Source: Crocinitomicaceae bacterium (lineage in GTDB: Bacteria; Bacteroidota; Bacteroidia; Flavobacteriales_D; Crocinitomicaceae). From it: a stretch of DNA of 45,751 nucleotides. The notes under the pieces were generated by a model. The model did no database searches. It was not told the origin of the DNA and saw nothing but the letters and a program-made list of their open reading frames with translations. Shown one piece after another: positions 1 to 45,751 of the stretch (its first letter is position 1; the number at the start of each line of letters is the position of its first letter). The stretch lies in NCBI GenBank assembly GCA_029251865.1, contig JAQXCN010000083.1, positions 1-45,751 of the forward strand. Reading direction: 5' to 3'. Made by a program: the position numbers and the translations under genes.

Positions 1-2
1 CG

Positions 3-1319
3 GCTCCTAACGGTTGTCAAGAGACAGAATCAATAGAGGTCACTCAAGATAATAACATTGATTTATTTGTAACCTTATCAGAACCTGAGATTTGTTCTGG
101 GGAAGAGATCACATTAACAATGAATAGCACAATTGCTACAGATTTTGATTGGACTGTTGTTCAAAATGGAGTAACAGGGGCCTCAGCGGGCGCGTTACCA
201 AATAGTGGTGTAGGTGCAGAAATTACGCAAACCTTGCAACTTACAAGCTCTAATAATGGAGAAGTAGAATATATTATTACACCAACCTCGGGAGGGTGTA
301 TTGGAGAATCACAGAGTGTAACGGTTTACATACTTGCTCCAATTGAACCTCAATTTGATGCGCTCGGCCCGTTTTGTATAAATGAAACTCCGACGTCTCT
401 TCAAATGGTTTCCAATGAAGGTGTTTCCGGAACCTGGAATCCATCTACAATTTCAACAACATTAGCGGGGACGAGTAATTATATTTTTACCCCAAACCCC
501 GATCAATGTGCGCTCACGCAAAACATGGATATACTCATAAATGAATTACCTCTTGTGTCATTTTCAGCAGATAATTTAGTTGGCTGTGCACCTCATGTGG
601 TGAACTTAACGAGTACAAACGGATCAGGAACATGGACGGTAGGTAACGGTGTTGTTCTAGAGGGAACGCAGGCCCAGGTTACTCTTTTTAACCCAGGTTG
701 CTATGATGTTACTTTAGAAATAGAACAAGATGGTTGTGCGAATTCGCTTACGACTGAGAACTATCTTTGTGTGGAAGAGGCTCCTGTTGCAGATTTCACA
801 GCAACACCAGACGTTTTTACAGATCAAGATGTTTTAGTTTCATTTACGAATTTAAGTATCGGAGCCAGTTCTTTTATTTGGGATTTTGGTGACCAAAACA
901 CGAGCGCTTACATTAATCCTTCTAATCTCTATGAATCAACAGAGGAAGGAGCTTTAATAACGTTAATTGCAGTAAGTGATTTTGGATGTACAGACGAGGC
1001 GCAACTAATAATTGAATATGAGGAGCAAGAGGTCTTTTACGTTCCAAATACATTTACGCCTGACGGCGATAACTTCAATCAAATGTTCACTCCTGTTTTT
1101 TATTCAGGTTTTGATCCTTATAATTTTGAGATGCTTATTTACAATAGGTGGGGAGAGCTTGTTTTTGAATCACAGAATGCGGATATAGGCTGGGATGGCA
1201 CATATGGGCTTAGTGGCATGAAAGCCTCAGACGGAGCCTATACGTGGAAAATCACCTATAAAAACCCCAAGACAGATCAAAGAAAAGTTATTGTAGGACA
1301 TGTAACTTTAATCCGATAA
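3..1319 (+). CDS. Large surface protein with PKD and gliding-motility-associated C-terminal domain (5' end outside window)
   Basis: The reading frame is open back to the first bases of the window, so this is the C-terminal part of a longer protein; an internal ATG at 120 is not the real start. Cysteine-containing Ig-like repeats are followed by a PKD-type domain with a typical WDFGD motif (codons near 880-895). The last about 90 residues begin with VPNTFTPDGDN and contain NRWGELVF and GWDGT, the signature of the gliding-motility-associated CHU_C domain (T9SS type B sorting). Known members are exported by T9SS and stay on the cell surface, often as very large adhesins. Role here inferred: surface adhesin or gliding-related protein. 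The stop is 25 bases before the next gene. No catalytic domain is visible in the portion present. Confidence 0.88.
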   Translation, partial: APNGCQETESIEVTQDNNIDLFVTLSEPEICSGEEITLTMNSTIATDFDWTVVQNGVTGASAGALPNSGVGAEITQTLQLTSSNNGEVEYIITPTSGGCIGESQSVTVYILAPIEPQFDALGPFCINETPTSLQMVSNEGVSGTWNPSTISTTLAGTSNYIFTPNPDQCALTQNMDILINELPLVSFSADNLVGCAPHVVNLTSTNGSGTWTVGNGVVLEGTQAQVTLFNPGCYDVTLEIEQDGCANSLTTENYLCVEEAPVADFTATPDVFTDQDVLVSFTNLSIGASSFIWDFGDQNTSAYINPSNLYESTEEGALITLIAVSDFGCTDEAQLIIEYEEQEVFYVPNTFTPDGDNFNQMFTPVFYSGFDPYNFEMLIYNRWGELVFESQNADIGWDGTYGLSGMKASDGAYTWKITYKNPKTDQRKVIVGHVTLIR

Positions 1320-1344
1320 AATCGAATAAGGAAGAAACCCTTCT

Positions 1345-2592
1345 TTGAAAGAGAAAAGTATTTCTTCAAGAATAGATAAAGTATTGTGGCTTTTGGTTAC
1401 AATACTTCCTTTGATAATAATCCCAATTAAGGGCATACCTGATATTTTTAATGTCGCCAAGGCTCCCGTCTTAGCGCTTTCTTCCGGCTATGTTTTATAT
1501 CTATTATTTAAGTTTGGAAAGTTTCAACCAGGTGTAGAAACCAAGGTGCTGATGGGGTACTTAATTCTCGTTTTTATCGCTTCGCTTACAGCTTATAAAC
1601 CTTTGCTAGCTTTAACTGGAGTTTCTTTGACAGCAGGCCGTTTTGAGGGGTTTATAACACTCTTTTTTTATATCGTATTATTCTATGCTGCAAGACAACA
1701 TATGAGAATAAGCGAGAAAAATGTTTTATTCTTTATAATTGTTCAAGCGCTAATTGCAGCTTATGCAATCGCTCAATTTTTTATGATAGATCCATTGGTC
1801 GAATATTTTAATTATACTAAAGGTTCATACGCAACGATAGGCAATCAAAACTTTTTAGCTTCATGGGCTTTAATGCTTTTACTATTCGCCTCAGGGTTTT
1901 ATATGAAACAAAGGAAATTAATTTATCTAATTTTTCCGGCATTATTTTTCGGAGCGCTACTTGCTTCAAATACCAGAGGGTGTTGGTTAGCATTAATGGT
2001 AGTCATTCTAGTCTCTTTATATTTTCTAAAATTCTCAAAACTCAGGATCTCATATTTTGCTGTTTTAGGATCTTTTTTATTGGTGTTCCTAACAATGAAT
2101 TTTTTGAGCAAAAGTAAAATTCAGCATCGCACAAAAACAATAAAGAATGAATTAGATATTAATAATGAATGGGCAGGTTCTGGTCGGGCATTAATATGGA
2201 AGATGTCTTATGACATTGTCCATGAACACCCTTTTCTAGGTGCTGGCCCAGAGAATTTAAAGGAAGCATTAAAACAAACAAAGAACAAAAGAGCCCAACA
2301 ATACGGAAAGCTAACAGGCCATACCGTTGATAAAGCACATAATGATTTCTTGCATATTGCCGCTGTTTCAGGAGTTCCAGCGCTGCTAGTTTATATTTTC
2401 TTTATTCTTGTGATATTTGTGAAACAGGCTAAAAACTTTGCGTTTGGTTCAGCCAAAAGCGTACTTGCTTTGGCCTTATTAGCATACCTCGTGCAGAGTC
2501 TTTTTAATATTAGTGTTATTTCTGTTGCGCCTTTGTTTTGGGTGTTTTTAGGGCTTTTCGCAAGTGATAATGCGCGTTTTACTATTAACTAA
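1345..2592 (+). CDS. O-antigen ligase family membrane protein (Wzy_C-like)
   Basis: A 415-residue polytopic inner-membrane protein of the O-antigen ligase/polymerase family, which transfers or polymerises lipid-linked glycans at the periplasmic face. Hydrophobic segments run through the whole length; the family loop is seen as GAGPENL and then HNDFLHIAAVSGVPALL, the Wzy_C signature with its conserved His. The start is TTG: the frame has a stop at 1327 and no ATG before residue 70, which would lose the first membrane segments. It lies 25 bases after the surface-protein gene and overlaps the convergent isoaspartyl peptidase gene by 8 bases. Ligase, polymerase and protein O-glycosyltransferase cannot be told apart by sequence alone. 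A second family member lies at 9608-11047. Confidence 0.85.
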   Translation: MKEKSISSRIDKVLWLLVTILPLIIIPIKGIPDIFNVAKAPVLALSSGYVLYLLFKFGKFQPGVETKVLMGYLILVFIASLTAYKPLLALTGVSLTAGRFEGFITLFFYIVLFYAARQHMRISEKNVLFFIIVQALIAAYAIAQFFMIDPLVEYFNYTKGSYATIGNQNFLASWALMLLLFASGFYMKQRKLIYLIFPALFFGALLASNTRGCWLALMVVILVSLYFLKFSKLRISYFAVLGSFLLVFLTMNFLSKSKIQHRTKTIKNELDINNEWAGSGRALIWKMSYDIVHEHPFLGAGPENLKEALKQTKNKRAQQYGKLTGHTVDKAHNDFLHIAAVSGVPALLVYIFFILVIFVKQAKNFAFGSAKSVLALALLAYLVQSLFNISVISVAPLFWVFLGLFASDNARFTIN

Positions 2593-3427
2593 AAACAATG
2601 TTTTCAATACCGTTAAAGGCAGCAAATACGATGTTGGGGTGCGATTCTTGAAAGTAAATATCTCCGTTTTTTGTCACGCCTATAGCACCGGCAAAACCAT
2701 CGTGGGATTGCATCTCTTTAAAAGACTTATTAAAGGCGTCCTTTAAGCTCATGCCGTCCGTAACGCGAGTAACAATTTTAGTCGCTAATCCAGCGCTGAC
2801 GATATCTTCTCCGACCCCTGTGCAACTTATAGCACAGTATTCATTTGCATAATTTCCAGCAATAGTTGCGGAGTCAGAAATTCTTCCTGGAATTTCAAAT
2901 CCTTTTCCCCCTGTGGATGTAGCGGCGGCGAGCCTCCCTTGACTGTCTAGAACGACACAGCCTATTGTTCCTGTGCCGGAGCTTTCTTTTTTGGCAAGAA
3001 ATTCTTGTTTTCTTTCAGGCGTTTCAGTTGAATAAAAAGGGAGCCCTGCATTTTCAGCGTATTGTGATGCGCCAGCACCACCAAGAACACGATCTTCTTC
3101 TTTCATGAGCATTTGTGCTATGATAATGGGATTCTTTACGTTTTCCACATTAATGACACCACTAAATTTTTGGTCCAAACCATTCATTAAAGCTGCACTC
3201 ATTCTAATTTTTCCGTCACTTTGGATTTGAGAACCTGTTCCAGCATTAAATAAAGGGTCGTCCTCAAGAAGAGTGGCCGTATAAATCACAGTTTCAATTG
3301 CGCTGTGATTTTTTAAGTAGCTTTTACCTAAGTCAAGTATATTAAGTAGGGCTTTTTGCTTTTTCTCTTTTGTTTCTTTGGATTGAGAAGATTCACTAAA
3401 AAAACCGCCATGAATCAAAATTCTCAT
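2585..3427 (-). CDS. iaaA: Isoaspartyl peptidase / type 2 L-asparaginase
   Basis: A 280-residue Ntn-hydrolase of the plant-type asparaginase family, made as a precursor that cleaves itself before a catalytic Thr. The cleavage site is GTGTIG at residues 151-156, with Thr154 as the predicted nucleophile; the downstream TSTGG, GRISDSA and SCTGVGE segments match substrate-binding family motifs. Family members cleave beta-aspartyl dipeptides, including the beta-Asp-Arg released from cyanophycin. Its ATG overlaps the stop of the cyanophycinase gene by 4 bases (ATGA), so the two are very probably translationally coupled and act in sequence. The product has no signal peptide and should be cytoplasmic. 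The length is slightly short for the family (about 300) but all core motifs are present. Confidence 0.9.
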   Translation of the reverse strand: MRILIHGGFFSESSQSKETKEKKQKALLNILDLGKSYLKNHSAIETVIYTATLLEDDPLFNAGTGSQIQSDGKIRMSAALMNGLDQKFSGVINVENVKNPIIIAQMLMKEEDRVLGGAGASQYAENAGLPFYSTETPERKQEFLAKKESSGTGTIGCVVLDSQGRLAAATSTGGKGFEIPGRISDSATIAGNYANEYCAISCTGVGEDIVSAGLATKIVTRVTDGMSLKDAFNKSFKEMQSHDGFAGAIGVTKNGDIYFQESHPNIVFAAFNGIENIVFS

Positions 3428-4302
3428 GTGAGTTCATTTTCTTTTTTACGAATCTTGAATGAATTTGAACTCAAGACATAAGTATCTCCCATACTCATAA
3501 CATGTACGATCAAATTTTCAATAGAAATTGGCTCTCCAAGAGAAATGTCAGTAATATTGGTGTCTTTGATACTTCTGCCATCAACAAGAATTACAAGCCC
3601 AGAACCTAAGGCTTCCATTTGGTCGCCTTCAGAAATCAAAAGCCCTGTATCTTCACCAAGTCCTAAGCCTATAATTTTCGGATTGGAGACAACAGCCTGA
3701 AATAAACGCCCAATCCTTCCGCGCTTAACAAAGTGTGTGTCTATAGCAACATCATTCATCAAGCCAAGACCACCTGTGATTTTTATTTCACCTTTAAGGA
3801 GCGCCTCTTTACTTGACCCTTGGTAGATCATATTTCTTGATGCACAAGCAGCTCCAGCAGACGTTCCAACATAAAGAAATGCGTCATTGTGGTACTTATG
3901 AAGAATTAAATCATGAACTTGAGTACCTCCAATTATTGAGGTTAAACGCAATTGGTCTCCGCCTGTAAAAAAGATAACGTCAGCCGCTTGAATCCGTTTC
4001 AGTATCTCAGCGTTTTGGCAATGTTCTCTACTTTCTATACTTAGGACATCAACATTGTCTGCGCCTAAATAATGAAAGGCTTTTGAGTATTCTGGTCCAA
4101 CCACATCTGGTATTCTAGATGCGGTAGGGATTATTTCAATCCTTGAAGCGATGCCCTTATCCGACTCATCAATGATGCGTTTTAAAATACCTCTTTCAAA
4201 AAAGTTTAAGTTGTTATCAATCTGTTCGGTGAAATCTTTTTCTGTGAAACTTCCCGTGTCTATCCCCCCCCCAATAATTATCAACTTTCCAACAGGTTTC
4301 AT
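3424..4302 (-). CDS. cphB: Cyanophycinase
   Basis: A 292-residue serine hydrolase of peptidase family S51, which cuts multi-L-arginyl-poly-L-aspartate (cyanophycin) to beta-Asp-Arg dipeptides. The nucleophile is Ser148 in GTSAGA; FTGGDQLRL (about residues 112-120), DTHFVKRGRIGRL with His190, and GLGEDTG with Glu217 complete the family pattern. There is no signal peptide, which fits an intracellular enzyme acting on stored polymer; some family members are exported. It is the first gene of a two-gene unit with the isoaspartyl peptidase. Residues 11-13 (Gly-Gly-Gly) are encoded by nine consecutive G bases, an unusual tract in this AT-rich sequence. No cyanophycin synthetase gene lies in the window. 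Confidence 0.9.
   Translation of the reverse strand: MKPVGKLIIIGGGIDTGSFTEKDFTEQIDNNLNFFERGILKRIIDESDKGIASRIEIIPTASRIPDVVGPEYSKAFHYLGADNVDVLSIESREHCQNAEILKRIQAADVIFFTGGDQLRLTSIIGGTQVHDLILHKYHNDAFLYVGTSAGAACASRNMIYQGSSKEALLKGEIKITGGLGLMNDVAIDTHFVKRGRIGRLFQAVVSNPKIIGLGLGEDTGLLISEGDQMEALGSGLVILVDGRSIKDTNITDISLGEPISIENLIVHVMSMGDTYVLSSNSFKIRKKENELT
4264..4272 (-). repeat. G9 homopolymer inside the 5' end of cphB
   Basis: Nine consecutive C bases on the plus strand, so nine G in the coding sense, fill codons 11-13 of the cyanophycinase gene. A change of one base would put the frame out within 15 codons of the start. The Gly-rich turn is conserved in the family, so part of the tract may be selected at the protein level, but using GGG three times in succession is not required by the protein. 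Confidence 0.9.
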
Positions 4303-4411
4303 AGGAGTAAAAGTAATTTATTTGATGGTTAAAACGCCATTAAAAATCAAATTGTTAATTGCTTTGTTGATTTCTATTGATGGTTCGGTATTTTACCGTT
4401 TTCAATATATG

Positions 4412-4419
4412 TAAATTTG
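4412..4419 (+). promoter_or_regulatory. Candidate -7 promoter box (TAAATTTG) for the dut operon
   Basis: The octamer matches the Bacteroidota -7 consensus TAnnTTTG exactly and ends 6 bases before the dut ATG at 4426. Transcription from it would start at or next to the ATG, giving a leaderless or nearly leaderless message. I see no convincing TTG element at the expected -33 spacing, so this is only moderately supported. Confidence 0.45.
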
Positions 4420-4425
4420 AATTAA

Positions 4426-4866
4426 ATGGCTATAAAAGTTAAAATAATAAACCAATCTACAAATGCTCTACCCGAGTATAAAACAGTTGGGTCTTCAGGA
4501 ATGGATGTTCGCGCATTTACTAGTGAAACAGTCTTCATAAAACCCTTAGAGCGGAGCCTTATTAAAACAGGGCTTTTTCTAGAGATGAATACAGGGATAG
4601 AATGTCAGGTAAGACCCAGAAGTGGTTTAGCGTTAAAGCAAGGATTAACTGTTTTAAATACTCCAGGAACCATTGATGCAGATTATAGAGGAGAGGTGGG
4701 CGTTGTGTTGGTGAACTTATCAAATGAAACGGTCTGTATAGAAAATGGAGACCGTATTGCGCAGCTCGTTTTCGCAAAAATAGAATGCATTGATTGGGTT
4801 GAGGTTAACAATACAGATAACACTGAACGTGGAGCCGGAGGGTTCGGAAGTACAGGAATAAAATAA
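4426..4866 (+). CDS. dut: dUTP diphosphatase (dUTPase)
   Basis: A 146-residue trimeric dUTPase that hydrolyses dUTP to dUMP and diphosphate, keeping uracil out of DNA and supplying dTMP synthesis. All five family motifs appear in order: GSSGMDVRA, RPRSGLAL, TIDADYRGEVG with the catalytic Asp, DRIAQLVF, and the glycine-rich RGAGGFGSTG at the C-terminus that closes over the substrate. Length is normal. It heads a five-gene plus-strand operon; the next gene starts 6 bases after its stop. The pairing of dut with a sugar nucleotidyltransferase and envelope genes recurs in Flavobacteriales and is positional rather than an obvious pathway link. Confidence 0.96.
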   Translation: MAIKVKIINQSTNALPEYKTVGSSGMDVRAFTSETVFIKPLERSLIKTGLFLEMNTGIECQVRPRSGLALKQGLTVLNTPGTIDADYRGEVGVVLVNLSNETVCIENGDRIAQLVFAKIECIDWVEVNNTDNTERGAGGFGSTGIK

Positions 4867-4872
4867 AAACGT

Positions 4873-5889
4873 ATGAATATTATAGTTCCAATGGCTGGTC
4901 GTGGAAGTAGACTTAGGCCGCACACCTTAACTGTACCTAAACCTTTAATTAGGGTAGGCGGTAAACCGATCGTGCACCGACTGGTTGAGGATATTGCAAA
5001 AATGTGTAGTGAAAAGATTGATAAAATTGCTTTTGTAATTGGGGATTTCGGAGAGTCTGTTGAGCAAGAGCTTCTGCAGGTCGCTGAAACTTTAGGCGCA
5101 AAAGGTTCTATACATCACCAAACTGAACCTTTAGGAACAGCACATGCCGTATTGTGTGCTAAAAGTTGTTTAGAGGGTCCCGTTATTGTCGCTTTTGCGG
5201 ACACATTATTTAAGGCGGATTTTCAGATATCTGAACAGACAGAAGGAATGATATGGGTAAAGAAAATAGAAGACCCAAGTGCTTTTGGCGTGGTTCAGCT
5301 CGATGAAAAAAATGTAATTATCGATTTTGTTGAAAAGCCAAAAGAGTTTATTTCAGATTTAGCGATGATTGGTATTTACTTTTTTAAAAATGGATCCACA
5401 TTAAAAACGGAACTGAATTATTTGTTAGACAACGACCTACAGAAGGGGGGTGAGTATCAATTACCTGACGCATTAAGAAGACTAACAGAGAAGGGAACCG
5501 TTTTTATGCCGGGACAAGTTGACGCTTGGTTGGATTGTGGTAACAAGAAGGTGACGGTTGAAACAAATAAACACGTTTTGAATTTTGATCAAGAACGAGG
5601 TGTAAATCTTAGGCATTCGACAGCTGAGGTTAAGAATTCCATTGTGATTGAGCCTTGCTTTTTAGGAGAAGGATCAAGGGTTGAAAATTCTGTAATCGGC
5701 CCTCACGTATCTCTAGGAGAAGGCTCAAAAGTTGAGAATTCAATATTAAAAAACTGTTTAATACAGCAAAACACCTTTCTAGAAAATCAAGTTTTAAAAG
5801 ACTCAATGATAGGCTCTTTTGCAAGTGTTAGCAACAAAGCGAAGGATTTAAGTGTAGGAGACTTCACCTCAATAGACGATGCGCTATAA
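4873..5889 (+). CDS. Sugar nucleotidyltransferase (hexose-1-phosphate nucleotidylyltransferase family)
   Basis: A 338-residue enzyme with an N-terminal nucleotidyltransferase fold and a C-terminal left-handed beta-helix. The nucleotide-binding loop AGRGSRLRPHTLTVPKPL occupies residues 8-25, and AFADTLF near residue 110 carries the metal-binding Asp. From about residue 245 the repeated Ile/Val-rich hexapeptides (SRVENSVIG, SKVENSIL) form the helix. Family members make activated sugars such as NDP-glucose or GDP-mannose for envelope glycans; the substrate cannot be told from sequence. The next gene starts inside its last codons (11-base overlap), indicating coupled translation. It may provide a precursor for the polysaccharide machinery encoded at 9608-13547. 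Confidence 0.85.
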   Translation: MNIIVPMAGRGSRLRPHTLTVPKPLIRVGGKPIVHRLVEDIAKMCSEKIDKIAFVIGDFGESVEQELLQVAETLGAKGSIHHQTEPLGTAHAVLCAKSCLEGPVIVAFADTLFKADFQISEQTEGMIWVKKIEDPSAFGVVQLDEKNVIIDFVEKPKEFISDLAMIGIYFFKNGSTLKTELNYLLDNDLQKGGEYQLPDALRRLTEKGTVFMPGQVDAWLDCGNKKVTVETNKHVLNFDQERGVNLRHSTAEVKNSIVIEPCFLGEGSRVENSVIGPHVSLGEGSKVENSILKNCLIQQNTFLENQVLKDSMIGSFASVSNKAKDLSVGDFTSIDDAL

Positions 5890-7615
5890 TCTAGCTTTAT
5901 TTATACTGTTATTTGTTTGCGGCTGTAAGAGTCCGAGGGTCATTGTTGATGCGCAACAAACACAAAAATCAAAGGCATTCATTACAGCGTACCATGAAGG
6001 GTTAAGGCTTAAGTTTAAGGGTAATTATTTAAAAGCGATTGAACGCTTTGAGTTTTGCATTAAAGAGGAACCTTTAGACGATGCTTCTCATTTTGCGATG
6101 GCGCAAACCTATCTATTGTTAGGAGATTTGGTACAGGCAGAAAAACATACGATTTCGGCTGTAGATTTAGATAAGGACAATGTGTTTTATCAGATTGAAC
6201 TTGCCTATATGTTTCGAAGTAAAGGGGCTTTTAATTCAGCTGGAAAACTTTTCGAATCTGTTATTGATCGCAGGCAAAGAGGGGTTGAGTATTATTTATT
6301 GGCAATCGATTCATATCGTAAGTCTGAAAATTATACGGCCGCTTTAAAAGTGCTAGAGAAACTCGAAAACTTCAAAGGAAATGTTTTAGAGTGCGCATTG
6401 AGAAGGCATTCGATTTATGTCGAAATGGGAAAGCTAAAGGAAGCAGAAAAAGAACTACTTAGACTGCGAGAGGAATTCCCAAAAACACCAATGCTTTTAG
6501 CCACGCTTGTAGATTTTTATTTTCAACAGGATGCGCAGCCAAAAGCAATAGAGCATTTGAAGCTGTTAATAGACGTTGATCCACAGAATGGAATAGGAAA
6601 TTTAATGCTTGGAGAGTATGCTTATCAGCAGGGAGAAGAAAAAATAGCCGCTCAATATTTTTTTCAGGCGATAAAAACAGAGAATATTTCAGCTGAGGAA
6701 AGTGTCAATGCATTTGAGTTTTTAATTTATGTAAATGACCTACCTAAACTCAAACAAAGTATCTCTGTAATGGAACGCATGTACATTGAAAATGACACAG
6801 TAATAAGTGCGCTTGGAGATTACTATTTTCAGCGTTCTGTAAGCTCAGATGTTTCGGCTGAGAACAAAGATTCATTTCTCGTTAAGGCGATTGATAAGTA
6901 CACTAGGGCATTAGAATTGAATCCTAGTCGCTTTGACTTGTGGCAAAAAACACTCTATTATTATTACGACTCAAAGCAATGGCAAACGCTAAAAAAAACA
7001 GCGGAACAAACAGTTCGAACATTCCCACTTAGACCCGAGCCATTTTACTTAGGTGCCGTTGCTTATAATCAACAAGAAGACTATATTTCTGCAGAAAGTT
7101 TTGCGCGGCAAGGCCTTCTTTCCGTCATTGATGATCGTATTTTGGAGTCTGATCTATTAGGCCAGCTTGGCGAAGCATTTTTTGGCAGAGGAAATCTAGA
7201 ACAAGGCATGGTATATTATTTGCAAGCCATAGCGTTAGAGGAAAAAGCTACTGTAGGTTATCTCAGCTTTAACTTGAGCTTGAGATTGTTTGAGAATAAA
7301 CATGCGCTTTCTCAAGCCATTGAGATTTTGGACAAGGTGCTTGAAGGCCAAAACCCGCGTGAATTGACTTATGAACTATTAAAAGCAGACCTATTCTTTT
7401 TACAAAAAAAATATTATGAAACGCTTAATTTACTGGACGTTATGAAGAGTAATGACACCTTGTTCATTGCGGGCATTTTGGAACGAAAGGGCAATGTTTT
7501 CTCAATGCTTAAAGACAAGGATAAAGCAATTTCTTTTTGGAAAAGCGCCCTTGAAATTGGCGGGAGTTCACCGTTATTACTAGAAAAAATAAAAAAGGGA
7601 GAGTATGTTGAATAA
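5879..7615 (+). CDS. TPR-repeat lipoprotein
   Basis: A 578-residue protein made almost wholly of tetratricopeptide repeats (helical hairpins with the family Ala/Gly/Leu spacing, about residues 35-570). The N-terminus is a lipoprotein signal, with the acylated Cys most likely Cys16 in FVCGC, so it should be anchored in a membrane facing the periplasm. TPR arrays hold protein partners; no enzyme domain is seen. It overlaps the nucleotidyltransferase gene by 11 bases and the DUF4292 gene by 11 bases, so the three are probably made together. The specific partner is unknown, but the neighbouring DUF4292 lipoprotein and the EnvC-like protein are the best candidates by position. Confidence 0.85.
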   Translation: MRYNLALFILLFVCGCKSPRVIVDAQQTQKSKAFITAYHEGLRLKFKGNYLKAIERFEFCIKEEPLDDASHFAMAQTYLLLGDLVQAEKHTISAVDLDKDNVFYQIELAYMFRSKGAFNSAGKLFESVIDRRQRGVEYYLLAIDSYRKSENYTAALKVLEKLENFKGNVLECALRRHSIYVEMGKLKEAEKELLRLREEFPKTPMLLATLVDFYFQQDAQPKAIEHLKLLIDVDPQNGIGNLMLGEYAYQQGEEKIAAQYFFQAIKTENISAEESVNAFEFLIYVNDLPKLKQSISVMERMYIENDTVISALGDYYFQRSVSSDVSAENKDSFLVKAIDKYTRALELNPSRFDLWQKTLYYYYDSKQWQTLKKTAEQTVRTFPLRPEPFYLGAVAYNQQEDYISAESFARQGLLSVIDDRILESDLLGQLGEAFFGRGNLEQGMVYYLQAIALEEKATVGYLSFNLSLRLFENKHALSQAIEILDKVLEGQNPRELTYELLKADLFFLQKKYYETLNLLDVMKSNDTLFIAGILERKGNVFSMLKDKDKAISFWKSALEIGGSSPLLLEKIKKGEYVE

Positions 7616-8399
7616 AAGTATTTTAGCTCTTGTCGTTCTTGTTTTAACGGTCAGTTGTGCTAAGCAATGGAGTGATACGGATTCGATGACGGCAAAGCTT
7701 CCAAAGCTTAAACAAAAAGAGTTTCTGGCAAAACTTGATAGCATAGCTGAAATCGCACCCAAATACATGTATACAAAGCTAAAGGTTAGCTTCAAAGACG
7801 AAGAAAGAAAAATCTCCTTTAAGACGACACTAAAAGCTGTGAATGATTCCGCTATTACCGCTATTGTTTCATTTGCGCGCATTCCCGTTTTTAGTGCGCT
7901 AGTAGATAGGTCCAACCTAACTGTGGTAAATAAGAAAGATAAATGTTACACGATCCAAAAGCTTGAGGATTTAACATCTGAGCTAGGAGTAAGTTTTCAG
8001 CGTTCGGCAGTTGAAGAACTAATTTATGGACACGCACTTGGCTTTTCTGCCGACAAGAAGTATTATATGAAGAATGATCCTTTTAGTTACACCTTATCCT
8101 CTCATCGCAAATCGTATGCAAGAAAAAAAAATGAAATAGTATATACTTACCAGCTTCACGAAAACAAGAAGCATCTTTCTTCTATAAAGATTAGTGTACC
8201 GATGGACTCGACTGATATTGAGATCAATTACTTATCTTGGCAAGAGTCACAAAACTATACATTACCTAAAAAAGTTGACATTAGTGTTAAAAACCCTAAG
8301 CTTTCAGTTCAAATATCACTAGAGTATACAAGGCTTGATGTTGTGACACCTGAAGCACTTTTTTTAACAATACCAGAGAAATATGAAAAGTGTAATTAA
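7605..8399 (+). CDS. DUF4292 family lipoprotein
   Basis: A 264-residue lipoprotein with signal LVLTVSC and acylated Cys18. The remainder is alternating hydrophobic/polar beta-strand-like sequence, matching the Bacteroidota family DUF4292 as I recall it. The overall design (lipoprotein, single beta-rich domain of about 240 residues) resembles LolB/LolA-type lipoprotein carriers; that is an inference, not an identification. An AAGGGAGAG purine stretch just before the ATG could act as a ribosome binding site. It overlaps the TPR gene by 11 bases and the envC-like gene by 17 bases, placing it firmly inside the envelope operon. Confidence 0.8.
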   Translation: MLNKSILALVVLVLTVSCAKQWSDTDSMTAKLPKLKQKEFLAKLDSIAEIAPKYMYTKLKVSFKDEERKISFKTTLKAVNDSAITAIVSFARIPVFSALVDRSNLTVVNKKDKCYTIQKLEDLTSELGVSFQRSAVEELIYGHALGFSADKKYYMKNDPFSYTLSSHRKSYARKKNEIVYTYQLHENKKHLSSIKISVPMDSTDIEINYLSWQESQNYTLPKKVDISVKNPKLSVQISLEYTRLDVVTPEALFLTIPEKYEKCN

Positions 8400-9636
8400 G
8401 ACGATTTTTTTCTTGCTTTTTTGTGTCTCTTATGGATTCTCTCAAGGTAGTACTCAGAACCTTAAAAAGCAGCAAAAGAAACTTGAACGCAAAATTTCGA
8501 GCACGAAAAACCTACTAAAAAAAGTCACAGACTCTAGAAAGGAATCTCTGAGTGAGCTACAACTTATTAATACACAAATACAAAGCCGCGAGGATCTTTT
8601 AAGTCTATTTGATAGACAGGTCTTATTGGCAGAAGGTACAATTAAAGAGAAAGAGGAGCAGGTGGAAGCACTCGGAGAACGCGTGGAGAAATTAAAAGCG
8701 CAATACAAGGAAATGATCCTCCATGCATACAAGTCGAGGAATAAAAATGGCAAAATGATGTTTGTGCTCTCAGCAGACAACTATTATGAGGCTCAAAAGC
8801 GAAATAAATATTTAAAAAGTATTACGGCATTGCATAAAAAACAAGTTGCGATTATAGCCTCAACTCAGAAAAAAGTAACTGAAGAGATTGCTGCGATTAC
8901 CCTGGAAAAAGAACGTAAAAAAGCCCTACTTACAAAGAAGCGCATAGAACGCCAAGAAATTGAATCCGATAGAGAGAAGCAGCAATTAATTTTAAATCAG
9001 ATCCAAAAGAAGGAGACTTCTTTAAGAGCGGATATTGCAGCAAACGAGCGAAAAAAACAAAAGCTTAAGGCTAAAATTGCTGAGGCTATTAAAAGGGAGT
9101 TAGCAGAAATAGAAAGAAAGCGAAAAGAAGCAGAGAGAAAACGTAGAGAGGCGAATCCAAATACAGAGGTTTCACCAAGTTTTACCGATGAATCTTCAGA
9201 AGGAAAAATAGTTAGTAAAAACTTCGAAAAGAATAAAGGCACGTTGCCATGGCCTGTTTCTTCAGGAGCGATAACTGAACGTTTCGGAAAAAACAAACAC
9301 CCATCCTTGAATGGTGTTTATACAAACAATAATGGCATTGATTTATCTTGCCCTTCTAGTTCGGGAATCAGAGCTGTTTTTTCTGGGAAAGTAACCGCTG
9401 TCTTTCCAATCGCAGGCGCGGGAAAGGTGATTATTATCAAGCATGGAAATTATAGGACGGTTTACAGCAATTTAAAAGAATCCTTTGTTGCTATTGGCGA
9501 TGAGGTTACCACTAAATCTGAAATAGGCGTTGTTCTATTGAATGAAAGCGAACTCGGTCTTTTACACTTTGAAATACATCATGTGAGCGGCATGACAACA
9601 AAAAGCCTTAATCCTTCTTTATGGCTGGATCATTAG
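8383..9636 (+). CDS. EnvC-like murein hydrolase activator (coiled coil plus degenerate LytM/M23 domain)
   Basis: A 417-residue exported protein: signal peptide (residues 1-20, ending FSQ), long charged coiled coil (about 22-250, very Lys/Glu-rich) and a C-terminal LytM domain (about 285-415). In active M23 peptidases zinc is bound by HxGxD and HxH. Here the first His is Asn316 (NNGID, Asp320 kept), the mid-domain His is Asn in YSNL, and the first His of HxH is Leu in LLHFE. Loss of zinc ligands is the hallmark of EnvC-type activators, which switch on amidases at the division site instead of cutting peptidoglycan. It ends the operon and overlaps the convergent O-antigen ligase gene by 29 bases. 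Confidence 0.87.
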   Translation: MKSVIKTIFFLLFCVSYGFSQGSTQNLKKQQKKLERKISSTKNLLKKVTDSRKESLSELQLINTQIQSREDLLSLFDRQVLLAEGTIKEKEEQVEALGERVEKLKAQYKEMILHAYKSRNKNGKMMFVLSADNYYEAQKRNKYLKSITALHKKQVAIIASTQKKVTEEIAAITLEKERKKALLTKKRIERQEIESDREKQQLILNQIQKKETSLRADIAANERKKQKLKAKIAEAIKRELAEIERKRKEAERKRREANPNTEVSPSFTDESSEGKIVSKNFEKNKGTLPWPVSSGAITERFGKNKHPSLNGVYTNNNGIDLSCPSSSGIRAVFSGKVTAVFPIAGAGKVIIIKHGNYRTVYSNLKESFVAIGDEVTTKSEIGVVLLNESELGLLHFEIHHVSGMTTKSLNPSLWLDH

Positions 9637-11047
9637 TATTTAATTGAATGGTCATGGTTACCACCATTGCACACATTGCCCAAACCGGAACGGCCGCTTT
9701 ATCTGTATCGAGATAGTTGTTTAAGAAGGCATGAATGAAGTATGACGCTAAGGAAACAATAATACCCATGATGAGTATTTTAACGTCATTGTTTTTTGGG
9801 TATCTATAGTAGAGGGTAATTGAAGAATAAAAAACGGCTGCAACAATAGCTAGAAAAAGCAGCATGCCAATTAAACCGGATTCAGAAAGGGCCCCAAGAT
9901 ATTCACTATGCGCATTTCCCATATCCCCAAAGTTGGTAGAAATAATGGTCAAATTCTCAGGGTCTTGAAACGCGGCGTATTCAAAGGCGTATGTGCCTGG
10001 TCCAAAACCAAGCCACGGTTTTTTCTTGAACATCTCAATAGCACAATCCCATCGGTTAATCCGTTCTAGGTTTGAGGCATCTGTCGTTACATTTGCAGCA
10101 CTTTGTATTTTTTCATCAAATGCCTCTGTGGTGTGTTCATGAGTGTTTTTTGCGAGACTCATTTGCAGGTTGTCCCATTGGAAAAAAAGTGTGCCTAAAG
10201 CAATAAACCCTATTGAAACGAGCAGTTTTAAATTAACCTTAAAATAAACGATAGCACCAATTATTGCCGCACACAGAATACTTAACCAGGCAGCTCTTGT
10301 GTAGGAAAAAATCAAGCCTAAAATTAAAATGACATTGATTAATATTAGAATAGCTTTTGATAAAGCAGGACGGCCTTTTTGCCGGAGTAAAGCTAGGCTG
10401 AGAGGAAGGCATAACGCAATAATAGCACCATAAATCGTATGGTCTTTAAAGAATGGCCACATTACCCAGTGCCCCTCTTCTTCTCCAAATCCATACATCG
10501 AGTGATGCGCAATGGTGAAACAGACAACAAAACTACAAGCAACAATAAAGTACCATAAGAAGCGAACCCGATTCTCGTGCTTTTTAAAAAAGTAGGTTCC
10601 GAAAATTAGAACGGGCAGGATAAACCAGAGCTTGGACAACAGAAATTTAAAAGAAACGATTGGTGCAGAGCTTGTAATCGAGGTGATCAGCATCCAAATT
10701 AGATAGGCGCAAACAGTCACAATAATAGGGTGCCTCCATATCTTAGGATTCAAAAACGGTTTTCTAAGTTCCAGGAACAAAAACCAAAGCATAAAGCCAA
10801 ATAACAGCGGCTCTGTGGGCAAGTACAACCCAAATCCATCCACGTATTCCTCTATATTAACTGACAATGGAGTTAAAAAGGCAATAAATAAAAAGAATTT
10901 TTCTGTTTGAAAAACAGATAAGTAAATAAAAAATAAACCTAATGGGAATAGACCAAGGTATTCAATACGAAACCAATTAAACAAAGTGAAAATGACCGTC
11001 AAAGCAACGAAGCCAAACGCCAATTTTATTTTATTGTTTAACGACAT
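9608..11047 (-). CDS. O-antigen polymerase/ligase (Wzy_C family)
   Basis: A 479-residue polytopic membrane protein with about twelve hydrophobic segments and the large periplasmic Wzy_C loop: GFGPGTYAFEY followed by NAHSEYLGALSESGLIG with the conserved His. Its place at the end of a unit with Wzx-like and Wzz-like genes makes it a good candidate for the Wzy polymerase of a Wzx/Wzy-dependent polysaccharide pathway, though the family also contains WaaL ligases. Its ATG directly follows the wzz-like stop with no intervening base. The 3' end overlaps the convergent EnvC-like gene by 29 bases, so the two transcripts are antisense to each other there. Confidence 0.87.
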   Translation of the reverse strand: MSLNNKIKLAFGFVALTVIFTLFNWFRIEYLGLFPLGLFFIYLSVFQTEKFFLFIAFLTPLSVNIEEYVDGFGLYLPTEPLLFGFMLWFLFLELRKPFLNPKIWRHPIIVTVCAYLIWMLITSITSSAPIVSFKFLLSKLWFILPVLIFGTYFFKKHENRVRFLWYFIVACSFVVCFTIAHHSMYGFGEEEGHWVMWPFFKDHTIYGAIIALCLPLSLALLRQKGRPALSKAILILINVILILGLIFSYTRAAWLSILCAAIIGAIVYFKVNLKLLVSIGFIALGTLFFQWDNLQMSLAKNTHEHTTEAFDEKIQSAANVTTDASNLERINRWDCAIEMFKKKPWLGFGPGTYAFEYAAFQDPENLTIISTNFGDMGNAHSEYLGALSESGLIGMLLFLAIVAAVFYSSITLYYRYPKNNDVKILIMGIIVSLASYFIHAFLNNYLDTDKAAVPVWAMCAMVVTMTIQLNTNDPAIKKD

Positions 11048-12043
11048 TTATGCCTCGCTCTTAAGTTCTCTGTAGCGTTCTAAAATCAAGAGGCAGAAGA
11101 CGATAAAAATGAATGAACCGATGGCCGCAACAAGGGTTAAAATCAACCTTTTAGGTTGGTCTTTTTTATCTGCCACCTCGGCTTTTTGTACGATAAACTT
11201 ATGACTGAAGTGTGTTGAGGCGTCTGACTCTGCTTGTTCGTAGGCTACTTTAAAATCCTCGAGTTTACTTATCTTTTCATTTCTCGAACGTTCGAGACCG
11301 TCAAACAATGAACCAAATTTTGAATTCACGTCTATTTTTTTTCTAAGCTCCTCTTTTTCACTATTACTTTTTGAGTCAACGAGTGCTTGAAAAAGGCGCG
11401 AACGCACATCGAGGGAAACAACACCTAGCTTTGCAAGCCGATCCATTTCTCCTAAAAGTTCTTGAATTTCTGTATCAAGTTGGTCTTTTTTTCGCTTTGT
11501 GATTTCAAAGGCTGGAAGCGTTCTCTCTTGAATCATTTCATTTTTAACGGTATCAATTAAGTTAACTACAGCATTAGCCATGTCTGAAGCTAGTTTAGGG
11601 TCTTCATCTAAAACATCAATTTTAATAGACCCGAATCTTGTTCGTTCAAAAGAGAAATGTCCTTCATAGGCCTTGTTGAGCTTGAACATTTTATTAGGGT
11701 CAGCAGAATCAATCTTGTAACGTTTAAGCAAGTCATATTTGGAAATCACATAATCACGTATTCGTGAAGATTGTAAGATTTGAACCAATTGCTCCGCTTG
11801 GTCTTCTTCCCCGAAATCCATTGACGAGGCTTTAACGTTTCTTGATTCATAAAAGGAAACTGAGCTTGATTTGGATGGGAAAACAATCGCAGTGGATAGA
11901 AACAATGGTGTAATAAGGAATGAAAGGCTATATGCGGCAATGCTTACAAGTAATGTAAAACCAATTACAATCTTGCGTCTTCTAAATAAAAAGGCCAATA
12001 ATTTTTCTCGTTCTTCATTCAAATTTAACTCTTGATTTTCCAT
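11048..12043 (-). CDS. Polysaccharide chain-length determinant (Wzz family)
   Basis: A 331-residue inner-membrane protein with the classic Wzz layout: a short cytoplasmic N-terminus, membrane segment at about residues 25-47, a long helical periplasmic region rich in Lys/Glu/Asp with coiled-coil character, and a second membrane segment at about 298-320 followed by a short charged tail. There is no C-terminal tyrosine kinase domain, unlike capsule-type Wzc. Wzz proteins set the modal length of the O-antigen or other polysaccharide made by Wzy. It lies immediately upstream of the Wzy/WaaL-like gene and 64 bases downstream of the flippase gene on the same strand. Confidence 0.86.
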   Translation of the reverse strand: MENQELNLNEEREKLLAFLFRRRKIVIGFTLLVSIAAYSLSFLITPLFLSTAIVFPSKSSSVSFYESRNVKASSMDFGEEDQAEQLVQILQSSRIRDYVISKYDLLKRYKIDSADPNKMFKLNKAYEGHFSFERTRFGSIKIDVLDEDPKLASDMANAVVNLIDTVKNEMIQERTLPAFEITKRKKDQLDTEIQELLGEMDRLAKLGVVSLDVRSRLFQALVDSKSNSEKEELRKKIDVNSKFGSLFDGLERSRNEKISKLEDFKVAYEQAESDASTHFSHKFIVQKAEVADKKDQPKRLILTLVAAIGSFIFIVFCLLILERYRELKSEA

Positions 12044-12107
12044 AGATTTCTTTTGCGATTACGAAAATAGAACATATAAACACAAGTAAAACTTATATTT
12101 TAAGAAT

Positions 12108-13547
12108 TTATTTGATTTTGTCTGAAGAGAGAATTAGTTTCTTTATTGCTTGAAGGTCAATAAGAGACAACCCGAAAAGGAGAATACAACCAGCAACAAT
12201 CTGCATCAGCATTAAATTTGCTGAATTTTCAAAAATCGAACTGACGATAAATAACCCAGCTGTTAACCCTCCCAGTTTAATAATACCAGTGGCTTTTTTT
12301 GGAATTTCAAATTTATACACACAATAGAAGAACTGTGCGATGGCTGTTACGCCCTGTGTAGCAAAAGTTGCAATCGCAGCGCCAAGTGCGCCATACTCTG
12401 GGATTAAAATGAGGTTTATTGTAATGTTTGCAAGAATACCGATTGCAGAAATACTATTTAATACTCTAAGATTACCATTAGCAGTCAACAACGTGCCGAA
12501 TATAAAATTCATCCCAATAGGAAAGAACCCAAGCATCAAAAATTGAAATGGACCAATAGCATTTTGTATGTCATTATAAATCCACCCTAAAATAAGTGCG
12601 GCATTGAAAACAGTGACGAAAATAATAATTATGGCCCCGCCCAGAAGAAGGTTGGCGGACGCTTTCACAAGGTCTAAAACAAGGGTTAATGAAATTTTAA
12701 GCTGTCTTGAAAAGATTGGAAAAAGCAAACCTGCGAAAATCATCCCAAACATAAACAGGGCATCTAACAATCGAAATCCTTGGGCATAAACCCCGGCCTC
12801 ATAAGCACCATTTGGATGAATTCTTTCGAGCATAACCCCATCAATTCTTGTATACAATAACATAAGCACAATCAATAATGCATAAGGCCAACTTTTTTTA
12901 ATGAGTCCAATTCCAAATACGAGATCCCATTGCAGATAAGGCCTTTCAAGATGCTTAAGCAGTATAATTAAACCAATGAGAAGCGTGGTAGCATAACAAA
13001 ATGTTTGAATCCAAATAAAGACTTCAATTTTAATAACCGATGGCTTGAATGACGAGAAGAGCCATATCCCTCCAACGATGATGAGAAGAAAGCGGTCTAA
13101 TATAGATATAAACGCATCGGTTTTAAAAAAATGAAAACCAGCAAAATGACTTCGCAAGTACGCAATACTCAGCACCAAAAACTGGTTTAGAATTAGAAAA
13201 CTTAACAAGTATAAGGGCCTTCCTGAATACCCTAAAAACAGCGCCAACCCGAAGGTGAAAATTGAATAAAAGGTAAATAAGACTAATCGAAACGAAAAAA
13301 CTTTTCCGAAATATTTTTTAATCTTTTCTGGATCCTGTGCTAGGTTTTTTGTGGTGAAATTATTTATCCCTAAATCAAGAAGTGTGTTAAAAAGAACAGA
13401 CAGGTTGAGTAACGAAAAGTAAAGGCCATAATTTTCAGGACCTACCCTGTTTTGAACTGTGGCGTCAATTCCAAACAGCGCAATAGGCTTGATAAGAAGA
13501 TTCAGGAGAATCATCAAAATCAAATTGGAAAAAAAGATTCTTTGCAT
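12108..13547 (-). CDS. Polysaccharide flippase (Wzx/MOP superfamily)
   Basis: A 479-residue protein with about 12-14 membrane helices and the MOP/Wzx pattern: RVGPENYGLYFSLLN in the first helical hairpin (family: GxxxYGxxS) and PEYGALGAAIATFATQG near residue 395. These exporters turn lipid-linked oligosaccharides over to the periplasmic face for polymerisation. It starts 1 base after the response-regulator stop, which means it is almost certainly cotranscribed with the two-component genes, and is followed by wzz- and wzy-like genes. No glycosyltransferase is encoded in this cluster, so the sugar units must be assembled by genes elsewhere. Confidence 0.88.
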   Translation of the reverse strand: MQRIFFSNLILMILLNLLIKPIALFGIDATVQNRVGPENYGLYFSLLNLSVLFNTLLDLGINNFTTKNLAQDPEKIKKYFGKVFSFRLVLFTFYSIFTFGLALFLGYSGRPLYLLSFLILNQFLVLSIAYLRSHFAGFHFFKTDAFISILDRFLLIIVGGIWLFSSFKPSVIKIEVFIWIQTFCYATTLLIGLIILLKHLERPYLQWDLVFGIGLIKKSWPYALLIVLMLLYTRIDGVMLERIHPNGAYEAGVYAQGFRLLDALFMFGMIFAGLLFPIFSRQLKISLTLVLDLVKASANLLLGGAIIIIFVTVFNAALILGWIYNDIQNAIGPFQFLMLGFFPIGMNFIFGTLLTANGNLRVLNSISAIGILANITINLILIPEYGALGAAIATFATQGVTAIAQFFYCVYKFEIPKKATGIIKLGGLTAGLFIVSSIFENSANLMLMQIVAGCILLFGLSLIDLQAIKKLILSSDKIK

Positions 13548-13548
13548 A

Positions 13549-14250
13549 TTATTGCTTGATCAGTAGCTTAAAACCGATACCATGTACATTCATGATTTCA
13601 ATATTAGCATCTTCCTTTAGCAATTTACGTAATTTGGCGATGTAGACATCCATACTTCTCCCATTAAAATAATTATCATCGCCCCAAACAGCTCGTAAAG
13701 CGGCTTGTCTATCTAGAAGTTCATTTTGATTTTTTACAAGCAACCTGAGCAGTAGGTTTTCTTTGGTAGTAAGTTTTTTAGGACCCTCTGAAAGGTGAAG
13801 GATTCTGAGTTCAGGTTCATATGCGATTGCACCGACCTTTATTTTTTGCCCAACATTTTTTTCTTTCGTTTGTGTTCTATTCAAAATGGCCTTCATTCGA
13901 GCCAGCAACTCTTCCATTGAGAAAGGCTTTGTTAAATAGTCGTCAGCACCGATCTCAAAGCCTTTAAGCTTATCATCGCTCATTGCTTTTGCTGTTAGGA
14001 AAAGAATAGGAATCTTTTTATCTAATTCTCGCACTTCTTTAGCCAAAGTAAACCCGTCCATTTCTGGCATCATGACATCTAAAATCATAAATTCAAAGTT
14101 GTTTTTTGGATCGTTGAACAAGTGATAGGCTTGCTTTCCGTTTTTTGCCAGCACAACATCAAAACCTTTGTTTTTTAAATAGGTCCACAGTAATTGACCA
14201 AGATTATCATCATCTTCAGCTAGTAGTATTTTTATTTTCGCGTCTTTCAT
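13549..14250 (-). CDS. OmpR/PhoB-family response regulator
   Basis: A 233-residue regulator with an N-terminal receiver domain (residues 6-122) and a C-terminal winged-helix DNA-binding domain (about 138-232). The acidic pocket is EDDD at 12-15, the phosphorylated residue is Asp58 in FMILDVMMPEMDG, and the conserved Thr and Lys occur in FLTAKA and LTKPF. The C-terminal domain shows the recognition-helix pattern GRSMDVYIAKLRKLL. Its ATG overlaps the stop of the kinase gene (ATGA), so the two form a cognate pair. Because the flippase gene follows after 1 base, autoregulation of the polysaccharide operon is a reasonable hypothesis. Confidence 0.94.
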   Translation of the reverse strand: MKDAKIKILLAEDDDNLGQLLWTYLKNKGFDVVLAKNGKQAYHLFNDPKNNFEFMILDVMMPEMDGFTLAKEVRELDKKIPILFLTAKAMSDDKLKGFEIGADDYLTKPFSMEELLARMKAILNRTQTKEKNVGQKIKVGAIAYEPELRILHLSEGPKKLTTKENLLLRLLVKNQNELLDRQAALRAVWGDDNYFNGRSMDVYIAKLRKLLKEDANIEIMNVHGIGFKLLIKQ

Positions 14251-15866
14251 CTGTTAATTTTAATCTCAAAAGTCGTACCCTTTCCAAAGGTGCTCTTTAC
14301 ATCGAGGCGCCAGCCATAACCATCGCAGACTTTTTTTACATAATTTAAACCTAAACCAAAGCCTTTAACATCATGAATGTTTCCCGTAGGCACACGGTAT
14401 AAATTGTCAAATATTTTAGGAAGGTGTTCTTTGTTTATTCCGATACCCTTATCTGAGAACGTGAGAACGATATCCTCCCTATTTTGTTTTATATCTAGTT
14501 TTATTTCTGCGGGTTCTGGACTGTATTTAATAGCATTATCCAAGAGGTTTGCCACAACACTTCTAATGTGGGATTCTTTAGCTTGAATTTGGATGGCGCT
14601 ATCATTGTAGGTAAAAGCAATATTATATTTTTCAGCGACCACTCTAAATTTTGCATTACTCACAATCTTTTCACAAAGCGGTATAATGGAAATTGTACCC
14701 CCTTCCCATATTTGATCCTTCCGGTCAAGTAAGGAGTTTTGGAGAATGTTTTCTACTAAGTTTTCAAGTCTTTTATTCTCTTGATGTATCATGTTGAGGT
14801 AGGGTTCGATTTGAGCGGCTTTCTCAACGCCGACAACATCAGGGTCTTTCAATGCCTCACAAGCAAGAGCTATTGTGGATATTGGCGTTTTAAATTCATG
14901 TGTCATATTTGAAACAAGACCGGCTTTTAGTTCTGACAACTTTTTCTGTTCAACGATGGTTTTAATCATAAAAACGAGAGCAGCCAATACAATACACACA
15001 ACTAAAACAGAAACAATAATAGCTCCTTTCATTTCATTTAGTAAAAATTGATTTTGTTTTGGAAAGTTAAGTTGTAGGTATAAGGACTGATTTATTGGGT
15101 TACTTGGAAAAAGTTTTACCTTTTCAAAGGTTTTGTTGGTTTTGGTTTCTTTATATTTATTCGAGGCCTCTTGAAATGGTACAGGGTTGTTGTTTGCATC
15201 GAAGATGCAAAAAGTAAAGGTTTTTGGAAGCCTTTCTTTCTTGATTTCAAAAGAAATAATAGAGTCTAAAAAAATAGCGTCAATTCTTTCTTGAGGGCTT
15301 TTTAATACATTGTCTTTAAACGCTTCAAGCATCATGTCGTTTATGTATTTCGCTTTTTTAAAGATTTGTTGTACCGCCTGTTGGTTTAGTTGAAGAGACA
15401 AACTTGAAGAGTCCCGTCCAGGAATCATTCCCGACCCAGAACTAAAAACATCTTTTATTTCTTGATAATTTTTAGCTAAAACTTTTTGCTCGGTTGTTAA
15501 ACCTGTAAGTGAGTCATATGCTTGGCCCCGAATGACTAAATATTTTTCTTTTTTTCCATTACTCAAGATGAGAGTATCACTAACACTTACAGAGGCATTA
15601 GAGGAGGTTAAAGATTGAAATTCAGATTTTAAAATATCCTGATATTGCAAACTGAAATCTTGATTGATGATTTGCATGTACCGCCTGTAGTCTTCTGCTT
15701 TTTCGTGCTTGTATGCAATTTGATTTTGGAAGGCAATAATTTCAGACGAGAGTTCTTTTTTCTTTTGGTAATATTTACTGTAAAGTTGAAAGGATTGAAC
15801 AATTAACAGACTCAGCATTGATAATGCAAGCAGAATAACCGCAAGATTGATTTGTTTTGTTCTCAT
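14247..15866 (-). CDS. Sensor histidine kinase
   Basis: I place the start at the ATG at 15866 (539 residues), three codons inside a longer frame that would begin with TTG. Membrane segments at about residues 5-27 and 281-303 flank a roughly 250-residue periplasmic sensor domain with no recognisable fold. The HisKA segment NMTHEFKTPIS holds the phosphorylated His323; the ATPase domain shows N-box NLLDNAIKY, G1 DKGIGI and G2 GFGLGLNYV. No HAMP domain is evident between TM2 and HisKA. It is the first gene of the HK-RR-flippase-Wzz-Wzy unit. The signal sensed is unknown; envelope or polysaccharide state is a guess from context. Confidence 0.92.
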   Translation of the reverse strand: MRTKQINLAVILLALSMLSLLIVQSFQLYSKYYQKKKELSSEIIAFQNQIAYKHEKAEDYRRYMQIINQDFSLQYQDILKSEFQSLTSSNASVSVSDTLILSNGKKEKYLVIRGQAYDSLTGLTTEQKVLAKNYQEIKDVFSSGSGMIPGRDSSSLSLQLNQQAVQQIFKKAKYINDMMLEAFKDNVLKSPQERIDAIFLDSIISFEIKKERLPKTFTFCIFDANNNPVPFQEASNKYKETKTNKTFEKVKLFPSNPINQSLYLQLNFPKQNQFLLNEMKGAIIVSVLVVCIVLAALVFMIKTIVEQKKLSELKAGLVSNMTHEFKTPISTIALACEALKDPDVVGVEKAAQIEPYLNMIHQENKRLENLVENILQNSLLDRKDQIWEGGTISIIPLCEKIVSNAKFRVVAEKYNIAFTYNDSAIQIQAKESHIRSVVANLLDNAIKYSPEPAEIKLDIKQNREDIVLTFSDKGIGINKEHLPKIFDNLYRVPTGNIHDVKGFGLGLNYVKKVCDGYGWRLDVKSTFGKGTTFEIKINR

Positions 15867-15932
15867 CAGACGCAACGAATCTAAATAAAATCAAGTCATT
15901 GCAAAAGAAAAGTTAACCATTTTTAACATGCT

Positions 15933-15976
15933 AAAGAACGCCTCAATCTGCTTTATATATCAAGAGGCGTTTCTTT
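15933..15976. other. Long imperfect inverted repeat in the divergent region between the kinase gene and serS
   Basis: The arms AAAGAACGCCTC (15933-15944) and GAGGCGTTTCTTT (15964-15976) pair over 12 base pairs with one bulged base, enclosing a 19-base AT-rich loop. It sits between divergent genes, so it is not an ordinary operon-end terminator, although the plus strand reads into TTTCTTT. It could be a 5' leader structure for serS, a processed small RNA, or a DNA operator for either gene. Confidence 0.5.
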
Positions 15977-16018
15977 ATGAGGTCAATTGATTAATTTTGT
16001 TGACTATAATTACCAATT

Positions 16019-17299
16019 ATGATTGAAATTCAGCGCATCAGAGAGCGTAAAGAGGAAGTTCTTGAAGGCCTTCTAAAAAGAAACATTGATGCGACAAAAG
16101 AGGTCACACAGATTTTGACGCTTGACCAAGAGTGGAGGTCTCAAAAGACAGCGCTTCAAAATCTAGAAGCAGAACTCAATACGATATCTAAAAAAATAGG
16201 ACAGTTATTTAGCAAAGGAAAGCAAGCGGAAGCCCAGGAGCTTAAAACTAAAACAGCGGAACTCAAAACCTCGGTTCAGGCGGTAAAAAAAATCGAAGAA
16301 GAATTGGAAAACAACATACAGTCTTTGCTGTTTTCACTTCCTAATGTTTGCACGACAGAGGTTCCTAAGGGTAAAGATGAATCGGCAAATGAGATCATAG
16401 AGGAAAAAGGGACGAGTCCATCAAAGGAGGCTGCCGCAATTCCACATTGGGATTTGGCAAAGACATACGGATTAATAGATTTTGAGCTTGGCGTTAAAGT
16501 AACTGGAGCAGGTTTTCCGTTTTATCGGGGTCAGGGCGCAAGGCTCCAGAGAGCCTTGGTTTCTTACTTCTTAGACGAAGCCGTAAATGCTGGGTATGAG
16601 GAATATGTCTCTCCATTAATGGTCAACGAAGAAAGTGGCAAGGGAACAGGTCAACTTCCAGATAAAGAAGGTCAAATGTACTATATGCCCGCTGACGATC
16701 TTTACATGATTCCAACAGCCGAGGTACCTTTAACAAATATATATCGAGGTGTACTGTTGCCAGATGCTAATTTTTCAATTAAACTTACTGGTCATACGCC
16801 TTGTTTTCGAAGAGAAGCAGGTTCTTATGGTAAAGACGTACGTGGATTAAACAGATTGCATCAATTTGAAAAAGTTGAGATTGTAAGAATTGAAACGCCC
16901 GAAAATGCTGAAACGGCGCTTCAGGAAATGCTCAGCCATGTGAAGCACCTTCTAGAATCTTTAGGTTTACAGTATCGAGTATTGAGACTTTGTGGTGGAG
17001 ATACCGGTTTTGCCGCTGCCATAACTTATGACTTTGAGGTTTATTCCGCAGCCCAAGAAAAATGGTTAGAGGTAAGTTCTGTATCACGTTTCGATACCTT
17101 TCAGTCAAATCGACTAAAGTTGCGTTATAAAGACGAAAATAAAAAATCAAGGTTATGTCACACGCTAAATGGTTCGGCTTTGGCACTTCCGAGAATAATG
17201 GCAGCGCTTCTTGAAAACAATCAAGGTCCAAACGGGATTAGCATCCCTGAGTGTCTTACGCGTTACACAGGGTTCAAAACGATCACGAATAACACCTAA
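16019..17299 (+). CDS. serS: Serine--tRNA ligase
   Basis: A 426-residue class II aminoacyl-tRNA synthetase that charges tRNA-Ser with serine. The N-terminal about 105 residues form the antiparallel coiled coil that grips the long variable arm of tRNA-Ser. The catalytic core shows TAEVPLTN (233-240), motif 2 FRREAGSYGKDVRG from residue 263, and motif 3 LNGSALALPRIMAALLE near the C-terminus. Length and motifs are fully standard for bacteria. It is divergent from the histidine kinase operon and followed after 7 bases by a small lipoprotein gene, so the following two genes may depend on its promoter. A stem-loop at 15933-15976 lies upstream. Confidence 0.97.
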   Translation: MIEIQRIRERKEEVLEGLLKRNIDATKEVTQILTLDQEWRSQKTALQNLEAELNTISKKIGQLFSKGKQAEAQELKTKTAELKTSVQAVKKIEEELENNIQSLLFSLPNVCTTEVPKGKDESANEIIEEKGTSPSKEAAAIPHWDLAKTYGLIDFELGVKVTGAGFPFYRGQGARLQRALVSYFLDEAVNAGYEEYVSPLMVNEESGKGTGQLPDKEGQMYYMPADDLYMIPTAEVPLTNIYRGVLLPDANFSIKLTGHTPCFRREAGSYGKDVRGLNRLHQFEKVEIVRIETPENAETALQEMLSHVKHLLESLGLQYRVLRLCGGDTGFAAAITYDFEVYSAAQEKWLEVSSVSRFDTFQSNRLKLRYKDENKKSRLCHTLNGSALALPRIMAALLENNQGPNGISIPECLTRYTGFKTITNNT

Positions 17300-17306
17300 T
17301 TTATCT

Positions 17307-17843
17307 ATGAACAAAGTGCTTTTTTTATTGGTCCTTGTCACTTTTTCTTGTTCTGATTTAGAAAAAGAAGCACACCTTGGTACAATTAAAACACTTGAAT
17401 CTGCACTTTTAACGACCAGGGAAACATTTGAAACTATCAAGGTTGATTCATTGTTTGAAATGCAACAACGCACGAGTGATTTAGAAAGAAGTCTAAAACA
17501 AAATTACCATTCTGATACTGTGAATTTAGCTTTCGGTCGAAGGGTGGATAATTATAAAAGAATGAGAAGAATGCTAGTTCCTTTAGGAAACGTGGGCACC
17601 AAATTGAGTAATGCTATTACAGAGGAGGCTACGCAGCTCCAGCTCTTGTTTCAGGATGTAGAGAATGGCTTTGGTGCACGAGATAAGTATGATGAATATA
17701 TTTTACTTGAAACTAAAAAGTGTGGTCAAATAAAATTACTTCTGGAGGATTATCAAAAAACAAAAACGGAGGCTTTTGATATATATAATAACGAGCATAA
17801 GTTTCTCGTTTCTTTTGTCGAACAAATCATGTCAATAGAGTGA
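17307..17843 (+). CDS. Small coiled-coil lipoprotein of unknown function
   Basis: I start this at the ATG at 17307, giving 178 residues. A longer frame from 17211 would lie inside serS and bury the signal sequence. The N-terminus is a lipoprotein signal with Cys15 in VTFSC. The rest is predicted helical, charged and without recognisable domain; the spacing of hydrophobic residues suggests coiled coil. Its TGA stop overlaps the GTG start of the following TPR gene (GTGA), so the two are translationally coupled and probably functional partners. I do not recognise the family. Confidence 0.75.
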   Translation: MNKVLFLLVLVTFSCSDLEKEAHLGTIKTLESALLTTRETFETIKVDSLFEMQQRTSDLERSLKQNYHSDTVNLAFGRRVDNYKRMRRMLVPLGNVGTKLSNAITEEATQLQLLFQDVENGFGARDKYDEYILLETKKCGQIKLLLEDYQKTKTEAFDIYNNEHKFLVSFVEQIMSIE

Positions 17844-19672
17844 GGCTTCATTTCATTATCGTTTTTTTACTTGTTCTTGGGCCATGTTTTGCACAGGTTG
17901 ATTCAGATATTAAACTCGCTGAACATTATTACGCTCAGGGGGAGTTCGAGAAGGCGAGAGCATATTATGAGTCGCTTTACAATGCAAACCCTAGTAAGAT
18001 TTATTTGAGTAGATTGGTGAATTGTCTAGAAGCAGAAGGGGATGAAAAACAAGCGGAAAGAGTACTAAAAAAAGCATCATCTAAGTCCCCATCCGACTTA
18101 GATCTAAAACTTTTATTAGCCACCTTCTACGAAAAGCACAAGCTAGAAGGGAAAGCAAAGAAGATATATGACAATTTGCTCTCGGATTATATAGTGAACA
18201 CCTCTAAAGCAATAGCTCTCTTTAATGCATTTCTTGCCCAATCGAAAACAGATTATGCGGAGCGTGTACTTGAAATAGCAAAAAAGAAGTTTAAAAATTA
18301 CCCCTTCAATTTTCAGGAGGCAGATTTGTTTGCGCAAACCAATCGAAACCCTGAAATGATAACTGCTTATTTAAGCCTTTTAGAAAAACATCAGTACTAT
18401 GACAAAGCAGTTAAAAAGGCTCTTTTACGTAGGTTAGACCTTAGCACAGAACAAACTTCTGATTTCAAACGGTTAAAGCAATCTTTATTCGTTAGGGCGC
18501 AAAAGGCAAGTGCAGATGTAGTTTTCGCTGAGCTTTTGATTTGGATGTACATGCAGGTAGATAATTTTGCAGGCGTTTATGCTCAAGTTGTATCTGTAGA
18601 CATCAGGTCAAAAGCAAACGGTATGCGCTTATACTCGTTTGCGATTACTTGTACAGAAAACAAAGACTACTCCACTGCTTTGCGGGCATTTCAGGAAACG
18701 AGAGATATGACATCAGATCAAGACCTTAAATTTCGGTGCTTAAAAGGTATTCTGCATGTAGGTTATATACAAATCACGGCTTTAAAAAAGTATACTGATG
18801 ATGAGCTTGATGCAGTATTAGAAAATTATAAGTTGGCATTAGAATCAACGGGTCGCATTACTTCTCGTACAGTACAAGTTCTGAAAGAATATGCAGAGCT
18901 TCTCGCTTTTTATGCAGCTGAAAAAGACCTTGCGTTATCCCTGATAAACGAAGCCATTTCTTCCCCTTCATTGACAGCGATAATGAAATCTGAACTAAAA
19001 ATGCTTCAAGCGGATATCGAATTGCTTAAAGGGAACGTTTGGGAAGCCTCACTTCTGTACATGCAAATAAGTGAGGACTTTAATTTCGAAACAATAGGAA
19101 ATCGGGCGAAATTTAAAAGTGCACGTATCTTTTATTACGAAGGGGAGTTTGATTTCGCCCAGTCGCAGTTAGATGTATTAAAGCAATCCACTTCAAAACT
19201 GTTGGCTAATGATGCTTTGGATTTATCAATTATGATCACCGATAATTATGGCCTTGATTCTAATTACATAGCTATGGCATGGTTTTCAAAGGCGGACTTA
19301 TTTATAGAGCAGCTTCAGTTTTCAAAAGCTTTCGAATTATTTGATAGTATTCGTGAGAATTATCCTTTTCACTCCTTAGCAGATGAAATTCTTTTTAAAC
19401 GGGCCCGCGCAATGGAGCTTCAGGGGGATTGGAGTTTGGCGTTAGGCTATTACGATGACATTATTAAGTTTCACGGCGACGACATTCTTGCGGACAACGC
19501 CATATTTAAATCTGCGGAATTATTTGAAGCAAAACTCAATGATAAAGAGGCTGCGCTAGTCCGTTACAAACAACTTCTTTTAAAGCACCCAGGAAGTTTG
19601 TATGCACATGAAACTAGAAAACGCATAAGATTACTTAGGGGTGAAAAACTGGAAAAAGAAGAGGCGTTTTAG
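17840..19672 (+). CDS. Exported TPR-repeat protein
   Basis: A 610-residue protein with a cleavable signal peptide (about residues 1-18, ending CFAQ) and TPR-like helical repeats throughout, including a C-terminal block (about 490-600) resembling the tol-pal/BamD-type arrangement of TPRs (LADEILFKRARAMELQGDW). The start is GTG at 17840, overlapping the stop of the small lipoprotein gene by 4 bases; this start places the signal peptide exactly at the N-terminus. It is likely periplasmic and acts as a scaffold. Its stop is 3 bases from that of the convergent acyl-CoA dehydrogenase gene. Precise function unknown. Confidence 0.84.
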   Translation: MRLHFIIVFLLVLGPCFAQVDSDIKLAEHYYAQGEFEKARAYYESLYNANPSKIYLSRLVNCLEAEGDEKQAERVLKKASSKSPSDLDLKLLLATFYEKHKLEGKAKKIYDNLLSDYIVNTSKAIALFNAFLAQSKTDYAERVLEIAKKKFKNYPFNFQEADLFAQTNRNPEMITAYLSLLEKHQYYDKAVKKALLRRLDLSTEQTSDFKRLKQSLFVRAQKASADVVFAELLIWMYMQVDNFAGVYAQVVSVDIRSKANGMRLYSFAITCTENKDYSTALRAFQETRDMTSDQDLKFRCLKGILHVGYIQITALKKYTDDELDAVLENYKLALESTGRITSRTVQVLKEYAELLAFYAAEKDLALSLINEAISSPSLTAIMKSELKMLQADIELLKGNVWEASLLYMQISEDFNFETIGNRAKFKSARIFYYEGEFDFAQSQLDVLKQSTSKLLANDALDLSIMITDNYGLDSNYIAMAWFSKADLFIEQLQFSKAFELFDSIRENYPFHSLADEILFKRARAMELQGDWSLALGYYDDIIKFHGDDILADNAIFKSAELFEAKLNDKEAALVRYKQLLLKHPGSLYAHETRKRIRLLRGEKLEKEEAF

Positions 19673-19675
19673 TCC

Positions 19676-20869
19676 TTATTTTGGCATATCTCGGGTGAAA
19701 GAAGGAATACCAGTAATATCCATTCCTGTAATTAACAAGTGAATATCGTGCGTCCCTTCGTAAGTAACCACAGATTCTAGATTAGCCATATGTCTCATCA
19801 TAGAATACTCGCTCGTTATACCCATTCCCCCGTGAATCTGTCTTGCTTCTCTTGCGATATTCAATGCGATTTCGACATTGTTTCTTTTTGCCATTGAAAT
19901 TTGACTTGAGGTGGCTTTTCCTTCATTTCTAAGCTGCCCTAAACGGAAGGTAAGTAATTGTGCTTTTGTGATTTCCGTAATCATTTCCGCAAGCTTTTTT
20001 TGAATCAATTGAAAACTACCAATAGGCACGTCGAATTGGGTTCTTTCCTTTGAATACCTCAAGGCTTGATCATAACAGTCCATTGCTGCGCCAAGCGCAC
20101 CCCAAGCAATACCATATCGTGCTGAATCTAGACAACTTAAAGGCGCTCCTAAACCAGAACGACCAGGTAGAATATTTGTCTTAGGAATACGAACGTTATC
20201 AAAAATAAGTTCTCCGGTAGAAGAGGCTCGAAGAGAAAGTTTTCCGTGCATTTCAGGAGTCGTAAACCCTTCCATCCCTCTTTCAACAATAACACCATGG
20301 ATTCTTCCCGCTTCGCTTTTTGCCCAAACAACAGCGACATCAGCAAAAGGTGAATTAGATATCCACATTTTAGCACCATTCAAAATAATATCGTCACCAT
20401 CCTCTTTGAAGTTTGTAGTCATTCCGCCGGGGTTGGAACCATGATCAGGCTCTGTTAAACCAAAACAGCCCAGCATTTCGCCAGAAGCCAATTTTGGAAG
20501 GAACTTGTTTTTGTGCTCCTCGCTGCCGTACTTCCAAATAGGATACATAACAAGTGAAGACTGAACAGAGGCAGTTGAACGTAAGCCAGAGTCACAACGC
20601 TCTAGTTCCTGCATAATAATGCCGTATGAAATTTGATCTAGACCCGGACCGCCATACTCTTCAGGTATGTATGGGCCAAAAGCACCAATCTCCCCAAGCC
20701 CGGGAACCAGATGCTTCGGAAACACGGCTTTTTCATAACAATCATCGATTATTGGAGAAACTTCTTTTTTAACCCAAGCACGAGCTGCATCGCGCACGAG
20801 CTTGTGCTCATCGGTATAGAGTTCATCTAAATCATAATAATCTGGGTGTACATACTGATCCGTTTTCAT
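19676..20869 (-). CDS. Acyl-CoA dehydrogenase, glutaryl-CoA dehydrogenase type
   Basis: A 397-residue FAD-dependent acyl-CoA dehydrogenase. Flavin-binding and substrate segments are clear: GCFGLTEPDHGSNPGG, WISNSPFADVAVVWAK, and ARQIHGGMGIT. The predicted catalytic base is Glu371 in TYEGTHDIH, at the position used by glutaryl-CoA dehydrogenases, and STASVQSSLVMYPI near residue 97 is also typical of that subgroup. Glutaryl-CoA dehydrogenase oxidises and decarboxylates glutaryl-CoA to crotonyl-CoA in lysine and tryptophan breakdown. The subgroup call rests on sequence likeness; substrate is inferred. It stands alone, divergent from the DUF4271 gene, and is cytoplasmic. Confidence 0.9.
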   Translation of the reverse strand: MKTDQYVHPDYYDLDELYTDEHKLVRDAARAWVKKEVSPIIDDCYEKAVFPKHLVPGLGEIGAFGPYIPEEYGGPGLDQISYGIIMQELERCDSGLRSTASVQSSLVMYPIWKYGSEEHKNKFLPKLASGEMLGCFGLTEPDHGSNPGGMTTNFKEDGDDIILNGAKMWISNSPFADVAVVWAKSEAGRIHGVIVERGMEGFTTPEMHGKLSLRASSTGELIFDNVRIPKTNILPGRSGLGAPLSCLDSARYGIAWGALGAAMDCYDQALRYSKERTQFDVPIGSFQLIQKKLAEMITEITKAQLLTFRLGQLRNEGKATSSQISMAKRNNVEIALNIAREARQIHGGMGITSEYSMMRHMANLESVVTYEGTHDIHLLITGMDITGIPSFTRDMPK

Positions 20870-20891
20870 GTCTTTATGTTTTTTAACAGTG

Positions 20892-20899
20892 CAAAATTA
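20892..20899 (-). promoter_or_regulatory. Candidate -7 promoter box (TAATTTTG) for the acyl-CoA dehydrogenase gene
   Basis: An exact TAnnTTTG match on the minus strand, ending 22 bases upstream of the ATG at 20869. The spacing gives a short leader, as expected. No clear -33 TTG is seen. Confidence 0.45.
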
Positions 20900-20934
20900 A
20901 CAATTATCTAAGGGCTTTCTTCTTATTTTCTATT

Positions 20935-20942
20935 TAATTTTG
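20935..20942 (+). promoter_or_regulatory. Candidate -7 promoter box (TAATTTTG) for the DUF4271-hemD operon
   Basis: An exact TAnnTTTG match ending 10 bases before the ATG at 20953, with the same octamer as the box driving the divergent gene. The predicted leader is only a few bases long. No clear -33 TTG is seen. Confidence 0.45.
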
Positions 20943-20952
20943 GAGCCAACAC

Positions 20953-21630
20953 ATGCACTATTTTCAACCTTTCTTTTTAGCACTTGAGCTCTTTCCAAGA
21001 GAAGTTGTTGTCAAAAACACCTTGCTGGCACTTGTTTTAGTTTGTTTTGGTTTTGTAGGCCTTTCAAGATTAAGTTGTCCAAATTTATTTTCAATTGTTT
21101 ATCGTAATTACTTTTCAAACAAGGTTTATGATTCCACTTTAAACGATTCAGAAAAAATATCTCCCTTTGCTAACGCGTTACTTGTTATGAATTTAATCAT
21201 AACTCTAAACGTTTGTTTAGTGTCTTTGGTTCATTCTACTTTAGAAGCCGAAATGTTAATGCGCATTACATTCGGTATATCTGTGATGTATTTGCTTTTT
21301 TCTTTTGTTAGCCCAAAATTAGTTGCCGTTCTTTTTGATGATAAACTCTTTGGTAAAACACTTGGAATGTATACGCAACAGGTATTTAATTTATCAGGCT
21401 TATTGTTACTTATTTTGGCATTATTGGCCTTATTGAATGATGCCTACAAAGAGCTTATACAATTCTTCGTTTACTTTGTGATTTTTTCATTGCCTTTCGT
21501 GAAGTCAATTAAGGGCATTCGGTATGCTAAAGTAAATAATTACAGGTGGTTATATATAATTTTGTATCTTTGCACTCTCGAAATAATGCCTGTGCTTTTG
21601 TTAGGTCGTTATTTCGTTGGTAAAATATGA
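20953..21630 (+). CDS. DUF4271 integral membrane protein
   Basis: A 225-residue protein with about six hydrophobic segments (starting near residues 22, 73, 95, 140, 170 and 200) and no soluble domain. From my knowledge of flavobacterial genomes it matches the DUF4271 family, which is commonly found directly upstream of uroporphyrinogen-III synthase, as it is here. The function is unknown; the genomic pairing hints at a role near haem/tetrapyrrole synthesis or simply shared regulation. The hemD gene follows after 29 bases on the same strand. Confidence 0.8.
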   Translation: MHYFQPFFLALELFPREVVVKNTLLALVLVCFGFVGLSRLSCPNLFSIVYRNYFSNKVYDSTLNDSEKISPFANALLVMNLIITLNVCLVSLVHSTLEAEMLMRITFGISVMYLLFSFVSPKLVAVLFDDKLFGKTLGMYTQQVFNLSGLLLLILALLALLNDAYKELIQFFVYFVIFSLPFVKSIKGIRYAKVNNYRWLYIILYLCTLEIMPVLLLGRYFVGKI

Positions 21631-21659
21631 TTATTTAACCCCCGAATAAAATATCCGTT

Positions 21660-22403
21660 TTGGCCATAAAAACAATCCTTGTCTCACAACCAAAGCCAGA
21701 GAATGATCGCTCACCATATTTTGATATGGCTGAGAAACACGGTCTCAAAATTGATTTCCGCCCTTTTATTAAGGTAGAAGGTGTTAATGCGGGAGAATTT
21801 AGAAACCAGCGCATCAATCTAGCAGACTACTCGGCTGTATTATTAACTTCAAAAGTTGCGGCAGATCATTTTTTCCGAATTGCTGAGGAAACACGATTTG
21901 AAGTTCCCGATAGTATGAAGTACTTCTGCATTTCTGAAGCTGTGGCGCTTTATCTTCAAAAATACGTTGCATACCGAAAAAGGAAAATATTTTTTGGAAA
22001 GCAAAGGATTCATGACTTAATAGATGTTTTGAAAAAACACAAGTCGGAGAAAATACTTTTGCCCTGTACAGATATTCTTAGGGATGTTATCCCAAATACC
22101 CTAACAGAAAACAATATTAAGTTTAATAAAGCAGTACTGTATAGAACGGTTGCTGCAGATTTATCTGACCTTGAAAATGTTTTCTATGATATTCTAGTGT
22201 TTTTCAGCCCGGGAGGAATAGAATCGCTATTTAAAAACTTCCCCGACTTTAAGCAGAACAAAACCCTCATTGCTGCATTTGGCGCGACAACTGCTACTGC
22301 CGCAATAAAGAATGGTCTTGAGCCTAATATTCGCGCACCACATCCAAAGGCGCCTTCCATGGTTGGTGCAATTGAGCATTTTATAAAGAGTATCGAAAAG
22401 TAA
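21660..22403 (+). CDS. hemD: Uroporphyrinogen-III synthase
   Basis: A 247-residue cytoplasmic enzyme that closes and inverts ring D of hydroxymethylbilane to give uroporphyrinogen III, the common tetrapyrrole precursor. HemD proteins are poorly conserved, but KTILVSQPKPEND at the N-terminus, the central LPCTDILRDVIPNTL, VFFSPGGIESLF, and the C-terminal APHPKAPSMVGAIEHF fit the flavobacterial version. The start is TTG at 21660: the frame has a stop at 21636 and no ATG or GTG in between, and the first beta-strand begins right after the TTG codon. It is cotranscribed with DUF4271. Confidence 0.87.
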   Translation: MAIKTILVSQPKPENDRSPYFDMAEKHGLKIDFRPFIKVEGVNAGEFRNQRINLADYSAVLLTSKVAADHFFRIAEETRFEVPDSMKYFCISEAVALYLQKYVAYRKRKIFFGKQRIHDLIDVLKKHKSEKILLPCTDILRDVIPNTLTENNIKFNKAVLYRTVAADLSDLENVFYDILVFFSPGGIESLFKNFPDFKQNKTLIAAFGATTATAAIKNGLEPNIRAPHPKAPSMVGAIEHFIKSIEK

Positions 22404-22593
22404 TCGATTCTATAAGAGCTCTTCAAGTTTTCAGTCTAAAGATTTATCAAGTTTAAAAAACGATCTTGTTTTATTGAAAACCCTTATTTAGTTATAAGCT
22501 TTTAGGTTACTACGAGGCAAAAGTCACAAAAAGGCATAATATATCTGCGTTCAGAATAGAGCGTAAACATTTCGTATTTCCATATTAAAGTCT

Positions 22594-22601
22594 TAAGTTT
22601 A
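22594..22601 (+). promoter_or_regulatory. Possible -7 promoter box (TAAGTTTA) for the thioredoxin-like T9SS gene
   Basis: Seven of eight positions match TAnnTTTG; the box ends 23 bases before the ATG at 22625. A TTTCG element 19 bases upstream could serve as a -33 element. The 221-base gap between hemD and this gene otherwise shows only AT-rich sequence with no gene. Confidence 0.3.
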
Positions 22602-22624
22602 CATCACTAAAAAAAATCAAAAAC

Positions 22625-24136
22625 ATGAAAAAACTTTTACTTTCAGCATTGGTTTGTTCGGCTATGTTTGCCAACAATACTTATGCGCAACTTGCTGACG
22701 GAAGCGTTGCTCCAGACTTTACCGTTCAAGACATTAATGGAGAGACACACAACCTTTATTCTTATTTAGATGCGGGTTATTCAGTCGTAATGGACGTAAG
22801 TGCTACATGGTGTGGACCATGTTGGGGTTACCACCAAACAATGGCACTAGAAGACTTATACGTAAATCATGGTCCAGCAGGATATCCAGGTGTTTCTGCA
22901 AACACGACTGATGACGTTATGGTTTTATGGGTTGAAGGTGACCAAAGTACGACACAGGCCGACCTAGAGGGTACAGGAACAAACACACAGGGTAACTGGT
23001 TAGCAAACACTGCTTTTCCTATTATCGATGATGCTTCTTTAAATGGCCCTTATGCAATTGCATTTTTCCCAACGATTTACACAATCTGTCCTAACCGAAG
23101 CATAACAGTTTCAGGTCAAATTGATGCAAACGCGCACTATGCTGGTATCGGAAACTGTCCACAGCAAGCGGAAGGTACTGACGCAGGAATCATCGGGTAC
23201 AATGGTGATGTTGGTCTTTGTGGCGCTGGAGATGTTCCAGTAACTGTAGATATTCAGAACATGGGTACAGACGCGTTAACGTCTGCTGAAGTTCTAATTT
23301 ATGACGGTGCTTCGTTATTATCAACAACACCGTGGTCAGGTAACCTAGAAACTTGGGGTTCTGAAACTGTTGATTGTGGTATTGTTTCTGTTACAGGCGC
23401 AACTACACTTGATATTGTTGTAGCTGCATCAAATGACGGTGTTGCATCAAATGATGAAACTCAGAAAGTAATTAGTGTTGCTCCACTTTCTAGCTTAGAG
23501 GTGACGGTGAATGTATTTACTGACTTCTATGCAGTTGAAACTTCTTGGGCAATTAAAAACTCATCGGGTGCTACTGTAGCATCTGCAGGTCCATACACGG
23601 AAGGAACTGAGGACAACTTTGGTGGCGGTGGTCCAGACGCGAACACGACAATGACGCATCAAGTTTCTTTACCAGCAGGTGAAGATTGTTACTCTTTTGA
23701 ATTGTATGATTCATATGGTGACGGTATGCAATATGGAGACGCTACAAGTCCAAATGGTGAATTTGGATTTGAAATCGTATCTAACGGCGTAACGATTACA
23801 AGTGTTTCTGTTGGAGACTTTGGTGAGGCTTCTTCTTCTGATGCTGTATTGAGAACAGATGCAAGTTCAGGTATAGCTGACTTAGATGTTGCAAACATCA
23901 ACGTTTACCCTAACCCAGCTACAGATTTAGTTAACATCTCAATGGAGAATATCTCTGCTGATGCGATGGTTTCTATTATGGATCTTCAAGGTAGAGTTCT
24001 TGCGACACAAGTTGCTTCGAGCAATAGTGGAACGCAAATCATTACTTTCGCTACTGAAGGTTTTGCAAAAGGAACATATGTTGTTAATGTTAATGTTAAC
24101 GGAATGACATCAAATACAAACGTTGTAATCAAGTAA
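22625..24136 (+). CDS. Secreted thioredoxin-fold protein with T9SS type A sorting domain
   Basis: A 503-residue exported protein. Signal peptide at residues 1-22 (ending TYAQ); thioredoxin/TlpA-like domain about 25-170 with the redox motif WCGPC at 62-66 and a cis-Pro loop FFPTIY; a CARDB-like beta domain about 180-290 containing two Cys (LCGAG and VDCGI); a beta-sandwich about 295-410 with the YDSYGDGM motif often seen in Bacteroidota secreted proteins; and a T9SS type A domain from about 420 (NVYPNPATDLVNI to the end). T9SS cargo are released or attached to the cell surface, so this would place a disulfide-active domain outside the cell. It is monocistronic, with a strong terminator 20 bases after its stop. 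Confidence 0.9.
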   Translation: MKKLLLSALVCSAMFANNTYAQLADGSVAPDFTVQDINGETHNLYSYLDAGYSVVMDVSATWCGPCWGYHQTMALEDLYVNHGPAGYPGVSANTTDDVMVLWVEGDQSTTQADLEGTGTNTQGNWLANTAFPIIDDASLNGPYAIAFFPTIYTICPNRSITVSGQIDANAHYAGIGNCPQQAEGTDAGIIGYNGDVGLCGAGDVPVTVDIQNMGTDALTSAEVLIYDGASLLSTTPWSGNLETWGSETVDCGIVSVTGATTLDIVVAASNDGVASNDETQKVISVAPLSSLEVTVNVFTDFYAVETSWAIKNSSGATVASAGPYTEGTEDNFGGGGPDANTTMTHQVSLPAGEDCYSFELYDSYGDGMQYGDATSPNGEFGFEIVSNGVTITSVSVGDFGEASSSDAVLRTDASSGIADLDVANINVYPNPATDLVNISMENISADAMVSIMDLQGRVLATQVASSNSGTQIITFATEGFAKGTYVVNVNVNGMTSNTNVVIK

Positions 24137-24156
24137 TTACAACCGGATAAAGATTA

Positions 24157-24179
24157 GGGCGCTTCGGCGCCCTTTTTTT
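24157..24179 (+). terminator. Rho-independent terminator with UUCG tetraloop
   Basis: GGGCGC (24157-24162), loop TTCG, then GCGCCC (24167-24172) followed by seven T. The C(UUCG)G tetraloop makes the hairpin exceptionally stable. It ends the transcript of the thioredoxin-like T9SS gene 20 bases after the stop. Confidence 0.95.
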
Positions 24180-24221
24180 ATGCCCCATTTTTTTTAATTG
24201 CTTTTGTTACATTTTGTTAAT

Positions 24222-24242
24222 TAGGACAATTCTATTGTCCTA
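24222..24242. promoter_or_regulatory. Perfect 9-bp inverted repeat (candidate operator) upstream of the LolA-like gene
   Basis: The arms TAGGACAAT and ATTGTCCTA are perfectly complementary with a 3-base spacer TCT. The right arm contains a TTG (24235-24237) placed 20 bases before TATATTGC (24258-24265), a near match to the Bacteroidota -7 box, so the palindrome would cover the -33 region of the promoter for 24296-28106. Both symmetry and position suit a repressor or activator site. Confidence 0.55.
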
Positions 24243-24257
24243 TACGCCTCAAAGCCC

Positions 24258-24265
24258 TATATTGC
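24258..24265 (+). promoter_or_regulatory. Possible -7 promoter box (TATATTGC) for the LolA-like gene
   Basis: A partial match to TAnnTTTG, 20 bases downstream of a TTG at 24235-24237, which is the expected spacing for a -33 element. The box ends 30 bases before the ATG at 24296. Confidence 0.35.
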
Positions 24266-24295
24266 GAAAAATTTTAAAAACATTAAATCACAAAA

Positions 24296-25048
24296 ATGCG
24301 AAACAACCAGATCTTTTTAATGGCCATTTTTCTTTTGGTCGCACAATTCACTTTTGCGCAAACCAAAGAAGAAATTATTGCGAATTATATTGAGAATACG
24401 GGTGGAGCCGAAGCATGGAATAATCTTAAAGGACTCAAAATGACGGCAAAAGTAAGTCAAGGAGGAATGGAAATCCCTATAGAGATGGTTCAGTTAAAAG
24501 ACGGTAGACAAATGACTGTTGTGAGTTTTCAAGGCAAAGAGATTAAGCAAGGTGTTTTTGATGGAACGCGATTGTGGTCACATAACTTTATGACAATGGA
24601 GGCAGAAGAAAGCGATGCAGAGGCAACGGCTAACTTTAAGTTAGAGGCAAATGACTTTCCAAATCCATTTTTAGACTACGAAAAGAAAGGATATACAGTG
24701 GAGTTGATTGGAAAAGAAACCATTCAAGGTGCTGAAACATTTAAAATCAAATTGGTTCAAGAACCGAAAATGGTTGATGGACAAAAAGAAGAATCTGTTT
24801 CTTACTACTTTTTTGATACGGAAAATTTTGTACCCATTGCGATGCAGAGTGAAATTCAGTCTGGTCCAGGAAAAGGTATAATTTCAGAAGTTTCTTTTAG
24901 TGATTATCAAGAGGTTGAAGGGCTCTATTTCCCATTTTCAATGTCTCAAGGTGAAAAAGACAAACCAGGTCAACCGATTACTTTTACTAAAATTGAGGTA
25001 AACCCTGAGTTTGTGGATGCGGATTTTGCGTTTCCAGCGAAAAAATAA
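24296..25048 (+). CDS. LolA-like periplasmic protein (outer-membrane lipoprotein-sorting family)
   Basis: A 250-residue exported protein with signal peptide (about 1-21, ending FAQ) and a single LolA/LppX-type domain: an N-terminal helix (IIANYIENTGGAEAWNNLK) followed by antiparallel strands with the typical pattern for a half-open beta-barrel that binds acyl chains. Bacteroidota carry many paralogues annotated as outer-membrane lipoprotein-sorting proteins, and most are not proven LolA. It is followed after 28 bases by the BNR-repeat gene, so both are probably cotranscribed from the promoter near the palindrome at 24222-24242. Cargo unknown. Confidence 0.8.
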   Translation: MRNNQIFLMAIFLLVAQFTFAQTKEEIIANYIENTGGAEAWNNLKGLKMTAKVSQGGMEIPIEMVQLKDGRQMTVVSFQGKEIKQGVFDGTRLWSHNFMTMEAEESDAEATANFKLEANDFPNPFLDYEKKGYTVELIGKETIQGAETFKIKLVQEPKMVDGQKEESVSYYFFDTENFVPIAMQSEIQSGPGKGIISEVSFSDYQEVEGLYFPFSMSQGEKDKPGQPITFTKIEVNPEFVDADFAFPAKK

Positions 25049-25076
25049 CTTACCGAACTTATATTAAATCTATCTG

Positions 25077-28000
25077 ATGAAAAAACTTAGTTGTTTGGCT
25101 ATGTGGTTGTTTACAGTCACAAGTCTATCTACGCATGCGCAAGACAATGATGTTGTTGATGGCGCCTCAATTTTTGGTGATATGTCAGCAAGACAAATTG
25201 GCCCAGCTTTAATGAGTGGACGTGTAAATGACCTTGAAATTCACCCAAATAATCACAAAATAATTTATCTCGGTGCAGGTGGTGGTGGCGTTTGGAAATC
25301 GAATGATGCAGGGGCCACATTCAACCCTATTTTTGATGACAATATACAATCGATTGGGACCATTACTCTAGATCCGAATGACCCTGACAAAACGATTTAC
25401 GTCGGAACCGGTGAAACATGGACAAGAAATAGCGTCTCCTATGGAAATGGTTTATATAAATCTACGGATGGCGGTTCAAATTGGAATAAGATTGGCTTAG
25501 AAAACTCAGAACGTATCGCCAGTATTCTTGTAAATCCTAAAAACTCAAATGAGATTTATGTTGCGGCGATGGGGGCTTTATGGGGAGACAACGAAGAAAG
25601 AGGCGTTTTCAAATCAATAGATGGAGGGCAGACTTGGGAAAAGATTTTATATATAAATCAAAGAACGGGCTGTGCGGATCTCCTAATGGACCCAAGAAAC
25701 CCAGGAGTGCTTTATGCTTCGATGTGGGAGTTTAGAAGAACGGGATGGTCTTTTGACTCGGGAGGTGAAAATAGTGCGCTTTATAAATCAATAGATGCGG
25801 GTAAAACATGGAATAAAATTCATAATGGGTTTCCAGAAGGAAAGCTTGGCCGAATGGGAATTGCCATTGCACCGAGTAACCCAGAAATCGTCTACACCGT
25901 TATTGAGGCAGAACAAAACAAAGACAAAGGTTTATATCGGAGTATAGACCAAGGAGCGACTTGGGAGCAAATGAATAATGACTTTGGTATTACAGTAAGA
26001 CCATTTTATTTTTCCAGAATTGTTGTAGACCCAAAAAATGAAAACGTTATCTATAAAGGAGGGCTGAGTGGTTCTGTTTCTAAAGATGGAGGAAAAACAT
26101 TTAAGAACCTGGGTAATATGCACAGTGATATTCATGATTTTGCATTTTCAAGCGTACATTCTGATTTTATGTTCTTTGCAACTGATGGAGGTGTTTACCG
26201 CAGTTGGAATGGCGGAACGACCTGTGAGATTGTAGAAAACCTTCCGCTTTCTCAGTTTTATCATATTAGTGTAGACAACGCGACGCCTTATAATATTTAT
26301 GGGGGTCTTCAAGATAATGGCTCTTGGTACGGACCTTCTGCATCACCAGGAGGGATACAGGCGCGTGATTGGAATTCTGTAGGACAGGGTGATGGTTTTA
26401 GGGTTGTAAAGCACCCAACTAAGAATATTGTCTACTCAGAAATGCAAGGCGCAGAAAATGTATGGCGAATTGATCAAGATAATGAACTCATAAAAACAAT
26501 TCAACCACTTCCTGTAGACGGCCACGATAAACTGCGTTTTAACTGGAATGCGCCAATGGCAGTAAGTAATACTGTTCCTGATAGAATTTATATGGGAAGC
26601 CAATTCTTACATAAATCTGATGATATGGGTGCGTCATGGCGTATCATATCGCCAGACCTGACGACGAACGACCCTGCAAAACAAGACCAGGATAATTCAG
26701 GCGGATTGTCCAAGGATAACTCAGGAGCAGAAAACCATACTACGATATTTACCATTGCAGAATCTGATCTTGATGAGAACATTATTTGGGTTGGAACAGA
26801 TGATGGAAACGTCCAGGTTACTCAAGATGCTGGAAAAACATGGACCAATACGGTAGCGAATATACCTGGTTTACCGGCAAATACATGGTGCTACCATATT
26901 GAATTAAGCACACTGGACAAGGGAACGGCCTATGCAGTGTTTGATGGCCACACTTCGAATGACAAAACACCTTATGCCTTCAAGACAACGGATTTTGGTA
27001 AAACATGGAAGAGTATTATATCGGGGGGAGTCGAAGGTGTTGTGCGAAATATTCAAGTGGACTATGTCAATCCGGACGTATTATTCTTAGGAACGGAGCT
27101 TGGATTATATATAACCATGGACGGCGGCGCTCAATGGTATAAATACACCAATAATATGCCTGCTGTTGCGGTTCATTTTATTGCTTTACAGAAAGCAACA
27201 AATGATTTAGTTATGGGTACCCATGGACGTGGTATTATCATTATTGATGATATTTCTCCGCTTCGAGAATTATCCGCTGATAACATACAGAAGAAGCTCC
27301 ACTTTTTTGATGCTAAGCCAACAGTTATTGATGAAAGCGCAAGTTTTTCGGGCTCCTTTGGTGCAGAAACGCAATTTGTAGGTTATAACGAAACGACAGC
27401 TGCACAAATTAAATACCACCTCAAAAAGCGTCACACTTTTGGAAAAATGAGCATGCTTATATTGAACGATAAAGGAGATACCATATCCGAATTGGGCCCA
27501 GGAAAAAGCAAGGGAATCAATATAGTGAACTGGAATTATAGGATGAAGCAACCCAAAGTGGCCAAGGGAAAAACTTTTTCTTTTGGAGGTTTTACCACAC
27601 CGGTCTTACCTGCAGGTATGTACACTGTTCGTATCACAAAAGGTAAAGATGTTTTTGAGGAAAAAATAGAGTTAATTCATGATCCTAAAAGTACAATATC
27701 TCTAAACGAACGTGAGAGTAAAAAAGAGACGGTAATGGGTATTTATAATATGATTGAAGCATTAGCTTATGATGTTTACTGTGTAGATTCTTATTTGGAA
27801 TATGCTAAAAATGAAAAGCGTAAAAAGTTGAAATCAAAGATGAATACACTCAAAGAAAGTATGGTGATTACATCAGGAGATAATTATGTAGGAGCCTCTG
27901 AACCGCAACTTAGAGAAAAAATGACGAACCTTTTTCAGCGTATTGAAAATAATCCCGGAGCGCCTATGGCAAATGAGCTCGAAAACTTGAATCAAATTCA

Positions 28001-28106
28001 GAAGCGCTACGCGGCAAGTAAGAGAGTATTGTCTGGCTTAGAGAATAAGTATAAATTGCTTAAAAAAGTAAACCTTAAAACAAAAGAAGAATACCTAAAA
28101 GAGTAA
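25077..28106 (+). CDS. Exported sortilin/VPS10-like BNR (Asp-box) repeat protein
   Basis: A 1009-residue protein with signal peptide (about 1-21, ending HAQ) and a large beta-propeller region (about 30-740). About eleven Asp-box signatures of the form S-x-D-x-G-x-T-W are visible, for example KSNDAGATF, KSTDGGSNW, KSIDGGQTW and TTDFGKTWK. Beyond this are a beta domain (about 760-870) and a helical, Lys-rich tail. Proteins of this kind are common in Bacteroidota, are usually labelled glycosyl hydrolase or VPS10-like, and have no proven glycosidase activity; I see no catalytic residue set. No T9SS C-terminal domain is present, so it is probably periplasmic. It follows the LolA-like gene closely. 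Confidence 0.85.
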   Translation: MKKLSCLAMWLFTVTSLSTHAQDNDVVDGASIFGDMSARQIGPALMSGRVNDLEIHPNNHKIIYLGAGGGGVWKSNDAGATFNPIFDDNIQSIGTITLDPNDPDKTIYVGTGETWTRNSVSYGNGLYKSTDGGSNWNKIGLENSERIASILVNPKNSNEIYVAAMGALWGDNEERGVFKSIDGGQTWEKILYINQRTGCADLLMDPRNPGVLYASMWEFRRTGWSFDSGGENSALYKSIDAGKTWNKIHNGFPEGKLGRMGIAIAPSNPEIVYTVIEAEQNKDKGLYRSIDQGATWEQMNNDFGITVRPFYFSRIVVDPKNENVIYKGGLSGSVSKDGGKTFKNLGNMHSDIHDFAFSSVHSDFMFFATDGGVYRSWNGGTTCEIVENLPLSQFYHISVDNATPYNIYGGLQDNGSWYGPSASPGGIQARDWNSVGQGDGFRVVKHPTKNIVYSEMQGAENVWRIDQDNELIKTIQPLPVDGHDKLRFNWNAPMAVSNTVPDRIYMGSQFLHKSDDMGASWRIISPDLTTNDPAKQDQDNSGGLSKDNSGAENHTTIFTIAESDLDENIIWVGTDDGNVQVTQDAGKTWTNTVANIPGLPANTWCYHIELSTLDKGTAYAVFDGHTSNDKTPYAFKTTDFGKTWKSIISGGVEGVVRNIQVDYVNPDVLFLGTELGLYITMDGGAQWYKYTNNMPAVAVHFIALQKATNDLVMGTHGRGIIIIDDISPLRELSADNIQKKLHFFDAKPTVIDESASFSGSFGAETQFVGYNETTAAQIKYHLKKRHTFGKMSMLILNDKGDTISELGPGKSKGINIVNWNYRMKQPKVAKGKTFSFGGFTTPVLPAGMYTVRITKGKDVFEEKIELIHDPKSTISLNERESKKETVMGIYNMIEALAYDVYCVDSYLEYAKNEKRKKLKSKMNTLKESMVITSGDNYVGASEPQLREKMTNLFQRIENNPGAPMANELENLNQIQKRYAASKRVLSGLENKYKLLKKVNLKTKEEYLKE

Positions 28107-28108
28107 CA

Positions 28109-28132
28109 GGAAAATCATAATAATGGTTTTCC
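28109..28132 (+). terminator. Possible weak terminator hairpin after the BNR-repeat gene
   Basis: GGAAAATC and GGTTTTCC form an 8-bp stem (one U-G pair) with an 8-base AT-rich loop just past the stop at 28106. The T-run (28139-28143) begins six bases later, not immediately, so termination efficiency is doubtful. Confidence 0.35.
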
Positions 28133-28213
28133 GCTCTATTTTTGCCGTATCCATAATGACAATTGAATTCATCGAAAAAGAATCGGCTTTGGAGACGGGT
28201 CTTTATGTGCATT

Positions 28214-28687
28214 TTAATATTCAACAGGAATCATTTCGTTCCATCTGAAATCAATTATACTACCTCTAATGGATTCATACTTTCCTTCAATAGCATGTTC
28301 ATAACCGGACCCCAGATCATTTATTCTAAGGCCGACTGCGTATGCTTCATCTTCAGCTGAGAATTCATCGAAGAGTTCGTAATCACGATTTTCGTGGGTA
28401 AACCTAACGTAATTTAAATCTAAACCCGCATTATCTTTTCCTCCACCTCTGAAATAGTATGAATAAATAAATATAGGCGATTCGTCTTTAAGGGCATCTT
28501 TGACGACAATTAGGTTTTCTTTTGCCGCTCCGTTTTTAAAAATAAGAATATTCGAAACCGTATCAAGTGACAAGGAGATGGTTTTATTGGCAATGGATTG
28601 AAATGAAAATATATTGATTTCATTAGTCGTTTGCGCACAAAAAGATTGACAGTAAATGTGAAGAAGTAAAAGGTAAATTATTTTCAT
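28214..28687 (-). CDS. Exported hypothetical protein
   Basis: A 157-residue protein with a plausible signal peptide (residues 1-19, hydrophobic stretch then CAQ). The mature part is beta-rich and acidic with no motif I recognise. It is isolated: 107 bases from the convergent BNR-repeat gene and 126 bases downstream of the bacilliredoxin gene on the same strand. A partial -7-like box (TATATTTC) lies about 40 bases upstream. Coding status rests on the signal peptide, the uninterrupted frame and typical amino-acid use. The opposite-strand frame at 28163-28360 is taken as a shadow. Confidence 0.65.
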   Translation of the reverse strand: MKIIYLLLLHIYCQSFCAQTTNEINIFSFQSIANKTISLSLDTVSNILIFKNGAAKENLIVVKDALKDESPIFIYSYYFRGGGKDNAGLDLNYVRFTHENRDYELFDEFSAEDEAYAVGLRINDLGSGYEHAIEGKYESIRGSIIDFRWNEMIPVEY

Positions 28688-28813
28688 ATTCTACATGGAA
28701 GAACGAGGAAATAAACGAAATATATTTATTTCTGAGTTCAATAATTAAATATGGTAAAAGGATTCAGCAGATTACTGTGAATTCAAATTGTTCAAGAAGA
28801 TTTTGTACCTGCT

Positions 28814-29227
28814 TTAGCAGAACTCTTTATAAGCAGCAGCCAAGTTATTGGCAATCATTTCTGCTGATCCACCTTCAATATGGTGACGCTCTAAGAAGTG
28901 CACCAATTTGCCATCTTTAAACAAGGCAACAGAAGGAGAAGAAGGAGGGTAAGGAAGAAAATATTTTCTCGCCTGCGCGACAGCATCTCCATCCACACCT
29001 GCGAATACAGTCGCTAAAGTGTCAGGAGCATGCTCACCTGTCACAGATAGCTTTACACCCGGGCGCATATTTCCTGCCGCACAACCACAAACTGAGTTTA
29101 CAACAACAAGAAGGGTGCCTTCGTTATTTTGAATTACGTCATCAACAGCATCAGCGTTTAATAATTCGTTAAACCCTACAGATGTAAGATCTTCTTTCAT
29201 TGGCTTTACCATTTCCGGTGGGTACAT
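28814..29227 (-). CDS. Bacilliredoxin (BrxA/BrxB, YphP/YqiW family)
   Basis: A 137-residue thioredoxin-fold protein from the ATG at 29227. A longer frame begins with TTG at 29254, but that TTG is the end of a TAAATTTG promoter box, and the family starts with MYPPEMVKPM as here. The active site is the CxC-type VCGCAAG, with the downstream family segment NMRPGVKL. In Bacillus these proteins remove bacillithiol from S-bacillithiolated proteins; homologues occur in Bacteroidota, some of which carry bacillithiol synthesis genes. Cytoplasmic, single gene, 73 bases upstream of the minus-strand orphan-side gap and downstream of nothing obviously linked. Confidence 0.9.
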   Translation of the reverse strand: MYPPEMVKPMKEDLTSVGFNELLNADAVDDVIQNNEGTLLVVVNSVCGCAAGNMRPGVKLSVTGEHAPDTLATVFAGVDGDAVAQARKYFLPYPPSSPSVALFKDGKLVHFLERHHIEGGSAEMIANNLAAAYKEFC

Positions 29228-29251
29228 TTTTTGTCTTTTTAAAGTGTGGTA

Positions 29252-29259
29252 CAAATTTA
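29252..29259 (-). promoter_or_regulatory. Candidate -7 promoter box (TAAATTTG) for the bacilliredoxin gene
   Basis: An exact TAnnTTTG match on the minus strand, ending 24 bases before the ATG at 29227. Its last three bases are the TTG that would otherwise be read as an upstream start, which supports the downstream ATG. Confidence 0.55.
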
Positions 29260-29300
29260 AGGAATTGACACTAAACTTCTACATTTCAAGTCTAAGTATT

Positions 29301-29765
29301 TTAGGCTACACGAACAGAAACAATCATTTCGAATTTGGCAACAACCTCATTTTGATCATTTTTAGCGAGCACCTCAATGGTTTCGTTGACTCTTGATTTT
29401 TCTGCAATACTTTTATCGATAGCGGCTTTTACCAGAGGACCTTGGTTGCTTTCAAATATAATATCGCTTTCCGCTCTTTTGATGAATTCTGCATTCATGC
29501 CCTTAAAAGCAAATGAGATTTCTCTACCAATCATTTTAGAAAAGTAGAAAACTTGAATGCCTCCAGCAATATCGGCCCCTACTGCAAGGGCTCCAAAATA
29601 CATTGAGTTTAGATGGTTTTTAGTACGCCTTCTGAGCTTGATCTTGACCCGAACAGATTGCGCATCAATAGAAAGAAGTTTAGGGTTTGTATAACCAATT
29701 AAAGGAATTTTGACATGTCCCAATAGGAACATCAACCACCTCATTTTTCGAATAGACACGTCCAT
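29301..29765 (-). CDS. DUF4442 hotdog-fold protein (thioesterase-like)
   Basis: A 154-residue protein matching the DUF4442/YiiD C-terminal hotdog family. The pattern of a central helix (NSMYFGALAVGADIAGGI, about residues 53-70) flanked by strands and a final VAKFEMIVSVRVA strand is typical of acyl-CoA thioesterase-like hotdog folds. No specific substrate can be given. The gene starts 1 base after the mutS stop, so it is read through from mutS; nothing suggests a direct role in mismatch repair. Cytoplasmic. Confidence 0.82.
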   Translation of the reverse strand: MDVSIRKMRWLMFLLGHVKIPLIGYTNPKLLSIDAQSVRVKIKLRRRTKNHLNSMYFGALAVGADIAGGIQVFYFSKMIGREISFAFKGMNAEFIKRAESDIIFESNQGPLVKAAIDKSIAEKSRVNETIEVLAKNDQNEVVAKFEMIVSVRVA

Positions 29766-29766
29766 A

Positions 29767-32394
29767 TTAATTTCCGATTAATTTTTTGATTTCATTCAGT
29801 TTGAGTAGCGCATCCATTGGGGTTAAGCCATTGATATCTACATTTTTTAACTCTTCATGAATTTGCTCTAAAACAGGATCGTTGAGTTGAAAAAAACTGA
29901 GTTGCATGGAATCATTTAAAGCCTCTTTAATTTCTTTTGAGTTTTTCCTACTACCATCAGAGTGTCTGGATTCAAGGTCTTTTAGCATTTGCTCAGATCT
30001 TTTCAGGACACTAGAAGGCATACCTGCCATTTTTGCGACATGTATACCAAAGGAATGCTCACTGCCTCCTGGTGTGAGTTTACGAATGAAGAGAATTTTT
30101 TTCCCAACCTCTTTCACAGCGACATTGAAATTTTTAATGCGCTTGAATTTGTGCGTCATTTCATTAAGCTCGTGGTAGTGCGTCGCGAACAAGGTTTTAC
30201 ACTTCGCTTTTTTTGATTCATGCAGATATTCCGCGATTGCCCATGCAATTGAAATCCCATCATACGTGCTTGTACCTCTTCCGATCTCATCTAAAAGAAT
30301 CAAACTTCTTGGAGACAAGTTGTTTAGAATACTCGCTGTTTCATTCATTTCTACCATAAATGTTGATTCTCCGGAAGAAATATTATCGGAGGCCCCCACT
30401 CTTGTAAAGACTTTATCTACCACACCAATTTCTGCTTTTTCAGCTGGCACAAAGCAGCCCATTTGTGCCATCAAAACAATAAGTGCTGTTTGTCGCAATA
30501 GGGCACTTTTCCCACTCATATTAGGACCCGTAATCATCATGATTTGCTGTGATTCAGGATCCAACACCAAATCATTGGAGACATATGGCTCCCCCAAAGG
30601 CATCGATTGCTCAATAACAGGATGTCTTCCTTTTGTGATTTTCAATGCTTTACCTTCATTGATTTCAGGCTTACAGTAATGGTGCTTTTCAGCGACCATA
30701 GCAAATGAAAGTAAACAGTCAATGCGTCCAATGATTTGAGCATTCATTTGGATAGGATTGATATAGGAAGCCATCTCAAGAATGAGCTCTTGAAAAAGGC
30801 GTTGCTCAAGTGCAAGAATTTTTTCTTCTGCGCCTAATATTTTATGCTCATACACCTTGAGCTCTTCTGTGATATATCGTTCTGCATTAACGAGTGTTTG
30901 TTTTCTAATCCATTCCTCAGGAACCTTGTCTTTGTGTGCATTTCGAACTTCGATATAGTATCCAAAAACATTATTGAATGCAATTTTAAGACTAGGAATA
31001 CCGGTACGTTCCGATTCTCTTTTTTGCATTTCGGCGAGAAAATCTTTTCCATGGTAGGCAATTTCTCTTAAGTCATCGAGCTCTTTGTTCCAACCAGAAT
31101 GAATGACCTCACCTTTACCGAATTGACCTGCAGGCTCTTCCGTAAGTGTCGTCTCTATTAAAGAAACAAGTTTTTTACAGCCGTTGAGTTTAGCAAGCAT
31201 TTTTTCAAGCGCCTTTGGGTGCTTCTCCCGTTCGAGAAGGGACTTGATATTTGGTATTTCTGACAACGTTCTCTTCAGGTGCGCGACTTCTTTTGGATTT
31301 ACTTTACCAACGGCAACTTTTGAAATCAAACGCTCAAGATCTCCTATGTTTTTAAGTCTTTGGGACAACTCAAAGGACAGTTCTTGATGTGTTTTTAAGA
31401 AAGAAACAACAGATAGCCTTCGTTCTATTGGCGCTTTGTTTTTAAGTGGTAAAACCATCCACCGTTTAAGCATCCGTCCCCCCATCGCAGTTTGGGTTTC
31501 ATCAAGAATGTCGGCGAGCGTCTTGGCATTTTCATTGGCGGAGGATAAAAGTTCAAGGTTCCTGACAGTGAAACGATCTAACCACACGTAGCGCTCTTCT
31601 TCGATTCTAGAAATACTTGTAATATGATCTAATCGCTTGTGCTGATTTTCTGCTAAATAATGGAATATTGCACCCGCAGCTATTGTGGCTTTTGGGAGCT
31701 CTTGAATACCAAATCCTTTTAACGTTTTCGTTTGAAAATGTTTATTCAAGGTTTCTTCAGCATAGTCTTTTGTGAAAATCCATTCGTCTAAGCGAAAGGT
31801 ATAATGCCTATCATTAAAAAGCGTTTCAAAGGTTGATTTTTTATTTTTTTGGAAGATGATTTCGCTGGGACGAAATCCGGAAATTAATTTTTGTAGATAT
31901 TCTGGATTGCCTTCAGCGATTAGAAATTCTCCTGTTGAGACATCTAGGAATGAAATACCGTGGGTTTTATCATCAAGATAGATCCCACATAAAAAATTGT
32001 TTTTGCGTTGCTCAAGGACCTCATCATTAAAGGATACGCCAGGTGTTACAAGTTCGGTAACACCTCGTTTGACAATTTTTTTCGTCATTTTAGGGTCTTC
32101 GAGCTGATCGCAAATAGCGACGCGTTCACCTGCTCTCACAAGCTTCGGCAGGTAAGTGTTTAAAGAATGGTGTGGAAATCCAGCGAGCTCAATGTGAGCT
32201 GCGGCTCCATTTTTTCTTTTTGTTAGAATGATCCCCAATACTTTAGATGCTCTAATGGCGTCTTCACCGAAGGTTTCATAAAAGTCTCCCACGCGAAAAA
32301 GCAATAAGGCTTCGGGGTGTTTGGCCTTAATAGCGTTGTATTGTTTCATCAAAGGAGTTTCCGAGCTCCCTTTTTCTTTAGAAGATTTCGCCAA
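29767..32394 (-). CDS. mutS: DNA mismatch repair protein MutS
   Basis: An 875-residue MutS, full length for the family. The N-terminal mismatch-binding domain has the Phe-x-Glu element within DFYETF (about residues 36-41); the connector, lever and clamp domains follow; the ATPase carries Walker A GPNMSGKS (about 622-629) and Walker B ILLDEIGRGTSTYDG (about 696-710). The start is TTG at 32394: upstream in the same frame there is a stop at 32434-32436 with no ATG, and the sequence AKSSKEKGSSETPLMKQYNAIK matches flavobacterial MutS N-termini. It is divergent from the methyltransferase gene across 81 bases and leads into the DUF4442 gene. Confidence 0.96.
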   Translation of the reverse strand: MAKSSKEKGSSETPLMKQYNAIKAKHPEALLLFRVGDFYETFGEDAIRASKVLGIILTKRKNGAAAHIELAGFPHHSLNTYLPKLVRAGERVAICDQLEDPKMTKKIVKRGVTELVTPGVSFNDEVLEQRKNNFLCGIYLDDKTHGISFLDVSTGEFLIAEGNPEYLQKLISGFRPSEIIFQKNKKSTFETLFNDRHYTFRLDEWIFTKDYAEETLNKHFQTKTLKGFGIQELPKATIAAGAIFHYLAENQHKRLDHITSISRIEEERYVWLDRFTVRNLELLSSANENAKTLADILDETQTAMGGRMLKRWMVLPLKNKAPIERRLSVVSFLKTHQELSFELSQRLKNIGDLERLISKVAVGKVNPKEVAHLKRTLSEIPNIKSLLEREKHPKALEKMLAKLNGCKKLVSLIETTLTEEPAGQFGKGEVIHSGWNKELDDLREIAYHGKDFLAEMQKRESERTGIPSLKIAFNNVFGYYIEVRNAHKDKVPEEWIRKQTLVNAERYITEELKVYEHKILGAEEKILALEQRLFQELILEMASYINPIQMNAQIIGRIDCLLSFAMVAEKHHYCKPEINEGKALKITKGRHPVIEQSMPLGEPYVSNDLVLDPESQQIMMITGPNMSGKSALLRQTALIVLMAQMGCFVPAEKAEIGVVDKVFTRVGASDNISSGESTFMVEMNETASILNNLSPRSLILLDEIGRGTSTYDGISIAWAIAEYLHESKKAKCKTLFATHYHELNEMTHKFKRIKNFNVAVKEVGKKILFIRKLTPGGSEHSFGIHVAKMAGMPSSVLKRSEQMLKDLESRHSDGSRKNSKEIKEALNDSMQLSFFQLNDPVLEQIHEELKNVDINGLTPMDALLKLNEIKKLIGN

Positions 32395-32475
32395 GTGAAA
32401 TGATTTTGTAACTTTTGTAAAGTTAATGGGCTCCTATTGGAATTCAAAGCGTTACAAACGGAACTTTAAGAATAG

Positions 32476-33009
32476 ATGAATAAAAAATTAAAACTTTGGG
32501 AACTAGACAGGAAATCTCCTGAGAACTTTAGGGCACAGCAGAAGTTTCCTATAGTGGTCATTCTCGATGATATTCGTTCGCTCAACAATGTTGGGTCATT
32601 CTTTAGAACGGCAGATGCTTTTAACGTGACTAAAATTATTTTAGGGGGAATTACGGCTTGTCCTCCCCATAAAGACATTAGAAAAACAGCTTTGGGTGCT
32701 ACAGAAACTGTAGATTGGTCGCATTCCGAAAATCTACTTGAGGAAATCAAGGTTCTACAGAATGCAGGATACACTGTAGGTTCAATTGAACAAACAGAAA
32801 AAACCACCCTACTTCAGGATGTTGCGGCATTTGAAGCAAAACCTTATGCTTTAATTTTTGGAAATGAGGTAAATGGGGTGCGTCAAGAGCTCGTCGATGC
32901 TTCTGATTGTGTCATTGAAATCCCACAGTTTGGAACCAAGCATAGTTTTAATGTTAGTGTTTGTGCGGGAATCGTACTTTGGGAATTTTGTAAAAAGTTT
33001 ATCGACTGA
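32476..33009 (+). CDS. TrmH/SpoU-family RNA 2'-O-methyltransferase
   Basis: A 177-residue SPOUT methyltransferase with a trefoil-knot fold. The three family motifs are present: LDDIRSLNNVGSFFRTADA (motif 1, with the Asn-Asn-x-Gly-x-x-x-Arg pattern), ALIFGNEVNGV (motif 2), and IPQFGTKHSFNVSVCAGIVLWE (motif 3). It is at the minimal size for the family, lacking the N-terminal RNA-binding extension of RlmB. Target is a tRNA or rRNA nucleotide that cannot be named from sequence. Its last base is shared with the ATG of the following T9SS cargo gene (TGATG), an unexpected coupling of housekeeping and secreted functions. Confidence 0.9.
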   Translation: MNKKLKLWELDRKSPENFRAQQKFPIVVILDDIRSLNNVGSFFRTADAFNVTKIILGGITACPPHKDIRKTALGATETVDWSHSENLLEEIKVLQNAGYTVGSIEQTEKTTLLQDVAAFEAKPYALIFGNEVNGVRQELVDASDCVIEIPQFGTKHSFNVSVCAGIVLWEFCKKFID

Positions 33010-34394
33010 TGCGGATTTTTCTTCTTCTTTTTATTCAAACTCATGTCTTGGTTGCACAGAACGCCAATATTACACTTTTGGATAACTGGCAGGACAGCAG
33101 TCTGATCAGTAATACAAGCGGCGTGCGCTACAGTGGGTGCTTTACTTTTCTTCATAATGATTTTGAGTATGCGGTACTAGGCACGACCGAAGGCGCCTCT
33201 TTTTTTCAATTAACGAACCATGATGAGTTGCATTTTATCGATGAGGTCCTAGGGTCATATGTTTCTTCTCAGGCAATAACTAGAGAATACAACCGGTACC
33301 AAAATTACATATATGCCATTGGTGATGAGGGTAATGCGAGCCTACAAATTATAGATGTTTCGTATTTGCCTGACTCAGTTCAATTGGTGAATCAAATTCA
33401 AGATGAGCGTGTTGGAAAAGCTCATACACTGCGCATAGACACATCAGAGGCGCTTTTGTATTTGTGTTCTGTGACACCAATTGTAAACAGCCAAGAACAG
33501 GGCCTAATTCCATTACGCGTTTTTTCTCTTGAAAACCCTACAGACCCAGTTCTTATATGGGAAGGGTTTGATGATCTGCCCGAGGTCCACGATATGGAAT
33601 TAAGAGACGAAATTGCCATATTAAATTGTGGATTTGATGGCCTCCGTGTTTATGATTTTTCAAATCCTACGGCACCAATTTATTTGTCAAATCTTGAGTT
33701 TTATGCCGATCAAGGCTACAACCATCAAGGCAGTTTAAGTCCAGATAAAGAAACCTATGTTTTCGCCGACGAAACACCAGGAACACACTTAAAAAAGTGT
33801 GCAGTTTCAGAGGGTTATGAGCTTCAAATACAACATACTTTTGGGGTGACAGACGCGCCTTATTTAAAGACGCCACACAATATTTATATTACCAACAACC
33901 TTGCCTATGTGGCTTATTATAACGACGGATTGAGGATTTATGATTTGCGCAACAATCCCCCTTCAGAAATTGCAGCGTATGACACCCATACAGATCTTTT
34001 AGGAAACACTTTTTCAATGTGGGGTGCATGGGGAATAAGTGCCAATTTACCGAGTAAGAGAATTCTTGTGTCCGATCGAATTTCTGGCCTTTTTCTTTTT
34101 GAATTTAATCAAGATTTATTTGAAATGAATGCACCGATTGAAGCATTATTGGTCTTTCCGAACCCTGTGAGCTCGGATGGATTTGTGACTGTGCGTCTCC
34201 CTAGTAGCGTGACCCCGCCTTTTGAGCTTAAGGTCTTCTCCACAACAGGGTCTATTGTATATGAAGCACTCATCGAAAACGAGTCTTATTTGAGCTTTCG
34301 GCCTTGTTTTGTGTCGGGTCACTACACCTTAGAAATACAACACCCAAATTCTTTTAGCGGTATGATTTATAGAAAAAAACTTGTTGTAAATTAA
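33009..34394 (+). CDS. Choice-of-anchor B family secreted protein with T9SS type A domain
   Basis: A 461-residue exported protein with signal peptide (about 1-16, ending LVAQ). The main body (about 20-375) has the beta-propeller-like LVIVD repeats of the choice-of-anchor B family: QIIDVSYLPDS, LRVYDFSNPT and LRIYDLRN each mark one blade, with the HTLRID, HDMEL, NHQGSLS and HNIYI histidine-containing strands typical of the family. The C-terminal about 80 residues from LLVFPNPVSSDG to KKLVVN form a T9SS type A sorting domain. Its function is unknown; it is expected at the cell surface or in the medium. It overlaps the methyltransferase gene by one base. Confidence 0.88.
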   Translation: MRIFLLLFIQTHVLVAQNANITLLDNWQDSSLISNTSGVRYSGCFTFLHNDFEYAVLGTTEGASFFQLTNHDELHFIDEVLGSYVSSQAITREYNRYQNYIYAIGDEGNASLQIIDVSYLPDSVQLVNQIQDERVGKAHTLRIDTSEALLYLCSVTPIVNSQEQGLIPLRVFSLENPTDPVLIWEGFDDLPEVHDMELRDEIAILNCGFDGLRVYDFSNPTAPIYLSNLEFYADQGYNHQGSLSPDKETYVFADETPGTHLKKCAVSEGYELQIQHTFGVTDAPYLKTPHNIYITNNLAYVAYYNDGLRIYDLRNNPPSEIAAYDTHTDLLGNTFSMWGAWGISANLPSKRILVSDRISGLFLFEFNQDLFEMNAPIEALLVFPNPVSSDGFVTVRLPSSVTPPFELKVFSTTGSIVYEALIENESYLSFRPCFVSGHYTLEIQHPNSFSGMIYRKKLVVN

Positions 34395-34485
34395 GTGAAG
34401 CCTATATAATATTGGTGATTACAAGGGCTTTGATTTGAACAAAAAGCGTGTTTTTGTTGTTTGTTAATGACATCCATTATCATCC

Positions 34486-36447
34486 ATGCAAGAACACAAG
34501 AAGTACGACTATATTTTCGCTGGTTTCGGAGCCAGTGCTTGCATTCTAGTTCATGAATTGTCTAGAAAAGGCTTGTTAGACAATAAAAAAATACTCGCAA
34601 TAGACCCTTCATTGAAAACAGTGAATGATAAAACCTATTGTTTTTGGTCTCGGCAAGAGGATGCAATCACAAAAGACTTTGCTCCATTAGCTTCGCATTC
34701 TTGGACTAAAATTGGAATTGATCAGGAAACACCACAAGAAATAGCCCCATTAACCTACTATCATATAAACAGCTTAGATTTATATAGTTCTGCAAAAAAC
34801 ATTTTAGCGCTTCATGAAGGCTTGTTTTTGAATACTGCGGTCAAAGGTTTTATCACTGCTGAATCAACAGTAATTGAGACTGAAGGGGGTTCTTTTGAGG
34901 GAGAGGTTATTTATGATGGACGGCCTCCAAGCCAAGAAGACAGCAACCCATCGTATCAAAATATTTTACAATCGTTCATTGGATATAAGATTAAACTAAA
35001 TGGAAAGAAATTAGATCCTACGGCTTGCACATTAATGGATTTCAATGTGGATCAGCAGGAACAAACACAGTTCATATATGTCTTGCCTTTTTCTGACGAT
35101 ACCGCTTTAGTAGAGTTGACAAGGTTTGGATCAGACCCAATATCAGAAATTGCGTCTAAGCAAATTCTAGACAACTACATAAAAACGCATTTCGGGGAAT
35201 ATGAGCGCATAGACAAAGAGCTTGGCGTCATTCCAATGTATATGGACCTAAAACCTCCTAAGCCCTTTAAAAATGTGGTGCCGATAGGAACAAGAGCAAA
35301 TAAAGTCAAGCCAAGTACAGGTTATGCTTTTAAAAACATGTATGCACATGCAAAAGAAATAGCTAATAATGCGAAAGGAGTAAATTCACCGTCAAGGTTT
35401 CGCCTTTATGACCGTTTACTTATATTAATTTTATCAATCTGGCCAGAAAAAGGGCGTCCCATATTTCAAAGGCTTTTTGCGGTTAAGCAGACCAATTATG
35501 TATTAAGGTTTTTAGATGAAAAAACAACCTTATGGGAGGATGCTTCTATGTTTTATAGGCTTCCTGTAGGTGTTTTTCTACGGGCATCAGTTGTGCTTCT
35601 TTATAAAAAAAGCAAACCTATTTTACGATTATTTGCTCCCGCGTTGTTATTTTTCGTCCTGAACGCTTTTGCTCCGAGTGTAGCGAATTATGTTCTGTAT
35701 GTCTTATTATTGTTAGGCTTAATCGCAGTTGGTATTCCGCATGGTGCTATGGATCACATGACAGAAGCATTGTCGAAATCAAAACAGATCACAACCTCGT
35801 TCGTTTTAAAATATTTAGGATTAATGGCAATGGTTTATTTAATTTGGGTTCTGTCACCATCAATTGCTGTGCTAAGTTTTATTCTTTATTCGGCTTGGCA
35901 TTTTGGTGAAACAGACACCGAAGAATGGGGGATTTATTCTCCCTTAACAGGGTTTTCATGGGGCATTTTATTTTTTGTAGGTCTTTTCTCTTCTCACATT
36001 GGAGAACTTAATAATGTTTTAGCCTTATTAAATGCAAAGACCTTAAGTGTTAATTTCAACTATGAAACTTTATTTATAGTTGCGCTTGTTATTGCAGGAC
36101 TTTTATCCTTACTGCATAAAAGTAAGCAATGGATGCTTCTTTTAGCCTTTCTGATCCTGAGTCAATGGATGCCTTTGGTTATCTCTTTTGGGATTTATTT
36201 CATTTTCCACCACTCCTTCAAAGGTTGGAAGCATTTGAAAAAAGCATTGGGTAAAAGTGACCTTTCTTTATTTAAGAACGCATTACCTTTTAATATTGGT
36301 GCTTTTGTATTGTTTCTTTTTTTCTTCCTGAATCCAGAAGCCACATTTGAGGCAAATACATCCTTTTTCTTTGTTTTCATTTCATGTATAAGCTTCCCCC
36401 ATATATTTTGTATGCACCGGTTTTATGCCTTAAGAAAAAAGAATTAA
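34486..36447 (+). CDS. Lycopene beta-cyclase / Brp-Blh beta-carotene 15,15'-dioxygenase fusion
   Basis: A single 653-residue frame joining two enzymes of retinal synthesis. Residues 1 to about 372 are a CrtY-type lycopene cyclase: FAD-binding DYIFAGFGASA (8-18), YCFWSRQED (51-59), LMDFNVDQ (183-190), FIYVLPFSDDTALVELT (196-212), and KPSTGYAFKNM (275-285). Residues about 378-653 are a membrane-embedded Brp/Blh dioxygenase with all its iron-binding His motifs: GIPHGAMDH (416-424), WHFGETD (471-477), FHHSFKGWKH (574-583), and FPHIFCMH (637-644). No internal stop, frameshift or start context separates them; the cyclase end (FRFLDEKTTL-type motif, then LPVGVFLRA) passes straight into the first Blh helix. 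Together they would turn lycopene into beta-carotene and cleave that to retinal. It stands alone, 91 bases after the preceding gene, with no rhodopsin or other crt gene nearby. Confidence 0.93.
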   Translation: MQEHKKYDYIFAGFGASACILVHELSRKGLLDNKKILAIDPSLKTVNDKTYCFWSRQEDAITKDFAPLASHSWTKIGIDQETPQEIAPLTYYHINSLDLYSSAKNILALHEGLFLNTAVKGFITAESTVIETEGGSFEGEVIYDGRPPSQEDSNPSYQNILQSFIGYKIKLNGKKLDPTACTLMDFNVDQQEQTQFIYVLPFSDDTALVELTRFGSDPISEIASKQILDNYIKTHFGEYERIDKELGVIPMYMDLKPPKPFKNVVPIGTRANKVKPSTGYAFKNMYAHAKEIANNAKGVNSPSRFRLYDRLLILILSIWPEKGRPIFQRLFAVKQTNYVLRFLDEKTTLWEDASMFYRLPVGVFLRASVVLLYKKSKPILRLFAPALLFFVLNAFAPSVANYVLYVLLLLGLIAVGIPHGAMDHMTEALSKSKQITTSFVLKYLGLMAMVYLIWVLSPSIAVLSFILYSAWHFGETDTEEWGIYSPLTGFSWGILFFVGLFSSHIGELNNVLALLNAKTLSVNFNYETLFIVALVIAGLLSLLHKSKQWMLLLAFLILSQWMPLVISFGIYFIFHHSFKGWKHLKKALGKSDLSLFKNALPFNIGAFVLFLFFFLNPEATFEANTSFFFVFISCISFPHIFCMHRFYALRKKN

Positions 36448-36450
36448 AAA

Positions 36451-38154
36451 TTAAATCGGTCGTACAAGTAATCGCTCCCCTTCTTTCGAGACTTTCAATA
36501 GGCTTTTCTTTGACAAGCCTTTAATTGCTGTATCCCATGCCTTATTGCTAAATTCAAATTGCGATTTAAGTTCTGGCAATGAGATTTCTTCTAGTTTTTT
36601 AAGTGCTTCATGAATTAACTTTTCATTGTCGGTTAAATCGAGTTTCACTTCCTTTTTTTCAGGGCGCATTTGAGGGAAAAACAGGACCTCTTGAATAGAT
36701 GAATTGTTGGTTAAGAACATACATAACCTGTCAATTCCTATCCCCATCCCTGAGGTGGGGGGCATTCCGTATTCAAGCGACTTTATGAAGTCTTGGTCAA
36801 TAAACATAGCCTCATCATCTCCTTTTTCAGCAAGCCTAACTTGTTCTTCGAATCGTTCTCTTTGATCGATAGGGTCATTGAGTTCAGTGTAGGCGTTCGC
36901 AAGCTCCTTTCCATTGACCATAAGTTCAAAACGTTCTGTTAGCTCTGGGTTATCTCGGTGTTTTTTACACAAAGGAGACATTTCGACAGGGTAGTCGGTT
37001 ATGAAAGTAGGTTGGATGTATAAATGTTCACATTTTTCACCGAACATTTCGTCGATTAATTTTCCTTTACCCATACTTTCATCCGTTGGAACACCAATTT
37101 TCTTACAGGTTTCACGGAGTTCGTCTTCATTCATTTTTGAGATGTCAATGCCAGTATGTTCCTTAATAGAATCAATCATCGAGATTCTTTTAAAAGGTCT
37201 TTTAAAGCTCACCTTATTTTCTCCAATTTGTACATCAGTGGTGCCTAGAACATCATTACAGATGTTTTCAAGCATCTCTTCCGTGAAGTCCATCATCCAT
37301 TTATAATCTTTGTATGCAACGTAGATTTCCATTTGCGTAAACTCAGGATTGTGTGTTCGGTCCATTCCTTCATTTCTAAAATCTTTTGCGAATTCATAGA
37401 CGCCGTCAAAACCACCTACAATTAGTCTTTTTAAGTAAAGTTCATTAGCGATTCTGAGGTATAATGGAATATCTAGTGCGTTGTGGTGTGTAACAAAAGG
37501 TCTTGCAGCAGCGCCTCCAGGGATAGATTGTAAAATTGGGGTTTCGACTTCTAGGTATTCTTTGCTGTTCAAAAATGAACGCATGGAGGAGATTATTTTT
37601 GAACGTTTTACAAAAGTTTCTTTTACGTGTGGATTCACAACAAGGTCGACATATCGCTGTCTGTATCTTGTTTCGGGATCGGTTAAAGCGTCATAAACTT
37701 TTCCATCTGCATCTGTTTTTGGAAGCGGTAGTGGCCGAATGGATTTACTTAAAAGCGTAAGCTCTTTTATACTTATCGATATTTCTCCAACCTGCGTTTT
37801 AAACATCGTCCCTTTAATACCTATAAAGTCACCAAGGTCAAGAAGTTTTTTGAAAACATCATTGTAAAGCGATTTGTCTTCTTCAGGACAAATTTCGTCT
37901 CTGTTGACATAGATTTGAATACGCCCTTCTGAATCTTGAAGTTCTGCAAAAGATGCTTTACCCATGATTCTTCGGCTCATCATCCTACCTGCAAGACAAA
38001 CTTCTTTACCCTCCTCATAGTTTTTGAGGAGCTCACTGGAAAGTGAATTTACAGGATATAATGGCGCTGGGAAGGGCTCAATATTAAGTGACCTAAGCTT
38101 ATTTAGAGATTCTCTTCTCTGAATTTCTTGTTCTGACAGTTCTTGGTGGCTCAT
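36451..38154 (-). CDS. lysS: Lysine--tRNA ligase (class II)
   Basis: From the ATG at 38154 the protein has 567 residues. A longer frame starts at TTG 38178, but that TTG ends a TATCTTTG promoter box. The N-terminal OB-fold anticodon-binding domain spans about 50-160 (AGRMMSRRIMGKASFAELQD); the catalytic core carries motif 2 FRNEGMDRTHNPEFTQME and motif 3 GMGIGIDRLCMFL. A C-terminal extension of about 70 residues after RPEK (EVKLDLTDNEK to RPI), seen in many Bacteroidota LysRS, explains the length above the usual 500. It charges tRNA-Lys. Convergent with the crtY-blh gene, with 3 bases between stops. Confidence 0.96.
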   Translation of the reverse strand: MSHQELSEQEIQRRESLNKLRSLNIEPFPAPLYPVNSLSSELLKNYEEGKEVCLAGRMMSRRIMGKASFAELQDSEGRIQIYVNRDEICPEEDKSLYNDVFKKLLDLGDFIGIKGTMFKTQVGEISISIKELTLLSKSIRPLPLPKTDADGKVYDALTDPETRYRQRYVDLVVNPHVKETFVKRSKIISSMRSFLNSKEYLEVETPILQSIPGGAAARPFVTHHNALDIPLYLRIANELYLKRLIVGGFDGVYEFAKDFRNEGMDRTHNPEFTQMEIYVAYKDYKWMMDFTEEMLENICNDVLGTTDVQIGENKVSFKRPFKRISMIDSIKEHTGIDISKMNEDELRETCKKIGVPTDESMGKGKLIDEMFGEKCEHLYIQPTFITDYPVEMSPLCKKHRDNPELTERFELMVNGKELANAYTELNDPIDQRERFEEQVRLAEKGDDEAMFIDQDFIKSLEYGMPPTSGMGIGIDRLCMFLTNNSSIQEVLFFPQMRPEKKEVKLDLTDNEKLIHEALKKLEEISLPELKSQFEFSNKAWDTAIKGLSKKSLLKVSKEGERLLVRPI

Positions 38155-38175
38155 ACAATGATTCGTTATAAAGTG

Positions 38176-38183
38176 CAAAGATA
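38176..38183 (-). promoter_or_regulatory. Candidate -7 promoter box (TATCTTTG) for lysS
   Basis: An exact TAnnTTTG match on the minus strand ending 21 bases before the lysS ATG at 38154. The identical octamer lies upstream of the next gene, rluF, at 38961-38968. Confidence 0.55.
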
Positions 38184-38221
38184 AAGGAAAACCCGATTTT
38201 ATGAAGCGTTCTTGATACTTA

Positions 38222-38956
38222 TCAGTTTGTCTTTTCAGAACGCTTTAGGAGTCGATTTAATTCTTGAAACTCTTCGCTGGTAAATTCACGCCATTTTCCA
38301 ATGGGGATATCAAGTTCGATATTCATGATCCTGACTCGTTGTAGTTTCGTTACACGGTAGTCGAGGTATTCACACATTCGACGTATTTGGCGATTTAATC
38401 CCTGTGTCAGTACGATACTAAATTCATTGGGTCCGAGCTTTTTAACTTTGCACGGTTTTGTCGTGGTATCTAAAATAGGTACTCCGGACGACATGCGTTT
38501 TATGAAAGTCGAGTTTACAGACCGATTGACTCTGACGATGTATTCTTTCTCATGACCATTTCGTGCACGCAGAATTTTATTTACAATATCACCGTCGTCA
38601 GTGAGAAAAATTAAGCCTTCACTTGGTTTATCAAGTCTTCCAATGGGAAAAATACGTTTTGGAAAATTGATGTAATCAATAATATTGTCTTTTTCAACAC
38701 GCGTGTCTGTGGTGCAAACAATTCCGATTGGTTTATTAAAAATGAGATAAACGGGTTTGTCTGTTTTGTTTGAAACGGACCTGCCATCTACTTCAACCGA
38801 ATCGTTTTCTTGGACTTTCGTACCTAGTTCGGGTTCGATTCCATTAAGCGAAACCCTGCCTTGTGCGATGAGTTTATCCGCTTCGCGTCTTGAACAAAAC
38901 CCAACCTCGCTCAGGTATTTGTTGATTCGCACAGGAAACTGATGGCTATTAGACAT
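38222..38956 (-). CDS. rluF: 23S rRNA pseudouridine synthase RluF-type
   Basis: A 244-residue pseudouridine synthase of the RsuA/RluB/E/F group. An N-terminal S4 RNA-binding domain (about 8-65, RINKYLSEVGFCSRREADKLI) precedes the catalytic domain, whose active-site Asp is in IGRLDKPSEGL; KILRARNGHEKEY and QGLNRQIRRMCEYL are further family motifs. Resemblance is strongest to RluF, which modifies U2604 (and U2605) of E. coli 23S rRNA; the exact site here is inferred. The ATG at 38956 lies only 4 bases after a -7 promoter box, so the message may be leaderless. Cytoplasmic. Confidence 0.92.
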   Translation of the reverse strand: MSNSHQFPVRINKYLSEVGFCSRREADKLIAQGRVSLNGIEPELGTKVQENDSVEVDGRSVSNKTDKPVYLIFNKPIGIVCTTDTRVEKDNIIDYINFPKRIFPIGRLDKPSEGLIFLTDDGDIVNKILRARNGHEKEYIVRVNRSVNSTFIKRMSSGVPILDTTTKPCKVKKLGPNEFSIVLTQGLNRQIRRMCEYLDYRVTKLQRVRIMNIELDIPIGKWREFTSEEFQELNRLLKRSEKTN

Positions 38957-38960
38957 GTAT

Positions 38961-38968
38961 CAAAGATA
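38961..38968 (-). promoter_or_regulatory. Candidate -7 promoter box (TATCTTTG) for rluF
   Basis: An exact TAnnTTTG match on the minus strand, ending only 4 bases before the rluF ATG. Transcription from it would begin at or inside the start codon, predicting a leaderless mRNA. Confidence 0.45.
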
Positions 38969-39002
38969 CTCAAAAGGAATTTCTAGTAAATAAAAAGTAA
39001 AT

Positions 39003-39028
39003 AAAAAAGGGGGCCGAAGCCCCCTTTT
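39003..39028 (-). terminator. Rho-independent terminator of the fasciclin gene
   Basis: On the minus strand GGGGGC, loop TTCG, GCCCCC, then six T, about 22 bases past the fasciclin stop at 39050. Flanking A and T bases extend the pairing to about ten base pairs. The UUCG-type loop matches the terminator at 24157-24179. Confidence 0.93.
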
Positions 39029-39049
39029 ATGCTAATCACTAAAGTTCAA

Positions 39050-40621
39050 CTACTTTTTGAAAAACTTGCTGGTTTTGGTACCTGCTGCATTACTTAATAC
39101 TAGCGTGTACATTCCATCTTTTAAATCTGATACTGATATACTTTGGTTCGAAGTTGTTCCATTAGAAACAACTTGTCCTAAAGTATTCACTATAGAGAAA
39201 TCAAATGCTTCATCACCATTAAACTTGATAGAATTTATCGCAGGGTTAGGATAAACTTCAATAGGGGTATTCGTCATTTCATTAACGCCTAAGTTTGGAG
39301 GAAGAAGCACTCTATCAATGATGTGCACAATTCCATTATCTGAAAAGACATCTGGTGTTGTTACCATTGCATCATTAATCATAACACCATTCGTTAAATC
39401 GACAATAATATCACTACCATTAAGTGTAGGAACAGGGCCATTCACTAGATCTCCTGATTCAACAAATCCACCCACCACATGATACAACAATACATCTGCA
39501 AGATTTGGCAATGCTAAAATTCCCGCAAGGTCCGTATCAAGCGCTGCTGCAAGAGCATCGAAGGCATCATTGGTTGGCGCAAAAACAGTGAACTCGTTGT
39601 ATGGATCAGTTAAGGCTGGTAATAATTCTGCAGTAATAACTGCCGTCGTCAAGGTAGAAAAGCCATTATCAATAGCAACGTCAACTACAGTTTCAAATGG
39701 TATAAGAACACCATCTAAAACATGAACTAAGCCATTGTCACATGAAATATCAGTTGCAGTGACTTGAGCTTGGTTTACAAACGCTTCGCCTGAACCTTTA
39801 ACGGTTACCTTAAGCGTATTCGTTTGGCTTACTGGAGCTACAATTGCTCCATTCGACAACTCAGCTGCTAGTACTGGTGCACCAAGAACATGATAAGCAA
39901 GAACGTCTGCTAAAAATTCTGGAGGTGTAATTGCTGGGGTAAGTAAGTCAGCTACGGATACACCTACCCACGCTGCTAACGCTTCAAAGGCCTCGTCTGT
40001 TGGTGCAAATACAGTGTAAGAAGCTAAAGGGTTTGTTAAAACAGGCATGAGCTCTGCATAGATTACAGATGCTGCTAAAGAGTTAAATCCATTATCGATG
40101 GCTACATCAACAACTGTTTCAAACGGTAATAATACACCATCTGTTGCATGCACAACTCCATTATCTGCGTTTAAATCCGCAGCAACAACCATTGCTTGAT
40201 TAGCGTATACACTACCTGCTGCAGTTTTGGTTAGTTTCAATGTGTTGGTCGTTGATACTGCATCAACAATAGCACCATTGGTAACCGCTGCGGCTGGAAC
40301 AGTCGCACCAACGACGTGGTACGTTAAAACGTCGGTAAGATTTGGTAAAGCTAATATACCATTGATATCTGTACCCAGTGCTGCGGCTAAAGCGTCGAAA
40401 GAGGCATCAGTTGGAGCAAAAACTGTAAATTCTGCAGATCCATCAGATAAGACGGCATCTAAACCTTCTTGGACCAGCGCTGCTTCTAGATAGTTGTGAT
40501 CAGGACTTCCCGCAATTACGTCGAAGACCGTAGTTTGAGCAAAAGAAGATGAGGCTACAAACAAAGCGGCCGCACCAAAAATGTGCTTTAATTGTTTAAT
40601 AAAAGTAAAGTTAGTTTTCAT
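39050..40621 (-). CDS. Triple fasciclin (FAS1) domain protein with T9SS type A sorting domain
   Basis: I start at the ATG at 40621 (523 residues); the longer frame opens with TTG at 40654 and would put eleven residues before an otherwise normal signal peptide (1-29, ending SFAQ). Three FAS1 domains follow at about 30-166, 169-310 and 312-445, each with the FTVFAPT motif, a central YHVVG/YHVLG, and a closing NGVVHATDGVL-type motif. The last about 75 residues from IEVYPNPAINSI to KFFKK are a T9SS type A domain. FAS1 proteins mediate cell adhesion; this one is likely surface-exposed. It has its own terminator and a leader hairpin at 40653-40676, suggesting a single-gene transcript. Confidence 0.93.
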   Translation of the reverse strand: MKTNFTFIKQLKHIFGAAALFVASSSFAQTTVFDVIAGSPDHNYLEAALVQEGLDAVLSDGSAEFTVFAPTDASFDALAAALGTDINGILALPNLTDVLTYHVVGATVPAAAVTNGAIVDAVSTTNTLKLTKTAAGSVYANQAMVVAADLNADNGVVHATDGVLLPFETVVDVAIDNGFNSLAASVIYAELMPVLTNPLASYTVFAPTDEAFEALAAWVGVSVADLLTPAITPPEFLADVLAYHVLGAPVLAAELSNGAIVAPVSQTNTLKVTVKGSGEAFVNQAQVTATDISCDNGLVHVLDGVLIPFETVVDVAIDNGFSTLTTAVITAELLPALTDPYNEFTVFAPTNDAFDALAAALDTDLAGILALPNLADVLLYHVVGGFVESGDLVNGPVPTLNGSDIIVDLTNGVMINDAMVTTPDVFSDNGIVHIIDRVLLPPNLGVNEMTNTPIEVYPNPAINSIKFNGDEAFDFSIVNTLGQVVSNGTTSNQSISVSDLKDGMYTLVLSNAAGTKTSKFFKK

Positions 40622-40652
40622 TTTGTTTAATTTTTGATTCAAAACATTCAAC

Positions 40653-40676
40653 AAAGAACAGTAGGTTTTGTTCTTT
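40653..40676. other. Perfect 8-bp inverted repeat beside a T9/A9 tract upstream of the fasciclin gene
   Basis: AAAGAACA (40653-40660) and TGTTCTTT (40669-40676) are perfectly complementary with an 8-base spacer, and a run of nine T (plus strand) follows to 40682. In the minus-strand transcript this would be an A-rich tract followed by a hairpin about 30 bases before the start codon, a possible mRNA-stability or translation-control element. It also resembles a weak plus-strand terminator, but no plus-strand gene ends here. Confidence 0.45.
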
Positions 40677-40756
40677 TTTTTTAAGATTAATTCAAAATAA
40701 TCATGACAAAAAAGTCTGATGATCTGAAAATGAGCGTTTTATGAAATTTATTTTTT

Positions 40757-42292
40757 TTAATCAATCCATGTGTATTTTCTGTGCCCATCAAGCACATTAA
40801 TGCCACCAACAGATTCTAAGATAAATTCTCTTGATGGTGTTTTTATGGATTTTGTTTGATAGCCTCTATGAAGTGCCTCGTAGGTATTGGCATCAATTGC
40901 GTATCGATCTTTTAGTCGCGAAAAGAGATGAAACTCTTTGGCAATATTTTCCCAGCCTTCTTGAAGTATACCCTGAAACACCTTAGATTTCGCGCCACTT
41001 CCGTAGGCACAGAAACCAATCTTTTTGTTGGCTAAGTCCGTGTGATCATTAAGGTCAATTTCTAATGTTGACATTAAGGCTAAAAATATTGAACCTGTAT
41101 ATTGATTACCGACTAAAGCCGAAGCCCTTTGTGTTTTTTCGATTTTTTCATCTGTGAATTTCTGATACTGTGCAGTTTTTGAAATGAGCCTTCTATATCC
41201 ATTTTTTCTTTTTTCCTGTTCCTCTGTACTAAGACTTTCCATAAGATTTTCATCTTGCGAAGGATCTTTTCCTATTTCTTCAGTAATAGTTATGCCTTCT
41301 TTAGAATTGAGCCTATCCATCATAAAGATGTCTGGAAACATTCTTTTTCCTTGAAAGGCATAAGGAAGATGAACGACTATTCTTTGCCATTGTTCAGTAA
41401 TAATTTCGCGCTCAACTGAGGTCGAGGTTGTCGCTTTTTCTGCTTTTGATTTAAAATCGATGAAGGCTTCCTTTACTGCCTCTGTATAACACCGATTTGA
41501 AAGTTGACCATCAAAAACAGGTGTATCCTTATGGATTGTTAATGCTTTTTCCTGAAATAATAAATGATCTTTTTTGGAAGAGCCAGGAATGAGGTCTGCG
41601 ATTTTAGAAGCCAAATCATCAGGAATTATCGCGCCAGTTTCTTTTGCAAGCCCCAAAACTTCTTGAACCATATCATGTAATTCTATTTTTCTTTTTGGTT
41701 TAAAGAAGTCATGAATAGGGTTTGTTGCAATTCCCCATAAATCGTCAATAATCATGAGCCTTGGGTTCTGCTTAATCAAAATCGCACCCGCGCCTGCACC
41801 CTGCGTATATTCACCAGGCGAGTTTAAGTCATATTTGGCATCATCTGAAAAAACAACAATTCCCTGTCTGTTCTCACTAACATCTCGCGCTACCCAGTCC
41901 AAAGTATTATGCATGGCATCAACACCACCAATACAGGCAAAAGTGAGATCTGTAACATCACAATGGCTAAAGCTCCCCGCGCCATATTTTTGCTCGAGCA
42001 TTTCAAGTATGTATGTAGCTGTCGGTTTCGCGCCATCGAGCGCAGATTCAGTTCCCAGATAAATACGTCCGATATCTTTCGGTTTGAGTTGATTTCTTTC
42101 AAGCAATCTTAGGCAGGCATTTGCCCCCATGGTTGCTGGGTCTTCATGAACATCAGGAATGGACATGGATTCCAACCCGAGTCCTTTGTTTAATTTGCCG
42201 TATTCTAAATTTCGAAAATCAGCAAAGTCGGCAATTTTAAAATGTAGCTTGGGAAAATAAACTGCGATGTCATCTATTCCTACTCCTTTCAT
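40757..42292 (-). CDS. Hydroxymethylglutaryl-CoA synthase
   Basis: A 511-residue thiolase-fold enzyme that condenses acetoacetyl-CoA with acetyl-CoA to HMG-CoA, the committed entry to the mevalonate pathway. The catalytic triad is present: Glu82 in LGTESALDG, Cys120 in LTFACIGGVDA, and the His in VVHLPYAFQGKRM (about residue 308). It is longer than typical bacterial MvaS (about 390-460), with extra sequence around residues 190-300 and 330-370. The polyketide-type HMG synthase homologues are an alternative, but no ACP or polyketide genes are near. Mevalonate-derived isoprenoids would feed the carotenoid route that ends in the crtY-blh fusion 4.3 kb away. The promoter region is 269 bases, shared with the divergent AsmA-like gene. 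Confidence 0.9.
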   Translation of the reverse strand: MKGVGIDDIAVYFPKLHFKIADFADFRNLEYGKLNKGLGLESMSIPDVHEDPATMGANACLRLLERNQLKPKDIGRIYLGTESALDGAKPTATYILEMLEQKYGAGSFSHCDVTDLTFACIGGVDAMHNTLDWVARDVSENRQGIVVFSDDAKYDLNSPGEYTQGAGAGAILIKQNPRLMIIDDLWGIATNPIHDFFKPKRKIELHDMVQEVLGLAKETGAIIPDDLASKIADLIPGSSKKDHLLFQEKALTIHKDTPVFDGQLSNRCYTEAVKEAFIDFKSKAEKATTSTSVEREIITEQWQRIVVHLPYAFQGKRMFPDIFMMDRLNSKEGITITEEIGKDPSQDENLMESLSTEEQEKRKNGYRRLISKTAQYQKFTDEKIEKTQRASALVGNQYTGSIFLALMSTLEIDLNDHTDLANKKIGFCAYGSGAKSKVFQGILQEGWENIAKEFHLFSRLKDRYAIDANTYEALHRGYQTKSIKTPSREFILESVGGINVLDGHRKYTWID

Positions 42293-42561
42293 AGTTTGTG
42301 TTTTGTTTCACCCATTGGTTGTTATCCAACTTGGATTAAGCGGGCTAATTTAATTGAAATACTTACAAATGCGCTTAGTATTTGTTCTTTTAAATACAAA
42401 AATTCATGAATAAGCCTCAATAATCGCAATCCAAAAAATGGAATAGTTGTTGTTGAACTAAGAATTGCGAAAAGAACATGTTACGAACTCACAAAAGAAA
42501 GTTGATAATTAGCAACATCTCATATTATAACCAAGAGGTATTGCTCCTAATTTAGAGGGGA

Positions 42562-45258
42562 ATGAAAGCAAAGGCTAAAAAGTTTTTTAAATGGTTTTCC
42601 ATTGCATGCGCGGCACTTTTAGTGTTCTTGAGCGTGGCTCTATACTTGCTTCAGGATAAAATTATTAGCACGGCAATTGGTGAGCTGAATAAAAACCTGG
42701 AGGTTCCAATGCGTGTGGATCGGGTGGAGTTTGCGTTTTGGTCCAGTTTTCCAAATATTTCAATAGACCTTTTGGATGTGAAAATCCCAGGTAGGTTGAA
42801 AAAAACGAACTTGTTAACTAGTGAAAAGTTCAACTTAAGATTCAACCCTTTGGACCTCTTAAATGGGGATTATAACCTCAAACAAATCAATATTACCAAA
42901 GGCTCATTAAATCTCATTGTAGATTCTTTAGGAAGGGAAAATTTTGACATCATCAAAGATTCTGATGATGGAAATGACTCCGACTTTAGACTCGCCTTGC
43001 AGGCGGTGCGACTGAAGGAAATGGATGTGCGCTATCAGAATGAGGTTACACATCAAGATTACAGAAGCTATGTAAATTTAGTTTCATTGTCAGGAGAACT
43101 TTCTACCAAAAAGTTTGATATGCTGACTGAAGGTAATATTCAAATGCTTGAATTAACGAGCTCAGGTATGTCTTTAATAAAAGACCAGCTGCTTGATTTT
43201 AATCTCAAACTCAGTATTGACAAAGCTAAAGAGGAAACGAAAATCCCCAAAGCAATTATTAATATAGGAGGACTTCCTTTTGAAATAGATGGTTTTATTG
43301 ACGCGGATAGTCTTTTATTTAACATTACCTCAAAGTCGATACAACTTACAGATGCCGTCGATAAATTAACGCTGAAAGACTCAAAAGAAACCTTAAATGC
43401 TTTCCAGGGCGAAGGCTTGTTAGATTTTGATTTAAAGATGTATGGTGGCACCTCAAGTTCTGATCCTTTAAATATCAACTGTCTTTTTTCGATTACGAAT
43501 GGACAACTACGAGAACCGATTGAGAATATTAAATTGAGTAACATTCAATTAAAAGGCCATTACATCAAAGAAGATTTGGAAGCTGAAGAGCTTGTGCTCG
43601 AGAACATCAGCTTAGTATCCGAAACGGGCCCATTTAAAGGGGCACTTTCGATAGTAGATTTTACGAATCCAAAATGGACAGGTTCGGCTAAGGGTAAAAT
43701 TAATTTGAAGTCAGCACACCGCATTTTTAAGTTTCCCGAATTGGATGAGGTAAATGGATTTTTAAAGGTTTCAACAGACTTTGTGGCTGCGCAAAACGTC
43801 AAGTCGAAAAGAATGGTTTTAGAACGCTGTAATGGAGATGTGAATTTTGAAAATGTTACCCTGAAGCTAAAGGAGGATAAGAGACAATTTGAAAAGGTAA
43901 ATGGCAAACTAGAGTTCACAAAACAGAACATCCAAATAAATAATTTTTCATTACTTGTCAATGAATCTGACCTGTCGCTTTCGGGGCGGATGTCGAACGT
44001 CTTTAATTATCTCTACAACGAGGAGGCATTGGGTATAGATGCACGGCTCAAAGCATCCAAAATCCTTATCACAGATTTGGGTTCGACCTCCAAAGAACAG
44101 AAAAAAATGCAGCAAAAAACTTTTGCACTTCCTAAAAACATTAAGGGGAAGTTAATGGTAGATATTCAAAACCTTAATTACGAGAAGCATGATTATGAGA
44201 ATGTTAAGGGGTCGCTTTCGATTCAGGGGCGAGATTTAAATTTTAAACAAATTTCTTTAGATAATTCAGGGAGCAAAATAAAAGGAAGCCTTCGAATAAA
44301 AGAGACCGAACCAGAGCGTTTTGATATGATGATTCGCGGAAAAAGTAACGCGATAAAAATTCAAACAGCGTTTCTTGAATGGGATAACTTTTACCAAGAT
44401 GTATTGCGTGCTGAAAACATTTCGGGAGATGCTGTACTTGAGCTCTCATTCCATGGGATATTCGATCTTCAAACGGGTTTGGAGTATCCATCTATTGATA
44501 GCCGCATGGTATTGGGGATTTCAAATGGTACTATTCGTAATGCAGGAATTATGAATGATATTGCAAAAAGCGTAAAGGATAGTCCTGCAAAATACATCTT
44601 AGGAAAGAAAAACTTGAATCTATTAGAAGAACGACTAAAAAATGTAGCTTTTGAAAGCCTTAGGAATACCATCACAATAAAAAACAGCCTGGTTACGATA
44701 CCCAAAATGGAAATTTCTTCCTCTGTGTTGGATATGAATGTATCTGGAACACATACTTTTGAAAATGAAATTGACTATCGTTTTGATTTCAAATTTAGGG
44801 ACCTTTTAAATTCTGAAAAGGATAGTGAATTCGGAGAGGTAATTGATGATGGAACAGGGATTCGCTTATTCCTTAAAATGTACGGTGACTTGGATGACCC
44901 AATCTTAGAATGGGACAAAGAACAAAAGAAAAAGAGTGCTCAGGAGTATCGACAGGAAGAAAAGAAACAAATAAAAGAGATGCTAAAAACGGAGTTCGGG
45001 GCCTTTAAAAATGACACAACTGTACAAGAGTATGTTCCTGAGGAAAAACCCAAAGAGGACATTAAAATAAATTGGGAGCCGACAACGAATGATCTAGAAT
45101 CAAAAGACTCGTCAATTCAGAAATCTGAAAAACCTGTTTCGGAAAAACCCAAAAAGAAAACCTCTAAATTGAAACAAGCGCTTGAAAAACTCAAGGAACA
45201 GCAGAAAAAAGAAACCGAATCCTCAGAGGAAAAAATAGGGATTAAAGGTGGGAGTTAG
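42562..45258 (+). CDS. AsmA-like envelope protein
   Basis: An 898-residue protein with an N-terminal membrane anchor (about residues 12-32) followed by the AsmA signature LEVPMRVDRVEFAFWSSFPNISIDLLDVKI and a very long beta-rich periplasmic region (about 35-790) typical of AsmA/TamB-like bridges that carry phospholipid toward the outer membrane. The last about 110 residues are a low-complexity, Lys/Glu-rich tail with no clear fold. Family function is known for E. coli relatives; for Bacteroidota it is inferred. It overlaps the convergent rfaE2 gene by 4 bases. The 269-base gap upstream contains no gene that I can support. Confidence 0.85.
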   Translation: MKAKAKKFFKWFSIACAALLVFLSVALYLLQDKIISTAIGELNKNLEVPMRVDRVEFAFWSSFPNISIDLLDVKIPGRLKKTNLLTSEKFNLRFNPLDLLNGDYNLKQINITKGSLNLIVDSLGRENFDIIKDSDDGNDSDFRLALQAVRLKEMDVRYQNEVTHQDYRSYVNLVSLSGELSTKKFDMLTEGNIQMLELTSSGMSLIKDQLLDFNLKLSIDKAKEETKIPKAIINIGGLPFEIDGFIDADSLLFNITSKSIQLTDAVDKLTLKDSKETLNAFQGEGLLDFDLKMYGGTSSSDPLNINCLFSITNGQLREPIENIKLSNIQLKGHYIKEDLEAEELVLENISLVSETGPFKGALSIVDFTNPKWTGSAKGKINLKSAHRIFKFPELDEVNGFLKVSTDFVAAQNVKSKRMVLERCNGDVNFENVTLKLKEDKRQFEKVNGKLEFTKQNIQINNFSLLVNESDLSLSGRMSNVFNYLYNEEALGIDARLKASKILITDLGSTSKEQKKMQQKTFALPKNIKGKLMVDIQNLNYEKHDYENVKGSLSIQGRDLNFKQISLDNSGSKIKGSLRIKETEPERFDMMIRGKSNAIKIQTAFLEWDNFYQDVLRAENISGDAVLELSFHGIFDLQTGLEYPSIDSRMVLGISNGTIRNAGIMNDIAKSVKDSPAKYILGKKNLNLLEERLKNVAFESLRNTITIKNSLVTIPKMEISSSVLDMNVSGTHTFENEIDYRFDFKFRDLLNSEKDSEFGEVIDDGTGIRLFLKMYGDLDDPILEWDKEQKKKSAQEYRQEEKKQIKEMLKTEFGAFKNDTTVQEYVPEEKPKEDIKINWEPTTNDLESKDSSIQKSEKPVSEKPKKKTSKLKQALEKLKEQQKKETESSEEKIGIKGGS

Positions 45259-45737
45259 TTTTTTAATTTTCTGATAACCGAAGTTGTTGAGAATCCATCA
45301 ACAAGATCAACCGTGTGTATGCGTCCACCATTTTTTAATACCGTGTTTCTTCCTACAATATATTTTGGATGAGCGGCATCGGTTTCATCGGGGTCATAGT
45401 CACCACCTTTCACGAGAACATTAGGGACGATTTTTGAAATCAGTTCTTTTGGAGTGTCTTCATCAAAGACAATTACAGCATCCACAGCGGCTAGAGATGC
45501 AATAACTTTTGCCCGTGCAGAGGCAGCATTGATGGGTCGATTAGGGGCTTTGTCAAGGGCCCTAACAGAACGATCACTATTCACCCCTACAATCATAATA
45601 TCCGCTTGTGCTGCTGCTTTTTCTAAGTAGGATACATGTCCAAGGTGAAGAATATCGAAGCAGCCATTGGTAAAGCAGACGGTCAGCTTTTCAGACCTCC
45701 ACGCAGCAACTTTTTTTTGCAGGGTGTCGAGGTCCAT
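45255..45737 (-). CDS. rfaE2: D-glycero-beta-D-manno-heptose 1-phosphate adenylyltransferase
   Basis: A cytidylyltransferase-fold enzyme of 160 residues from the ATG at 45737; a TTG at 45749 would add four residues and the frame runs to within two bases of the window edge, so a longer protein cannot be excluded. The nucleotide-binding motif FTNGCFDILHLGHVSYL (HxGH type), GVNSDRSVR, VLVKGGDYDPDE and the closing VDGFSTTSVIRKL are typical of the HldE C-terminal domain, here without the kinase domain. It makes ADP-heptose for the LPS inner core, in keeping with the many envelope genes in this window. Confidence 0.9.
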   Translation of the reverse strand: MDLDTLQKKVAAWRSEKLTVCFTNGCFDILHLGHVSYLEKAAAQADIMIVGVNSDRSVRALDKAPNRPINAASARAKVIASLAAVDAVIVFDEDTPKELISKIVPNVLVKGGDYDPDETDAAHPKYIVGRNTVLKNGGRIHTVDLVDGFSTTSVIRKLKN

Positions 45738-45751
45738 TTCCTTTTCCAAAA

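Follow-up and report, generated by a model that had tools for sequence, protein, structure and literature searches.

A CrtY-type lycopene cyclase and a Blh dioxygenase joined in one reading frame: a predicted lycopene-to-retinal enzyme of Crocinitomicaceae and relatives

The fused gene and its two halves

The window, that is, the whole stretch of 45,751 nucleotides analysed here, corresponds to contig C38 in an assembly of 2.38 Mb from a Crocinitomicaceae bacterium (86 contigs, estimated to be 100% complete). One gene in it joins a CrtY-type lycopene cyclase to a Brp/Blh-type dioxygenase (Table 1). An earlier note, written from the DNA letters alone, had reported one uninterrupted frame of 653 codons at this place, and our reading of the frame confirmed it, with no internal stop. 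Farther downstream, the window holds a gene whose product looks secreted and has three similar repeats, judged fasciclin-like by eye (39050-40654), and an HMG-CoA-synthase-like gene (40757-42292), both named from sequence only.

Table 1. Features of the crtY-blh locus, with positions in the window.
Feature	Position	Strand	Basis and remarks
Upstream neighbour, 461 aa, secreted-looking	33009..34394	+	By eye; no carotenoid link seen
crtY-blh fusion gene	34486..36447	+	ATG, 653 codons plus stop, without internal stop (ORF read)
CrtY-type lycopene cyclase part	34507..35574	+	Pfam PF05834, residues 8-363
Joint, residues 361-395	35566..35670	+	Predicted unbroken helix from CrtY tail into first Blh helix (AlphaFold2)
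Blh part with conserved histidines	35716..36417	+	PF15461, TIGR03753
Downstream convergent neighbour, putative lysyl-tRNA synthetase	36451..38178	-	Named from sequence

Both halves of the protein match their Pfam families above the cut-offs. The match to PF05834 (E 1.6e-42; 146 bits against a gathering cut-off of 23.4) covers model positions 1-374 of 380 and is thus near full length, and residues 411-644 match PF15461 (E 6.5e-29; 101.8 against 28 bits). Pfam finds no other domain in the chain, and the fusion is the sole match to either family in the window's genome. The protein also passes the NCBIfam Brp/Blh model TIGR03753 (120.4 against 95.25 bits). The cyclase half does not reach the NCBIfam cut-offs of TIGR01790 (95.9 against 209.5 bits) or TIGR01789 (50.5 against 215.2 bits), and because it falls below these lycopene cyclase cut-offs we call it CrtY-type and not a certified CrtY equivalog. 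Compared with separate genes, both halves are whole, in agreement with the earlier note, which had described each of the two enzymes in the chain as complete. By the same comparison, made by eye, the CrtY part ends near residue 374 and the Blh part starts directly after it, which makes the proposed boundaries of 372 and 378 fair.

Residues expected of both families are conserved among the fusions. In a structure alignment of 59 fused proteins (the window's and those of 58 of 80 loci from a second collection, described below), G13 and G15 of the N-terminal nucleotide-binding glycine motif of the FAD-enzyme fold are invariant. So are H419, H472, H504, H576 and H639 of the Blh half, which we take to be histidines of the iron-binding type. 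An AlphaFold2 model of the whole protein (mean pLDDT 89.3, pTM 0.77) predicts a helix bundle over residues 361-652. No solved structure is related to the fusion protein by sequence at E 0.01. By fold, the closest solved structures are geranylgeranyl reductases (TM about 0.5 by target, rmsd 8-10) and other FAD enzymes, all matched to the cyclase half. How the two halves are placed relative to each other in the model is only moderately certain.

The joint combines a variable sequence with a nearly fixed length. Among 90 fused proteins (exact duplicates removed; near-identical proteins may remain), residues 373-405 are the least conserved stretch, with a mean identity to the window's protein of 20%, against 42% for CrtY residues 1-350 and 40% for Blh residues 406-650. 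M355 and P418 lie 59-68 residues apart in the same proteins, mostly 64 (n=41) or 67 (n=34). Residues 361-395 are modelled from the 59 sequences as one helix, with a block pLDDT of 84-94. We consider it very improbable that post-translational cleavage splits the chain into two proteins that act as two enzymes: the poor conservation of the joint sequence would suit such cutting, but no conserved motif was seen in the joint among the fused proteins compared, and the predicted helix runs through it without a break. In pairwise comparisons of the window with four relatives of 61-72% identity (L031, L032, L033 and L034), in which silent sites are near saturation, pN/pS was 0.25-0.35 in the CrtY part, 0.28-0.50 in the joint and 0.21-0.28 in the Blh part. 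As estimated from these ratios, replacement changes are held back across the whole frame, joint included.

Distribution of the fusion and its genomic company

The fusion is not an oddity of one genome and recurs in many uncultured relatives. Some match to the fusion protein occurs in 188 of 399 sampled genomes of the window's order, and 97 of the 399 carry the fusion itself. Of these 97, 89 have a match that spans both halves (query start at 42 or less, end at 610 or more), and in the other 8 the match extends over the joint but is truncated, either where the contig ends or, in G359, where the frame breaks within the cyclase half near residue 295-302. Partial matches that end before the joint (such as G132, G370, G319 and G123) were left out of the count. 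Stops were flagged inside three of the 89 spanning matches (one each in G187 and G067, two in G328). We rejected these three as split genes, since on reading both halves share one frame; that of G328 opens only at about residue 50.

A second collection, which overlaps the order sample in genomes, holds 80 loci from records that are all titled MAG. One frame covers both halves in 65 of them and 3 more cross the joint. The remaining 12 comprise 4 stand-alone crtY genes, which adjoin crtZ, crtB and crtI, 7 loci cut by contig ends and one locus broken in several places (L091). An assembly chimera or a missed stop codon might be suspected from the 86 contigs of the window's assembly, but both halves are spanned in 89 genomes and share a single frame in 65 of the 80 loci of this overlapping collection. 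We therefore reject the fusion as an artefact and give such an error next to no chance.

In the phylum sample, crtY and blh are usually separate, which the earlier note had stated for marine flavobacteria. PF15461, the dioxygenase (BCD) family, was found in 59 of 395 sampled genomes; its frame is of fusion length in only 5 of these 59, has 457 residues or less in 53 and has 958 residues in one (G627). The last was considered as a second kind of BCD fusion and dropped, as Pfam shows only BCD in it. The 5 fusion-length frames belong to two genomes of the window's order (G000 and G008) and to three of one family in another class (G714, G616 and G600); these three were confirmed by comparison, and G714 and G600 by Pfam as well. 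One contig titled Myxococcales bacterium (L096) carries a fusion with 60% identity to the window's, inside the window's branch of the tree. It is likely misbinned, and among the loci collected here it is the sole hint of the fusion outside the Bacteroidota. Viral or plasmid spread was also considered and rejected: the protein had no match in phages, 44 pattern matches in viral contigs yielded no confirmed relative, and none of 111 matching plasmid records covered more than 80% of the query, with the 20 listed of those 111 all on the cyclase half only.

Rhodopsin genes accompany the fusion. They were found in 87 of 97 fusion genomes against 95 of 302 others in the order sample and, in the window's genus, in 47 of 50 genomes with the fusion against 7 of 27 without it (77 genomes among those listed); shared descent is ignored in both comparisons. 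Of the 95 genomes with rhodopsin and no fusion, 67 have another match to the query. Where the place of the rhodopsin gene was listed (77 fusion genomes), it lay within 1 kb of the fusion in 39 (both genes on one strand in all but 2 convergent cases, with the rhodopsin gene upstream in 28 and downstream in 9), at a distance of 179 kb on the fusion's own contig in one (G260) and on another contig in 37, the window's genome included. That genome has one rhodopsin, of 243 residues, on contig C11. Its helix-C residues are D, T and E, its colour-tuning residue is M, and the Schiff-base lysine is present. We take D-T-E to be the mark of a proton pump and M that of a green-absorbing form. All 57 rhodopsin frames on loci with a fused frame have D-T-E-M, overlapping loci of one genome being counted repeatedly. 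The expectation that blh lies beside a proteorhodopsin gene holds for separate-gene relatives (L253-L257) and fails in the window's genome, where the rhodopsin gene is on a different contig.

No rhodopsin was found in 10 of the 97 fusion genomes (G069, G078, G090, G117, G145, G237, G256, G323, G328 and G392). Three of these, G145, G256 and G323 (loci L211, L212 and L210), belong to the window's genus and are 93-99% complete; either their rhodopsin was missed or their retinal serves something else. At another locus (L073, 553-5422), two rhodopsin genes flank an intact-looking fusion, after which come pieces of another cyclase half; the arrangement looks like a decayed tandem copy of a rhodopsin-fusion unit.

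The window's genome also has the genes for a carotenoid pathway outside the fusion. On contig C9, crtI, crtB and an idi-like gene (named by eye) lie in a row. CrtI passes NF058655, a phytoene desaturase/3,4-desaturase model, and CrtB is backed by Pfam PF00494 only, the NCBI phytoene synthase models being below their cut-off. A run on contig C45 holds CruF-like, CrtZ-like and CrtYcd genes. The last is a second, unrelated lycopene cyclase (PF18916 and TIGR03462 over cut-off). The CruF-like gene passes PF04240, with NCBI's CruF models below theirs, and the CrtZ-like gene, without a match in either library, was named by eye. Directly ahead of this run is a sugar-epimerase-like gene (HpnA-like, below cut-off; contig C45 of G000, 7159-8163 of locus L167). 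A match to TIGR03462 was found in 82 of the 97 fusion genomes. Among the 15 genomes without one, 8 show another match to the query, which was listed on the cyclase half for seven and is given by match count only for G135. No second cyclase was found in the remaining 7 of the 97, among them G158 (95% complete) and G286 (90%). Enrichment of CrtYcd with the fusion was considered and rejected, since 315 of the 399 genomes match CrtYcd anyway.

Trees and the origin of the fusion

In 22 fetched loci from 21 genomes, separate crtY and blh genes follow each other on one strand, crtY first, with overlapping open frames (start codons not fixed), so a small change could fuse them; because loci were picked around matches, the 22 are not a rate.

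Near-duplicates were removed by greedy clustering before the trees were built, and the cyclase tree was built without L147 and the fragments L073, L091 and L148. In a quick cyclase tree of 90 rows, all 61 fusions fall on one branch with support 99. A careful tree of 49 cyclase halves (32 of the 61 fused and 17 of the 29 separate rows, chosen by us, the longest separate branches being left out) also has its 32 fusions on one side of a branch (support 100/99, present in all 200 bootstrap trees counted). The neighbours of the fusions in that tree, again with 100/99, are crtY genes of overlapping pairs (L179, L180, L181 and L260). We conclude from these trees that the fusion most likely arose once, by the joining of crtY and blh of an overlapping pair, and was then kept.

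The Blh halves do not form one group in their own tree (100 rows, including 39 of 52 separate representatives), and two changes are needed there. One genus (g52, family f9) has blh genes that stand alone (L149-L159), with no cyclase seen on the fetched stretches of these loci. The six of them included in the tree (L149, L153, L154, L156, L158 and L159) fall inside the fusions beside L214. Loss of the cyclase half in this genus is possible and would be the simplest reading of the Blh-half tree. The blh gene of L149 lies between two genes for very long, secreted-looking proteins. Fusions from the family in another class (genomes G714 and G600; loci L249 and L251 of family f34, from two genomes of one genus) lie in different parts of the fusion group in the careful cyclase tree, which hints at transfer between lineages.

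Proposed function and comparison with known systems

Most likely, the fusion is a dedicated lycopene-to-retinal enzyme. We put a probability of roughly 85% on the fuller statement that the gene encodes a bifunctional, membrane-associated enzyme that takes lycopene to retinal, serves a dedicated branch and has one origin in a crtY-blh pair. The N-terminal, FAD-fold CrtY half would cyclise the red pigment lycopene at both ends and so form beta-carotene, the C-terminal Blh helix bundle would cut beta-carotene at its central double bond, and the retinal released would go to the cell's proteorhodopsin. Retinal is the light-catching part of proteorhodopsin, and rhodopsin-based light harvesters need it. 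This explanation is weakened by the scores of the cyclase half below NCBI cut-offs, by the fusion genomes without rhodopsin (10 of 97) or without a second cyclase (7 of 97), by the 95 genomes that have rhodopsin and no fusion, and by the Blh-half tree, which splits the fusions.

The products depend on what the cyclase half makes. If it were a monocyclase, it would yield gamma-carotene, from which Blh would cut one retinal and one open-chain aldehyde. A precedent is CrtYm, a CrtY relative from Flavobacterium P99-3, which is termed a lycopene monocyclase in the literature. However, CrtY of Nonlabens spongiae, with 47% identity to CrtYm and 26% to Pantoea CrtY, is reported to make mainly beta-carotene from lycopene when expressed alone in E. 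coli (PMC11855829). We thus regard a monocyclase as unlikely and keep to the closure of both rings.

The earlier note had supposed that the fusion would steer all beta-carotene toward retinal. This left out of account the second cyclase, CrtYcd, which lies beside the CruF-like and CrtZ-like genes. Because the cell has this second lycopene cyclase, the branch point is probably lycopene and not beta-carotene, and the retinal branch would leave the common pathway there. CrtYcd, the CruF-like hydratase and the CrtZ-like hydroxylase would form a pigment branch, whose products are most likely monocyclic carotenoids of the saproxanthin, flexixanthin or myxol type. In Algoriphagus, crtYcd, cruF and crtZ are among the genes predicted to make flexixanthin, a monocyclic pigment (PMC10784355), and Algoriphagus CrtYcd was termed a monocyclase by Klassen (PMC2889829).

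A bolder form of the explanation is that the fusion is an insulated channel, in which both rings are closed and the product is cleaved before CruF or CrtZ gains access. When Nonlabens CrtY was combined with CruF in E. coli, the main product was 1'-hydroxy-gamma-carotene (PMC11855829); a free half-cyclised carotenoid can therefore be diverted in cells with CruF. Rigid coupling of CrtY to Blh might shield this intermediate. With such a channel, it would make sense that retinal synthesis has retained a cyclase of its own beside the pigment cyclase, and that the joint is a predicted helix whose length hardly varies. The earlier note had suggested, for its part, that beta-carotene may be handed directly from the cyclase to the dioxygenase. 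We offer the insulated channel tentatively, as an idea with perhaps a minority chance of being right.

Alternatively, there may be no channelling or shielding at all: the fusion could be a by-product of an overlapping pair that lost a stop, with halves that work independently and a gain, if any, in equal amounts or simpler regulation. This alternative is a serious one, with a chance not far short of even, and it opposes only the bolder form of our explanation and not the explanation itself. The overlapping crtY and blh frames of 22 loci in 21 genomes fit it, as do separate-gene relatives with rhodopsin on the same locus (e.g., L187, L258 and L260) and the low sequence conservation of the joint. 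Against it are the occurrence of the fusion in 97 of the order's 399 sampled genomes, and also in a family from a different class, the narrow spacing across the joint, and the prediction of a helix there in place of a loose linker.

If the lycopene-to-retinal reading is right, this group is predicted to be a natural one-gene enzyme for that conversion. To our knowledge, little is understood of how a cell divides its lycopene between retinal and pigments. With the fusion group, channelling within a membrane pathway can be put to a direct test, for which natural controls exist in the still separate sister genes and in genomes that have the fusion together with a second cyclase. Engineered production of retinal or vitamin A may benefit as well.

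No bacterial CrtY-Blh fusion was found among the titles and abstracts listed in searches of an open-access library, which agrees with the earlier note, whose author knew of no described example. Because NCBI cut-offs name only the dioxygenase half, the fusion may have been overlooked. The nearest described protein is a CrtI-CrtB-CrtYc/d-Blh chain of Thecamonas. In it, a lycopene cyclase likewise precedes a C-terminal Blh in one chain, and direct cleavage to retinal is also proposed by its authors. It differs in being from a eukaryote, in having an unrelated cyclase of the CrtYc/d type and in carrying CrtI and CrtB in the same chain. In the window's genome, CrtI, CrtB and CrtYcd all lie outside the fusion, which is thus not a Thecamonas-type protein.

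Several bacterial systems share features with the fusion. The crtIB fusion of Verrucomicrobiota likewise unites neighbours from the retinal pathway and is associated with proteorhodopsin, but it joins phytoene desaturase and synthase, not cyclase and dioxygenase (PMC10284914). Nonlabens spongiae CrtY is flavobacterial as well and takes lycopene to beta-carotene in E. coli; unlike the cyclase half of the fusion, it is a stand-alone enzyme of a pigment cluster (PMC11855829). The side-by-side genes of Bacteroidota (e.g., L260 and L179-L181) have complete PF05834 and PF15461 domains in the same order, crtY and then blh, and some of these loci also include a gene for rhodopsin (L187, L258 and L260). 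They differ from the fusion in being two genes with overlapping open frames, whereas the fusion is one frame.
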